53,121 nt of DNA from NCBI GenBank assembly GCA_944324795.1, contig CALUXR010000011.1, positions 1 through 53,121 on the forward strand. Direction: 5' to 3'. The translations under genes and the position numbers were made by a program. Of the stretch, positions 1 through 53,121 are shown piece by piece. The notes beneath the pieces are model-generated. The model saw only the letters and a program-made list of their open reading frames with translations, did no database searches and was not told where the DNA came from. The stretch comes from an uncultured Acholeplasmatales bacterium (GTDB lineage Bacteria; Bacillota_I; Bacilli_A; Acholeplasmatales; Anaeroplasmataceae). How positions within the stretch are numbered: the first letter of the stretch is position 1; every line of letters starts with the position of its first letter.

Positions 1-87
1 TTATGTGTACTCATAACTATAAAACAACTAAATGAAAGGAGTAAGTATAATTATTAAGTACATTTTAATTATACTAGGAAATATAGT

Positions 88-630
88 ATGTTATTACTGA
101 TAGGACCTAGTGCTAGTGGGAAAACATTTATTGGTAAAGAATTAGAAAAACATAATTTTAAAAAAATTGTAACCTATACTACTAGAGAAAAAAGAATTAA
201 TGAGATAGATAAAATAGACTATAATTTTATTTCTATTGCTGAATTTAAAACTAAAATTAAGGATAATTTCTTTTTTGAATACGTTTTATATAATGATAAT
301 TATTATGGTACTGCTAGAAGTTCATTAAATGAAATATATAATTATTTAATAGTTGAACCGACTGGTTTTTTAAAATATATTAAAGAAAAAAATGTAGTTA
401 GTTTTTATATTGAGTGTGACATTTTAATAAGAAAAGAAAGAATGTTAAAAAGAAAAGATAAGATAGAAGATATTAATAAAAGAATTAAAAATGATGAATT
501 ATTATTTAATAAAGATATAAAAAATGAAGCAGATTTTATTATTGATGGTACAAAAAATATAGAATTAATAATTAAAGAAATTAAGGAGAAATATGATGGA
601 TGCCTTAAAATGGGAAAAAATAACAAATGA
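88..630 (+). CDS. gmk: Guanylate kinase family protein
   Basis: 180 residues, slightly shorter than the usual ~200 of bacterial guanylate kinase, which phosphorylates GMP to GDP with ATP in the cytoplasm. The P-loop GPSASGKT is at residues 6-13. It is followed by a TTRxxRxxExDxxDYxF stretch (about 50-70) and by NYYGT (about 93-97), both hallmarks of the GMP-binding region. The P-loop is unusual in having Ala-Ser where the family usually has Gly-Val/Ala. Start ATG 88 has AGGAA at 76-80, and an in-frame stop at 55-57 excludes a longer form. The 3' end overlaps the next gene. Family assignment is firm from motifs; whether this is the housekeeping enzyme or a paralog cannot be told from the window. 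Confidence 0.82.
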   Translation: MLLLIGPSASGKTFIGKELEKHNFKKIVTYTTREKRINEIDKIDYNFISIAEFKTKIKDNFFFEYVLYNDNYYGTARSSLNEIYNYLIVEPTGFLKYIKEKNVVSFYIECDILIRKERMLKRKDKIEDINKRIKNDELLFNKDIKNEADFIIDGTKNIELIIKEIKEKYDGCLKMGKNNK

Positions 631-928
631 TTATCTTAATTATTTAAATAATGATCCTGATTATCTTAAATTAATAGAATTAGCTAATGTTATAAATAAT
701 AGATATTATTATTTAATAAATGATTTCAATATAAAGAAAGAATATTTAGCTAAAGCTAATTATAAATATCGTGATTATGATAAATTGAAAGAAGATTATA
801 GATTAGCTAAAATTAAATTATATAGTAAAGAAGAAGTACAAAAATATTTAGAAATTAGAAGAAAAGTTGAAAATAAAATAAATATTGATTTAAAAGAAAT
901 ATATGAAAAAGTAATATTAAATATATAA
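596..928 (+). CDS. YlbF/YmcA-family protein
   Basis: 110 residues, all-helical and highly charged, resembling the Com_YlbF (DUF964) family. In Bacillus these proteins form a complex that tunes RNase Y-dependent RNA processing. The C-terminal half (a KEEVQKYLEIRRKVE-type helix, then a final helix) is the part that looks like the family. Two ATGs lie side by side at 593 and 596; AAGGAG at 583-588 is 7 bases from the second and only 4 from the first, so 596 is preferred. It starts inside the end of the guanylate kinase gene, so the two are translationally coupled. Assignment rests on general helical pattern and length, hence moderate confidence. Confidence 0.5.
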   Translation: MDALKWEKITNDYLNYLNNDPDYLKLIELANVINNRYYYLINDFNIKKEYLAKANYKYRDYDKLKEDYRLAKIKLYSKEEVQKYLEIRRKVENKINIDLKEIYEKVILNI

Positions 929-951
929 TGTCAAGAAAAAATACTTGACAT
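928..951. repeat. Perfect inverted repeat over the rpsP -35
   Basis: ATGTCAAG (928-935), an 8-base A-rich gap, then CTTGACAT (944-951). The right arm contains the -35 hexamer TTGACA. No T-tract follows, so it is a poor terminator; it may be an operator or coincidence. Confidence 0.45.
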
Positions 952-972
952 ATAAAATTGATATGTTATAAT
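945..972 (+). promoter_or_regulatory. Sigma-A type promoter of rpsP
   Basis: Consensus -35 TTGACA at 945-950, 16-base spacer and consensus -10 TATAAT at 967-972, ending 31 bases before the rpsP start. It separates rpsP-khpA from the upstream pair. Confidence 0.85.
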
Positions 973-1003
973 TTCAAGGAAATTGAAAAAAGGAGTGGAA
1001 ATT

Positions 1004-1255
1004 ATGGTTAAATTAAGATTACAAAGATTTGGTGCACATAAAGATCCTAAATATCGTATTGTTGCTGCTGATTCTCGTAGCCCTCGTGATGGTAAATTTA
1101 TTGAAATTGTTGGTACATATAATCCTAAAACTAACCCAGCTACTGTTACAATAAATAAAGAAATTGCTGAAAAATGGTTAAATCAAGGAGCACAACCTAC
1201 AATTACAGTTAAGAATTTGCTTAAAGCAGAAGGCATAATTAAAAAAGCAGAATAA
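1004..1255 (+). CDS. rpsP: Small ribosomal subunit protein bS16
   Basis: 83 residues, the normal length for S16, a 30S assembly protein that contacts 16S rRNA. The sequence opens [10 protein letters not shown] and contains the conserved [16 protein letters not shown] stretch. The ATG at 1004 has AAGGAG at 990-995, 8 bases away; an in-frame TTG at 983 upstream of that site is not a credible start. It leads a short unit with khpA, driven by the consensus promoter just upstream. In most Bacillota this gene heads an operon with khpA, rimM, trmD and rplS; here addB-addA lie between khpA and rimM. Confidence 0.97.
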
Positions 1256-1267
1256 TAGAGGTGTAAG

Positions 1268-1516
1268 ATGATTAATTTTGAAGAGTTAATTAAGAGTTTA
1301 ATTCTTCCTTTAGTCTCTTATCCTGAAGATGTCGAAATAGAAAAAATTGCCGATGAACCTATAATGGAATATAAAGTAAAAGTAAATGCTAAAGATTTCG
1401 GTAGAGTTATTGGTAAAGGCGGTCATATCGCCCAAGCTATTAGGACAATCTTATTTGCAGGTGCTTCTAAAGAAGGAAAGAAAATCCATTTGGATATTGA
1501 AAGTAAAAGTCTTTAA
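1268..1516 (+). CDS. khpA: KH-domain RNA-binding protein KhpA
   Basis: 82 residues forming a single type II KH domain; the RNA-binding GxxG loop is GKGG at residues 49-52, preceded by FGRVI. KhpA proteins (YlqC in Bacillus) bind many RNAs, partner with KhpB/Jag and influence cell elongation and division in relatives. The start ATG has GAGGTG a few bases upstream, and only 12 bases separate it from rpsP. The last codons (Lys-Ser-Leu-stop) are part of a terminator hairpin, so the rpsP-khpA message probably ends here. Confidence 0.93.
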   Translation: MINFEELIKSLILPLVSYPEDVEIEKIADEPIMEYKVKVNAKDFGRVIGKGGHIAQAIRTILFAGASKEGKKIHLDIESKSL

Positions 1517-1529
1517 AAAGACTTTTTTT
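1505..1529 (+). terminator. Rho-independent terminator after khpA
   Basis: 9-bp stem AAAAGTCTT (1505-1513) / AAGACTTTT (1518-1526), loop TAAA and a T-run to 1529. The khpA stop codon (1514-1516) is in the loop. Confidence 0.8.
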
Positions 1530-1530
1530 A

Positions 1531-1559
1531 TTGCTAAATGTCAACTATTATGGTATAAT
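1531..1559 (+). promoter_or_regulatory. Promoter of the addBA-rimM-trmD unit
   Basis: -35 TTGCTA (1531-1536), 17-base spacer and -10 TATAAT (1554-1559), directly after the khpA terminator and 22 bases before addB. Confidence 0.8.
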
Positions 1560-1581
1560 TCAAAATGAAAGGAAGTATATC

Positions 1582-3912
1582 ATGGCTAAATTATATGTAA
1601 CAACAAATGATTATAAAATGGAAGTATTAAAAAATACTAAAAAGCTACATGATTATAGATTTATCGATATTAATGAATTTATTAATAAGATTCTTGGTAA
1701 AGTTAGTGATAATGCAATTTATTATATTTATAATAATTATAATAAAATAATAAATGATAATAATGATTTTAAAATTACAATACCTTATATCTTTAATTTA
1801 TTAGAATATTTAATTTATATTGAAATTAATAAAATATATACTGATAAAAAATTAAAAGAATTACAAGCTATTAAAAATATATTAATAAAAGAAGGTTTAT
1901 ATTATTATGATGATTTATTTATTGAATATTTAAAATCTAATGAAATTACATTTTATAATTTAATTTTAAATAAAAAGAATCAATTTTTATTAAATAAATT
2001 AGATACATTAAATATTAAATACAACATCATTAATCCTAAAATGATAGAAAAAGAATATAATTTAAATATTTTAGCTGATGAAGAAGAAGAATTAACTTTT
2101 ATTTTTAATGATATTATATCTAAATTAAAAGTTGGAATTAAACCTAGTCAAATTTATTTAGTTAATGTAAATAGTCAATATAATTCTTTATTAAAAAGAA
2201 TGAGTTATTTTTATAAAGTTGATATCAATTTAAAAAATGAATCTAGTTTAATTAGTAAAAATGAATTAAATGATTTTTTAAGAGATTTAGATTTTAATAA
2301 TATAAAAATAAAAGATGAAGAATTAAAAAAAGCAATTATAGATTTAATTAACAAATATGATTTAGTTAATATTAATGACAAAAATTATTTAAAAGATTTT
2401 TTTATATATAATTTAAGACAAAAAAAATATCATAATATTAACTATTTAGAAGCAATTAATATTAGCGATTTATTTAATTTTTTTAATGATTCAGATTATA
2501 TTTATTTATTGAATTTTAATATTGATATGCCTAGATTTATTAAAGATGATTTTTTAAATCCTAATATTAGAAAAGAATTAAATTTAATTAGTTTAGAAAA
2601 AGAAAATGATAATATATATGATTATACTATAAATAGATTATCTAATATTAATAATTTAACTATTACTTTTCCTAAAACATATGCAGGAGATAAAAATTTT
2701 AGTTCTATTTTAAATAATAATATTAAATTTAAAGAAATAATTATTAATAATGAACTAGGTAAAAATAAATTAAATGATATTGTCCATTTAACTTATATGT
2801 TAGATGATTTTAGAAATTATGGAATTAAATATAAAGAATTAGAACATTATAATTTAAGTGACTTGAATTATTTAAATTATAATAATGAATTTAAAACTTT
2901 TAAAATAGATTATCATAAACCGATAAAAACATCTTATTCTAGTATGAAATATTATTTTGAATGTGCATTTCATTATTATTTAGATAATGTTTTAAATCTT
3001 AAGATATATGAAGAAACATTAGCCCAAAAAATGGGGAAATTTGCCCATAAAATATTAGAAGATAGTTATAAATTAGATTTTGATTTTGAGCACGAATATG
3101 AAAATTTAATTAATGAGATGACACCTAAAGAACAATTTTATGCTTCTAGATTTAAAATAATTGTTCAAAGATTATTAGAATTTAATCAAAAATATGAAGA
3201 AGTAATGAAATTAGATAAGACTTTAAGAGAAGAAAAATTTAATATTATTCATAATTTTTTAAGCATTACTGGCGTTGTTGATAAAATTAAATATTATGAA
3301 GATGGAAATAAAATATATTTAGCTATTTATGATTATAAAACTGGTAGTGATAAGGTAAGTTTAGATAATTTAGAATATGGTTTTAATATGCAACTAGTTA
3401 TTTATTTATATGCTTTAAAAAATGGTGATTTATTTAAAAATAAAGAAATAATTATTTTAGGGCTATATTTACAAAAAGTAACATTAGATTCATTAAAATT
3501 GAAAGAAGATAAAATATATGAACCTTTTAGATTAGAAGGTTATACTACATCTAATTTAAATGATATTAGTTTAATAGAACCTAATTTTGTTAAAAGTAAT
3601 TATATTAAAGGACTTAAAATTACTAAAACTGGTAATTTTGATAGTAGGTCTAAAACTTTTAGTTCTATGGATGCAGAAAATATTTTAAATATGATGGACA
3701 ATAATTTAAACAGTTTAGAAAAAGCTTATGAAGAAAATGATTTTAAAATAAATCCTAAAAAGTTTAAAAATGAAGAAGGTAAAATTATTAAAGGTGATGT
3801 ATGTACATTCTGCCCTTATAGAAATATTTGTTATAAAGAATTTAAAGATATCACAATTTTAGATAATAAACCATTTATAAAAGAAGGTGAAACAGATGAA
3901 ATGGACTCGTGA
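1582..3912 (+). CDS. addB: ATP-dependent nuclease subunit B (AddB/RexB type)
   Basis: 777 residues, much shorter than Bacillus AddB (~1160). AddB pairs with AddA to process double-strand DNA ends for recombination. The C-terminal RecB-like nuclease is clear: Asp567 in GVVDK, then Asp584 and Lys586 in YDYKTG. The four cysteines that hold the Fe-S cluster around the nuclease are present: Cys461, then Cys741, Cys744 and Cys750 in a CxxCx5C arrangement. I see no Walker A motif at the N-terminus, where AddB proper usually has one; the helicase-like N-terminal half is strongly diverged. Start ATG 1582 has AAAGGAAG upstream; the in-frame TTG at 1531 is the -35 element. Overlaps addA by 17 bases. Confidence 0.9.
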   Translation: MAKLYVTTNDYKMEVLKNTKKLHDYRFIDINEFINKILGKVSDNAIYYIYNNYNKIINDNNDFKITIPYIFNLLEYLIYIEINKIYTDKKLKELQAIKNILIKEGLYYYDDLFIEYLKSNEITFYNLILNKKNQFLLNKLDTLNIKYNIINPKMIEKEYNLNILADEEEELTFIFNDIISKLKVGIKPSQIYLVNVNSQYNSLLKRMSYFYKVDINLKNESSLISKNELNDFLRDLDFNNIKIKDEELKKAIIDLINKYDLVNINDKNYLKDFFIYNLRQKKYHNINYLEAINISDLFNFFNDSDYIYLLNFNIDMPRFIKDDFLNPNIRKELNLISLEKENDNIYDYTINRLSNINNLTITFPKTYAGDKNFSSILNNNIKFKEIIINNELGKNKLNDIVHLTYMLDDFRNYGIKYKELEHYNLSDLNYLNYNNEFKTFKIDYHKPIKTSYSSMKYYFECAFHYYLDNVLNLKIYEETLAQKMGKFAHKILEDSYKLDFDFEHEYENLINEMTPKEQFYASRFKIIVQRLLEFNQKYEEVMKLDKTLREEKFNIIHNFLSITGVVDKIKYYEDGNKIYLAIYDYKTGSDKVSLDNLEYGFNMQLVIYLYALKNGDLFKNKEIIILGLYLQKVTLDSLKLKEDKIYEPFRLEGYTTSNLNDISLIEPNFVKSNYIKGLKITKTGNFDSRSKTFSSMDAENILNMMDNNLNSLEKAYEENDFKINPKKFKNEEGKIIKGDVCTFCPYRNICYKEFKDITILDNKPFIKEGETDEMDS

Positions 3913-6900
3913 ACAATTAGAAGCCATAAATAAAAGAGGTAGTAATATTTTAGTTTCTGCTGGAGCTGGTTCTGGTAAAACAGCTGTTTTATCTGAAAGA
4001 GTATTAGAATATGTTAAAGCTAGTAATAGTGTTAAAGATTTATTAGTTCTAACATTTACTAATGCCGCCGCAAGAGAAATGAAAGAAAGAATTTATAAGA
4101 AATTAAAAGAAAATGGTTTAGAAGAAGAAGCTAATTATACCCTAAATTCAGATATTACTACTTTTGATGCTTATGCTTTATCTTTAGTAAAGAAATATGC
4201 TCATTTATTAGGTGTAGATAAAAATATAGGAATTTGTGATTCTATTTTAGTTAAAAAAGAAAAAGAAGCATTTATTAATGATTTGTTTAGCAAATATTAT
4301 GAAGAAAAGAATGAAGCTTTCTTTAAATTTTTAATACATCAAAATTATAAAGATGATACGTCATTAATTAAAGGAATTATCGATTTATCTTTTTCTTTAG
4401 ATTTATTAAGTGACCCAATAAATTATTTAAATAATTATGTAAATAATTATTATAGCGATAATCATATTTTAAAAGTGGTTGATAATTATGAAAAATTAAT
4501 ATTAGATAAAACTAAAGAATTATATAATAAAGCTATAGATGTTAAAGAATTAATAGATGATGATAATGTTAATTTTTATAATGATTTAGATAGTTTTATT
4601 GCTAATTTAGGCTTAATTAAAAGATATGAAGATTTAAAAGAATATTTAGAAAATTTTAAATTTAGTAGCTTAAAAAGAGGTAGTGAACAAGGCTTAAAAG
4701 ATGCTAAAAATAATTTAACATCAGCAATTAATGATTTTAAATCATTGTTATCATTTGAAGATAAGAAGGCTATTGCTAGTAGTTTATATGCTAGTAAAAG
4801 TGATGTAATGTTTATTGTTGAAGTTAGTAAATTAGTTTATCTTAATAATATGAATTTTAAGAAAAAATATGGTTATTTTACATTTGCTGATATTGCTAAA
4901 ATGGCTATTTCTTTAGTTAAAAATTTTAAAGAAGTACGTGATGATTTAGCTCATTATAAAGAAATATTAGTTGATGAATATCAAGATACATCTGATCTTC
5001 AAGAAGAGTTCTTAAGCTATATATCTAAAGATAAATTATATATGGTTGGAGATATTAAGCAATCAATATATCGTTTTAGAAATGCTAATCCTTATATTTT
5101 TAAAGAAAAATATTTAAAATATAGTAAGAAAAATGAAGGTATAAAAATAGATTTATTAGAAAATTTTCGTTCAAGAAAAGAAGTGTTAGAAAATATTAAT
5201 TTAATATTTAATAATTTGATGACATTAGATGTTGGTGATTGTGATTATATAAATAATGGACAAATGCGTTATGGCTTAAAATCATATGATGAATATCAAG
5301 ATAAAGATTATGATATGGAAATATTATCTTACGATAATGAAGATTCTAGTTTTACGAATGAAGAGATAGAAATATTTACTTGTGCGAAGATTGTTAAAGA
5401 TATTATAGCTAACAAATTTGTTTTTGCAGGTGATAAACTTGTAAAGGCAAGTTATAAAGATATAGCAATTATAATAGATAAATCTAAATATTTTCAGACA
5501 TTTAAAAAAATATTTGAATATTTAGGCATTCCTTTAGTAATTGAACGTGATGAAGATGTTAAAGAAAATAGCTTTACTATGACCTTAATTAGCTTACTTA
5601 ATGTATTAAAAGAAATTAAAAATAAGACTTATTTAGATAATAAGAATAATGGTTTTAAACGTAATTTAGTAAGTGTTTTAAGAAGCTTTATTTATGAATA
5701 TAGTGATGAAGAAATATATAATATTATTAAAAATAATAATTATGATATTGAATTAATTAATGATTTAAAAACTCTTGATTTTAATTTAGATAGTTATAAT
5801 TTATTTTATGAAACAATAAATAAAATTAAATTATATGAATCTTTAACGAAAATTGGTAATATGAAAGCTAATTTAACAATTATTGATTATGTAGCTAACA
5901 CATTACTTAACTATAACAAACTTGGTTATGATTTTGATAAAAGTGTAGAATTATTAGCTAATATTGCCATATCTGATGAAAAAATGCCATATGCTAATAA
6001 TGATGTTAATAATAATGAAGTTAGATTAATGACAATTCATAAATCTAAAGGTTTAGAATTTGCATATTGTATATTCCCATTTTTAAATTCAAAGCCAAAT
6101 GATCAAGATAAGAAAAAAGATTTTAGACTTAATTTAGATTATGGTATATATATGAAAAAAGCGGTTAATGACGATGATAGTTACACAGATGATAAATCAG
6201 TAATTTCTTTATTAGTTAATGATGAAGAAAATAGAGCTGATATATCTGAAAAAGTAAGATTGTTATATGTTGCTATTACAAGAGCTAAAGAGAAGTTTTA
6301 TTTAATATTAGATAATAAAGAAATTAAAAATAATAAACTCATTACTTTTAAAGAAATGTTAGAAAGTACTAATGTTATTAACAAATATAAAAAAGAAATT
6401 AATATTGAAAATTTAAACTTAACAACAGCTTATAATGAAACAAAAGAATTAACTAATATTAATAATAATGAAGGAATTAAATTGACATATAATGATATTA
6501 ATTATCATAGTGAAATATTAAATAAAGGGACTATATCTAAGACTACTAATGAAATAATTAGTTCAAAAACACGAAAAATACTTGAATTAGGTACAAATAT
6601 TCATGAGGCTTTAGCGAGCATAGATTTAAAAAAACCTAATTATAATTTAGTTAAAGAAGAATATCGAAAATATATAAAAAATGTTTTAGAATTACCTTTA
6701 TTTGAAGATATTAAAGATGCTAATATTTATCAAGAACAAGAATTTTATTATAGCCTTGATAATAAAAGTTATCATGGTATAATGGATTTAGTTTTAGAAT
6801 ATAGTGATCATATTAAATTAATTGATTATAAGTTTGCTAATTTAGATAAAGAAGAATATATAGAACAACTTAATGTTTATTACAATTATTTAAAATTAAT

Positions 6901-6976
6901 AACGAACAAAAAAATCAATGTTTATTTAGTTGGGGTTACTAATTTAGAAGTTAAGGAGTTAAGACATGAATTTTAA
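3896..6976 (+). CDS. addA: ATP-dependent helicase/nuclease subunit A
   Basis: 1026 residues, compared with about 1230 in Bacillus. UvrD-type helicase motifs occur in order: Walker A SAGAGSGKT (about 20-29), DEYQD (motif II), GDIKQSIYRFRNA (motif III) and LLYVAITRAK (motif VI). The C-terminal RecB-like nuclease has Asp964 in GIMDL and Asp977/Lys979 in IDYKF. With AddB it makes the helicase-nuclease that resects double-strand breaks and loads RecA. ATG 3896 fits AAGAAGGTG at 3881-3889; a GTG at 3887 lies within that ribosome-binding site. The gene overlaps addB upstream and rimM downstream, so all are cotranscribed. Confidence 0.96.
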   Translation: MKWTREQLEAINKRGSNILVSAGAGSGKTAVLSERVLEYVKASNSVKDLLVLTFTNAAAREMKERIYKKLKENGLEEEANYTLNSDITTFDAYALSLVKKYAHLLGVDKNIGICDSILVKKEKEAFINDLFSKYYEEKNEAFFKFLIHQNYKDDTSLIKGIIDLSFSLDLLSDPINYLNNYVNNYYSDNHILKVVDNYEKLILDKTKELYNKAIDVKELIDDDNVNFYNDLDSFIANLGLIKRYEDLKEYLENFKFSSLKRGSEQGLKDAKNNLTSAINDFKSLLSFEDKKAIASSLYASKSDVMFIVEVSKLVYLNNMNFKKKYGYFTFADIAKMAISLVKNFKEVRDDLAHYKEILVDEYQDTSDLQEEFLSYISKDKLYMVGDIKQSIYRFRNANPYIFKEKYLKYSKKNEGIKIDLLENFRSRKEVLENINLIFNNLMTLDVGDCDYINNGQMRYGLKSYDEYQDKDYDMEILSYDNEDSSFTNEEIEIFTCAKIVKDIIANKFVFAGDKLVKASYKDIAIIIDKSKYFQTFKKIFEYLGIPLVIERDEDVKENSFTMTLISLLNVLKEIKNKTYLDNKNNGFKRNLVSVLRSFIYEYSDEEIYNIIKNNNYDIELINDLKTLDFNLDSYNLFYETINKIKLYESLTKIGNMKANLTIIDYVANTLLNYNKLGYDFDKSVELLANIAISDEKMPYANNDVNNNEVRLMTIHKSKGLEFAYCIFPFLNSKPNDQDKKKDFRLNLDYGIYMKKAVNDDDSYTDDKSVISLLVNDEENRADISEKVRLLYVAITRAKEKFYLILDNKEIKNNKLITFKEMLESTNVINKYKKEINIENLNLTTAYNETKELTNINNNEGIKLTYNDINYHSEILNKGTISKTTNEIISSKTRKILELGTNIHEALASIDLKKPNYNLVKEEYRKYIKNVLELPLFEDIKDANIYQEQEFYYSLDNKSYHGIMDLVLEYSDHIKLIDYKFANLDKEEYIEQLNVYYNYLKLITNKKINVYLVGVTNLEVKELRHEF

Positions 6977-7451
6977 TATTTGTGGTAAAATTTTAAAGAC
7001 ACACGGTTTAAAAGGAGAAGTTAAAGTCTTAAATAGTAGTGATTTTCCTCGTTTCGTTAAAGGTAAAAAGGTTTATTATTTAAAAAATAATGAATATTTA
7101 GAGTTAACTATTAAAGATGTTAAGGATACAAAACCACTAATTGTTAGTTTTAAAGAATTTAATGATATTAATGAAGTTTTGCCTTTAATCGGTTTAGATT
7201 TATATGCTTTAAGGGAAAAAGATGATTTAGCTAGCAATGAATATTATTATAGTGATTTAATTGGCAAAGATATTTATAATGAAGATGGTTTAAAATTAAT
7301 TAAAGTAAGTGATGTTATATTATTACCTCAAGGCCATTATTTAGTTGGTTATAAAGATAATAAAAGAAAACTTATTCCTTTTAATGAACATTTTATTAAA
7401 GATGTGTTAGAAGATAGAATCATTATTTACAATATAGAAGGTTTAATTTAA
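6966..7451 (+). CDS. rimM: Ribosome maturation factor RimM
   Basis: 161 residues, typical size. RimM binds S19 and helps assemble the 30S head; it has an N-terminal RimM barrel (opening ICGKILKTHGLKGEVKV) and a C-terminal PRC-barrel that includes the LLPQGHYLVGY stretch. The start overlaps the end of addA by 11 bases, with AAGGAG at 6953-6958. It sits one base before trmD, its usual neighbour. Finding it behind addBA rather than directly after khpA is a rearranged version of the common rpsP-khpA-rimM-trmD order. Confidence 0.93.
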   Translation: MNFNICGKILKTHGLKGEVKVLNSSDFPRFVKGKKVYYLKNNEYLELTIKDVKDTKPLIVSFKEFNDINEVLPLIGLDLYALREKDDLASNEYYYSDLIGKDIYNEDGLKLIKVSDVILLPQGHYLVGYKDNKRKLIPFNEHFIKDVLEDRIIIYNIEGLI

Positions 7452-7452
7452 G

Positions 7453-8184
7453 ATGAAAATTAAAATTCTAACTTTATTTAAAGAAATGTTTATTCCATTT
7501 TTAGAAACATCTATTATAAAAAGAGCTATTTTAAATCGACTTGTTGAAGTTGAAGTTATCGATTTAAGACAATATTCTTTCGATAAACATCACCATGTAG
7601 ATGATACTCCTTATGGTGGTGGTAAAGGAATGGTTATTAAAGTTGATATAGTTAAAGAAGCTATTGATAGTAATATTTCTTCAAAAACTAAAGTTTTATT
7701 AACATCACCAAGAGGTAAAACATATGATCAAAAAAAAGCCATCGAATTAAGTAATGAAGAAGAAATATTAATCATTTGTGGTCATTATGAAGGTTTTGAT
7801 GAACGAGTTTTAAACTATGTTGATGAAGAAATAAGTATTGGCGATTATGTTCTTACTGGTGGAGAACTTGCCGCAATGGTTATTGCTGATAGTATTATTA
7901 GGTTACAAAAAAATGTATTATCAGAGGGTTCTTATGAAGATGATAGTTTTCAAACAGGTCTTTTAGAATATCCTCAATTTACAAGACCTTATGATTTTTT
8001 AGGTAATAAAGTTCCTGATGTTTTAGTTAATGGTAATCATGAAGAAATTAGAAAATATCGACTTTATGAATCATTAAAAATAACTTATTTAAGAAGACCG
8101 GATTTATTATTAAATTATAAATTTAATGATGAAGAAAAGAAAATGTTAGAGAGAATTAAAAAAGAGACTTTACAAAATAATTAA
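7453..8184 (+). CDS. trmD: tRNA (guanine-N1)-methyltransferase
   Basis: 243 residues, full length. TrmD methylates G37 next to the anticodon of a subset of tRNAs using S-adenosylmethionine, preventing +1 frameshifts. Family motifs are YGGGKGMV (about 55-62), GHYEGFDERV (about 112-121) and the knot segment SIGDYVLTGGELAA (about 130-143). It begins one base after the rimM stop and relies on coupling or on GAAGG at 7438. The usual downstream rplS gene is absent; a small membrane protein follows instead. Confidence 0.96.
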   Translation: MKIKILTLFKEMFIPFLETSIIKRAILNRLVEVEVIDLRQYSFDKHHHVDDTPYGGGKGMVIKVDIVKEAIDSNISSKTKVLLTSPRGKTYDQKKAIELSNEEEILIICGHYEGFDERVLNYVDEEISIGDYVLTGGELAAMVIADSIIRLQKNVLSEGSYEDDSFQTGLLEYPQFTRPYDFLGNKVPDVLVNGNHEEIRKYRLYESLKITYLRRPDLLLNYKFNDEEKKMLERIKKETLQNN

Positions 8185-8222
8185 AATAAGTATACTATTA
8201 TAGGAAAGAGAAGGTGTTATTT

Positions 8223-8537
8223 ATGGCAAATAGTGATAATAAAAAAACAACTAGAAAAAGCTCATCGACAATTAATTGGAGTAAAATAACTGGAATTTGT
8301 GCATTCTTAGCTATTGTTATTGCAGGTTTAATATTCGCAATTAATGGAATTGTTAAATTGTTTGAAGGTTCATTTAATGGTGGTATTTTAAACACTATCG
8401 CAACTTTATTTTTAGTAGCAGGTTTAGTAATTCCTGGATGGCGCTATACAAAAACAAAAGCAATGTGGATCCAAATTATATTTTGGGTTTGTGCAATCAT
8501 TTTAATCATTTTTGGAGCTATTGGTTTCAACATTTAA
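8223..8537 (+). CDS. Small three-helix membrane protein, unknown
   Basis: 104 residues. A Lys/Ser/Thr-rich N-terminus (first ~18 residues) is followed by three predicted membrane helices at about 22-42, 55-72 and 83-102. I do not recognise a family. ATG 8223 is preceded by GAGAAGGTG at 8208-8216; an in-frame GTG at 8214 is part of that site. A possible -10 TATACT lies at 8191-8196, so the gene may have its own promoter. It ends in a strong terminator and is followed by an independent unit. Confidence 0.6.
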   Translation: MANSDNKKTTRKSSSTINWSKITGICAFLAIVIAGLIFAINGIVKLFEGSFNGGILNTIATLFLVAGLVIPGWRYTKTKAMWIQIIFWVCAIILIIFGAIGFNI

Positions 8538-8558
8538 AAAGGCTTAGGCCTTTTTTTT
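8537..8558 (+). terminator. Rho-independent terminator
   Basis: AAAAGGC (8537-8543), loop TTAG, GCCTTTT (8548-8554), with eight T's from 8551. It ends the trmD-side unit. Confidence 0.85.
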
Positions 8559-8643
8559 ATTACTTGAAATTATAATTAACTATAAAAAACAAGTATTTGT
8601 TATAATAAAAAAATAAATTATAATGTTGATGGAGGTAAATATT

Positions 8644-9804
8644 ATGTTAGGAAATTTTAGTTATTATAATCCTACTAAATTATATTTTGGTAGTGAAAGT
8701 TTAAATTATTTAAATAATGAATTGCCTAAATATGGTAAAAATGTATTACTTGTATATGGTGGTGGTTCAATTAAGAAAAATGGTATTTATGATGAAATAA
8801 TTAATATCTTAAAGGCTAACAATAAAAATGTTTTTGAAGATTATGGTGTTATGCCAAATCCAACAATTGAAAAATTATATGAAGGATGTAGACGTTTATT
8901 AGATGCAAAAGCTGATTTAATTTTGGCTGTAGGTGGTGGAAGTGTAGTAGATTATGCAAAAGCCTTATCAGTATCAGCTTATAGTAAAGAAGACCCATGG
9001 CAAAAATATTACATTGAATTTAAAGAACCTGATAATAAAATTGTTCCTGTTGGGGTTGTGTTAACAATGGTTGGGACTGGTAGTGAAATGAATGGTGGAG
9101 CTGTAATTACTAATCCAAAAGAAAATTTAAAAATAGGACATGTTTTTGGTGAAGACGTTTTCCCTAAATTTGCCATATTAAATCCTAAATATACATATAG
9201 TGTGCCACATTATCAAATGATAGCTGGTATTTTTGATACGATGAGTCATATTTTAGAACAATATTTATCTGGTGATGATGATAATACATCTGATTATATT
9301 ATGGAGGGATTAATGCGTTCATTAATTCATTCAAGTTTAATTGCTGTGAAAGAACCTGAAAATTATGAAGCAAGATCAAATATAATGTGGATTGCAACTT
9401 GGGCATTAAATACTTTAGTAGCTAAAGGTAAACCTACAGATTGGGAGGTACATATGATTGGTCAAGCAATAGGCGCAGTTACTAATGCGACGCATGGTAT
9501 GACATTATCAGCTGTTTCAATTCCTTATTATAAACTTATTATGCCATATGGATTAAAACAATTTGCAAAACTTGGTAGAAATGTCTTTAATATAGCAAAA
9601 AAAGATGATAATGAGGCGGCTAAACTAGCTATTGATTCTCTTAATAAATGGATGAAAGAAATAGGGGTAGTACTAAATATAAGCGAACTTGGAGTCACAA
9701 GGTCAATGTTTGATAAAATTGTAGATGCAACATTTTTAAATGAAAGTGGTTATAAAAAACTAACTAGAAAAGATATTTATGCTATCTTAGAAGATAGTTT
9801 ATAA
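8644..9804 (+). CDS. Iron-containing (type III) alcohol dehydrogenase
   Basis: 386 residues, the usual length. The family reduces aldehydes or ketones with NAD(P)H at an Fe2+ centre; it is closest in pattern to the YugK/BdhA group. The nucleotide-binding GGGSVVDYAK is at about 98-107. A MVGTGSEMN stretch follows, and metal-ligand candidates include the Asp/His of FDTMSHILEQ (about 198-207), the His in EVHMIG and the His of NATHGMTLS. ATG 8644 has GGAGG at 8631-8635; the upstream in-frame codon at 8623 is not favoured. It is a single-gene unit. The substrate cannot be inferred; ethanol or butanol fermentation, or disposal of small aldehydes, would fit. Confidence 0.92.
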   Translation: MLGNFSYYNPTKLYFGSESLNYLNNELPKYGKNVLLVYGGGSIKKNGIYDEIINILKANNKNVFEDYGVMPNPTIEKLYEGCRRLLDAKADLILAVGGGSVVDYAKALSVSAYSKEDPWQKYYIEFKEPDNKIVPVGVVLTMVGTGSEMNGGAVITNPKENLKIGHVFGEDVFPKFAILNPKYTYSVPHYQMIAGIFDTMSHILEQYLSGDDDNTSDYIMEGLMRSLIHSSLIAVKEPENYEARSNIMWIATWALNTLVAKGKPTDWEVHMIGQAIGAVTNATHGMTLSAVSIPYYKLIMPYGLKQFAKLGRNVFNIAKKDDNEAAKLAIDSLNKWMKEIGVVLNISELGVTRSMFDKIVDATFLNESGYKKLTRKDIYAILEDSL

Positions 9805-9810
9805 AAAACA

Positions 9811-9839
9811 TTGCTTGTAATGTTAATAAGTGCTATAAT
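9811..9839 (+). promoter_or_regulatory. Promoter of the 74-residue membrane protein gene
   Basis: -35 TTGCTT (9811-9816), 17-base spacer and -10 TATAAT (9834-9839). AACATT/AATGTT arms at 9807-9812 and 9819-9824 frame the -35. Confidence 0.75.
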
Positions 9840-9862
9840 TTTTTTGAAAGGAAGTAGATTTT

Positions 9863-10087
9863 ATGCATAAGGCATTTATGAGCTTACCTCGTTTAGTTCA
9901 AATTCTTTTATTATTAATTCCTGGTGTAAACTTAATTACAGAAATTGTTGTTAGAGTTAGTGCTTTTATAGCAAAACCAACATTAATGCATTTACTTGTA
10001 GTTGTTTTAGCAATTATTACACTTGGTATAATTGGTTGGATTGACTTGGTATGGTGTTTATTATTTAAGAAATTAATATTAATGTAG
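9863..10087 (+). CDS. Small membrane protein, unknown
   Basis: 74 residues with two hydrophobic stretches (about 12-34 and 41-70) and almost no polar loops. The second begins after an Ala-Lys-Pro-Thr turn and contains GIIGWIDLVWCLLF. ATG 9863 is placed 9 bases after AAAGGAAG (9846-9853). Its own promoter and terminator make it a stand-alone transcript, which supports it being a real gene. It resembles small YqaE/TM2-like proteins only in size; I do not assign a function. Confidence 0.6.
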   Translation: MHKAFMSLPRLVQILLLLIPGVNLITEIVVRVSAFIAKPTLMHLLVVVLAIITLGIIGWIDLVWCLLFKKLILM

Positions 10088-10089
10088 AT

Positions 10090-10117
10090 AAAAGCCGATA
10101 TCGGCTTTTTCTTTTTA
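10090..10117 (+). terminator. Rho-independent terminator
   Basis: Self-complementary AAAAGCCGATATCGGCTTTT (10090-10109) followed by a T-rich tail to 10116. Confidence 0.85.
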
Positions 10118-10127
10118 AAAAAATAAT

Positions 10128-10155
10128 TGTATATTTTATACATTTATATTATAAT
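10128..10155 (+). promoter_or_regulatory. Promoter of the ATPase gene
   Basis: -35 TTGTAT (10128-10133), 16-base spacer and -10 TATAAT (10150-10155), 18 bases before the ATG. Confidence 0.65.
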
Positions 10156-10173
10156 AAATGTAGAGGTGATACA

Positions 10174-11229
10174 ATGATTTTAAAATTAAAATTAATTAAT
10201 GTATTTAGTATTGGTGAAGTTGAATTAGACTTTAACAGAGCTCGTTATGCTTATAAAAAAGATATGATTTTAAATGATATAGTAGTTAATCCTTTAGCTA
10301 TATATGGTTTTAATGGTAGTGGTAAATCAAGTTTATTTAAAGGTTTAGCTAGTTTTATTAGTTTTTTTGATTATGATAATAATTATGAATTTGAAAATAA
10401 TTATTTATTAGAACAAAAAGCTAAAAAAGAAAATAATAATTATCCTTATTTAATTTCTAAATTTATTATTTCTTTTAAATTAGACAATGATTTATATGAT
10501 TTTGAAATGCAAGTTTGTAATAAGGAAATAATAAAAGAAGAATTAATTAAAAATAATTTAAAAATACTAGAAAGAATAGGAAATAAATATTTGTTATATA
10601 GTTATTATAATTCTTATAAAGAAACAAAAGTTTTAAATAAATCGATAATTTTAATAGAAAAAGAAAATTTAAAAGAAGTATATGATTATTTTAGTCATTT
10701 TAGTATTATTTTAGATGATAGGACAATTAGTATAGCCTATGCTTTAAAAAATAAAAATATCTATGATTTATTTTATAAATATCAAAAAGAAATTAATGAT
10801 ATTACATCAGATATCTTAGGTGCATATAATTATGAAATAATAAAAGATAAATATAATTATTTACTTAAATATGATGATAATTATTTACCAATAACTAAAT
10901 TGTCGCGAGGAACATTCAATTTAAATTTAATAATAACTTTAATATTAACTAGTCCTAAAGGAAATATAATTTTTATTGATGATTTAGATACTAATTTACA
11001 CCCATTCACTTTAGAAAAAATATTAAATTTAAGTAAAGAAAAACAAATTCAATTAGTTTTTAGTTCTCATAACACCCATTTTATGCAATATTTAAGACCA
11101 GACCAAATATATATTGTTAGTTTTAATGGCGAAGAAAGTAAATTTAAACGATTATCAGAATTTAAAGAAAATATTAGAGAAATTAATAATATTGAAAAAA
11201 TGTATTTAGCTTATGCCTTTAAAGCGTAA
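10174..11229 (+). CDS. AAA15/COG1106-type ATPase, orphan
   Basis: 351 residues of an ABC/SMC-like ATPase fold. Walker A GFNGSGKS is at residues 45-52, Walker B IIFIDDLD ends near 272, a signature-like LSRGTFN lies between them, and an H-loop-like SSHNTHFM follows. The C-terminus (LRPDQIYIVSF, LSEFKEN, NIEKMYLAYAF) matches the tail pattern I know from COG1106 proteins. Many of these work beside an RloB-like or other nuclease in abortive defence or restriction; none is adjacent here. GAGGTGAT precedes ATG 10174. The final codons form a terminator. Role unknown; defence or DNA maintenance are both possible. Confidence 0.8.
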   Translation: MILKLKLINVFSIGEVELDFNRARYAYKKDMILNDIVVNPLAIYGFNGSGKSSLFKGLASFISFFDYDNNYEFENNYLLEQKAKKENNNYPYLISKFIISFKLDNDLYDFEMQVCNKEIIKEELIKNNLKILERIGNKYLLYSYYNSYKETKVLNKSIILIEKENLKEVYDYFSHFSIILDDRTISIAYALKNKNIYDLFYKYQKEINDITSDILGAYNYEIIKDKYNYLLKYDDNYLPITKLSRGTFNLNLIITLILTSPKGNIIFIDDLDTNLHPFTLEKILNLSKEKQIQLVFSSHNTHFMQYLRPDQIYIVSFNGEESKFKRLSEFKENIREINNIEKMYLAYAFKA

Positions 11230-11242
11230 GCTATTTTTTTTT
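11207..11242 (+). terminator. Terminator inside the 3' end of the ATPase gene
   Basis: TAGCTTATGC (11207-11216) pairs with GCGTAAGCTA (11224-11233), with one G-T wobble, then nine T's. The TAA stop (11227-11229) lies in the right arm. Confidence 0.85.
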
Positions 11243-11278
11243 GATTTAAAATATGATATCATAGAAAAGGTGAATAAA

Positions 11279-11530
11279 ATGAAAAATGAAGTTAAAGACA
11301 GTAATGTTTTGTTATATAAAAGATATCGATTATTAGAATTTATAAGTTTTATAATCATTATAGTTGGTGGTATTATAGCTTCTTTAAGCTCTATATATCG
11401 TTTTAGAGGTGAAAAACTATATTATATTTATCTAACATTAGTAATTTTAGGAGCTATATTAGTAATAATAGGCTTCGTCTTATTTTTAATATTTTATTTT
11501 AAGATTAAAAGATTAAAGGAGTCAAAATGA
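11279..11530 (+). CDS. Small two-helix membrane protein, unknown
   Basis: 83 residues. A charged N-terminus (KNEVKDSNVLLYKRYR) leads to two membrane helices at about 20-41 and 51-77, ending in a basic KIKRLKESK tail. ATG 11279 has AAAAGGTG at 11265-11272; the longer in-frame form starting at 11213 would run through the upstream terminator and is rejected. It overlaps the following polygalacturonase by four bases (ATGA), so the two are cotranscribed. No family recognised. Confidence 0.6.
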   Translation: MKNEVKDSNVLLYKRYRLLEFISFIIIIVGGIIASLSSIYRFRGEKLYYIYLTLVILGAILVIIGFVLFLIFYFKIKRLKESK

Positions 11531-13062
11531 AAATTGTAAGTATTGGTGTAAGACATATAATTTTAGAATTATCTAATAATTATCCTTATTATAATAATGA
11601 GGAATTAGCTGTTTATGTAGATGATGTATTATATACAAAAACTAATAAAAATGTTATAAGCATTTATGATTTAAATCCAAACACTTTATATAATATTAAG
11701 ATAGGTAGTGAAGAAATAAATGTTAAAACATTAGATGAAACAATATGTATACATACAGATATGTTTCATCCTTATAAAGATGGAATAAATAATGATACTA
11801 TCTTTATTCAACAAGCTATTTTAGCGTGTCCTAGTGGGGGAACTGTTTATATTGATAAAGGTTTATATTTAATAACTTCCCTATTTTTAAAATCTGATAT
11901 TACAATTTATTTAGATAAAGAAGCTAAATTGATTTGTGAATATGATAGATCAAAATTTCCTGTATTGAAGGGAAATATAAAAAATGGTGAAAATGAGCTG
12001 AATTTAGGTTGTTTTGAAGGCAGTGAACAAGATGTTTTTTCTTCATTTATAACAGGTATAAATATTAAAAATTGTACGCTTGTAGGTCTTGGTGAAATTG
12101 ATGGAAGAGCGGATCTAGGTGATTGGTTTATTAAATATAATGAGATAAGGATTGCAGCTAGACCATTTGGCATTTATTTAAATAGATGTGAAAATATTAC
12201 ATTAGCTGGTTTTTATATTCATGATACACCATGTTGGAATATACACCCTTATTTTTCTAATAAAGTTAATATTTTAGATTTAAGAATTGAAAATCCAATT
12301 GATAAACCAACTACTGATGGAATAGACCCAGATACTTGTTCTGATATGTTGATACTTGGATGTTACTTTAAAGTGGGTGATGATTGCATAGCTATTAAAA
12401 GTGGTACAATTGATTTTGCTAAAAAATATCTTAGCCCTTCAAGAAATATTGTAATTAGAAATTGCTTAATGACAGAAGGCCATGGTGGTGTAGTTTTTGG
12501 TAGCGAATCTAGTGGTGGTATTAATAATGTTGTTGTAAGTCAAACTTATTTTAAAAATACTGATCGTGGTTTAAGAATTAAAACAAGAAGAGGCCGGGGT
12601 AGATATGGTAAAATCAGCAATATAACATTTGACAATATTAAAATGGAAAATGTTTTAACACCATTTGTTGTAAATATGTTCTATAATATGGGACCTAAAC
12701 CTGGTCATGATGAATATTTTTGGACTAGAGAAAAACAAATCGTTGATGAAACTACGCCTTTAATTGCAGATTTTACATTTAGTAACATTATTTGTTTTAA
12801 TGTGCAATACGCTGGGGGAGTGTTTTTAGGTTTACCTGAAGAAACTATTAAAAAAATTCATTTTAAAAATGTATCATTTATGTTTGATAAAAACGCAACA
12901 CCAGGATATCCGGTAATGATTGAACATAAAGAAAAAATGCTTAGAAAAGGTTTATATTTAGAAAATGTTGATGAATTAGTATTAGATAATGTTAAATTTT
13001 TAGATAATATTGGTGATGATATAATTAGCGATAACAAAACAAAAATTAAAATAATTAAATGA
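11527..13062 (+). CDS. GH28 polygalacturonase, fibronectin-III-like N-terminus
   Basis: 511 residues. Residues 1-75 look like a fibronectin III-type module; about 80-505 form the GH28 right-handed beta-helix. Active-site signatures are complete: TTDGID with Asp264 and Asp267 (the usual first Asn is Thr), GDDC with Asp285/Asp286, GHG with His319 and RIK with Arg350/Lys352. The FN3-plus-helix layout resembles exo-polygalacturonases such as PehX, which cleave galacturonic acid residues from pectate ends. There is no signal peptide, so the enzyme should act in the cytoplasm on imported oligogalacturonides. Start and stop overlap (ATGA) with the upstream small membrane gene; AAAGGAG precedes. TGA stop. 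Confidence 0.92.
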   Translation: MKIVSIGVRHIILELSNNYPYYNNEELAVYVDDVLYTKTNKNVISIYDLNPNTLYNIKIGSEEINVKTLDETICIHTDMFHPYKDGINNDTIFIQQAILACPSGGTVYIDKGLYLITSLFLKSDITIYLDKEAKLICEYDRSKFPVLKGNIKNGENELNLGCFEGSEQDVFSSFITGINIKNCTLVGLGEIDGRADLGDWFIKYNEIRIAARPFGIYLNRCENITLAGFYIHDTPCWNIHPYFSNKVNILDLRIENPIDKPTTDGIDPDTCSDMLILGCYFKVGDDCIAIKSGTIDFAKKYLSPSRNIVIRNCLMTEGHGGVVFGSESSGGINNVVVSQTYFKNTDRGLRIKTRRGRGRYGKISNITFDNIKMENVLTPFVVNMFYNMGPKPGHDEYFWTREKQIVDETTPLIADFTFSNIICFNVQYAGGVFLGLPEETIKKIHFKNVSFMFDKNATPGYPVMIEHKEKMLRKGLYLENVDELVLDNVKFLDNIGDDIISDNKTKIKIIK

Positions 13063-13091
13063 TACTATTAAATAAAAAAAGTTAAATAAGC

Positions 13092-13119
13092 TTGACAAAA
13101 TATCGAAATTAGATATAAT
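13092..13119 (+). promoter_or_regulatory. Promoter of degV
   Basis: Consensus -35 TTGACA (13092-13097), 16-base spacer and consensus -10 TATAAT (13114-13119). Confidence 0.85.
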
Positions 13120-13141
13120 TTAAACCGATTGGAGTGTTTTT

Positions 13142-14014
13142 ATGAAGGTTGCAATAATGACAGATAGTAATAGTGGTATTACGCAAAATGAGGCTAAAGA
13201 ATTAGGCATTAGAGTAATACCTATGCCTTTTATGATTGAAGGCGAAGAATATTATGAAGATATTAATTTAACCCAAGAACAATTTTATAAATTGATTGAA
13301 AATGATGCTAATGTATGTACTAGCCAACCATCAATTGGTTTAGTTACATCGATTTGGGATGAGCTTTTAAAGGAATATGATCAAGTTGTTTATATCCCTA
13401 TGTCAAGTGGATTATCAATGAGCTGTGCTACAGCTAGACAAATGGCTTTAGCTCATTATAAAGATAAAGTATTTGTAGTTGACAATCACCGTATAAGCAT
13501 TACGCAAAAACGTTCAGTTCTTGATGCTATGAAGTTAGCAAATCTTGGTTATGATGGTAGTCAAATAGAAGAAATATTATTAAAAAACATGCATAATTCA
13601 TCTATTTATATTTTAGTAGATACATTAAAATATTTATGTAAAGGTGGAAGATGTTCAAAAGGTGTCTATTTGATGGGAAGCTTATTAAAAATTAAACCAA
13701 TTCTACAAATTCATGGTGAAAAATTAGATACTTTTAAAAAGACAAGAACGCTTGAAAATGCTAAAAGAATTATGATAGAGCAAGTTAAAGAAGATATTAA
13801 AAATTTCTTATCATTTGATGGTAGAACTGATAATATTCATATTGATGTTGCTTATACTAAAAATGAGCAAGAAGCTTTAAAATTTGCAGAAGAAATTAAA
13901 GCCGAATTTAAAGTTAATGATGTGATTGTAAATCCATTATCATTATCAGTTTCTTGTCATATAGGTCCTGGAGCTTTAGCTATTGGGGCTACAAAAGATA
14001 CAATTATTGAATAA
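13142..14014 (+). CDS. DegV family fatty-acid-binding protein
   Basis: 290 residues, typical. DegV proteins bind a single fatty acid between two domains and serve as FakB-type partners of fatty-acid kinase in many Bacillota. The N-terminal MTDSNSGIT and the TSQPS motif (about 60-64) mark the fatty-acid head-group site, with PMSSGLSMS near 83-91 and a C-terminal SCHIGPGALAIG stretch. TTGGAG precedes ATG 13142. Single-gene unit with a consensus promoter and a terminator that begins at the stop codon. The kinase partner FakA is not in this window. Confidence 0.93.
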   Translation: MKVAIMTDSNSGITQNEAKELGIRVIPMPFMIEGEEYYEDINLTQEQFYKLIENDANVCTSQPSIGLVTSIWDELLKEYDQVVYIPMSSGLSMSCATARQMALAHYKDKVFVVDNHRISITQKRSVLDAMKLANLGYDGSQIEEILLKNMHNSSIYILVDTLKYLCKGGRCSKGVYLMGSLLKIKPILQIHGEKLDTFKKTRTLENAKRIMIEQVKEDIKNFLSFDGRTDNIHIDVAYTKNEQEALKFAEEIKAEFKVNDVIVNPLSLSVSCHIGPGALAIGATKDTIIE

Positions 14015-14041
14015 GGGAACTTATGTGAGTTCTCTTTTTTT
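14014..14041 (+). terminator. Rho-independent terminator after degV
   Basis: AGGGAACT (14014-14021), loop TATGTG, AGTTCTCT (14028-14035), one G-T pair, T-run to 14041. It starts on the last base of the stop codon. Confidence 0.85.
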
Positions 14042-14045
14042 GTGC

Positions 14046-14074
14046 TTGTTTTTAAGTGCTTTATAGTATATAAT
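14046..14074 (+). promoter_or_regulatory. Promoter of ktrB-ktrA
   Basis: -35 TTGTTT (14046-14051), 17-base spacer and -10 TATAAT (14069-14074). Initiation expected near 14081, which rules out translation starts before about 14085. Confidence 0.7.
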
Positions 14075-14089
14075 TATCGTGTTTGGCAG

Positions 14090-15421
14090 GTGATTTTTAT
14101 AAAAAATATATCCCCATATATTAAAATTTGTTTTACTTTTGCATTAGTTATTTTAATAGGTGCATTGTTATTGATGTTGCCAATTTCTACTAATCCTGGT
14201 TATGAAACTTTAAATTTTGTAGATGCATTATTTATGTCAACAACATCTGTTTGTGTTACGGGTTTAACAGTTGTTCCTAATATAGGTGCTCAAATTAGTA
14301 TTTTTGGGAAAGTAGTGTTAGCTCTTTTAATTGAAATAGGTGGACTATCATTCATTACTATCGCGACATTCTTTATTGTGATGATGGGTGGTAAGATTGG
14401 CATATCTAATCGTTTTTTATTAAGAGAAAGTTTAAATCAAAATTCTTTAAAAGGAATAGTTGGACTTATTAAGAAAATAATATTTACATCACTTACGATT
14501 CAAGCTTTTGGTTTTATATTAAATTGCTTAGCATTTATGTCTTATTCTCCAGACCCTTGGACAACGATTGGTGTTGGCTTATTCCATACAGTTGCTAGTT
14601 TCAATAATTCTGGTCTTGACATATTTGGAGATTTAAATGTTGTAGGTAATTTATCGATGATTCCATTTTCTGCTGATGTTTTTGTTAATGTCAATACTAT
14701 TTTATTAATAGTTTTTGGAGGCCTTGGTTTTGGTGTCATAGATGATATTATTCATACTCATAATATAAAGAGATTTAATATTAACACTAAAATTGTTCTA
14801 ATTACAACAATTTTATTAATATTTGGTGGTGCATTATTTATTAAAATTTCTAATAATGCTCGTACTTGGTTAGAATGTTTCTTAATGTCAGTATCTAGTA
14901 GAACGGCAGGTTTTCAAAGCATTCAATGTGCCGATTTAAATTCTGGTGAGTTTTGTGTAATTAATTTTTTGATGTTTGTTGGTGCTAGCCCTGGTTCTAC
15001 AGGTGGTGGTATTAAGACCTCTACGTTCTTTGTTATTGTAGTTACTATTATAGCTATTGCTTTAGGAAAGAAACCAGTTGTTTTTAAAAGAGAGATTTCT
15101 CATAGCATAATTGTTAAGTCTTTAGCATTAGCTATAACAGCCATAATATTTTGTTGTTTGGCCATTTTCTTTATAGCGATAATGGACCCTAATTTAGAAA
15201 TTAGAAAGATAATATTTGAAGTTATTTCAGCCTTTTCAACTACTGGATTATCAATGGGTATTACTGGAGATTTGAGTGTAGGTAGTGAATTAATTATTAT
15301 ATTTATGATGTATTTTGGTCGTTTAGGTCCATTAACTATCTTATCACTAATTAACCGCAATTGGCGTACAGGTAGTGAAAATGGTATTAAATATGTCGAA
15401 GAAAAAGTTGTTATAGGATAA
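14090..15421 (+). CDS. ktrB: Potassium uptake channel subunit KtrB/TrkH type
   Basis: About 444 residues of an integral-membrane TrkH/KtrB protein that conducts K+ (often Na+-coupled) with KtrA as its cytoplasmic gate. The four pore-loop filters are visible: SVCVTGLTV, SFNNSGLDI, SRTAGFQSI and STTGLSMGITG, each in one of the repeated M1-P-M2 units. The start is awkward: AGGTGAT at 14088-14094 is a good ribosome-binding site, but the codons at the right distance are ATT (14093) and ATA (14099). GTG 14090, the only standard codon, lies inside the site. The mature protein probably begins near KNISPYIK. ktrA follows after 16 bases. Confidence 0.93.
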   Translation: MIFIKNISPYIKICFTFALVILIGALLLMLPISTNPGYETLNFVDALFMSTTSVCVTGLTVVPNIGAQISIFGKVVLALLIEIGGLSFITIATFFIVMMGGKIGISNRFLLRESLNQNSLKGIVGLIKKIIFTSLTIQAFGFILNCLAFMSYSPDPWTTIGVGLFHTVASFNNSGLDIFGDLNVVGNLSMIPFSADVFVNVNTILLIVFGGLGFGVIDDIIHTHNIKRFNINTKIVLITTILLIFGGALFIKISNNARTWLECFLMSVSSRTAGFQSIQCADLNSGEFCVINFLMFVGASPGSTGGGIKTSTFFVIVVTIIAIALGKKPVVFKREISHSIIVKSLALAITAIIFCCLAIFFIAIMDPNLEIRKIIFEVISAFSTTGLSMGITGDLSVGSELIIIFMMYFGRLGPLTILSLINRNWRTGSENGIKYVEEKVVIG

Positions 15422-15437
15422 TATAAGGAGAAGAAAA

Positions 15438-16100
15438 ATGAAAAAGAAAAGCTTTGCCGTAATAGGCCTTGGTAGATTTGGTTATTCTGTAGCTAGAGAA
15501 TTAGCTAATAATAATGCCGATATTTTAGCTATTGATAAGTCTGAAGAAAATGTTAATGAAGTAGCTGATTTTATAAATAATTGCGCTATATGTGATTCAA
15601 CTAGAAAAAAAGATTTAGAAGATTTAGGTTTTAAATCTATTGATCATGCGATTATAGCGATTGGTAATAATCTAGAAGCTTCTATTTTAACGACAATCAA
15701 TTTGAAAGCCTTAGGAGTAAAGGAAATTACAGTTAGAGTAGATGACTCTGAATATAAAGAAATTTTTAAAACATTAGGTGCTACAGGGGTAATTATTCCT
15801 GAAGAAGCATCAGCTATTAGTTTAGCAAATAGAATTATTAGCGACACAATTTTAGATTATTATAAAATAAATAGTGATTATAGTATTGTACAAATTAAAG
15901 TTGGTGAAGACTTTAATAGTCAAAGTATCAACGATTTAGGTGTAAGGCAAAAATATTTAATTTCAATTATTGGTATTATTAGAAAATCTTCCTTTTTAAT
16001 GCCATCTGCTAAAGATGTAATTTCTAGCAATGATATTTTATTAGTTATAGGTAAAAAACAAGATATAAAGAAATTTGATGCATTCGTTAATGGAGAATAG
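15438..16100 (+). CDS. ktrA: Potassium channel regulator KtrA/TrkA type
   Basis: 220 residues. The RCK N-domain is a Rossmann fold with VIGLGRFG (about 8-15) and an acidic residue (LAIDKS) at the end of strand 2; the C-terminal RCK_C domain occupies about 135-215. In this family ATP or NAD(H), and often c-di-AMP at the C-domain, control opening of KtrB. AAGGAG lies 8 bases before ATG 15438. Cotranscribed with ktrB and then, one base after the stop, with a lipid kinase. Confidence 0.94.
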   Translation: MKKKSFAVIGLGRFGYSVARELANNNADILAIDKSEENVNEVADFINNCAICDSTRKKDLEDLGFKSIDHAIIAIGNNLEASILTTINLKALGVKEITVRVDDSEYKEIFKTLGATGVIIPEEASAISLANRIISDTILDYYKINSDYSIVQIKVGEDFNSQSINDLGVRQKYLISIIGIIRKSSFLMPSAKDVISSNDILLVIGKKQDIKKFDAFVNGE

Positions 16101-16101
16101 T

Positions 16102-17007
16102 ATGCAAGCTTTAGTTTGTTATAATCCTTTTAGTGGCAAACAAAAGTTTGAAAGGCATTTAAATTATGTCGTTGAGAATTTAAAATTAAAATATGAAAAA
16201 GTTGATGTTTTCCGTTCACTTTATGCTCATACTATAACTCATTATATTATATCATTTGCCTCTAATTATGATTTGCTTGTTGTAGTTGGTGGAGATGGAA
16301 GTCTAAATGAAGCTGTCAATGGGCTAATGAATATTAAGAAAAAACCAGTTTTAGCTTATATTCCGATGGGTACTGTTAATGATGTTGGACATATGTTAAA
16401 ACTTAAAAAGAATATTAAAGGTGTTGTTAAAATCATTTTAGAGGGACATAGTACAAAAATGGATATTTGTAAAATTGAAGACAAATATTTTGCCTATGGT
16501 TGTGGAATTGGTAAATTTACTAATGTAAGTTATGATATACCTTTAAAATTAAAGAAAAAATTCGGACGTATGGCTTATTTTATTGAAGCTGCTAAGCATT
16601 TACAAATAACTGAACAAATGAATTTAGAAATTTTAGCTAATGATGTAACAATTAAGGATGATTTTTATGTCGTTTTAGCCCTAAATAGTCGTAGGATTGC
16701 AGGATTTAAACCGCATCGTCATATTAAACCTAAATTAAATGATGGTGTAATTGATTTAACTTTAATATCAAAAGCTAAATTACGTTTATCTATATTTAAT
16801 TTAATTTTCTTTTTCTTATTTGGTGAGTATTATAAATTAGGCTTTAAAAATTTAAGAATTTCTAATTGTAAAATAATTAGTGATGAAGAAGTAGCTTATA
16901 ATGTTGATGGAGAATATGCATTTAAGAAAAAAGAAGTTAATATTGAAGTTTGTAAACAAGCTATTGATATTATAATTAATAAAAAAATTGCTAAAAAATA
17001 TTTTTAA
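16102..17007 (+). CDS. Diacylglycerol kinase-like lipid kinase
   Basis: 301 residues, standard for the YegS/DgkB/BmrU family, which phosphorylates diacylglycerol or related lipids at the membrane face. N-terminal NPFSGK and the nucleotide-binding GGDGS (about 63-67) within VVVGGDGSLNEAVNGL are diagnostic; Ser replaces the common Thr. A second glycine-rich stretch, IPMGTVND (about 88-95), completes the site. ATG 16102 is preceded by TGGAGAA; in-frame start codons further upstream lie inside ktrA. Third gene of the ktr unit; DgkB would recycle diacylglycerol from lipoteichoic acid or phosphatidylglycerol turnover. Confidence 0.88.
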   Translation: MQALVCYNPFSGKQKFERHLNYVVENLKLKYEKVDVFRSLYAHTITHYIISFASNYDLLVVVGGDGSLNEAVNGLMNIKKKPVLAYIPMGTVNDVGHMLKLKKNIKGVVKIILEGHSTKMDICKIEDKYFAYGCGIGKFTNVSYDIPLKLKKKFGRMAYFIEAAKHLQITEQMNLEILANDVTIKDDFYVVLALNSRRIAGFKPHRHIKPKLNDGVIDLTLISKAKLRLSIFNLIFFFLFGEYYKLGFKNLRISNCKIISDEEVAYNVDGEYAFKKKEVNIEVCKQAIDIIINKKIAKKYF

Positions 17008-17010
17008 ATA

Positions 17011-17032
17011 AAAAGGGACCAAAGTCCCTTTT
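17011..17032. terminator. Bidirectional terminator between convergent genes
   Basis: AAAAGGGAC (17011-17019), loop CAAA, GTCCCTTTT (17024-17032). A-rich and T-rich flanks allow it to serve both the lipid kinase and the converging deacylase gene. Confidence 0.85.
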
Positions 17033-17033
17033 A

Positions 17034-17501
17034 TTAATACTCTAAATCAATAAATTGAGCATTTATTAAATTAGCTAAATCATTAGGATTTAGTTTGATT
17101 TGATAACCTATTTTTCCAGCAGATATGTAAATGTAATCTAAATTTATAGCACTAGAATCAATATAAGTAGGAAATTGCTTTTTCATGCCAATAGGAGAAC
17201 ATCCTCCTCGTTGATAACCAGTTAGAGGTAATAAGTCTTTAGTAGGAATTAATTCAAGTGTTTTTTGACCGATGTTTTTAGCTGCTTTTTTTAAATTTAT
17301 TTCTTTATCTACAGGTATTATTAAAACAAAAAATTTCTTTTGATTACAACAAACAATAGTTTTATAAACTAAGTTTACCGGTATATTTAACTTTTGAGCT
17401 GTTTCAAGCCCATTTTTAAATTCATCATCAGGAATATAACTTAATTCTTCATAATTGATTTTATGTTGAGCTAATATTCTTATAGCATTTGTTTTTAACA
17501 T
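17034..17501 (-). CDS. ybaK: YbaK/EbsC-type Cys-tRNA(Pro) deacylase
   Basis: 155 residues, the family length. YbaK hydrolyses Cys mischarged onto tRNA-Pro, working behind prolyl-tRNA synthetase. The family pattern is clear: YKTIVC (about 46-51), VDKEINLKKAAK, and the signature GYQRGGCSPIGMKK (about 101-114). Several start codons are clustered; ATG at 17501 is preferred because GGTGAT lies just upstream, and the longer forms overlap that site. The only minus-strand gene in this part of the window, convergent with the lipid kinase. Confidence 0.9.
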   Translation of the reverse strand: MLKTNAIRILAQHKINYEELSYIPDDEFKNGLETAQKLNIPVNLVYKTIVCCNQKKFFVLIIPVDKEINLKKAAKNIGQKTLELIPTKDLLPLTGYQRGGCSPIGMKKQFPTYIDSSAINLDYIYISAGKIGYQIKLNPNDLANLINAQFIDLEY

Positions 17502-17555
17502 ATTCATCACCAAAAAATATATTATATATTTTTTTAAATAAATTGCAATTATTAT

Positions 17556-17584
17556 TTGAAATATTTCTTAAAAAAATGTATAAT
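17556..17584 (+). promoter_or_regulatory. Promoter of the unknown gene at 17626
   Basis: -35 TTGAAA (17556-17561), 17-base spacer and -10 TATAAT (17579-17584). Confidence 0.75.
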
Positions 17585-17625
17585 AATAACGTATAGAAAG
17601 CTATTTTAATAAGATAGGGGTGGTT

Positions 17626-18198
17626 ATGTTGATAAAAAAACAAATATACAAAGGTACTGATTGTTTAGATATCTATTCTAAAATATTTAAAGAAGGATAT
17701 AATGTTAATGATATTCCTTTTTCTATTAGAAAAAATGATATAGAAAAATTAGATCTTAATGCTTTTCCATTTCCTATTGAAATTGATGAAGTTTCATTAA
17801 TAAATGTCGACAAGCTCTATTTTATGTTTGGAGCATTAAATAAAATGAATAAAGAAATATTAAAGCATCTAAATTTAATCGTAAATGCAACCTTAAAACC
17901 TTGTGAATTAAATGCTGATTTTATTATAATTAGACATAATAGGATTATGTTAGTAGAATTTTGTTATGATTTAACAGCTAATAATAATTTAGAAATCAAA
18001 GAACAACAAATGTCTTTTGTTATGAATAAATTAGAAAACACCTTGAAAAAATATTTACCTATAGATACATTAGTTCAATCTTATTTATTTCATATTCGTA
18101 AAGGTGATAATCAATTTGAAATGGAGCGTTTAGCTAAAACTATCGATAATTTTTATCTTAAATCGCCTAATAAAGAATTATTAAAATTATTAAAGTAA
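17626..18198 (+). CDS. Conserved-looking soluble protein, unknown
   Basis: 190 residues, mixed alpha/beta, no signal or membrane segment. I do not recognise it. The middle contains ADFIIIRHNRIMLVEFCYD (about 100-118), an Asp then a strand ending in Glu. This recalls the D...ExK order of PD-(D/E)XK folds such as NERD, but the lysine is not in place, so no nuclease claim is made. The start may be ATG 17626 or TTG 17629; AGGGGTGG lies at 17616-17623, 6 bases before the TTG. It has its own promoter and a 12-bp terminator, so it is an independent transcription unit. Confidence 0.65.
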   Translation: MLIKKQIYKGTDCLDIYSKIFKEGYNVNDIPFSIRKNDIEKLDLNAFPFPIEIDEVSLINVDKLYFMFGALNKMNKEILKHLNLIVNATLKPCELNADFIIIRHNRIMLVEFCYDLTANNNLEIKEQQMSFVMNKLENTLKKYLPIDTLVQSYLFHIRKGDNQFEMERLAKTIDNFYLKSPNKELLKLLK

Positions 18199-18202
18199 GA
18201 AT

Positions 18203-18237
18203 CATCTTCTAGACTTTTGTTTAGAAGGTGTTTTTTT
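18203..18237 (+). terminator. Rho-independent terminator
   Basis: 12-bp stem CATCTTCTAGAC (18203-18214) / GTTTAGAAGGTG (18219-18230) with two wobbles, loop TTTT, seven T's. Confidence 0.85.
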
Positions 18238-18277
18238 ATTTAGAAAATGTTATAATTAATACGAGGTACGAAATGAT

Positions 18278-20254
18278 ATGAAATATTTATATAAAGAAGA
18301 TTTTAGTGATTTTTCTATAACAGAATTTCCTTATGACCATGACCATAGTGCGCTTGGTGAATATCATACTTTTGAACTAGATGGTTATAAAGGTAATTTT
18401 TATGACCCTATTAGCCTACATCAATATCGAAGTAAAGGTGGTAATTGGCTTATTACAAGTGATGGAATTAAAAATTATATGGAACAAAATAGGGCTGATG
18501 AAGCAAGTGGAGCATTTATTAATGTTTATACTTTATTAATGTTAAAAAATAAAATATATGCCCCGTATGTAATAGATACTAAATTAGTTTTATTTAACCT
18601 TTCTAAAGGGGCTGGAATAACTTTCTTATATCATACATCTAGAAATCTATATGCATTATTATTTAAAGATAAAGAAATAAGTTTAATAAAAAGAGAAGAT
18701 GAAAACTTTATAACTATAAATAAAATAACTTATGATGTTTTACCATTAAAAGAATATGAAATTAAAATTGAAGTACATAAAAATGAAGTTTTAATATATT
18801 TAAATAAAGAATTTTTATTTAAAGCAAATATTGAATTTAGAATTGGATTAGTCGGCTTAATGGCTAAGGATTGTACAAGATATTATTATTTAAATGTGTC
18901 TTTAACAGACAAATATTATAATATACATAAAACACTACTTAATTTAGAAAATGAAAAATTAAAAAATAAACAAGCTCAATATGTAGGTTTAAAATGTATT
19001 AAAAAAATTAATTTAGGTGATTTTGGTTCAGGTAGACAATTAAGGATAGCTAGATATAATAATAAAGTATATTTTTTATTGGCTCAAAATCAAAAAAGAG
19101 TTATGCGCGATAGTTTCGCAAGATTATCATGTTTAACTTGTTTTGATATAGATGGCAATATATTATGGCAAAAAGGTAAAGCATGTAATGATTTTGATCA
19201 TACTATGATTAGTTGTGACCTACCTTTTCAAGTTACTGATTTCAATAATGATAATAAATTAGAAGTAATTTATAGCATGGATTTTAAAATATATGTTGTA
19301 GATTTACTTACAGGTAAAGTTTTAAAAGAAGGATTACCACCTATAATTTATAACGATCCACTTGTTTTAAATGAACCATTTTATTATTTAAATTTAGATG
19401 GACTAAGAGTAGCTGATTTTAGAGGACAAGGTTATCAAGGTGATTTAGTAGTTAAAGATAGATATCAAAACGTTTATGCATTAGATGATAATTTTAAGAT
19501 AATGTGGCGTTATCATCATAAAAATACTGGCCATTTTCCATTTATTTATGATATTAATAATGATGGTTATGATGAAATGTTAGTCGGTTATGATTTGGTT
19601 AGTCATGATGGTAAAGTTTTGTGGTCTTTACCTTATAATAGCGATCATACAGATGAGATTATTTATGGCCCACTTACAGATGATAATAAACGTTATTTTA
19701 TTCTAGCATCTGGTAATGAAGGTATGAATATTGCAACTATTGATGGTAAAATATATAAACATAATGAAATAGGTCACGCTCAAAGGATAAGCCTTGCAAA
19801 ATATAATGATAATATAGAAGGATATCAAATTATAACAACAGCCTTTTGGGGAAGTCCTGGTATAACAAGGTGTTATGACAAAGATGCTAATGTAATAGCT
19901 GAAAAAGAATTTATTACTAACGGTAATCTAGTTTCACCAGTATTATATGATGGCATTAATATATTATGTTTATTAAATGCTAGTCCTGAAGGTGGATTAA
20001 TGGATAGTGATCTTGATATAGTTGTCAAATTTCCAAATGACAATCATCCTTATTTATGCAGTGAAGTATTTGATATTGACGCTGACGGAATTGATGAAAT
20101 AATTTGTTGGGACCAAAAAGAAATGTGGATTTATAAGGCTGAAAGATATGTTAAAAGTGTTAATAAGTATGAAAAATATCCAGATAATGCATTTAGTAAT
20201 TATAGAGGAGAATATTTAATATTAAAAAAGGAAAATAAAAATGGAAAAAACTAA
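18278..20254 (+). CDS. ConA-like plus FG-GAP beta-propeller protein, possible pectin-active
   Basis: 658 residues with no signal peptide. Residues about 1-210 look like a concanavalin-type jelly roll of the DUF1080/LamG sort. About 215-645 is a beta-propeller with calcium-type FG-GAP loops at DFNNDNKLE (321), DINNDGYDE (425) and DIDADGIDE (599). FG-GAP propellers form the catalytic body of rhamnogalacturonan lyases of family PL11, but this protein is different in layout and I cannot point to PL11 catalytic residues. It overlaps the downstream GH28 gene by 14 bases, which ties it to pectin breakdown; binding or lyase activity on rhamnogalacturonan oligosaccharides is inference. CGAGGTA lies upstream; an ATG at 18272 is out of frame. 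Confidence 0.7.
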   Translation: MKYLYKEDFSDFSITEFPYDHDHSALGEYHTFELDGYKGNFYDPISLHQYRSKGGNWLITSDGIKNYMEQNRADEASGAFINVYTLLMLKNKIYAPYVIDTKLVLFNLSKGAGITFLYHTSRNLYALLFKDKEISLIKREDENFITINKITYDVLPLKEYEIKIEVHKNEVLIYLNKEFLFKANIEFRIGLVGLMAKDCTRYYYLNVSLTDKYYNIHKTLLNLENEKLKNKQAQYVGLKCIKKINLGDFGSGRQLRIARYNNKVYFLLAQNQKRVMRDSFARLSCLTCFDIDGNILWQKGKACNDFDHTMISCDLPFQVTDFNNDNKLEVIYSMDFKIYVVDLLTGKVLKEGLPPIIYNDPLVLNEPFYYLNLDGLRVADFRGQGYQGDLVVKDRYQNVYALDDNFKIMWRYHHKNTGHFPFIYDINNDGYDEMLVGYDLVSHDGKVLWSLPYNSDHTDEIIYGPLTDDNKRYFILASGNEGMNIATIDGKIYKHNEIGHAQRISLAKYNDNIEGYQIITTAFWGSPGITRCYDKDANVIAEKEFITNGNLVSPVLYDGINILCLLNASPEGGLMDSDLDIVVKFPNDNHPYLCSEVFDIDADGIDEIICWDQKEMWIYKAERYVKSVNKYEKYPDNAFSNYRGEYLILKKENKNGKN

Positions 20255-21572
20255 TTTTAAAGATTATAAAGTTATAATTGATTATAAAATCGATAAAGAA
20301 AAAGCTATTCAAAAAGCTATTGATAAATGTTTTAATAAAGGTGGAGGATATGTAATCATCCCTAAAGGAATATATATATCTAAACCAATTCAAATTAAAT
20401 CAAATGTATGTTTAAAATTAAAAAAAGGATCACTTGTAATATTTAAAAAAATTAAAGAATGGTATCCATTAATTTTAACTGAATATGAAGGGGTTAAAAG
20501 AATCAGAACGGTTTCTCCTATTAGTGCCTATGAAGCAAATAATATAGGGATTATTGGTGAAGGAATATTAGATGGCGATGGCTTTAATTGGCGACCTTTA
20601 AAAAAGTTTAAAGTAACTGATAAATTCTTTAATAATGTATGTTTAAAAAAAGAAAAAGATACAATCATTCCGACAAATGAAGGAGGAATATGGTATCCTA
20701 CAAAATCAAGTTTTGAACTAGCAAAAGCTGGTGATGAACCACAACCTACGGAAGAAAATTTAGAAAAATATAAAGATAATTATGATTATTTCAGACCTGT
20801 TTTTGTATCAATTGTAAAATGTGAAAAAGTATTATTAGATGGGACAACCTTTAGAAATAGTCCTGCTTGGAATATTCATCCTTTATATACTAATAATTTA
20901 ATTATTAAAAATTGCCATATTATGAATGAAGCTTATGCTCAAAATGGCGATGGAATGGATATAGAATCATGCCAAAATGTATTAATTAAAAATAATATTA
21001 TAAGTGTTGGTGATGATGGTATTTGTTTAAAGTCTGGTAAAAATAGAGAAGCAAGATTAACACCAATCCCGACAAAAAATGTTGTAATAAAAGGAAATAT
21101 TGTTTATAATGCACATGGAGGAATTGTCTTTGGCAGTGAAATGTCAAGAGGCATAAAAGATGTATATTGTAAAAATAATACATTTATTGGCACTGATATT
21201 GGTCTTCGTTTTAAAACGCAAATTGGTCGTGGCGGTGTTGTTTGTGATATCGTTATTGAAGATACTTATATGCATGATATTTCAGGTGAAGCTATTATTT
21301 TAACATGTGGGTATGAATTATATAGAATGGCTAATGAATCAAGAGATATTGTTAGCGATATTTTACCTGATGACATTCCTGAATTTACAAATATAAAAAT
21401 AACTAATCTTCATTGTGATGGAGCTAAAATAGGAATTAGTATGAATGGTTTAGAAGAAAAGCCTATAAATCATATATATTTTAAAGATATTTATATTAAA
21501 GCAAACGAAAAAATAAAAGAAATTAATACAAAAGATATATATATGGATAATGTAAACATTATCACTGAATAA
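20241..21572 (+). CDS. GH28 family glycoside hydrolase (polygalacturonase-like)
   Basis: 443 residues, no signal peptide. The beta-helix has all GH28 landmarks: NGDGMD with Asp237 and Asp240 (Gly replaces the usual Thr), GDD with Asp258/Asp259, AHGG with His292 and RFK with Arg323/Lys325. Without an FN3 module and with long inserts around 110-190, it resembles cytoplasmic exo-acting enzymes such as Thermotoga TM0437 or rhamnogalacturonan hydrolases. Substrate could be oligogalacturonate or rhamnogalacturonan fragments; coupling to the propeller gene favours the latter weakly. ATG 20241 follows AAAAAGGA and overlaps the upstream gene. Confidence 0.9.
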   Translation: MEKTNFKDYKVIIDYKIDKEKAIQKAIDKCFNKGGGYVIIPKGIYISKPIQIKSNVCLKLKKGSLVIFKKIKEWYPLILTEYEGVKRIRTVSPISAYEANNIGIIGEGILDGDGFNWRPLKKFKVTDKFFNNVCLKKEKDTIIPTNEGGIWYPTKSSFELAKAGDEPQPTEENLEKYKDNYDYFRPVFVSIVKCEKVLLDGTTFRNSPAWNIHPLYTNNLIIKNCHIMNEAYAQNGDGMDIESCQNVLIKNNIISVGDDGICLKSGKNREARLTPIPTKNVVIKGNIVYNAHGGIVFGSEMSRGIKDVYCKNNTFIGTDIGLRFKTQIGRGGVVCDIVIEDTYMHDISGEAIILTCGYELYRMANESRDIVSDILPDDIPEFTNIKITNLHCDGAKIGISMNGLEEKPINHIYFKDIYIKANEKIKEINTKDIYMDNVNIITE

Positions 21573-21576
21573 ATAA

Positions 21577-21605
21577 TTGTAAAACAAATATTTAAGTAGT
21601 AATAT
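21577..21605 (+). promoter_or_regulatory. Possible promoter of the nucleotidyltransferase gene
   Basis: -35 TTGTAA (21577-21582), 17-base spacer and -10 TAATAT (21600-21605). Weaker than others here. Confidence 0.5.
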
Positions 21606-21626
21606 TAAAAAAAGGGAGGATAAAAT

Positions 21627-22541
21627 ATGAATTTAAAACCAACTTTAGTTATTTTAGCTGCTGGAATGGGTAGCCGTTATGGTGGTTTAAAACAAATGGA
21701 TTCAGTTGATGAATATAATGATAAAATAATTGACTTTTCAATGTATGATGCTTTAAGGGAAGGTTTTGATGAAGTTGTATTCATTATTAAAAAGTCTATC
21801 GCAGATGATTTTATTTCTACAGTAGGTAAAAGAGTAGAAAAATATTTTAAAGTACATTATGTTTATCAAGAAGTTGATAAATTGCCAGAAGGCTATAAGG
21901 TTGCTATAGAAAGAAATAAACCGTGGGGAACTGCTCATGCATTATTATGTTGTAAAGAGGTTATAAAAAAGCCGTTTGTAGTTATCAATTCTGATGATTT
22001 TTATGGTAGAGAAGCATTTAATAAAATTCATAATTTTTTAGTGAATGTTAAATTAAATGATGATAAAATGCATTTTGCAATGGTAGGATATGAATTAAAT
22101 AAAACTTTAACAGATAATGGTACTGTAACAAGGGGAATTTGTTTAGCTGATAAAGACGGATACCTAACAGATATTAAAGAAACTAAAAATATAAAAAGAA
22201 ATGGAAATGATGGCTCATACTTAAATGGCGATAAATGGGTTAATGTTAATGGTGACACATTAGTTTCTATGAATTTTTGGGGATTGACACCAGAAATATT
22301 TCCACATCTTGAAAGAGGATTCAAACATTTTTTAAACAACACACAAGATTTAGAAAATCAAGAATTTTATATTCCAACTTTCATAGATGAATTAATTAAA
22401 GCTGATAAATGTGATGTTTTAGTTCTATCATCAAGTGCTAAGTGGTTTGGGGTAACATATAAAGAAGATAAAGAAATAGTTATTAATTCAATTAAAGAAT
22501 TAAAAGAAAAGGGAGAATATCCTAGTAAACTTTGGGAATAA
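21627..22541 (+). CDS. Sugar nucleotidyltransferase family protein
   Basis: 304 residues of the GT-A fold NTP_transferase family, which couples an NTP to a sugar phosphate. The nucleotide-binding loop LAAGMGSRYGGLKQ is at about 10-23, WGTAHALL at about 98-105 and metal-binding NSDDFYG near 120-126. It resembles UTP-sugar or phosphocholine-type transferases but differs from GalU in length and C-terminus, so the sugar is undetermined. GGGAGG lies 8 bases before ATG 21627. It follows the GH28 gene after 54 bases and probably uses its own promoter. Confidence 0.82.
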   Translation: MNLKPTLVILAAGMGSRYGGLKQMDSVDEYNDKIIDFSMYDALREGFDEVVFIIKKSIADDFISTVGKRVEKYFKVHYVYQEVDKLPEGYKVAIERNKPWGTAHALLCCKEVIKKPFVVINSDDFYGREAFNKIHNFLVNVKLNDDKMHFAMVGYELNKTLTDNGTVTRGICLADKDGYLTDIKETKNIKRNGNDGSYLNGDKWVNVNGDTLVSMNFWGLTPEIFPHLERGFKHFLNNTQDLENQEFYIPTFIDELIKADKCDVLVLSSSAKWFGVTYKEDKEIVINSIKELKEKGEYPSKLWE

Positions 22542-22556
22542 ATAAACTAAAAAACA

Positions 22557-22603
22557 CTTGCAAGTGATGTGTTAATTTGCTATAATACATCTTGCAAGTA
22601 ATG
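22557..22603. repeat. Direct repeat CTTGCAAGTRATG around the tRNA-Lys promoter
   Basis: CTTGCAAGTGATG at 22557-22569 and CTTGCAAGTAATG at 22591-22603 differ at one base. Each contains the palindrome CTTGCAAG; the first includes the -35 and the second lies between the -10 and the tRNA. Confidence 0.6.
22558..22586 (+). promoter_or_regulatory. tRNA-Lys promoter
   Basis: -35 TTGCAA (22558-22563), 17-base spacer and -10 TATAAT (22581-22586). The sequence AAAAAACACTTGCAA up to and including the -35 recurs at the tRNA-His promoter. Confidence 0.85.
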
Positions 22604-22678
22604 GACCCTTAGCTCAGTTGGTAGAGCAACTGACTCTTAATCAGTGGGTCAAGAGTTCGAGTCTCTTAGGGTCCACCA
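22603..22678 (+). tRNA. tRNA-Lys (anticodon CUU)
   Basis: 76-base cloverleaf. Acceptor GGACCCT pairs with AGGGTCC, the D-arm contains AGCTCAGTTGGTAGAGC, and the anticodon loop CTCTTAA gives CUU, reading AAG. The T-arm has GAGTTCGAGTCTC. CCA is encoded at 22676-22678. Confidence 0.97.
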
Positions 22679-22691
22679 AATATTAAATTAT

Positions 22692-22712
22692 AGCTCATTT
22701 ATGAGCTTTTTT
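22692..22712 (+). terminator. Terminator after tRNA-Lys
   Basis: AGCTCAT (22692-22698) / ATGAGCT (22701-22707) followed by T's. Confidence 0.75.
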
Positions 22713-22905
22713 ATTTTTTAAATTTAACTTAGATTAAGGAAAAATTATATATATTGTCCTTCAAGAGAAAACTAGTATTTAGCTAGATGTTGTTGAGCTT
22801 AACTTTATTTAAGTATATATATTAATATTTATAATCAAAATAAATAAATATTCTTAATTATTATGTTGTGGTAAAATATGACTGTATGCGTTTGAAAAAA
22901 TAAAT

Positions 22906-23599
22906 AATATTACAGGAGCACAGTTGCTAAATATAATCCATTTAGATATAAAGGATATTACTATGATGAAGAAACTCAGCTTTATTGGGTATCCTCACGT
23001 TACTATTCGCCTGAATTATGTAGATGGATTTCATCAGATTCAATCGAATATTTAGATCCAGAAAGTATTAATGGATTAAACTTATATGCGTACTGCAACA
23101 ACGACCCCGTTAATAAGTAAAATCCTACAGGACATATTGCAATCTCTTTAATTGTAGGATTAGTTGTGTGCTGTTGGTACAACAGCTAGTGCAATTAGTC
23201 AGTATGCTCAATATGGTGATGTAAACTGGCTTCAAGCAAGTGTTGATGGATTGTTTGCAGTTGCCTCAACGGCATTAGCTTACACTGGTATTGGATTAAT
23301 TGGATCTATCGCTGCAGTAGCAGGAATGGATTTAGCACAATACACATTAGATTCGGCTGTATTCCATGATGACTTTAGTTGGTTTGGTGCGTTAATTGCA
23401 ACTGGATTAGGAGCATTGGGAGGCTTGGCTAGTGGAAGAGGTGCTCAACACTAATGCTTCAGAAATATTAGAAAAAATATTAGAAGGAAATAATTCTAAA
23501 CAAAAAGAAAAGAGCGAGCTAAGCTCACTCCTACAATTAAAAAAGAAATTGAAAGACTTAGGTATAGAATCAATAGAAGAATTAATAAAATTACTATAA
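22906..23599 (+). pseudogene. Remnant of an Rhs/YD-repeat protein C-terminus
   Basis: Reading across frames gives the conserved Rhs core end: YNPFRYKGYYYDEETQLYW, then SSRYYSPELCRWISSDS, then LNLYAYCNNDPVN and NPTGH. It is broken by a frameshift at about 22924, an in-frame TAA at 23118-23120 where the motif expects a residue before Asn-Pro-Thr-Gly, another shift near 23165, and a third near 23441. The second frame (23164-23454) encodes the hydrophobic, Gly/Ala-rich pre-toxin segment ending ASGRGAQH; the third encodes a helical tail of about 52 residues ending at 23599. Intact relatives are large secreted polymorphic toxins or adhesins. The stretch is visibly richer in G+C than its surroundings, which suggests acquired DNA now decaying. 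The 190 bases before it show nothing recognisable. Confidence 0.8.
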
Positions 23600-23602
23600 A
23601 CC

Positions 23603-23633
23603 AAAGTTGTAGCTACCACCCTACAACTTTTTT
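23603..23633 (+). terminator. Terminator after the Rhs remnant
   Basis: Perfect 10-bp stem AAAGTTGTAG (23603-23612) / CTACAACTTT (23621-23630), loop CTACCACC, T's. Likely the original end of the Rhs-region transcript. From here to 23829 I see no gene. Confidence 0.8.
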
Positions 23634-23823
23634 AAATCTTTCAACCTTATTTTAAAGTAAATACACCTTAAAGTCAATAAAAATCAAAAAATATAAAATT
23701 CTAATATTAGTTCTAATTATTGAATATAATTTGTCAAGAAAATTTAGAATAGATGATTTTCTACTTTTTCCCTTCCTTACCGCTTTTTTATTTAAAAATG
23801 TTTACATTTTAGATTTTGAAAAA

Positions 23824-23845
23824 TAAAAAAGCCTTTAACTAGGCT
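23824..23845 (-). terminator. Terminator of tRNA-Trp
   Basis: On the minus strand AGCCT, a six-base loop, AGGCT, then TTTTTT (stem 23830-23845). Confidence 0.75.
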
Positions 23846-23855
23846 ATAATTTCTA

Positions 23856-23930
23856 TGGCAGGGGTAGTAGGATTCGAACCCACACTAAAGGTTTTGGAGA
23901 CCCGCGTGCTACCATTGACACCATACCCCT
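23856..23930 (-). tRNA. tRNA-Trp (anticodon CCA)
   Basis: 75-base cloverleaf on the minus strand. Acceptor AGGGGTA / TACCCCT, anticodon loop CTCCAAA with CCA at 23895-23897, T-arm GTGGGTTCGAATCCTAC, discriminator G and encoded CCA at 23856-23858. The anticodon stem has one imperfect end pair. It reads UGG only, in line with TGA being a stop in this genome. Confidence 0.95.
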
Positions 23931-23967
23931 ATATTAAATTAAATAATCACTTTTTCAAAGCTTTTTG

Positions 23968-23996
23968 ATTGTAGCATATATTGATTATTTTTTCAA
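23968..23996 (-). promoter_or_regulatory. tRNA-Trp promoter
   Basis: Minus-strand -35 TTGAAA (23991-23996), 17-base spacer and -10 TACAAT (23968-23973). Confidence 0.75.
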
Positions 23997-24105
23997 TATT
24001 TAATTTAATTTTTTTAATTTTATTATGAAAAAGTTGTGTAAGTAGTGTTATATAAATTAATTTTAGTTTATAATATAATTAGTAAATTGTGAAAGGGTTG
24101 AAGTT

Positions 24106-27100
24106 ATGAATTTATTAGCTAATATATTTAAGCTCAGCGATAGTATGCAACAACTTATTTTATGGGCTCCTACAATACTTTTTATTTTAATTATAGTTCT
24201 ATGGACTATTAGAGGAATTATGAAAGGTTTTAGGAAATCAATGATTAATTTAATTACTATGATTTTATCTATTGCCTTATGTGCTGTTTTATTTATATTT
24301 TTGATACGCAATGATGGCGCTATTATGCATTCACTTGGTAAAGGTTTGTTGGGGAATGTTAATAATGAAATCATTGACACTATTTTTAGACAAAATGACA
24401 ATTTCTTAGAAGGTTTAAAAGAAGTATTACTAAATTATATTGCAGATACTAATAATGGTCTTGCTAATGTGGCTATAGAAATGTACTCTCAAATTGAACC
24501 ACTTGCTATAATTATTTTACGTTTAATTGCATTTGCATTATGTATACCATGTTATTTTGTATTTAAATTTATTTTTTGGATAATATATTGTATCTTCTTT
24601 AGAGAAGGTTCTTATAAAGCAAGAACTTTAAGAAATAACAAAAAATATAGCAAAGCAAGATTAGGTGGCGGTGTTATTGGTCTTGTCCGCGGTGGAATCA
24701 TTGGCACTTTAATTGTTGGTTTTCTTGGTACTATAGCTTATGTTGGTACTGCTGGACGTAAGCCGAATGAAAGTGTTAGTTTTAAAGATGAGACAATTGG
24801 TGGTATATATGATTGGAATACTTGTCTTAGAGCCTTTGGTGATACAGGTATTTTAAAAATATTTAATCAAATGAGTGGTGATAATGCTCCATTTTATTTA
24901 TTCTTTGCTAATGCGATTGCTCAAGCAAAATATAATGAAAATGGTGATAAAGTTTATTTAACCGATGAACTTAGTGCAATCACTGGTATAGCTCAAGACT
25001 TAGTAGATGTTCTTGGTATTTATGCCGGAGAAAATATTTCTACAAATGGTGATGCTAATCAACAAATGGAAATTATTTCTGATTTGTTAGAATCAGATGT
25101 TAAATTAAATTATAATGGCAAAGAATTAACTTTTGAAGAAGCTTTAATTGAGGTAGTAGAACGTTATAAAGGTACTGAATATAGTAAAAATTTCTTAAAA
25201 GTTTCTGTTGGTACTGTTTTAAATGCAATGGATGAAATAGTTCCTAATAATGTTTATGCCGAAACTTTAAGTACTATGTTTACAGATGATGGTTCAGGCA
25301 ATTATTTAAGTCCTTATGATTTAGTTACTTTTGATGATTGTAAGACAATGTTAAAAGGTGTAATTCATTCCGCTAGTGAAATATTAGATTCTGTTGCCTA
25401 TATGAATGAAAATAAAAATAATACTTTAGGTATTACTAATAGATTTTTAAAAGTAGTATCACCAATTCATGATTCAATTTTAGATTTATCTATTTATACA
25501 GAATTTAATGAAGATAGTATTGTTAATGGTGAAGAAATTGTTGCTAATAAGAAAATAAAGTTAAATAATTCAATTAGTAAGGGTGTAGATTATTATTTCA
25601 CTACTACAGGTAAAGAAGTTAATGAAGATGGTGAAGAAGTAATTAAATATACTAATCCTTATAAAGATGAAGATATAAATTGGTTAGATGATTTTGATGA
25701 TATATTATATGCAGTTGATGATGCTGTAGTAGTATCAACTGCTTTAGAAACTGAAATGCCATTAGCTAATAATGATATGCGTTTAGCCCTAACAAATATT
25801 ATGCAAGATGATTATGTTGATGCTACAAACGTAAATACATCTTATGATAATTTAGTTGATAAAATGGCTAATGTAAAATCAGTCTGCATTTTATTTGAAT
25901 CTGATTTTATGTATGAATCATATTATGATAAATTTACAACAGATTTAGTAAATAGTTTAAATAAAGCAGAAGAAAAGGTAGACATTAATATTCCACGTGA
26001 TATTGTTTGGTCTGATACAATGGAAGGAAATGTTCAAAAACCTGGTGAATTTAGAGTATTATTTGAAACTTTAAGAGAACTTGTAAAACGTGGTGTTCTT
26101 GTTGATATAGATTTCAATAATGTTAATATAAAAGCTTTAAATAAAACATTTACAATTTTAGAAAATGATTATGATGAAGATGAAACAGTTCTAGAATATA
26201 TGTTCAATTCTAAATTGATGTATTATGTGACAAGTTTAATTTTATCTAATATGAAAAATGAAAATTTAGAAGTGTTAGTACCTACTAAAGATACATATTT
26301 AAATCAAGGAATATCATTAATTAAAAAAGAAGAAGTTGTTAATTTAATATCTAGTTTTAATCCTATACTTGAAGAAATGTTAAATGAAGGTATTGAAGAT
26401 TTTAATCAAGTAAGTGATGATATTAGTAAAGTTTTAAATATTTTTAGCAAGGAAGATATTCAAGATAACATTTTAGCATCTGATATTTTAACTGCTACAA
26501 CATCTAGTATGATTGTTAGCTCAACAAAGAAAAATGAAGAATTAAATGATGTATTAGTTATCCCTAATCATTTAACTTATGTTGAAGATGAAGAAACTAA
26601 CCAAATAATTATTGAAGGCTGGATTGGTAATGATGGGGAAATGGCTAAATTATTACATACTTTAACCTTAAAAAATAGTGATGATAGTAAGGTTTTAGAT
26701 ATAGATAAATTAATGGATCAAGACCCTTATTATATTAAAAATTTAACAGGTATTGATAGACCAAATTATGATGATTTAGTTGCCTCTGAAGTAATACATT
26801 ATAGTTTTACTAATGTTTTAACTAATATGTCTACAGCTGAATTTACAATAGTTATTCCTCATGATTCATATGATAGTAATATTACAGATGGTAAAGTAAT
26901 TGAAAAGGATGAATTATATAATACTTTACAAGCTTCAAATGTAATTATTTATGTAGATGAAAAAGAAAATAAATTAGATTATGATTTAGATAATGTCCCA
27001 AAAAATAAAGAAATTATTTTAAAGTCTGATATTTTCCATGCTACTTTAATTTCTACAATTGTTGATGTAACAAAAGATGAAGAAAAAGGTGACTTAATAA

Positions 27101-29943
27101 GTTTACCAAAAGAATATAAAGAATTAAATTATGATAGTACAAGTCCTGATTATGTCTTTAATCAAACATTTATAACAATTAATTGGGTAGAAAATCAAGA
27201 AATTAATTATATTTTAGAATCTGTGGAGGCATTAGAACTTAAATTAAATGATTTAGTTGATGGTAATGTTAATAAAGATGAATTACTTGATAAAGTCTTA
27301 TTATTAAATGATGATATGCCAAATACAGAAGTAAAGAAAGCTAATGTTGTTTGTTCTTCAAAAGTCATATCTTTAACTATGACTAATAATTTAAAAAATA
27401 ATGAAGATATTAAAGAATATATCAATGTTCCTGAAACTGCATATGATGATATAAATGTTGATGATAAATATATTAAAGAATCTGAATGGATTAATATGGT
27501 CGATGGTTTAGAATATTCATTTGAAGTTGACGGCGATAGTGAAAAAAGTGTTAAAGAACAATTAGAAGATTATAATACACTAGTTTCTAATGTCTTTAAA
27601 CCTAGCATTATTGATGATAATGAATATAATTATGAATCTAAGAAAGAAATTTTATTAACATCTTATATTTTAGAATATAGTTTAGTTATAAATATATATG
27701 ATAATTTAGAAGAAATGACTAATTCAGATGATTTAACTTTAATAATTCCAACATATTTAAATATAGATGGAAAATATAGTGAATGGTTATCTATAAGAGA
27801 TAATGATGATATTAAAGAATATCAAGAATTAGGAAACGTTTTAGATGTATTTGATACTACAGGTCTTGGTAAAGCTTATGCAGATCCTGATTTTAATGAT
27901 AAGGCTGCCGAAATGGTAAGTGTTAATGAACTTATTATTAATAATAATGATTATAATGAAGATGTTTTAATTGAAGAAAATAAAAATGAAAAATTAGCTA
28001 AACAAGAAAGTATTAATAATAGTGTAGTTATGAAAGCTACAACTTTAAATACAATCTTACAAACTAATGCTGTGAATATTCCAAATATTTATAATGAAAA
28101 TAATATTTTAGGTTTAACAGAGAATATGTATGATAGTATTAATACACCTAATGCGATAAAAGAAAAATATCAAGATTTAGCTATTAAAGAAGATGTTAGT
28201 AATATTTTTGAAGGTTTAAATGAATTAAAATTAAATGTTTCAAAAGAAGAACCAAATAAAATTAATATTGATTCTGATACTATATTATTATTAAATGATA
28301 ATTCTGATATTAAGGAAGAAAATATAGTAAAAGCTGAAATAATTAATAAATCAAAAGTTTTAGGCTTAACATTATCTAATAAGGCTAAAGAGGCTACAAA
28401 TTTAGATGAATTACCAATTAAATCATATGAAGAAGAACTTGGTGATAAATATATTACTAATACTGAATGGGATAATTTAGTAAATGCTATTGAAGATGAT
28501 AATAATGGTTTAGGCATTAAAGAAGATGTAGAAGCTACCTTTGCAAATCCTCAAAGTGTTGTTAAAACATTATTAGGTGAGAAAACAGATTATCCTGAAG
28601 ATGATGATGCTTATATTAATAAACGTAATGGTGTATTAAATAGTTATATTTTTGAAGAAGTAATAATTAAAAACATTAAAGAAAGTTTAGAAACTGAAAA
28701 TGATGATAATTCAGTGGTATTACCAGGAGACGTTAGCTGGTATAAAGATGATGAGACTATAAATAGACCAAAGAGTGAAGTTAAAGTCTTATTAAATGTA
28801 TTTAAAATTTTAGGGCTTGGTGATTTAGCAGAAGATGTAGATTATGCTAATTATATTAGTTCTAATTTATTAGCAGGAAATATTATAGTTTTAGCTAGTG
28901 ATGATTCTAGTGAAGAAGAACATAAAAAAGCTTTACAAAATGAAATGTTACAAAGTTTCATTTTAGAAGCTACAATGATTAATAATGTTTATAATATAAA
29001 TTCATTATCTAAACCAAACGCTTTAAATGAATTAAATAATGGTGATATTTTAGCTAATACATCATGGTATCAAAATAATGAATTAGAAAATTTATTTAAT
29101 GTTACAAAATTACTTGGTTTAACTTCTAATGAAGAAGATAAGAGTATTATTAACTTTAATATTGATAATATTTTAAATAATCTAGTTGCAAGAGATGAAA
29201 ATAAGCCAATTAATACTCTAGCAAATAGTTCTATTGCTTATTTAACTATTTCAAATCGAGTATTAGAAACTGTTTTAGATGAAGAGAGTAGTCTTGATTT
29301 ATATATGCCTTATAATAATATAGGAACATTAAGAAATTATAGTGATATTGCAGTTATAGAAAATGAATTACAAAATTTAATTAATGATATTAATTATTTA
29401 GGCATTGAATCAATTACAAATAAAACTACAAATATACATGTTCCAAGTGATGATGTTTTAGATAATCAAGAATTATTTAATTCATCAACAATGCGTCTAA
29501 CAATAAGTGCTCGTATTATTAATGAAACTATTAAATCATCTGATAATTTATATTATATTCCAAATACTAGTTTCCAAGATGAAGTTACTACAACAACAGT
29601 AATTTCAAATGGTTATATAGAAAGTGCTGATTCATTTAATATGTTTAGTCCAAATGAATTAAAGAACTTCATTAGAGCAGTCAATGCCTTTAATTCAGAT
29701 GAATTTACATTTAATATTGAAAATCTTGATGATTTAAAAGAAATAGAACCATCTATATTAGATAGTAATATAGCTTATAGTATTATTTCTAAACAATTAG
29801 ATAAATTTAGTGATGCAATCACTAATATGGGTATAAACAAAATTTATAAAACTGTATATAATTTAGAAATTAATTCATATCAAAGTTTAAGTCAAGAAGT
29901 TTATCAAAAAGAAGATATTAAAACATTAATGAATAATAATTAA
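24106..29943 (+). CDS. Giant CvpA-like membrane protein with repeat ectodomain
   Basis: 1945 residues. The first ~215 contain four membrane segments (about 18-35, 46-67, 133-165, 187-213). They have the look of the CvpA family: an RGIMKGF turn after helix 1 and a glycine-rich GGVIGLVRGGIIG helix 4. The remaining ~1700 residues are acidic, Asn/Asp/Glu-rich and without further helices. From about residue 600 a degenerate unit of roughly 80-120 residues recurs: a Ser-x-Ile/Leu helix start (SKLMYYVTSLI, SDIFHATLISTI, SKVISLTMTNNL, SYILEYSLVINI, SSIAYLTISNRV, SSTMRLTISARI), then Val/Ile-Pro, then Trp/Tyr, then Glu-Leu...Leu-Gly. At least twelve copies are visible. GAAAGGG precedes ATG 24106. The tail is presumably outside the membrane; function unknown (surface scaffold or envelope assembly are guesses). 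Confidence 0.8.
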   Translation: MNLLANIFKLSDSMQQLILWAPTILFILIIVLWTIRGIMKGFRKSMINLITMILSIALCAVLFIFLIRNDGAIMHSLGKGLLGNVNNEIIDTIFRQNDNFLEGLKEVLLNYIADTNNGLANVAIEMYSQIEPLAIIILRLIAFALCIPCYFVFKFIFWIIYCIFFREGSYKARTLRNNKKYSKARLGGGVIGLVRGGIIGTLIVGFLGTIAYVGTAGRKPNESVSFKDETIGGIYDWNTCLRAFGDTGILKIFNQMSGDNAPFYLFFANAIAQAKYNENGDKVYLTDELSAITGIAQDLVDVLGIYAGENISTNGDANQQMEIISDLLESDVKLNYNGKELTFEEALIEVVERYKGTEYSKNFLKVSVGTVLNAMDEIVPNNVYAETLSTMFTDDGSGNYLSPYDLVTFDDCKTMLKGVIHSASEILDSVAYMNENKNNTLGITNRFLKVVSPIHDSILDLSIYTEFNEDSIVNGEEIVANKKIKLNNSISKGVDYYFTTTGKEVNEDGEEVIKYTNPYKDEDINWLDDFDDILYAVDDAVVVSTALETEMPLANNDMRLALTNIMQDDYVDATNVNTSYDNLVDKMANVKSVCILFESDFMYESYYDKFTTDLVNSLNKAEEKVDINIPRDIVWSDTMEGNVQKPGEFRVLFETLRELVKRGVLVDIDFNNVNIKALNKTFTILENDYDEDETVLEYMFNSKLMYYVTSLILSNMKNENLEVLVPTKDTYLNQGISLIKKEEVVNLISSFNPILEEMLNEGIEDFNQVSDDISKVLNIFSKEDIQDNILASDILTATTSSMIVSSTKKNEELNDVLVIPNHLTYVEDEETNQIIIEGWIGNDGEMAKLLHTLTLKNSDDSKVLDIDKLMDQDPYYIKNLTGIDRPNYDDLVASEVIHYSFTNVLTNMSTAEFTIVIPHDSYDSNITDGKVIEKDELYNTLQASNVIIYVDEKENKLDYDLDNVPKNKEIILKSDIFHATLISTIVDVTKDEEKGDLISLPKEYKELNYDSTSPDYVFNQTFITINWVENQEINYILESVEALELKLNDLVDGNVNKDELLDKVLLLNDDMPNTEVKKANVVCSSKVISLTMTNNLKNNEDIKEYINVPETAYDDINVDDKYIKESEWINMVDGLEYSFEVDGDSEKSVKEQLEDYNTLVSNVFKPSIIDDNEYNYESKKEILLTSYILEYSLVINIYDNLEEMTNSDDLTLIIPTYLNIDGKYSEWLSIRDNDDIKEYQELGNVLDVFDTTGLGKAYADPDFNDKAAEMVSVNELIINNNDYNEDVLIEENKNEKLAKQESINNSVVMKATTLNTILQTNAVNIPNIYNENNILGLTENMYDSINTPNAIKEKYQDLAIKEDVSNIFEGLNELKLNVSKEEPNKINIDSDTILLLNDNSDIKEENIVKAEIINKSKVLGLTLSNKAKEATNLDELPIKSYEEELGDKYITNTEWDNLVNAIEDDNNGLGIKEDVEATFANPQSVVKTLLGEKTDYPEDDDAYINKRNGVLNSYIFEEVIIKNIKESLETENDDNSVVLPGDVSWYKDDETINRPKSEVKVLLNVFKILGLGDLAEDVDYANYISSNLLAGNIIVLASDDSSEEEHKKALQNEMLQSFILEATMINNVYNINSLSKPNALNELNNGDILANTSWYQNNELENLFNVTKLLGLTSNEEDKSIINFNIDNILNNLVARDENKPINTLANSSIAYLTISNRVLETVLDEESSLDLYMPYNNIGTLRNYSDIAVIENELQNLINDINYLGIESITNKTTNIHVPSDDVLDNQELFNSSTMRLTISARIINETIKSSDNLYYIPNTSFQDEVTTTTVISNGYIESADSFNMFSPNELKNFIRAVNAFNSDEFTFNIENLDDLKEIEPSILDSNIAYSIISKQLDKFSDAITNMGINKIYKTVYNLEINSYQSLSQEVYQKEDIKTLMNNN

Positions 29944-29950
29944 TATAGTT

Positions 29951-29974
29951 AAAGGCACGATTATTCGTGCCTTT
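29951..29974 (+). terminator. Hairpin after the giant protein gene
   Basis: Perfect 10-bp stem AAAGGCACGA (29951-29960) / TCGTGCCTTT (29965-29974), loop TTAT. The following bases are only moderately T-rich. Confidence 0.7.
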
Positions 29975-29989
29975 ACTATAAAATGATAT

Positions 29990-30015
29990 AAAAAAAATAG
30001 AACCAAAAGGTTCTA
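29990..30015 (-). terminator. Terminator of tRNA-His
   Basis: Minus strand TAGAACC (30009-30015), loop TTTT, GGTTCTA (29998-30004), then a T-run from 29997 down to 29991. Confidence 0.8.
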
Positions 30016-30028
30016 GTATAATTAATAT

Positions 30029-30105
30029 TGGGGCGTATAACAGGATTCGAACCTGCGCGTGCTGGAGCCACAATCCAGAGTGTTGACCACTTCACCATAT
30101 ACGCC
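30029..30105 (-). tRNA. tRNA-His (anticodon GUG)
   Basis: 77 bases including an encoded G-1 (30105) opposite discriminator C73 (30032), the identity pair of tRNA-His. Acceptor GCGTATA / TATACGC, anticodon stem-loop CTGGA-TTGTGGC-TCCAG, encoded CCA at 30029-30031. Confidence 0.96.
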
Positions 30106-30125
30106 ATATTAAACAAGCATTATTA

Positions 30126-30153
30126 ATTATACATTTTTTTATTAAATTTGCAA
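30126..30153 (-). promoter_or_regulatory. tRNA-His promoter
   Basis: Minus-strand -35 TTGCAA (30148-30153), 16-base spacer and -10 TATAAT (30126-30131). AAAAAACACTTGCAA at 30148-30162 is identical to the tRNA-Lys promoter element. Confidence 0.8.
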
Positions 30154-30272
30154 GTGTTTTTTGCAAAATATTGAAAAAGAGATAAGAAAAAGAAGATTAA
30201 AACAAAATATAATTGATTTTTAGGGGAAAAATAAGTAAAATATTGATTAGTTTATTATGTGAGGTTTTAATT

Positions 30273-31481
30273 GTGATTAAGAAGATATTATTTTTTGGTA
30301 TAGCTATTATTTTAGGCTTTATGGTACTTATAATGAGTTATTCTGGTTTTCAAATGTCAGATGTACAAGCTAAAATTACAGAATATATGAATAATGGTGA
30401 ATATGATAATTTAGCTAAATGTTTTTTACCATATTATGATTCAAATAGTATTAAACCTATTAGTGAAAATGATCATTTTACTTTAGTAGGTTTAGAATCA
30501 ATTCATGGTGTTTCAGCAACTGTTACTGTTGATGGTGAAGAACAAACTGCTAGTAAATATGTAGCTAGTTACACATTCTTTATTAAAGACTTTAATAACT
30601 TTGATTTTGAAGGTATTTCTGGTGAAGATACATACCATAACTATACACGTTTAGTTTTTAAAAATGGTGATTTAAGTTTTGATTATTATTTTAATGTACC
30701 TGACACAGCTACTACTAGTGATACTGAAGGTGTAGAAAGATATTATACTCAATATGCTCAAAGTATGGATTTTGTGGAAATTGATATTCCATTATCTGAT
30801 ATTGAAGATGATTTAAATGGTGAAATTAAAAGTATAGAGGTATATGATAGTAAGGCTATTCCTAGTCAAAAAGAACCAGTTGAAATTATTAATTTAGAAA
30901 ATCCGCTAACTACTAATTCTGAATTTTTCACATTAGCTAATGATCTTGTAAGTAATTGGGACAAATATTTAAATGATTTAGATTCTGAAGCATTTAATAA
31001 TTTCTTTGACCCAGAAGATGGTGAAGGTTGGATTGATAGATATAATGCTAATCCTGGTTTTTCAAGAGGTATTAATTCTTATGAAGACTTAATTGGTAGT
31101 AGTGCTATTGTTAAAACTGTTATTGTAATGATTGTATATTTAGCGGTATGTGTTTTACTTGGTTTCTTATTATTACGTAATAAAAATAAATTACCTAAAC
31201 CTTATTTAAGAGATAAATATCAAAAACAAATGGTAAGTGCAAATTCTATTAAACAAGAAGTTAAAGAAGCTCCTGTTTCTGTTGGCTCAATCAATAATGA
31301 TAAAGAAAATGAAGCAGATAATGGTAATAAAGAAATTAATACAGCAAATATAGAAGAAGTTAATAATAAAGTAGAAAATAAAACAGAAGTTATTAATGAA
31401 GATGAAAATAATAAAGAAACAGATATTGTTACGAAAGAAGATTCTAACGGTAGTAATGATATAATAGATGAAAAGAAATAG
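30273..31481 (+). CDS. Membrane protein with extracytoplasmic domain and acidic tail, unknown
   Basis: 402 residues from GTG 30273, which has GTGAGG at 30259-30264; a longer in-frame form from 30213 lacks a ribosome-binding site. A membrane segment at about 3-22 is followed by a ~250-residue domain outside the membrane. This contains beta-rich stretches such as DHFTLVGLESIHGVSATV and a second half ending IGSSAIVKT. A second membrane helix lies at about 280-300 (VIVMIVYLAVCVLLGFLLL). The last ~100 residues are an Asn/Glu/Lys-rich cytoplasmic tail of low complexity. No family recognised. It ends in a terminator and precedes an ECF transporter component. Confidence 0.7.
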   Translation: MIKKILFFGIAIILGFMVLIMSYSGFQMSDVQAKITEYMNNGEYDNLAKCFLPYYDSNSIKPISENDHFTLVGLESIHGVSATVTVDGEEQTASKYVASYTFFIKDFNNFDFEGISGEDTYHNYTRLVFKNGDLSFDYYFNVPDTATTSDTEGVERYYTQYAQSMDFVEIDIPLSDIEDDLNGEIKSIEVYDSKAIPSQKEPVEIINLENPLTTNSEFFTLANDLVSNWDKYLNDLDSEAFNNFFDPEDGEGWIDRYNANPGFSRGINSYEDLIGSSAIVKTVIVMIVYLAVCVLLGFLLLRNKNKLPKPYLRDKYQKQMVSANSIKQEVKEAPVSVGSINNDKENEADNGNKEINTANIEEVNNKVENKTEVINEDENNKETDIVTKEDSNGSNDIIDEKK

Positions 31482-31484
31482 TTA

Positions 31485-31509
31485 AAACTTCCCAAATGGG
31501 AGGTTTTTT
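31485..31509 (+). terminator. Rho-independent terminator
   Basis: AAACTTCCCA pairs with TGGGAGGTTT around an AA loop (31485-31506, one wobble), followed by T's. Confidence 0.8.
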
Positions 31510-31526
31510 CATAGGGGGTAATCATT

Positions 31527-32285
31527 TTGTTAGAAAACAGAAATAAAATATTTAAACTAGTATTATTTGCAATATTAATAGCGTTATGTTATGTTGCTAC
31601 TTTTGTTATGATTCCTTTGCCAACTGGTGGAAAAATTCATTTAGGCAATTTAGTTTGTATTTTATCATCTTTATTGCTTGGTGGTCTAGAGGGTGGTTTA
31701 ATTGGCTCTATAGGAATGGGATTAAATGATCTTCATTTTTATCTTGATACGCCTTCAACTATAATTAGAACTGTAGTTTTAAAGTTTATTATGGGTTTAA
31801 TATGTGGCACATTATTTAAATTACTAAAGAAGAAAAATCTAAAATCGATAAATTGTAGTATAGTTTTATTTATATTAGGAATAGTTTTTTTATCAGTTGG
31901 TATTTTTTCTTTATATGTATATCTAAATAATGGTATTAATATAAGTGATAAATTGATAACTTTTAATATAATTGTCCCTATTTGTCTATTTATTTTTAGT
32001 TTAATTTTTGTAATATTTGGAATTGTTTTTTTAAGAAAAGAGGCTATTTTTAATTATTTATTAATTTCTGTATCGATAGCTACAATCATAAATATATTAG
32101 GTGAATTTATATTTAGAGTTGTCTTAGCTATGTTTATTGATAGAATGGGATTTAATGCAAGTTTAACTCTTTCATTAGCTAAAATACCAGCTAGCATTTT
32201 AACAGGTAGCTTAACATCGTTATTAGCAATAGTGATATATCCTCCACTAGCTAAAGCTTTAAACCTAAAGTATAAAAATATCTAA
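31527..32285 (+). CDS. ECF transporter S component, enlarged
   Basis: 252 residues, longer than the usual 170-200. The N-terminal part is typical of the substrate-binding subunit of energy-coupling factor vitamin or precursor transporters: a helix with ALCYVATF, then IHLGNLVCILSSLLLGGLEGG and GSIGMGLNDL. The C-terminal SLAKIPASILTGSLTSLLA helix matches the last helix of S components. Between them an extra ~70 residues (about 108-175) add two long hydrophobic helices. Ligand unknown; the EcfA/T energising module is elsewhere. TTG start at 31527 with AGGGGG at 31513-31518. Confidence 0.82.
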   Translation: MLENRNKIFKLVLFAILIALCYVATFVMIPLPTGGKIHLGNLVCILSSLLLGGLEGGLIGSIGMGLNDLHFYLDTPSTIIRTVVLKFIMGLICGTLFKLLKKKNLKSINCSIVLFILGIVFLSVGIFSLYVYLNNGINISDKLITFNIIVPICLFIFSLIFVIFGIVFLRKEAIFNYLLISVSIATIINILGEFIFRVVLAMFIDRMGFNASLTLSLAKIPASILTGSLTSLLAIVIYPPLAKALNLKYKNI

Positions 32286-32292
32286 TCTAGTA

Positions 32293-32321
32293 TTGAAAAT
32301 TAGATTAACTAGTTGTATAAT
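32293..32321 (+). promoter_or_regulatory. Promoter of the hemolysin III family gene
   Basis: -35 TTGAAA (32293-32298), 17-base spacer and consensus -10 TATAAT (32316-32321). Confidence 0.8.
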
Positions 32322-32342
32322 CATACGTGAGGTGATTTAGAT

Positions 32343-32999
32343 ATGGAGACAACTATAAATAAAAATAAATTAAGACGTCTACAAACTTTAGGGGAAGAAA
32401 TAGGGAATAGTATAACACATGGTGTGGCTGCTATTTTTGCTGTTATAGCAACAATATTTATGTTTTTAAAATGTGATACTATTAGAGATTACCTTGGCGT
32501 TAGCATTTATGGTTTTTGCATGTTGATGCTTTATTTAATGAGTTGTTTATATCATGCCTTTAAAAATGGTAGTAAAGTTAAAAAAGTATTTCGTGTTTTT
32601 GATCATCTTTCAATATTTTTATTGATTGGTGGTACATACGCTCCAATCCTTCTTGTTGCTATACATAGTATGAACCCTTTATTAGCTAATATTTATTTTG
32701 CTATTCAGTGGTCACTAATATTAATTGGAATTATTTGTAAAGTTTTAATTAAACAAAAAACAACCATCTTACATACAATATTATGTGTTATACTAGGCTG
32801 GAGTGGTATTCTTATTTTACCTTATGTTTATAATTATAATAATATTTTCTTTTATTTGATTTTAAGTGGTGGTATATGTTATACATTAGGAATCATCTTT
32901 TATGCTTCAACTTTTAAATATGCTCATTTTATTTGGCATTTCTTTTGTATATTTGGTACTATCTTACATTTTATAGCTATATATTTATATGTTTTATAG
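32343..32999 (+). CDS. Hemolysin III / YqfA-type (PAQR) membrane protein
   Basis: 218 residues with seven predicted membrane helices, matching the prokaryotic HlyIII/PAQR family. Conserved zinc-site features are in place: ITHG near residue 23-26, LYHA with a His after helix 2, FRVFDHLSIFLLIGGTYAP with Asp-His, and a C-terminal WHFF...LHF pair of His. Despite the name, most members are not proven hemolysins; related eukaryotic receptors act as hydrolases, and bacterial ones affect membrane lipid state. GAGGTGAT precedes ATG 32343. Likely cotranscribed with the HAD gene nine bases downstream. Confidence 0.92.
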   Translation: METTINKNKLRRLQTLGEEIGNSITHGVAAIFAVIATIFMFLKCDTIRDYLGVSIYGFCMLMLYLMSCLYHAFKNGSKVKKVFRVFDHLSIFLLIGGTYAPILLVAIHSMNPLLANIYFAIQWSLILIGIICKVLIKQKTTILHTILCVILGWSGILILPYVYNYNNIFFYLILSGGICYTLGIIFYASTFKYAHFIWHFFCIFGTILHFIAIYLYVL

Positions 33000-33008
33000 G
33001 AGTTTTGT

Positions 33009-33641
33009 ATGATTAAATATGTATTTTTTGATTTTAATGGTACTATATTAGATGATGTTTCTTTATGTTTAGATTTATTAAATCAAATTTTAATAAAGCA
33101 AGGAAAAGATAAAATAACTTTAACTAAATATAAGAAGATATTTACATTTCCAATTAAAAAATATTATGAACTTGCAGGGATAGATTTTAATAAAGATAGT
33201 TTTGAAGATTTATCTAAATGGTTTATTAAAGAATATCAACCTAAATCTTTTAAATGTAGTTGTTATCCTAATTTGCAAGAAACATTAAAAAAATTAAATG
33301 AAAAAGGAATAATTTGTGGAGTTTTATCAGCAAGTGAAATTAAAAATTTAACAGAACAATTAGAAGAATTAAATTTAAAGGATGATTTTGCATTTATTTT
33401 AGGTTTAAATGATATTTATGCAAGAAGTAAAGTTGAAGTTGCTAGAAAGTTTATTAATGATAATCAAATAGAACCTACTAGTTGTTTGATGGTTGGGGAT
33501 ACTACTCATGATTATTTAGTTAGTAAAGAATTAAATATGAAATCTATTTTATTTAGTAAAGGACATCAAGATATAAGCATATTAGAAGAATGTAATGTTC
33601 CGATCATAAATGATTTAGAAGAAATATTAAAGTATCTATAA
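33009..33641 (+). CDS. HAD-superfamily hydrolase (phosphoglycolate phosphatase-like)
   Basis: 210 residues, subfamily IA. Motif I is DFNGTI (about 8-13; Asn for the usual Met/Leu/Gly), with a helical cap at about 18-85. The Ser motif II is VLSASE near 114, the Lys in RSKVEVA serves motif III, and GDTTHDY (about 160-166) is motif IV with its Asp. Such enzymes dephosphorylate small phosphate esters; the substrate is not predictable. TAGGAG precedes ATG 33009. The last codons build the terminator stem. Confidence 0.88.
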   Translation: MIKYVFFDFNGTILDDVSLCLDLLNQILIKQGKDKITLTKYKKIFTFPIKKYYELAGIDFNKDSFEDLSKWFIKEYQPKSFKCSCYPNLQETLKKLNEKGIICGVLSASEIKNLTEQLEELNLKDDFAFILGLNDIYARSKVEVARKFINDNQIEPTSCLMVGDTTHDYLVSKELNMKSILFSKGHQDISILEECNVPIINDLEEILKYL

Positions 33642-33659
33642 TTAATAGATGCTTTTTTT
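33631..33659 (+). terminator. Terminator in the 3' end of the HAD gene
   Basis: AGTATCTA (33631-33638), loop TAATTAA, TAGATGCT (33646-33653), one wobble, T's to 33659. Confidence 0.8.
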
Positions 33660-33691
33660 AATTATGTAAAATTATGTTATTATCTTAATAA

Positions 33692-33710
33692 TACTTTACT
33701 AAGTAAAGTA
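33692..33710. promoter_or_regulatory. Palindromic operator upstream of the MarR-ABC operon
   Basis: TACTTTACTAAGTAAAGTA: two perfect 9-base arms around a central base, 37 bases before the marR-family start. Size and position fit a MarR-dimer site controlling its own operon. Confidence 0.75.
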
Positions 33711-33746
33711 ATTAATATAAAATTATAAGATGCAAGGAGTGAAAAA

Positions 33747-34178
33747 ATGGAAAATCAAGATTTAATAAATTATATGCAAAAAGTCAATAAATTAGTTTTT
33801 TTATTGAATGATAAAATAGCTAAAGAATTAGATTTAAGTCCTTTAGAATGTAAATTATTAAATCAAATATATTTAAATAATTTTAGATGTTATGCTAGTA
33901 AATTAGCTAAATTTAATAATGTTACGATAGCGGCTATTATGCATTGTTTAGTTGATCTAGAAAATAGAAATTATCTTATTAAATCAATTGATGAAACTGA
34001 TAATAGATTTAAAATCTATACTTTAACGGAAAAAGGTATAAAAAATGGTAAAATCATTAATGATTTTTTAATTAATAAGATTAATGGATATTTAAATTAT
34101 TTAGCTGATGATAAAATATGTTTAGGCCGAATTTTAGAAAAAACAATAGATTTTTTGGAGGAAAATAAAAATGTTTAG
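33747..34178 (+). CDS. MarR family transcriptional regulator
   Basis: 143 residues, the family size. The winged helix-turn-helix is visible: LSPLECKLLNQIYLN, then KLAKFNNVTIAAIMHCLVDLENRNYLIKS as helix-turn-helix and wing approach, then DNRFKIYTLTEKG as the wing. N- and C-terminal helices would form the dimer interface. AAGGAG lies at 33734-33739. It heads an operon with two ABC exporter subunits (8-base overlap) and sits beside a perfect 19-base palindrome, so autorepression relieved by an exported compound is likely. Confidence 0.92.
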   Translation: MENQDLINYMQKVNKLVFLLNDKIAKELDLSPLECKLLNQIYLNNFRCYASKLAKFNNVTIAAIMHCLVDLENRNYLIKSIDETDNRFKIYTLTEKGIKNGKIINDFLINKINGYLNYLADDKICLGRILEKTIDFLEENKNV

Positions 34179-35982
34179 ATTATGTAAATATACTAAACCT
34201 ATTTATGGATTAATTGTATTTTTAATAATATGTTTAGTAATAACACAAGTGTTTTGTGATTTAACTATGCCAGAAAAATTACAAAACATTTTAACTAATA
34301 GCAGTTTAATTTCTAGTTTAAGAGAACAAACAAATATTAATCCTGATATTTTAGCAAATGCTATAAGTAATGCAAAAGAACAAATTTGGTTAAATGCCTT
34401 ATATATGGGATTACTTGCATTAGGAAGTGTTAGTTGTACAATTTTAGTTTGTTTCTTTTCAGCAAAGTTTGCAGCTAATTTTTCTTATGGTGTAAGAAAG
34501 GAAGTATATAAAAAAGTTGAAAATTTTAGTTTAGCTGAAATAGATAAGTTTAGTACGGCATCATTAATTACACGTTCAACTAATGATATAACACAAGTTC
34601 AAATGGTTGTTAATATGGTTTTAAGAATGGCTGTTGCGGCACCTATTTATGCAGTATATGGTATTGTTAAAGCTGTTGGAATTCAAGGTGCTGCTAAATT
34701 GAGTACGATTGTTATCATTGCGATTGTAGCTTTAATTTGTTTAGTAATTACAATATTTATAATTGTATTACCTAAATTTAATGTAATTCAAAAATTAACT
34801 GATCGTCTAAATTTAGTAACAAGAGAAAATTTGACAGGCTTAAGAGTTGTAAGAGCGTGCAATGCTATGGATGAAGAAGAATTAAAATTTAAGAAAGCTA
34901 ATGATAATATTACTAAAAATAATATTTTTGTTAATAGAGTTTTTTCTATTTTTATGCCTGGTATGCAAATAATTATGAATTTTGCCTCTTTATTAATTTT
35001 ATGGATTGGCGGATTTATGGTTTTCGATTTGATTGGTTATGAAGCACAAGCTACAATGCTTGGTTCAATTTTTACTTTCCAACAGTATACAATGATGATT
35101 GTTATGGGTTTTATGCAACTTACGATGATTGTAGTATTAGTTCCACGTGGCATAGTTTCAGCAAAGAGAATCAATGAAATATTAGATTCTAAGACTTTGA
35201 TTAACGACCCGCTAAATCAGGTTGTAGAATGTAGTTTGAAAGGTGAAGTTGAATTTAGAAATGTAAATTTTAGTTATAATAAAGCTAGTGAAGAAGTGTT
35301 AGAAAATATTAATTTTAAAATTAATAAAGGCGAGACTTTAGCTATTATTGGTGGTACTGGTAGTGGTAAATCAAGTTTAGTTAATTTAATAGCTAGATTT
35401 TATGATGTGACTAATGGCGAAGTTTTAGTTGATGGTGTAAATGTTAAAGATTTTACTCAAGAGGAATTAAGAGCAAAAATTGGCTTTGTTCCGCAAAAAG
35501 CTGTATTATTTAGTGGAACAATTCGTTCTAATTTAGCATTTGGTAAAAATGATTTAAATGATGAAGATATTAAAGAAGCTTTAGATATTGCTCAAGCAAC
35601 TGAATTTGTAAATGAAATAGGCTATGATGCTCCTGTTGCTCAAGGAGGAAGTAATTTTTCTGGTGGTCAAAAACAAAGATTATGTATTGCTAGGGCCATT
35701 ATTAAGAAACCAGAAATATTAGTTTTTGATGATTCTTTTAGTGCACTTGATTTAAAAACTGATCAAAAATTAAGAGAAGCTTTAGCATTAAAAACTAAAG
35801 GAACAACAAATATTATAGTAGCTCAAAGAATAGGAACTATTTTAAATGCTGATAAGATAATAGTTTTAGATGATGGTAAGATGGTTGGTTATGGTAATCA
35901 CCAAGAATTATTAAAAAATTGTAAAGTGTATCAGGAAATAGCCTATTCACAACTTTCAAAGGAGGAATTAGAAAATGCCTAG
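34171..35982 (+). CDS. ABC exporter half-transporter with degenerate ATP site
   Basis: 603 residues: six-helix exporter membrane domain (about 1-330) then nucleotide-binding domain. Walker A GGTGSGKS is at 394-401 and the signature FSGGQKQR is intact. Walker B runs VFDDS, so Asp521 replaces the catalytic Glu, and the switch His is Gln552 (AQRIGT). These are the hallmarks of the non-catalytic site in heterodimeric exporters such as TM287/288 or BmrCD. Overlaps marR and the partner subunit by 8 bases each. The exported substrate is unknown; MarR control suggests a drug, toxic metabolite or lipid. Confidence 0.94.
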   Translation: MFRLCKYTKPIYGLIVFLIICLVITQVFCDLTMPEKLQNILTNSSLISSLREQTNINPDILANAISNAKEQIWLNALYMGLLALGSVSCTILVCFFSAKFAANFSYGVRKEVYKKVENFSLAEIDKFSTASLITRSTNDITQVQMVVNMVLRMAVAAPIYAVYGIVKAVGIQGAAKLSTIVIIAIVALICLVITIFIIVLPKFNVIQKLTDRLNLVTRENLTGLRVVRACNAMDEEELKFKKANDNITKNNIFVNRVFSIFMPGMQIIMNFASLLILWIGGFMVFDLIGYEAQATMLGSIFTFQQYTMMIVMGFMQLTMIVVLVPRGIVSAKRINEILDSKTLINDPLNQVVECSLKGEVEFRNVNFSYNKASEEVLENINFKINKGETLAIIGGTGSGKSSLVNLIARFYDVTNGEVLVDGVNVKDFTQEELRAKIGFVPQKAVLFSGTIRSNLAFGKNDLNDEDIKEALDIAQATEFVNEIGYDAPVAQGGSNFSGGQKQRLCIARAIIKKPEILVFDDSFSALDLKTDQKLREALALKTKGTTNIIVAQRIGTILNADKIIVLDDGKMVGYGNHQELLKNCKVYQEIAYSQLSKEELENA

Positions 35983-37759
35983 ACCGATGAATGCAAATTA
36001 TGGTAAAGCTAAAGATACAAAAGGAACTCTTTTAAGATTAGCTACATATTTAAAACCACATTTACCATTTATCATAATTGCTGTATTATTATCAATTTTT
36101 GGAACAATTTGTATGATTTTAGGTCCTAAATTTTTAGGTAATATTACCAAATATTGTCAACAATTTGTTAATAATAACAACTATGATCCTAAACAAGATA
36201 TAATTAATACTGGTATTATTTTAATAATCTTATATTCTGGTAGTGCGCTAAGTAATTATTTTTGTGGATTTTTTATGACAGGTGTTACACAAAAAGTCAC
36301 TAATAAAATGCGCAAGAATATTTCAGAAAAAATAAATAAATTACCATTATCTTATTTTGATTCTCGTAATTTTGGTGATGTTTTAAGTAGAGTTACTAAT
36401 GATATTGATATGATTGGTCAAAACTTAAACCAAACTTTAAGCCAATTGATTTCTTCAATAATTATGTTTATTGGTGTTTTTGTAATGATGTTGACAATTT
36501 CTCCAATTATGACTTTGATTGCTGTTGTTACAATTCCTTTATCTTTAATAATTATGATAATTTTAATTAAAATAAGTCAAAAGTATTTTAGAGCTCAACA
36601 AAGAGCATTAGGTAATTTAAATGGACATATTGAAGAAGCGTATAGCGGACAAAATGTTATTAAAGCTTTTAATCAAGAAGAAGAACAATTTGAAATATTT
36701 AGTAAAATGAATAAAGAATTAAAATATACAGGTTGGAAGAGTCAATTCTTATCTAGTATGTTGATGCCATTAATGAGTTTTATTGGTAATATATCTTATA
36801 TTTCTATTTGTGTTATTGGTGGTTTATTGATTGTTGATGGAAGATATGGTCTTGAAATAATTCAAATGTTTATTCAATATACTAGACAACTTAATCAGCC
36901 AATGCAACAAGTAGGACAAATGGGAACAATTATTCAACAATGTGCAGCCGCTTCTGAAAGAGTGTTTGATTTCTTAAATGAAGAAGAAATGCCTAAAGAA
37001 AATGTTAAATTAGTTTTAGAACCTGCTAAGGTAGTTGGTAGTGTTGAATTTAAAAATGTTAATTTTGGCTATACTAAAGAAAGACAAATTATTTTTGATT
37101 TCAATTCTAAAGTTAAAGCTGGAAGTAAAATAGCTATTGTAGGGCCTACAGGGGCAGGTAAGACAACAATTGTTAATTTACTTATGAGATTTTATGAAAC
37201 GAATAGTGGTGATATTTATATAGATGATATCAATACTAAAGATATTTCGAGAGCTAATGTATCTAGATTATTTGGTATGGTTTTACAAGATACTTGGCTA
37301 TTTGAAGGTAGTTTAAGAGATAATTTAAAATTTGGTAATAAATTAGCAAGTGATGAGGAAATATGGCAAGCTTTAGAAGCATGTCATATGGATCATTTTG
37401 TTAAATCTTTACCAGGTGGTCTAGATTATATATTTAGTGAAACAGCTAATGTTTCAGCTGGGCAAAAGCAATTACTTACTATCGCAAGAACAATGATTGA
37501 AAATGCCCCAATGTTAATACTTGATGAAGCTACATCATCAGTTGATACAAGGACGGAAGTTTTAATTCAAAAAGCTATGGATAAATTAATGGAAGGTAGA
37601 ACAAGTTTTGTCATAGCTCATCGTCTATCTACAATTAAGAATGCTGATATGATTTTAGTATTGAAAGATGGTAATGTTATTGAACAAGGTAATCATGAAG
37701 AGCTACTAGCTAAAAACGGCTTTTATGCTACTTTATATAATAGTCAATTTGCACTATAA
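35975..37759 (+). CDS. ABC exporter half-transporter, catalytic partner
   Basis: 594 residues. The membrane domain occupies about 1-330, with the coupling-region ILGPKFLGNIT and YFDSRNFGDVLSRVTNDID motifs typical of type IV exporters. The nucleotide-binding domain has Walker A GPTGAGKT (390-397), catalytic Glu518 in LDEATSS and His549 in AHRLST. The signature is VSAGQKQ rather than LSGGQ; this altered signature faces the partner's defective Walker B, so the two changes fall in the same composite site. AAAGGAGG ribosome-binding site inside the upstream gene. Ends the operon. Confidence 0.95.
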   Translation: MPRPMNANYGKAKDTKGTLLRLATYLKPHLPFIIIAVLLSIFGTICMILGPKFLGNITKYCQQFVNNNNYDPKQDIINTGIILIILYSGSALSNYFCGFFMTGVTQKVTNKMRKNISEKINKLPLSYFDSRNFGDVLSRVTNDIDMIGQNLNQTLSQLISSIIMFIGVFVMMLTISPIMTLIAVVTIPLSLIIMIILIKISQKYFRAQQRALGNLNGHIEEAYSGQNVIKAFNQEEEQFEIFSKMNKELKYTGWKSQFLSSMLMPLMSFIGNISYISICVIGGLLIVDGRYGLEIIQMFIQYTRQLNQPMQQVGQMGTIIQQCAAASERVFDFLNEEEMPKENVKLVLEPAKVVGSVEFKNVNFGYTKERQIIFDFNSKVKAGSKIAIVGPTGAGKTTIVNLLMRFYETNSGDIYIDDINTKDISRANVSRLFGMVLQDTWLFEGSLRDNLKFGNKLASDEEIWQALEACHMDHFVKSLPGGLDYIFSETANVSAGQKQLLTIARTMIENAPMLILDEATSSVDTRTEVLIQKAMDKLMEGRTSFVIAHRLSTIKNADMILVLKDGNVIEQGNHEELLAKNGFYATLYNSQFAL

Positions 37760-37784
37760 AATTATGAAAAAATTGTAAATAATG

Positions 37785-37813
37785 TTGTGAAAATTTCTAA
37801 AATACTATATAAT
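37785..37813 (+). promoter_or_regulatory. Promoter of the DUF1508 protein gene
   Basis: -35 TTGTGA (37785-37790), 17-base spacer and -10 TATAAT (37808-37813). Confidence 0.7.
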
Positions 37814-37843
37814 AATATTAGAAGAAAGCACGGAGGTTTAGCT

Positions 37844-39235
37844 ATGAATTTAAGTTTAATTTTATTTAGTTTAAGTGACTATAATACTGTTGATATTGTA
37901 TTTATAGCCGTATTCATTGTTTTATTAGTTATTTTAATAGCATTACTTATTTTTAAGAAGTTTCAAGATAAAAAAACTAGTAAGATTTTAAAGGAAGAAT
38001 TTGATAATTTACAAGCTCAAGAAAAAGCCGAAAATGAAGCGTTAATGGCAAGTTTTAAAGCAAATGAAAATGAAGAAAATGAAGTTGCAAAATCTGATGA
38101 ATCTAGAGAAGAAGATAATAATGATGAAGTAGTTACAGGTGAAGAAGAATCTGTAAAAGAAAATGAAGAAGAAATAATAAATAATGAAGATTCTAAAGAC
38201 ACTGTAGTAGCTGATATTGTTTCATCTAATGATGAAGAAAATGAAGAAGAACAAAATGAAGAAGTAGAAGAAAATTCTAATGTAGAAAGCAATGAGCCTA
38301 AAGAAGAAATATTAGATGATAATGAAGATTTAGATGAAATTGTTGATGAAGATGAATTAGCTGAAATATCTAAGGTTGAAGATATAGCTGATGAAGAAGA
38401 AAATAAGAAAATAGAAGAACAAGAAAAACCTAGTGAGGAGGTTATTGAAGCAGAAAATAAGGGACGCCAATATAATGGTAAATATGAAATTTATCAAGAA
38501 AATAATTATTATCGTTATCGTTTAAAAGCTTCTAATGGCGAAATATTATTTGTTTCTGAAATGTATGCAAGTCGTTTAACAGTTTTAAAATCTATTGATG
38601 CTATTAAACGTAATATTACTGCTGGTAAAACACAAATTATTGTTGATAAAAAGAAAAATTATAAATTTAAATTAGTTGCTGCTAATCACCGTGTTTTAGC
38701 AATTAGTGCAAATTATCCTTCTGAAAAAGGTGCTCAAAGTGCTCTTGATTCATTTAAACGTTTTGCTATTACTGATGACATTGTTGATATTGAATTACCT
38801 GCTGAAGAAGTTGATTCTCAATTAGTAGAAATTACAAAAATTAAAGAAGAGGATAAAAAAGGCGGTAAATTTGTAATTCGTAAAGATCTTAATGCTGAAT
38901 ATTCTTGGGAATTAAAAGCTAATAATGGAGAAATCTTATGTCAACAAGCTGGTTATAGTTCAAAGAATAGTGTTGAAAATGCTATTGCGGCTTTTAAAGA
39001 AAATGTAAATACCGGTAAATTCTATTTATCAAAAGATAAGAATAATAACTATCAATTTAAATTATATTCATTATCTGGTAGACTTGCTAGTGTTGGTGAA
39101 TCTTATGATTCAAGTAATGCAGTGTTCTCAGTTGTAACATCAATACTTAATTTTACAGATTTAGCTATTATTTCAGATAGAACTAATTCTACACCGACTA
39201 AGAAAACTACAAAAAAAACTACTAAGAAAGCATAA
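37844..39235 (+). CDS. Membrane-anchored DUF1508 (YegP-like) repeat protein
   Basis: 463 residues from ATG 37844, with CGGAGG at 37831; the longer in-frame start at 37787 overlaps the promoter. One membrane helix at about 15-38 is followed by a low-complexity acidic linker (about 60-200, mostly Glu/Asp/Asn). Four DUF1508-type half-repeats then occupy 205-445, each with a YxxRLKASNGEIL-like core (YRYRLKASNGEIL, YKFKLVAANHRVL, YSWELKANNGEIL, YQFKLYSLSGRLA). A Lys/Thr-rich basic tail closes it. DUF1508 domains are small beta-alpha modules of unknown function, usually in soluble proteins of one or two repeats. The topology probably leaves the repeats in the cytoplasm. Confidence 0.82.
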   Translation: MNLSLILFSLSDYNTVDIVFIAVFIVLLVILIALLIFKKFQDKKTSKILKEEFDNLQAQEKAENEALMASFKANENEENEVAKSDESREEDNNDEVVTGEEESVKENEEEIINNEDSKDTVVADIVSSNDEENEEEQNEEVEENSNVESNEPKEEILDDNEDLDEIVDEDELAEISKVEDIADEEENKKIEEQEKPSEEVIEAENKGRQYNGKYEIYQENNYYRYRLKASNGEILFVSEMYASRLTVLKSIDAIKRNITAGKTQIIVDKKKNYKFKLVAANHRVLAISANYPSEKGAQSALDSFKRFAITDDIVDIELPAEEVDSQLVEITKIKEEDKKGGKFVIRKDLNAEYSWELKANNGEILCQQAGYSSKNSVENAIAAFKENVNTGKFYLSKDKNNNYQFKLYSLSGRLASVGESYDSSNAVFSVVTSILNFTDLAIISDRTNSTPTKKTTKKTTKKA

Positions 39236-39241
39236 TTTATG

Positions 39242-39266
39242 AACATCCCATTTGGGATGTTTTTTA
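39242..39266 (+). terminator. Rho-independent terminator
   Basis: AACATCCC (39242-39249), loop ATTT, GGGATGTT (39254-39261), T-run. Confidence 0.85.
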
Positions 39267-39272
39267 TTTTAT

Positions 39273-39291
39273 AAAAAAAGCCTAAGCTTTT
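39273..39291 (-). terminator. Terminator of the pectinesterase gene
   Basis: Minus strand AAAAGC (39286-39291), loop TTAG containing the stop, GCTTTT (39276-39281), T's to 39273. Confidence 0.75.
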
Positions 39292-40178
39292 AAATAATTT
39301 AAAAACTTAGACAAATAATCATTAGCTTCATTTTCATTTAATTTTTTAGCAAAACAGATTCTTTTATAATCTATTTTATTATATTCATAAAAACGACAAG
39401 TTTTATCTCTATTACTATCATTCCATTTATTAAAACCATCTTCTAAAATACCTTTATCATAATTACAATTGATAAAATAAGCTAAACCATAATCGCGCCA
39501 TGGTCTACTTAGAAAGAATTTAGCATTTTTATCTTTAGTTATAAAATTGCAATCATTAAATAAATAACCATATTCTAAATCTTTAGCATGACTAGGAGCA
39601 GTAAAGAATCCATGATCATTAATACCTATGATATCGCATTTATTAAAATAAGCAGTAGCACAACCAAAAATAAAATCAACATCACCTATTATTGTACAAT
39701 TATTATATTCTTGTTTGCTAGATTTAATATTTAAAACATCTTTTTCTAAAAAATCTTTATAACGAATCTGTAAATCAGCAGGTAAAGGTCCGGTAAATAG
39801 GGTATCTTGTTCTCCTTTAATAATACAATTATTAGCTATAAAATGGTTACCATAAACTGCTAGAGCTACAGCTTGACCATATATTTTTGATGTTGCTGAA
39901 TTATAGATAGTAATATTTTCTAATTTGCAATTATCACCTATTATTTGCATAGTATAAGTTCTAAAAGTATTACATTCGTTATAATCAGACATTATTTTAT
40001 GATAATGGTCATCATTTATAATTATTGTATTAAATTTATCTTCACCACAAATTGTTAAATTATTAACTTTAAAATTTAATTTTAGATGATAAGTTCCTTT
40101 TTTAAAGAATAAGATATCACCATCTTTAATATTTTTTATATCATTTATACTTTTTTCATTATCTATTATATATTTCAT
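39282..40178 (-). CDS. Pectin methylesterase (CE8), cytoplasmic
   Basis: 298 residues. CE8 enzymes remove methyl groups from esterified galacturonate, releasing methanol. All catalytic elements are in place: GQAVAL with Gln102, EQDT with Gln124 and acid/base Asp125, GDVDFIFG with nucleophile Asp168, and SRPWRDYG with Arg225/Trp227. No signal peptide; the N-terminus MKYIIDNEKS is soluble. It is therefore expected to demethylate imported methylated oligogalacturonides before GH28 enzymes act. GGGGAGG (minus strand of 40187-40193) is 8 bases before ATG 40178; a longer in-frame form is not needed. Single-gene unit, divergent from rpiB. Confidence 0.93.
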   Translation of the reverse strand: MKYIIDNEKSINDIKNIKDGDILFFKKGTYHLKLNFKVNNLTICGEDKFNTIIINDDHYHKIMSDYNECNTFRTYTMQIIGDNCKLENITIYNSATSKIYGQAVALAVYGNHFIANNCIIKGEQDTLFTGPLPADLQIRYKDFLEKDVLNIKSSKQEYNNCTIIGDVDFIFGCATAYFNKCDIIGINDHGFFTAPSHAKDLEYGYLFNDCNFITKDKNAKFFLSRPWRDYGLAYFINCNYDKGILEDGFNKWNDSNRDKTCRFYEYNKIDYKRICFAKKLNENEANDYLSKFLNYLKA

Positions 40179-40294
40179 TTTTCTTACCTCCCCTAATTTT
40201 AACATAAAAAGCATTAAATTGCATTATATCTCACTTTTTATTTTTATGTAAAAATGTTATAATAAAAAAAATAGTGAAAAGGTGAGTGGTTTTT

Positions 40295-40735
40295 ATGAAA
40301 ATAGCTATTGCGTGTGACCATGGTGCTTTAGTTTTAAAAGAAAGGTTAAAAGAATATTTATTATCAAAAAATTATGAAGTTATAGACTGCGGAACATATA
40401 CTTTAGATAGTTGTGATTACCCTGATTATTGTATTAAGGCTTGTAATATGCTTGTTAATAAAGAAGTTGATAGAGCTATTGTAATGTGTACGACAGGAAT
40501 TGGTATGTCAATATGTGCTAACAAAATCAAAGGTATTCGTTGTGCTTTAGTTGATAAACCAGAAATAGCTAAATTGACAAGAGAACATAATGATGCTAAT
40601 GTTTTAGCTTTAGGTGCTTGTTTAGTTGATTTTGAAACAACTAAAAAAATTGTAGATACATTCTTAAATACACCTTTTTCTAATGGCGAACGTCATATGA
40701 GAAGAATCAATAAAATTATGGCTTTAGAGGAATAA
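40295..40735 (+). CDS. rpiB: RpiB/LacA/LacB family sugar isomerase
   Basis: 146 residues, standard length. Ribose-5-phosphate isomerase B interconverts ribose-5-P and ribulose-5-P. Family landmarks: ACDHGALVLK near the N-terminus, catalytic Cys65 in MCTTGIGM followed by ANKIKGIRCALV, and REHNDANVLALGA. ATG 40295 has AAAAGGTGAG at 40277-40286. It is followed one base later by upp, a common nucleotide-salvage pairing in Bacillota. Some members (DhuI) isomerise the unsaturated uronate product of pectin or glycosaminoglycan breakdown; the divergent pectinesterase makes that worth remembering, but the upp link favours the classical role. Confidence 0.88.
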   Translation: MKIAIACDHGALVLKERLKEYLLSKNYEVIDCGTYTLDSCDYPDYCIKACNMLVNKEVDRAIVMCTTGIGMSICANKIKGIRCALVDKPEIAKLTREHNDANVLALGACLVDFETTKKIVDTFLNTPFSNGERHMRRINKIMALEE

Positions 40736-40736
40736 T

Positions 40737-41360
40737 ATGCTAAATTTAGAAATAATTAATAATCCTTTAATAAAATTAAAATTAAGTATTATTAGAGATA
40801 AAGATACATCAAGCACTATATTTTATCAAAATTTAACAGACATCGCGATGTTGATGAGCCCCTATGTTTTTAAAGACTTAAATCTTATTGAAAAAGAAAT
40901 AAAGACACCAGTTAGTGAAGCTATAGGTTATGATTTACAAGACAAAGTGTTATTTATAGTCATTTTAAGAGCAGGTTTAGGTTTTTTAGAAGGCTTTAGA
41001 AAAATGCTGCCAGAAGCTAAAATAGGTTTCTTAGGAATGGCAAGAAATGAAGAAACGTTAGAGCCGGAAGAATATTATACTAAATTACCAAAAGATTTAG
41101 CAAATTATAAAATTTATATTTTAGATCCGATGTTAGCAACGGGTGGTAGTGCCATTGATGCATGTAATAAACTTATTTTAAGCGGTGCGAAAGACATCAA
41201 TTTTATTGGCTTAGTAGGAGCTCCTGAGGGAGTAAAAAAATTAAATAGTCGTTTCCCTAATGTAAAAATCTTTTTAGCAAGTTTAGACGAAAAATTGAAT
41301 AATAAAGGTTATATTGTTCCAGGTCTTGGCGATTGTGGCGATAGAGTTTTTGGATTATAA
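40737..41360 (+). CDS. upp: Uracil phosphoribosyltransferase
   Basis: 207 residues, full length. It converts uracil and PRPP to UMP for pyrimidine salvage. The PRPP-binding loop LDPMLATGGSAIDA (about 131-144) and the C-terminal uracil-binding stretch GYIVPGLGDCGDRVFG are both diagnostic. GAGGA ribosome-binding site lies in the end of rpiB. Downstream there is no strong terminator until 41541, so transcription may run through the NUDIX remnant. Confidence 0.97.
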   Translation: MLNLEIINNPLIKLKLSIIRDKDTSSTIFYQNLTDIAMLMSPYVFKDLNLIEKEIKTPVSEAIGYDLQDKVLFIVILRAGLGFLEGFRKMLPEAKIGFLGMARNEETLEPEEYYTKLPKDLANYKIYILDPMLATGGSAIDACNKLILSGAKDINFIGLVGAPEGVKKLNSRFPNVKIFLASLDEKLNNKGYIVPGLGDCGDRVFGL

Positions 41361-41372
41361 AAAATTAAATTA

Positions 41373-41564
41373 AATGAAGAATCTAATAATAGAGCCTTAA
41401 GAGAATTAGAAGAATGTGATTATAAGGTTAATTTTTTAATATCTTTAGGTTATATTTATCCTACTTGTGATTATGAGATAAAATATAAATTCATATTAGT
41501 TTAGTATAGACAAAGTTTTAGAAAAGATAAAGAATATAGACTTATTACAAATGTTAATTTTTAA
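41373..41564 (+). pseudogene. NUDIX hydrolase remnant
   Basis: Reading from 41373 gives NEESNNRALRELEECDYKVN and then FLISLGYIYPTCDYEIKYKF, a stop at 41502-41504, and a further short open stretch to TAA 41562-41564. The order R-A-L-R-E-L-E-E-C followed by SLGYIYPT matches the NUDIX box and the following strand of ADP-ribose pyrophosphatase-type enzymes (REL-EET-G, then a Leu-Gly-x-x-Tyr-Pro strand). The rest of the enzyme and any start codon are missing. This explains most of the unannotated gap between upp and yigZ. Confidence 0.6.
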
Positions 41565-41582
41565 GTTTGTAATAAGTTTTTT
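41541..41582 (+). terminator. Terminator after the NUDIX remnant
   Basis: Perfect 11-bp stem CTTATTACAAA (41541-41551) / TTTGTAATAAG (41566-41576), followed by six T's. Confidence 0.75.
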
Positions 41583-41642
41583 ATTTGTAATTATAAGTTT
41601 TAATTTAATGAGTTTTAATTTAAATAGCTATATTAAAATATT

Positions 41643-41679
41643 ATAAAAACCTAGGGTTTAATATAAATTTCCTAGGTTT
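41643..41679 (-). terminator. Terminator of yigZ
   Basis: AAACCTAGG / CCTAGGTTT arms at 41647-41655 and 41671-41679; on the minus strand the stem is followed by TTTTTATAA. About 65 bases beyond the yigZ stop. Confidence 0.65.
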
Positions 41680-41745
41680 CTTGCATTATTTGTTAGTTGT
41701 ATATTAGATAGCTATAAAAAAACATATGAGTTCATTTTATAAAAT

Positions 41746-42357
41746 CTATTTCGTTTCTTTTAAACTAATTACTTCTTTAAAAGTGATATTTAAATTAGTT
41801 TTTAAAATATTATCTAGATCCTTAATTAATTGATTTTTATCATTCTTTTTTATGATAGCTTTAATTATAACTTCACTTTGATAAGATATATCAATTACAT
41901 TAAGATAACTTAATTTTGTTATTTTATTGTATTCTTTATAATCACAAGGAATTATAAATTCTAAACATAATTCTTTTTGATATAATGTTATATTATCTAT
42001 TGCATTAAAAACAGAATTAGAATAAGCTTTAATAAGACCAGATGCTCCAAGCAATGTGCCCCCAAAATATCTAGTAACTACAGCTAAAATATTAGTAACA
42101 TTGCTTTTTTTAAGGGCATCAAGCATCGGAAATCCAGCAGTTTTTTGAGGTTCACCATCATCTGAACATTTTTGAACTTCATAATTATCACCAATTAAAT
42201 AGGCATAACAATTGTGAGTCGCGTCTTTATAGGTTTCTCTTATTTCTTTTAATTCATTTAAAGCTTCATCTATATTATTTATAGGTATTAAGGTACATAT
42301 AAACTTGGATTTTGTTATAATTAAGGTAGTTTGGATCCTATTTTTAATGTATAGCAT
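41746..42357 (-). CDS. yigZ: YigZ/IMPACT family protein
   Basis: 203 residues. The UPF0029 N-domain is clear: SKFICTLIP, then THNCYAYLIG, CSDDGEPQKTAGFPML and VVTRYFGGTLLGASGLIKAYS (about 105-125). A short DUF1949-type C-domain follows from about 140. Family members in bacteria bind nucleic acid or ribosomes; the exact role is unsettled, and eukaryotic IMPACT modulates translation control. GGTGAT ribosome-binding site lies just upstream of ATG 42357. Divergent from pulA. Confidence 0.93.
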   Translation of the reverse strand: MLYIKNRIQTTLIITKSKFICTLIPINNIDEALNELKEIRETYKDATHNCYAYLIGDNYEVQKCSDDGEPQKTAGFPMLDALKKSNVTNILAVVTRYFGGTLLGASGLIKAYSNSVFNAIDNITLYQKELCLEFIIPCDYKEYNKITKLSYLNVIDISYQSEVIIKAIIKKNDKNQLIKDLDNILKTNLNITFKEVISLKETK

Positions 42358-42452
42358 AATATCACCGAAAAAATTATAGCATAAAATTAAAAAAAAGCTA
42401 ATAAAAAATAATCATTTATGATATAATCATATGGATACAAGGAGTGATTTTT

Positions 42453-44528
42453 ATGATTTTCCTAGCTTTTTTAGATGCTGTTGATAGAATAACGGTATTA
42501 GTAGATAAGCAAATTATTTTAAAAGATAATTTTATTTTAGAAATAGAAGAAAATACAAATCATTTAGAAGTTGAAACTAGAATAGAAGAATCAACTTGGT
42601 ATAAATATATTTTAATTTTAAATGATATTTTAGATATGACTAAATATATTTATGTGACAAATGGAGAATATAAAACATTATTAGTTACTGGTTCATTTGT
42701 TCGTGATCCTCGATTTGATACATATTATAGTTATGATGGTAAACTTGGACCTACTTATACTAAAGAAAAAACAACATTTGATGTTTGGACTCCGGTTGCT
42801 AGAAGTTTGGTCTTAGAGTTGATAACAAAAAATGGACAACTTATTAATGAAGAATTTAAACATTTAGGAAGAGGACATTATTCATTAACTTTAAATGGTG
42901 ATTATGAATGTTCTAAATATCGTTTTAGAATTAAGATTTTTGAAGATGAATATAATGTTGTAAATGATCCATATGGCATTGCGAGTGATGCAAATGGTAA
43001 TTTTAATTTTGTAGTAGATCCTACTAAATTTAGAAAATTTATATATTCTAAACCTTATTTTTCAGGCAATTATACAGATTCTATCATTTATGAAGCCTCA
43101 ATCAGAGATTTGACAAGTAAATTAGATGTTAAAAATAAAGGTACTTTTCAAGGCTTATGTGAACGTATAACTACAAAAACTGGCAAAATGACTGGCCTTG
43201 ATTATATTGCAAGTCTAGGGATAACTCATTTACAATTAATGCCTATTTTTGATTTTTATGGTATTTCAGATTTAAATCCAGAACGTTATTATAATTGGGG
43301 TTATAACCCTCATCAATATTTTGTTCCTAAAGGAGCATATTCAACTGATCCTAATGATCCATATAAAAGAATAAATGAATTAATTAATTTGATTGATCTT
43401 TGTCATGCTTATGGAATTTTAGTTAATATGGATGTAGTATTTAATCATGTTAATGATGTTCGCAAGTTTCCTTTTGATATCTTAGTTCCCGGATATTATT
43501 TTAGAACTAATAATGGCTATTTAACTAATGTTTCTGGTTGTGGTAATGATTTAGCTACAGAAAAAAAGATGTGTTCTAAATTTATTGTAGATAATTTGAT
43601 TTATATGACTAAAACATATCATTTTAGTGGTTATAGATTTGATTTAATGGGTTTGTTAGATATAAATACTATGAAAGAAGTAGAAAAGGAATTAAGAGCT
43701 ATTGAACCTAAAGTTATGTTATATGGTGAAGGTTGGGATATGCCAAATACTATACCTGATGAAATGCGCCCTGCTAGCAAAAATGCCAAACAACTAAAAG
43801 GTTATGGTTTCTTTAATGATGTCTTTAGAGATATTCTTAAAGGCTCACAATGGGGTGATCATCAAGGTTTTATTACGGGTAAATATGTTAATCCTTATGA
43901 TTTAACACGTATTTTAACTGGTAGTGTTTTAGATAATGGTCAATTTTTAAGCCCTAATCAATCAATTAATTATATTGAATGTCATGATAATTATACAGTA
44001 TATGATTTTATTAAAGCTAATTTTAAAAAAATAAAAGAAAGAGATATTTATATTGCTGTTAAGCTAGGTTTATCATTGACTATATTAGCTCAAGGTGTAC
44101 CTTTTATTCATTGTGGTCAAGAATTTTTAGTTACTAAAAATGGTTGTGAAAATAGCTATAATGCTGGTGATGAAATCAATGGTATCGATTGGGAACGAAA
44201 AGATAGCTATGAAAGTATGGTTCAAATGGTTAGAGATTTAATAACTATAAGAAAAGAATATGACGTATTTAGATTAAATAATATTGATGAAATAAGACTT
44301 AGAATCAAATTTTTAGCAGATTATTCTAATGATACAACTTATGTTTATGAATTAGCAGAAAAAAATTGTGATTTATTTATAGTTTTAAAGAATAAACGTG
44401 GGCGTTTTGATTTAAAAAATCCTAATGCTAATTTAATATTTGATGGATTTAAATTATTAAATACTCCAGTTAAAAGAATAACTTTAAAAGACAGAGGTAT
44501 ATACATTTATAGGAGGGAGAAAAATTGA
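42453..44528 (+). CDS. pulA: Type I pullulanase (GH13), cytoplasmic
   Basis: 691 residues. It debranches alpha-1,6 linkages of pullulan, glycogen or alpha-limit dextrins. The type I signature YNWGYNP (near 285) and the GH13 regions are complete: DVVFNH (I), GYRFDLM with nucleophile Asp397 (II), YGEGW with Glu426 (III) and ECHDN with Asp512 (IV). A CBM48-like domain occupies about 90-200. There is no signal peptide, so it works on internal glycogen or imported dextrins. ATG 42453 has AAGGAGTGAT at 42439-42448; a -10 TATAAT lies at about 42421. It overlaps yhaM by four bases. Confidence 0.95.
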   Translation: MIFLAFLDAVDRITVLVDKQIILKDNFILEIEENTNHLEVETRIEESTWYKYILILNDILDMTKYIYVTNGEYKTLLVTGSFVRDPRFDTYYSYDGKLGPTYTKEKTTFDVWTPVARSLVLELITKNGQLINEEFKHLGRGHYSLTLNGDYECSKYRFRIKIFEDEYNVVNDPYGIASDANGNFNFVVDPTKFRKFIYSKPYFSGNYTDSIIYEASIRDLTSKLDVKNKGTFQGLCERITTKTGKMTGLDYIASLGITHLQLMPIFDFYGISDLNPERYYNWGYNPHQYFVPKGAYSTDPNDPYKRINELINLIDLCHAYGILVNMDVVFNHVNDVRKFPFDILVPGYYFRTNNGYLTNVSGCGNDLATEKKMCSKFIVDNLIYMTKTYHFSGYRFDLMGLLDINTMKEVEKELRAIEPKVMLYGEGWDMPNTIPDEMRPASKNAKQLKGYGFFNDVFRDILKGSQWGDHQGFITGKYVNPYDLTRILTGSVLDNGQFLSPNQSINYIECHDNYTVYDFIKANFKKIKERDIYIAVKLGLSLTILAQGVPFIHCGQEFLVTKNGCENSYNAGDEINGIDWERKDSYESMVQMVRDLITIRKEYDVFRLNNIDEIRLRIKFLADYSNDTTYVYELAEKNCDLFIVLKNKRGRFDLKNPNANLIFDGFKLLNTPVKRITLKDRGIYIYRREKN

Positions 44529-45427
44529 TAATTTATGGTATTGTTATAACTAAAAATACAAATGATAATTTTATCAATTTAGTAATTAAAAATAGTAGTG
44601 GCACAATGTATAATGTTAAAACTTCTAAAGAAATAGCTAATAGTTTAAAACCAAACCATGTTTATGAATTTATTGTAGAAGAACAAGTTGGCTTAAGAAT
44701 TAAATATATTTTAAAAGAAGTAAATGATGTTAGTTTATTTAATGATTTAAAAAGAGCTAAAATTTTAGCTGATTTTATGAATCATAAGGATATAAAAAGT
44801 GAAGATATTAAAAATTCTTTATATAATTATATTAATAAAATAACAAATGTTGTTTTACATGATATTACTAAAACATTAATTGATCGTCATATTGTAGATT
44901 TTATTACTTATCCTGGTGGTACTAAAATTCATCATAATTTTTTGGGAGGTTTAATTTATCATACTATAACAATGTTAGAATTAGTTGAAGGTATAGTTAA
45001 AGCTTATCCTTTTTTAAATATAAATTACTTATATGCAGGCATCATTTTACACGACCTAGGTAAAACTAGAGAATTTACTGATGTTCAAAATCCAGAATTT
45101 TCTTTAGAAGGACAAATGTTAGGTCATTTAGTAATAGGAGCTTTAGAAGTAAATGAAGTAGCTAAAGAACTTGGTTATAGCGATAGAGAAGAAACCTTGA
45201 TTTTAGAACATATTTTAATTAGTCATCATGGTCAACTTCAATATGGTAGTGCTAAAAAGCCATTAACTGCTGAAGCTTTATTAATTTGGTTTTTAGATTC
45301 TATCGATTCAAAATTCCAAGTTATTGGCGATGAATTAGCTAAAACTAATCCTGGTGAATTTAGTGAATCTATACCTGTTCTTGAAAAAATGCGATTATAT
45401 AAGCCAAAGGAAGAAAAAAATGATTAA
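44525..45427 (+). CDS. yhaM: 3'-5' exoribonuclease YhaM family (HD domain)
   Basis: 300 residues, like Bacillus YhaM (314). An N-terminal OB-like nucleic-acid-binding part (about 1-80) precedes an HD phosphohydrolase domain with HHNFLGGLIYH, AGIILHDLGKT (His-Asp pair) and LISHHGQLQYG metal-ligand motifs. YhaM degrades RNA, and ssDNA with Mn2+, trimming 3' ends of transcripts. Start is TTG 44525 after AGGAGGGAG, sharing TTGA with the pulA stop. The coupling to pulA is probably just gene packing. It overlaps the next gene by 8 bases. Confidence 0.9.
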   Translation: MIIYGIVITKNTNDNFINLVIKNSSGTMYNVKTSKEIANSLKPNHVYEFIVEEQVGLRIKYILKEVNDVSLFNDLKRAKILADFMNHKDIKSEDIKNSLYNYINKITNVVLHDITKTLIDRHIVDFITYPGGTKIHHNFLGGLIYHTITMLELVEGIVKAYPFLNINYLYAGIILHDLGKTREFTDVQNPEFSLEGQMLGHLVIGALEVNEVAKELGYSDREETLILEHILISHHGQLQYGSAKKPLTAEALLIWFLDSIDSKFQVIGDELAKTNPGEFSESIPVLEKMRLYKPKEEKND

Positions 45428-45734
45428 ATTGAAGAAAAATGAAATTATCAATATGTTATTAGATAAAGATAATAAGGATAATATTATGATGAATGATAAT
45501 TTTGGCGAAATTGTCACATTTGAACAATATGCTACAATACCTTATTATGATAAATATTTAGATAAAGAAGATATATATTGTATTCTTCATCCTCTAAATA
45601 AGACTAAGGAATTTGATCCTAAATATGTTTATCCTTTTTTAGTTAAAAAAGATGGCAATGATTATTCTTTAGAAGCTGTAGATGATGAAGATTTATTAAA
45701 TGAATTAGATAAAATATATAATGAAATGGAATAA
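45420..45734 (+). CDS. DUF1292-type small acidic protein
   Basis: 104 residues. The pattern resembles DUF1292 (YrzB) proteins: an FGEIVTFEQYATIPYYDK opening strand pair, then YCILHPLNK, then a core ending in a Glu/Asp-rich helix (DEDLLNELDKIYNEME). Function of the family is unknown. ATG 45420 follows AAGGAAG inside the yhaM end; the longer form from 45354 lies wholly within yhaM. Last gene of the pulA-yhaM unit, with the terminator beginning at its stop codon. Confidence 0.75.
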   Translation: MIKLKKNEIINMLLDKDNKDNIMMNDNFGEIVTFEQYATIPYYDKYLDKEDIYCILHPLNKTKEFDPKYVYPFLVKKDGNDYSLEAVDDEDLLNELDKIYNEME

Positions 45735-45758
45735 CCTTTTAAATAAGGTTATTTTTTT
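45730..45758 (+). terminator. Terminator after the DUF1292 gene
   Basis: AATAACCTT (45730-45738) / AAGGTTATT (45745-45753), loop TTAAAT, T-run. The stop codon is in the left arm. Confidence 0.85.
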
Positions 45759-45760
45759 AT

Positions 45761-45787
45761 AAAAAAAAGAGGTTTTTAAACCTCTTT
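45761..45787 (-). terminator. Terminator of the lipoprotein operon
   Basis: Minus strand AAAGAGG (45781-45787), 8-base loop, CCTCTTT (45766-45772), then five more T's. It starts within the stop codon. Confidence 0.85.
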
Positions 45788-48494
45788 AACGTTTCCAACT
45801 TGCAATATTAGTTAAATCATACCATGAAAGATAATCTGAATTAATATCATAATCTTCAGCTTGATTTGCAAGATATTGCATATAGAATTCATAATTAAAA
45901 TGACCTAAATTATTAGCAGTTATAGTTCCTAAAGATCCTATTAAGAAATATTTTTGAACATTTGAAGTTTGGAATTTGCCAATGACTGCATCTAATAAAT
46001 CAGATAAATCATTTTCTACTGATGTTCTAAATGAAGATACATCATCTTTAGTATATTCTACATAATAAACTAATAATTGTTTATCATTTGGTTTAGAACT
46101 ATCATCATTATATGTATCAGTAGTAATATAAATATCATCATTTTCATCATCTTCATCTAATTCATCAAGAACTAAACGAATATCACCGTAGTCATCATCA
46201 TCATCTTTAACCATTTTGAAATCTAAAGTGTTATTATCTTCTTCATCATAACTATTTAAACTAATTAAATGGAAACCAAAGTTAGTTTGACATAATGAAC
46301 TATAACTATCTTCAGCATTATCAAGATTGATTCCTACATAATTATCAATATTAACTTCACCATTTGGAGAATAGAAAATACCATCAAAATCATCTTCAGG
46401 AATATCTAATTCTAATTCAACAGCTTTATCATATAAAGCATATAAATAATCTTGGAAAGGTTCAACATAAGATGTAACACTTGAATTAGAAACATCACCA
46501 AGTGATTCAGCTGTTAAAATGAAGTTGTAAGTTTTATAATCGTCCCAATGTGTACCATCATGAAGTTCATAATTACGGTTGAAAGCTGTAACGATGTAAT
46601 TTAATTTATCTACATTAGTATGGTCAGATATAGCATTAGCTTCTTTGATGATAGTAGTAGCTAAATTATTAATAGCGGTAGTGAAGTTTGCTTTTTCACT
46701 ATCTGATAAATCAGCTAAGAATAAATCCATATCATCAGGCTCACCATCACCATTATTATCGATAGAAATCAAAATATGATCAATATTTAAATCTAGATAA
46801 TCATGTTCATTATAGATTGCTAGAGCTGTATTTAATAAATTATGTAATATTCCTAAATTATCAGTATTAATTTGATGGTCATTATTAGCCCAATTATTAT
46901 AGATATAATCAGCTAAATAAGCAGTTTGAATATCAACAGCTAGATTATTTTTTACTATTTCTTCAATAGTATAATAACCATATGTATAATAAAGATAATT
47001 GCTTTCACCATAAGCTTTATTTAAACCAGCTTCACCCTTATTAAATGATTTAATGCCATTATCTATAGTCTCTCTTAAATCACTTTCAGCATCATCTTCT
47101 AAATATGATTCATAAGTGTAATCACCATTATTAATTTTATCTTGATTATTCATTTCTAAATCATATAGATATTGATTTAATAATAATGTAACAACAGTTT
47201 CATTAATACTATAATTAGTTAAATCATTATAGAAATCATCTACTTTATAATTATCATTAGTATTAGTAGAGAAAATTAAATTATTATCAAAAGAAGTAGC
47301 ATATTGATAATCGGTATAAGTATTAGCAAAAGTATTTTCGATAAATGGATCATAAATAACAATACCTAAGTCCATTAAACGATCTTCAAATAATTGATTA
47401 TTAACACTTGACGCGTTGCCTTCAATGATTTGTTCTTTACAAATATCTTTAATTTCATTAGTTTTACAAGCACCAAGTTTCTCATCTAAATCTTTATATT
47501 CGATAGTTTCATTATTACCACTTGTTTCATAAACTACGTTATGACGATACATTAGATAATAATTACCATCAATATTACGTGGAGTAGTTAGGCCTTCACC
47601 ATCTTTTAAAACGTCATAGAAGAAACTTTTTACATTTTCAGAAATACTTCCTAAAGTATTTTCTTCATCATTGACAATAAATGTAGTATCATCATTAGAA
47701 TCAATAGTTGTAGTAGTTAATTTTTCATCTGTATAATTATAATATTCATTATATAAAGCCACATAACTATCAACTTTACCATCAAACCCACTAATTTTAG
47801 AAATATAGCGATTGGCCTCACCTAAACTTGCAAAACGAATTACGATACCATGACTAGTATTATAATCTTTATATGATGAATTATATTCATTTTCTATATC
47901 ATCAGGACTAATATAATAGTCATTTTCAGTATCATCACATACAGTTTTTAAATAATTAATATTAGCTTCTTTTTTAATTGTATCTATTGCATAAAAATCA
48001 ATTATTTCTTGTGGTAAATTACTAAAAGAAATATGTTCGGTATCATTATTAATAGAATCAAAATCTAAAATTGAACTATTTTCAATTATGATACCTTGAT
48101 TAGCTATAGAATCAATATAACGACGTTTACTTTCATCTTTACTTTCGTCAGTTAAAACTTTTAAGCTATCGATTGAAGTTGAACCATAAACAGCATTAGC
48201 AACAGCTTCATCAATAGTTATTTTATTATCTCCTTCATATTTAAAGGCATTTATTTCATCTTTATATACAATTTTATTTAATTTATTAGTAAAAACAGTA
48301 TAACCATAACTATATTTTAATCTATCATATAGTTGTTTAGCATTGATATTATAATTGCCAGCACTAGCAACAACATTTGTAGAAACAGAACCATAAGGAA
48401 CTTGTTGGTTTCTTTCATCTTTTGAACAAGAAGCTAAAGCAAAAGCTAGAGTTCCAACTAAAGATAGAGCTAAGACACGCTTTAAATTTTTCAT
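45786..48494 (-). CDS. Large lipoprotein, PrsA-like N-terminus
   Basis: 902 residues. Signal peptide with lipobox LASC and acylated Cys23, so anchored to the outer face of the membrane. After it, VASAGNYNINAKQLYDRLK resembles the start of PrsA/SurA foldases, where an equivalent strand-helix follows the lipid anchor. The protein is far longer than PrsA (~290), very Asp/Asn/Tyr-rich and has no obvious parvulin core I can point to. HILISIDNNGDGEPDDMD (near 580) is a calcium-loop-like motif also seen in extended PpiC-type lipoproteins. The first base of its reading frame overlaps the last base of its upstream paralog. Likely role: extracytoplasmic folding or surface assembly (inference). Confidence 0.75.
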   Translation of the reverse strand: MKNLKRVLALSLVGTLAFALASCSKDERNQQVPYGSVSTNVVASAGNYNINAKQLYDRLKYSYGYTVFTNKLNKIVYKDEINAFKYEGDNKITIDEAVANAVYGSTSIDSLKVLTDESKDESKRRYIDSIANQGIIIENSSILDFDSINNDTEHISFSNLPQEIIDFYAIDTIKKEANINYLKTVCDDTENDYYISPDDIENEYNSSYKDYNTSHGIVIRFASLGEANRYISKISGFDGKVDSYVALYNEYYNYTDEKLTTTTIDSNDDTTFIVNDEENTLGSISENVKSFFYDVLKDGEGLTTPRNIDGNYYLMYRHNVVYETSGNNETIEYKDLDEKLGACKTNEIKDICKEQIIEGNASSVNNQLFEDRLMDLGIVIYDPFIENTFANTYTDYQYATSFDNNLIFSTNTNDNYKVDDFYNDLTNYSINETVVTLLLNQYLYDLEMNNQDKINNGDYTYESYLEDDAESDLRETIDNGIKSFNKGEAGLNKAYGESNYLYYTYGYYTIEEIVKNNLAVDIQTAYLADYIYNNWANNDHQINTDNLGILHNLLNTALAIYNEHDYLDLNIDHILISIDNNGDGEPDDMDLFLADLSDSEKANFTTAINNLATTIIKEANAISDHTNVDKLNYIVTAFNRNYELHDGTHWDDYKTYNFILTAESLGDVSNSSVTSYVEPFQDYLYALYDKAVELELDIPEDDFDGIFYSPNGEVNIDNYVGINLDNAEDSYSSLCQTNFGFHLISLNSYDEEDNNTLDFKMVKDDDDDYGDIRLVLDELDEDDENDDIYITTDTYNDDSSKPNDKQLLVYYVEYTKDDVSSFRTSVENDLSDLLDAVIGKFQTSNVQKYFLIGSLGTITANNLGHFNYEFYMQYLANQAEDYDINSDYLSWYDLTNIASWKR

Positions 48495-51400
48495 TAGTTA
48501 TTACCTCCTGTAACGATTGTAGGTAAACTTTCCCACCAATTAGTGAAATTATTATACATTTGATGAGCTTCATCATAAGTGATATATTCATCGGCAGCTC
48601 TTTGATTTATTTCTCTAATCATATTTAGACGTTCTTTATTAGCACTATCAGCAAATTCTAATTTGCTAAAATCATCATTACAAATGTTGATTAAAATTAT
48701 TTCAAATTGGGTACCATTTGCTTGGAATCTTGTTAAAACAGGAGCTAGGTAATTTGTAATGCTATCACTAATTTCACTTGGTAATAAATTAGATGTTTGA
48801 CTATTAGTATATTCTAATAAATAAGCTTTAATTTGGTTAGCATTTAATACATCATCACTATTATATAAATTGTCGATTGTAACTAAATGTTCATTATATA
48901 TATAATATAGATTTTCATATAAACCTAATTCATCACTAGATTCTTCATATTTAGCAGAAGTAGGACCACTAGCAGCAGTTATAACAAAATAATTATAACT
49001 ATCTAAAGCTTCAACAACTGAATTAGAAACATTAGGTAGATAAGCATTTGGGAAAGATTCTTCCATTTTAAATCCTTCAGTTAAATAAATATTTCTTAAA
49101 CCATCTTTAATTGCTAAATCAACATCAGTAGAACTATTATTAACAGTTACTTCCTCAGTAGAAATAGCAAAGCCAAGTTTTTTATAAATACTGAATAACC
49201 ATTCATTACCTAACGGATCATAATAACCATCTTCTTGGTCAAATTGACCACCTTCATGACTATTATAACGACTTGAAGCATTATAATCTTCAACAATGGC
49301 ACTTAAAGCATCAGTATGGGCCTCATTAGATAAAGAAATTAAATTATAAATTGTATTAATTAAATCTTTAGCAATTTCAGTATAAGTCTTAGTCTCACCA
49401 TTTATAGTAACAGTTTTATCTTTCCATGATGTTATATCATCAGGTTCACCATCTTCATTAACATCTAGATAAACACTTAATTTTTGAGCTGTCATATTGA
49501 AATAATTATTATAAGCAGCATCGCTATATTCTTTAAAGAAATCAACGACATTATCACTGCTATAATCAGTTAAAATATATTGAGCAGCATAAGAAACCAT
49601 AAATGTATCTTCAACAATTTGATCAACATCAGAAGTATGATAATTTAACATTAAGAAGTTATATTTACCAATAGAAGCAGGATAACCATTTGAAGATAAT
49701 GAATCATTAGCGAATGATGCTAAAATATATTCTAAAGTAGTATGGAAGTTGTCGATAATATTTTGTGGTATTTGTTTATAAACATCGCTATCTTTAATCA
49801 TTTTATTAGAAATTAAGTTAGCAGCAGTAACAATACCATTACGATATTCTAAGATATCCCATAAACCTTTTTTATCTTCAGTTGTTAAATATGCATAAAT
49901 TGTACGATCATTATATTCAAATTTAGCAACTGTATTATTATCAGGCGCACCAGATAAAGTTTTACTATAATCAGAATTATCAACAGAATAAGCTATTTCA
50001 ATAGCTTTGTCATAAATATTTACTTTTACATTGCTCAATTCAGCATTTAATGTATCAGAAATGTAAGTATCAGTTAAATCATCATCAATTAAATCATTAT
50101 TAATTAATTCAAATAAAGAATAATTACTATCACTTGCTTCAGTTCCTTCAGGTAAAATGTTACCATCACTATCGAAACGACGTTCATAATTTAAAATAAC
50201 ATCATATAATTCAGAATCAGTCATATCATTTTTATATAATTCTTCAAATATACCATTTACTTGATTATATTTGAAAACCATATATTTATAATTATCAACT
50301 GTATAAGCATCACTAGTAGTAGAATAACGATTATATTCACCATCTTCAGATTCACTTGGAGTAATTAAAGTTTCATAAATATAATCATATAGACCACTAT
50401 CAAGATCTTTAATTTCTTCAGCACTATAAGTTATATAGTCTCCATTAGTAGAAGATAATACTAAATCCATAATAGCATCAACACGTTCATCATCTGTATC
50501 AGCATTATAAACGATATTTGTATCATTATAATATTCGATAATACTTCTTGTAGTTTCTCTTTGGTCAATTATATTTGTATTATTAAATAATTCACTACCT
50601 TCTTTTAAATTAGGGATAGCATAATTATTAGAATCTATATTACGATATGTATAAATATAGTTATACATTGCAATATATAATTGTAAAATAATAGAATGAC
50701 CATATGAAGCATCTAAATTAAAATATTCATTAGGAGAAGCTGTATCAAAATCAAAATCTTCATAATATGTTAGATAATCATTATAAGATTCTGGTGTATC
50801 AGTTAAATAATAGAATTTATCATCATCAACTTTAATACCAAAAGCTCTTAAAGTTTGATTCATTTCATCTTCTGAAGCAAAACGAATCATAACAACATCT
50901 ACATCATCTTGATTTAAATATTCATCTTTATATTTATTTGCTACATCAGCTCTTGAGAAATAACCAACAGCATCATCTTCTTTATCTTCCTTTAAAACAT
51001 TTTCATTTTCTTCAGTCACTTCATCATATAATTTTTTTCTAGCATATAATTCACTAGCAAAATCATTATAATAAATTTCATAAAGTGGAGATAAAAGATC
51101 ATAATCAGCTGTTTCTAAAGCATTAATTATTTCTTCACTTGTAATATTAACCCTATAAGTTGTATATATATCATCAGCATATTTTTTGATGTTTTGTTCT
51201 TTTGTTTGTTCTAACAAATCAGCAATTTCTTCTTCATGATCATCTAATGAAAAAGAAAAATCGTAAACATCCTCAATGATATAATTTTGTAGTCTTTTTG
51301 CATAATAATCATAGTTAGCATCATTTGGATTATTAAGGACTGTTTTAATTTGGTCAATTTCATTTTGTAAAACAACTTGTTCTTTATAATCAGTGAACAA

Positions 51401-51601
51401 GTCAGAAGCACTCCATTTTAAAGAGTCCCAAACCTCTCCATTAGTAACAGAATAATTTCCAACTTTCAAATAGTTAGCATTGCTATCTAAAGAAGTTAAT
51501 TCATTGTTACTACATGCACTAATTGTTATAGCGAGAACAGGTACAAGACCTAGGGTTAGAAGTCTGCGCCCATTTTGTTTAAATTTAGTAAGTTTAGACA
51601 T
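48494..51601 (-). CDS. Large lipoprotein, paralog of its downstream neighbour
   Basis: 1035 residues from ATG 51601, which has AAGGAG 8 bases upstream; the longer frame to 51649 runs into the promoter. Lipobox ISAC gives Cys30. Shared features with the 902-residue neighbour: VGNYSVTNGEVWDSLKW after the anchor (compare AGNYNINAKQLYDRLKY), a VVMIRFASEDEM segment (compare IVIRFASLGEA) and LDVNEDGEPDDIT (compare IDNNGDGEPDDMD). They are therefore old tandem duplicates that have diverged strongly. Composition is rich in Asp, Asn, Tyr and Ser. PrsA-type foldase ancestry is suggested but not proven by what I can see. Confidence 0.75.
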   Translation of the reverse strand: MSKLTKFKQNGRRLLTLGLVPVLAITISACSNNELTSLDSNANYLKVGNYSVTNGEVWDSLKWSASDLFTDYKEQVVLQNEIDQIKTVLNNPNDANYDYYAKRLQNYIIEDVYDFSFSLDDHEEEIADLLEQTKEQNIKKYADDIYTTYRVNITSEEIINALETADYDLLSPLYEIYYNDFASELYARKKLYDEVTEENENVLKEDKEDDAVGYFSRADVANKYKDEYLNQDDVDVVMIRFASEDEMNQTLRAFGIKVDDDKFYYLTDTPESYNDYLTYYEDFDFDTASPNEYFNLDASYGHSIILQLYIAMYNYIYTYRNIDSNNYAIPNLKEGSELFNNTNIIDQRETTRSIIEYYNDTNIVYNADTDDERVDAIMDLVLSSTNGDYITYSAEEIKDLDSGLYDYIYETLITPSESEDGEYNRYSTTSDAYTVDNYKYMVFKYNQVNGIFEELYKNDMTDSELYDVILNYERRFDSDGNILPEGTEASDSNYSLFELINNDLIDDDLTDTYISDTLNAELSNVKVNIYDKAIEIAYSVDNSDYSKTLSGAPDNNTVAKFEYNDRTIYAYLTTEDKKGLWDILEYRNGIVTAANLISNKMIKDSDVYKQIPQNIIDNFHTTLEYILASFANDSLSSNGYPASIGKYNFLMLNYHTSDVDQIVEDTFMVSYAAQYILTDYSSDNVVDFFKEYSDAAYNNYFNMTAQKLSVYLDVNEDGEPDDITSWKDKTVTINGETKTYTEIAKDLINTIYNLISLSNEAHTDALSAIVEDYNASSRYNSHEGGQFDQEDGYYDPLGNEWLFSIYKKLGFAISTEEVTVNNSSTDVDLAIKDGLRNIYLTEGFKMEESFPNAYLPNVSNSVVEALDSYNYFVITAASGPTSAKYEESSDELGLYENLYYIYNEHLVTIDNLYNSDDVLNANQIKAYLLEYTNSQTSNLLPSEISDSITNYLAPVLTRFQANGTQFEIILINICNDDFSKLEFADSANKERLNMIREINQRAADEYITYDEAHQMYNNFTNWWESLPTIVTGGNN

Positions 51602-51639
51602 GTAAAAAACTCCTTCTTCTAAAAACTTTAGCGTTTTAT

Positions 51640-51668
51640 ATGATAGCATTTTTAAAGACTAAAATCAA
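51640..51668 (-). promoter_or_regulatory. Promoter of the lipoprotein operon
   Basis: Minus-strand -35 TTGATT (51663-51668), 17-base spacer and -10 TATCAT (51640-51645). Confidence 0.7.
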
Positions 51669-51699
51669 TAATAAATATATGTTTAGGGAGTTAATTTTA

Positions 51700-51727
51700 T
51701 TGAAATAAACCAATTTAATGTTATAAT
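51700..51727 (+). promoter_or_regulatory. Promoter of walJ-rlmH
   Basis: -35 TTGAAA (51700-51705), 16-base spacer and -10 TATAAT (51722-51727). Confidence 0.8.
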
Positions 51728-51745
51728 AACAAAAGGTGGTTTTAG

Positions 51746-52564
51746 ATGTTAGTGAAAGTTTTAGCTAGTGGTTCAAAAGGTAATACAACTTTTGTCAGCT
51801 GTAGGAATTTAAATTTTTTAATTGATTGTGGAATTAGTAAAAAAAGAATAGTTAATGCGTTAGCCAAAATTGACTATAATTTAGATGATATAAATTATAT
51901 TTTTTTAACTCACGAACATAGTGATCATATTAAAGGTTTAGATATGGTTATAAAAAATACTAATATTGAGATATATTTAACTAAAGGAACTTTAAAAGGA
52001 ATTTTAAATAATTCAGCTCATGAATGTGTCAAAAAAATATATATAGAAAATCCTAATAGATTTCATATTTTAGAAAAAATTAATGAAGTGTATGAAACAA
52101 TAGATTTAAAAGGAGTTAAATTTACACCTTTGATGACTTTTCATGATACATTAGAACCAGTAGGCTTTTTAATTGAAGAAGATAATAAATCATTAGGCTA
52201 CATAACTGATACCGGGTATGTACATCAAGATGTTTTAAATAAAATTAAGAATTGTGATTGTTATATTTTTGAAACTAATCATGACCCAGAAATGTTAATG
52301 AATTCTAATCGAACATATAATTTAAAAATGCGTATTTTATCTGATCGTGGTCATTTATCAAATGCTGATGGAATATATGCATTAGCTAATGCTGTTGGTC
52401 CTAAAACTAAATATGTTATTTTTGCGCATATTTCTGAAGAATGCAATTTAAGAGAAATTATTAATTTAACGAGAAAAAGGATTTTTTCTAAACTTGGAAT
52501 AGATGATACTAAAATAAATTTTATTATGTCATTAGAAACAGATATAGAGGAAATTGAATTATGA
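51746..52564 (+). CDS. walJ: WalJ/YycJ-like metallo-beta-lactamase-fold hydrolase
   Basis: 272 residues. The metal-binding HxHxDH is His56-Glu-His58-Ser-Asp60-His61, following ASGSKGNTTFV at the N-terminus, which is characteristic of the YycJ/WalJ group. Further ligands are the Asp of YITDTG, the His in ETNHDPEML and the His of IFAHISEE. YycJ proteins are 5'-3' DNA exonucleases linked to mismatch repair or cell-division coordination in Bacillota and usually lie near walRK and rlmH. Here only rlmH is adjacent (4-base overlap). AAAGGTGG ribosome-binding site. Confidence 0.9.
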   Translation: MLVKVLASGSKGNTTFVSCRNLNFLIDCGISKKRIVNALAKIDYNLDDINYIFLTHEHSDHIKGLDMVIKNTNIEIYLTKGTLKGILNNSAHECVKKIYIENPNRFHILEKINEVYETIDLKGVKFTPLMTFHDTLEPVGFLIEEDNKSLGYITDTGYVHQDVLNKIKNCDCYIFETNHDPEMLMNSNRTYNLKMRILSDRGHLSNADGIYALANAVGPKTKYVIFAHISEECNLREIINLTRKRIFSKLGIDDTKINFIMSLETDIEEIEL

Positions 52565-53025
52565 AAATAACTTTAATTTGTGTTGGTAGTATTAAAGAAA
52601 ATTATTTAAAAGACGCAATTAATGAATATAAAAAAAGATTAACTAAATATTGTGAACTAAATATTATTGAATTAGAAGATAAAGCAATAGGTAAAGATTT
52701 AGAAAAAGTAAAAAAACAAGAAGGAGAAGAAATAATTAAAAAAATACCAAATAATAGTTATGTAATAGCTTGTGATGAACATGGTTTAATGTTAAATAGT
52801 GTTGATTTTGCGAATAAAATTGATGAAATATATAGTTATAAAACAAATAATATAACATTTATAATCGGTGGTAGTCTTGGAATTAGTAAAGAAGTGTTAG
52901 AAAAATGTGATTATAAATTGTCTTTTTCGAAAATGACTTTTTTGCATCAATTTGCGCGAGTTTTTCTACTTGAACAGATATATAGAAGCTTTAAAATATT
53001 ACATAATGAAACATATCATAAATAG
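52561..53025 (+). CDS. rlmH: 23S rRNA (pseudouridine1915-N3)-methyltransferase RlmH
   Basis: 154 residues, exact family size. RlmH methylates pseudouridine 1915 of helix 69 in 23S rRNA on the assembled 70S ribosome. SPOUT-fold landmarks: FIIGGSLGIS (about 100-109) and the C-terminal SFSKMTFLHQFARVFLLEQ followed by IYRSFKI and YHK. Start ATG 52561 overlaps the walJ stop (ATGA). The walJ-rlmH order is the same as in many Bacillota. Confidence 0.97.
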   Translation: MKITLICVGSIKENYLKDAINEYKKRLTKYCELNIIELEDKAIGKDLEKVKKQEGEEIIKKIPNNSYVIACDEHGLMLNSVDFANKIDEIYSYKTNNITFIIGGSLGISKEVLEKCDYKLSFSKMTFLHQFARVFLLEQIYRSFKILHNETYHK

Positions 53026-53046
53026 TAAAAAAGCTTTCAAAAATTA

Positions 53047-53121
53047 AAATGGTACTAGAGGAAAGGACAGTAAGTTGACAGTAAAAATTCAACTTGCTGG
53101 GCACTTCTAGTGCCATTTTTT
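53047..53121 (+). terminator. Nested hairpins with T-run at the window edge
   Basis: A tight stem GGCACT-TCT-AGTGCC (53100-53114) before ATTTTTT is a strong terminator by itself. The right half can instead pair with AATGGTACTAGA (53048-53059), enclosing an AAGTTGA/TCAACTT hairpin (53072-53078, 53089-53095). It is either the rlmH terminator or part of a longer leader cut by the window end. Confidence 0.65.

Follow-up and report, generated by a model that had tools for sequence, protein, structure and literature searches.

A giant protein with a CvpA-like membrane head and a tail of degenerate repeats in Acholeplasmatales and other Bacilli

MarP-type proteins combine a CvpA-like membrane domain with an extracytoplasmic protease. 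CvpA itself (PF02674) is a protein of 160-250 aa with a four-helix membrane domain, a G-x3-G motif after TM1 and an R-L-x-G-x3-G-x2-RG motif before TM4. EHEC, V. cholerae and V. parahaemolyticus need it to resist deoxycholate, and it has been linked to colicin V export (PMC6705877). CvpA is widespread, resistance to bile salts in enteric pathogens requires it, and its mechanism is still missing. The Giant1-5 proteins of Apilactobacillus kunkeei are surface proteins of very great size whose repeats are degenerate and in some cases about 100 aa long; they carry a signal peptide and C-terminal DUF5776 domains, Giant1-4 also have a beta-solenoid at the N-terminus, and the helical rods of the group were described as a new type (PMC12863079). 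The protein analyzed here resembles each of these in part. It has the four TM helices and both glycine motifs of the CvpA family, but it is 1945 aa long and the giants form a separate group in a tree. It shares with MarP-type proteins a CvpA-like head bearing a putatively extracytoplasmic domain, but that tail has no trypsin-like protease or other Pfam domain and is instead predicted to be a long repeat solenoid. Great size and degenerate repeats are common to this protein and the A. kunkeei giants, which differ from it in that it has four TM helices and no DUF5776 match in Pfam. No published description of giant CvpA-headed proteins was found in the searchable literature, outside which most subscription journals lie, and the Tenericutes and Izemoplasma papers searched made no mention of CvpA. 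The head type and the large repeat surface protein are already known kinds, while that literature describes neither their combination nor the repeat nor its spread; the suggestion of a preliminary description of this DNA that the gene represents an undescribed system is plausible.

The gene lies in a contig of an uncultured Acholeplasmatales bacterium (CALUXR010000011.1), whose 53,121 nucleotides were analyzed as a whole and are called the window. An open reading frame at 24106-29943 on the plus strand encodes the 1945 aa protein and starts with an ATG that is preceded, at a distance of about 10 nt, by the purine-rich stretch AAAGGG. Full-length conserved relatives in the genus share 40-52% identity over the gene, which excludes a chance open reading frame. 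The best-matching named records, at 40-52% identity over the gene, are metagenome bins labeled "uncultured Acholeplasmatales bacterium", and our reading of the bin names suggests a gut origin. The host genome (1.70 Mb in 51 contigs, 99.5% complete) gives 5.8 kb, or 0.34%, to this gene and also encodes an ordinary CvpA on another contig. No close relatives were found in viral contigs and there was no sign of a phage origin. The reading frame, its relatives and the repeat HMMs described below establish that a CvpA-like head and a giant repeat tail are joined on one protein as first proposed.

The CvpA-like head (aa 1-217, 24106-24756) was delimited using hydropathy, a structural model and profiles, and contains RG-x3-GFRKS after TM1 and RLGGGxxGLxRG at TM4. 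Hydropathy and the model placed TM helix 1 at aa 17-35 (24154-24210), TM helix 2 at aa 49-67 (24250-24306), TM helix 3 at aa 135-153 (24508-24564) and TM helix 4 at aa 186-204 (24661-24717), all on the plus strand. The corresponding helices in the AlphaFold2 model were residues 2-40, 42-82, 127-164 and 185-215, and the earlier four-helix estimate lay close to both sets. By hydropathy almost every member of the giant family has four TM helices, and G37, G41, G188 and G192 were invariant in 21 diverse giant heads.

To relate the head to known families it was compared with Pfam Colicin_V (PF02674) and with ordinary CvpA. The head scored 13.6 bits against a gathering threshold of 29.3 bits, and the top full-head score among the giants was 24.6 bits. 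As this is below the cut-off we call the head CvpA-like and not a CvpA. Colicin_V was nevertheless matched at E <= 0.1 by 14 of 32 family heads, far above any other family, and covered the entire head in relatives from family f5 (E 2.8e-5 and 3.1e-4). Alignment of the giant-head profile to ordinary CvpA of the same order with hhalign gave a probability of 90.5 and an E of 1.3e-6 over 175 columns. The CvpA-like assignment was therefore borne out at the profile level while falling below the Pfam cut-off on its own, and these sequence comparisons support the head as a distant CvpA relative. In a tree of 41 giant heads and 10 ordinary CvpA the two groups split cleanly (support 100/99); because the tree is unrooted it allows, rather than proves, a single origin of the giants. 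Ordinary CvpA co-occurred with giants in the same genomes. Colicin_V also weakly matched open frames about 450 aa long, at G000:C6:17351-17542 and at comparable loci in G002, G006 and G057, a possible further CvpA-like group.

The tail begins with a juxtamembrane helical domain (aa 218-594, 24757-25887), defined by alignment and model, that has conserved G248, P262, E288, F343 and W526 and forms part of the solenoid model. The repeat units follow, also on the plus strand. A weaker unit 0 (aa 595-692, 25888-26181) was detected with the cross-relative HMM at 19.9 bits. Twelve units were found with both an iterated HMM and the cross-relative HMM. Units 1 (aa 693-782, 26182-26451) and 2 (aa 783-886, 26452-26763) were also recovered in a held-out test and seen in the model. 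The held-out test also recovered units 3 (aa 887-965, 26764-27000), 4 (aa 966-1078, 27001-27339), 5 (aa 1079-1176, 27340-27633), 6 (aa 1177-1297, 27634-27996), 7 (aa 1298-1410, 27997-28335), 8 (aa 1411-1507, 28336-28626) and 9 (aa 1508-1607, 28627-28926). Units 10 (aa 1608-1701, 28927-29208), 11 (aa 1702-1787, 29209-29466) and 12 (aa 1788-1874, 29467-29727) make up the three-unit model. A truncated terminal unit (aa ~1888-1945, 29767-29940) gave weak HMM matches in some relatives (about 2-13 bits). The iterated HMM started its units at aa 700, 790, 893, 972, 1084, 1184, 1305, 1415, 1511, 1615, 1707 and 1791, within a few residues of the twelve positions listed in the preliminary description. 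That list was correct for these twelve and incomplete, as it missed the weaker unit at aa ~595 and the terminal fragment at ~1888-1945.

The repeat is highly divergent, with 12-13 copies of about 80-110 residues each. In the held-out test an HMM built from half of the units found most of the others, each weakly (at most 18.7 bits, with the best shuffle at 8.5). As these matches were weak yet above the shuffles, the repeat is real within this single protein but very degenerate. Comparison of relatives, in which the HMM detected 435 units in 37 proteins, made the repeat unambiguous at the sequence level. The consensus is NLIEAVLDTILNSKILRATISNKILNSNNLSIVIPTDLYNENYITKGELKNLLDALKELGITDIDNNIDINSIDSSDLVN and follows the pattern S-x-I-L..TIS..I / IVIP / ..YI...E-L..LL.AL..LG, in which the only fixed positions are a Ser (90%), a Glu (82%), a Pro (62%) and the hydrophobic core. 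No tandem repeats of the unit period were present in the DNA and the repetition exists at the protein level only. Unit triplets were aligned as non-overlapping sets. One of 70 unit triplets matched EF-hand models (E 4e-4); the match was not shared by other triplets and we therefore make no claim of calcium binding.

AlphaFold2 was used to predict the structure of the tail. The model of aa 1-880 was a confident all-helical solenoid (pLDDT 84.5), and a model of three units was also confident (pLDDT 85, pTM 0.83). In these models the units are predicted to be helix / beta-hairpin / helix elements stacked into an alpha-solenoid. Pfam searches over the 1945 aa returned nothing but the sub-threshold Colicin_V match, and the tail matched no Pfam or NCBIfam family. 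The HEAT, ARM and TPR models did not match the whole protein and were not among the 25 families listed for the 70 unit triplets at E <= 0.1. Foldseek searches of the PDB gave best E values of 0.05 for the aa 1-880 model and 1.5 for the three-unit model, and VIA-align gave Z scores of at most 5.5 for aa 1-880 and none of at least 2 for the triplet. Karyopherins headed the Foldseek list and, like other HEAT/ARM alpha-solenoids, have a stacked helical repeat in common with the tail; the giant's units differ in carrying a beta-hairpin and in having no Pfam HEAT/ARM match, and the likeness is unsupported because E was 0.05 at best with a TM-score of about 0.1. A PDB sequence match to the designed repeat protein O43_129 (E 2e-4) contained no stretch that passes alone and was taken as composition. 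Foldseek, VIA-align and sequence profiles thus gave no convincing PDB relative of the tail models. The sequence and fold searches of Pfam, NCBIfam and the PDB agree with the original statement that the tail matches no known repeat family, which does not prove a new fold.

To determine how widely the giant occurs, genomes of the order and class were searched with the head profile. Of 160 genomes of the order, 108 had matches, representing 24 of 28 genera, and by hand count 97 of the 160 carried the head in an open frame of 1000 aa or more. Nearly all members of genus g26, which have very reduced genomes (0.6-0.9 Mb) and are probably phytoplasmas, lacked a giant head. Across the class Bacilli 158 of 395 evenly sampled genomes matched at E <= 0.001, a count in which weak matches, matches on short frames and the order's own genomes are included. 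Many further families of the class have giants, and the examples fetched ranged from 843 to 6049 aa. The repeat was found outside the order in f12, f16, f19, f23, f24 and one of two f21 giants, with up to 25 units per giant and a best score of 46.8 bits against a shuffle maximum of 6.1. It was not convincing by HMM in the giants of f9, f11, f26 and L184 of f21; as some CvpA-headed giants have no detectable repeat, the repeat may not be under common selection. Recurring across a large part of the Bacilli, the giant looks like a widespread, undescribed cell-surface building block. Two CvpA-headed giants of unequal size were found in tandem in family f24, as in L169 (3650-12475 and 12582-15449, with the repeat confirmed in both) and in G259, G265, G282, G318, G388, G400, G423 and G477. 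Mycoplasmatales-like genomes using code 4 had the head on proteins of about 400 aa (E 1e-9 to 1e-14; L188 2568, L189 2339 and L190 on the minus strand, 1452 of the complement), which match the same head profile as the giant but have an ectodomain of just ~230 aa without the repeat. Mycoplasma annotations of "CvpA family proteins" may refer to these. In L189 the gene directly precedes genes resembling topoisomerase IV subunits.

The gene is flanked by a tRNA-Trp upstream (23856-23930) and a tRNA-His downstream (30029-30104), both on the minus strand, and the order tRNA-Trp, giant, tRNA-His is kept in several genera. The gene had been called free-standing between tRNA genes; the tRNA flanks were confirmed, but a conserved neighbor lies at 30213-31481 on the plus strand. 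This protein has an N-terminal TM helix, an ectodomain of about 250 aa, a second TM helix and an acidic cytoplasmic tail, and its true start is likely the GTG at 30273. It lies directly 3' of the giant in ten genomes. In family f2 (L095, L097) the two genes adjoin in a convergent arrangement, indicating that the adjacency survived rearrangement. Some members lack this adjacency, and genus g6 mostly has the neighbor elsewhere in the genome. After iteration the neighbor-protein profile also seemed to reach genes beside ordinary CvpA (L065-L091); we attributed this to profile drift and dropped the link because the uniterated profile showed only the TM helix and acidic tail (E 1e-5 or worse). A second arrangement was seen in L053, L047, L048 and L100, where a conserved pair of genes lies upstream of the giant: one encodes a two-TM protein (about 236 aa), the other a protein with BspA-type leucine-rich repeats (PF13306 in L053) that is about 405 aa long, or 805 aa in L047. 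GerA and GerAC germination genes were found just upstream of the giant in L046 (11122-12501 and 10127-11125), L044, L050 and L038, suggesting that parts of the family probably form spores.

Anaeroplasmataceae and their relatives include both walled and wall-less members (PMC10868615), and the host was assessed for peptidoglycan synthesis. No PBP transpeptidase was recognizable in its genome and the Mur ligases gave a single weak match, so the host is probably peptidoglycan-deficient. Among class genomes outside the order, PBP transpeptidase was absent from 27 of 40 with a giant and from 12 of 40 in which no giant was detected (Fisher p 0.0016, in samples that are phylogenetically clustered). 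Walled lineages with giants included f9, f12, f21 and several genera of f1. As PBP-bearing relatives carry giants too, the giant was rejected as a wall substitute.

Our preferred reading, to which we give a probability of about 0.5, is that the protein is a solenoid outside the cytoplasm that serves as a scaffold or tether and is held by an anchor derived from CvpA. The orientation of the tail was judged from charge. Head loop 1 has 4 K/R and 0 D/E and loop 3 has 9 K/R and 1 D/E, while the outer loop 2 has 4 K/R and 9 D/E and the tail 137 K/R and 319 D/E. The positive loops 1 and 3 would therefore be cytoplasmic and the acidic tail of roughly 1740 residues would lie outside the membrane. The four-helix head would anchor the giant and the units would stack outside the membrane into an alpha-solenoid, forming an extended rod that could hold or space partners at the cell surface. 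A rod fits the repeat: all that is fixed in each unit is a single Ser, Pro and Glu besides the hydrophobic positions, the pattern of a structural stack, and the tail appears to have no conserved catalytic set. No LPXTG or SLH domain was seen (the C-terminus reads ...KEDIKTLMNNN; Pfam). The two-TM ectodomain neighbor would be the most likely specific partner. Because the host has no recognizable PBP transpeptidase, the rod may extend from a membrane that is bare or almost so. The giants bear on how wall-less bacteria organize such a membrane, and the repeat is a conserved and apparently unsolved target for structural biology. As a CvpA-like module has been kept with a very big outside part across many families, its fixed residues and the partner offer a handle on head function. 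More tentatively, and less likely than not, the CvpA-derived module, a new solenoid fold acting as an extracytoplasmic skeleton and the two-TM partner may constitute a class-wide surface system that pre-dates peptidoglycan loss in this part of the Bacilli and persisted in many lineages after that loss.

Several other explanations were weighed against a scaffold or tether. The tip or groove of the rod might bind the host, fiber or other cells, with the head merely an anchor. In favor of this, many adhesins are built as a surface rod of repeats tethered to the membrane, the closest records with a name come from uncultured Acholeplasmatales MAGs, and in other bacteria aggregation involves surface proteins of very great size (PMC12863079). 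We consider an adhesin unlikely. Such proteins tend to be variable and to pass from one lineage to another, whereas the giant stays between the tRNA genes in several genera, and its relatives are class-wide and include complete genomes of species that are larger and may be free-living. Alternatively the head could work as CvpA does, in envelope homeostasis, bile-salt resistance or export, with the solenoid as an outer gate or cargo platform. The deoxycholate and colicin V phenotypes of CvpA are in keeping with this and the four invariant glycines exceed the needs of an inert anchor; however, the host has retained its ordinary CvpA, transport genes are not regularly found next to the giant and the mechanism of CvpA is itself unknown, making this role likewise unlikely. 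That the head is not homologous to CvpA, and that four hydrophobic helices with glycine motifs arose by convergence, is very unlikely: its own score is below the Pfam threshold and DUF4400 and other TM models weakly match some members, but the share of heads matching Colicin_V and the hhalign comparison argue for homology. An inverted topology with the tail as a cytoplasmic scaffold would agree with the general knowledge that helical solenoids are commonest inside cells and is extremely unlikely given the strong positive charge of loops 1 and 3 and the strongly acidic tail.

Elsewhere in the window, at 18278-21572, an FG-GAP-like protein of 658 aa, possibly related to rhamnogalacturonan lyases, is encoded beside a GH28 pectinase-like protein of 443 aa, and the pair likely functions in plant-pectin degradation.
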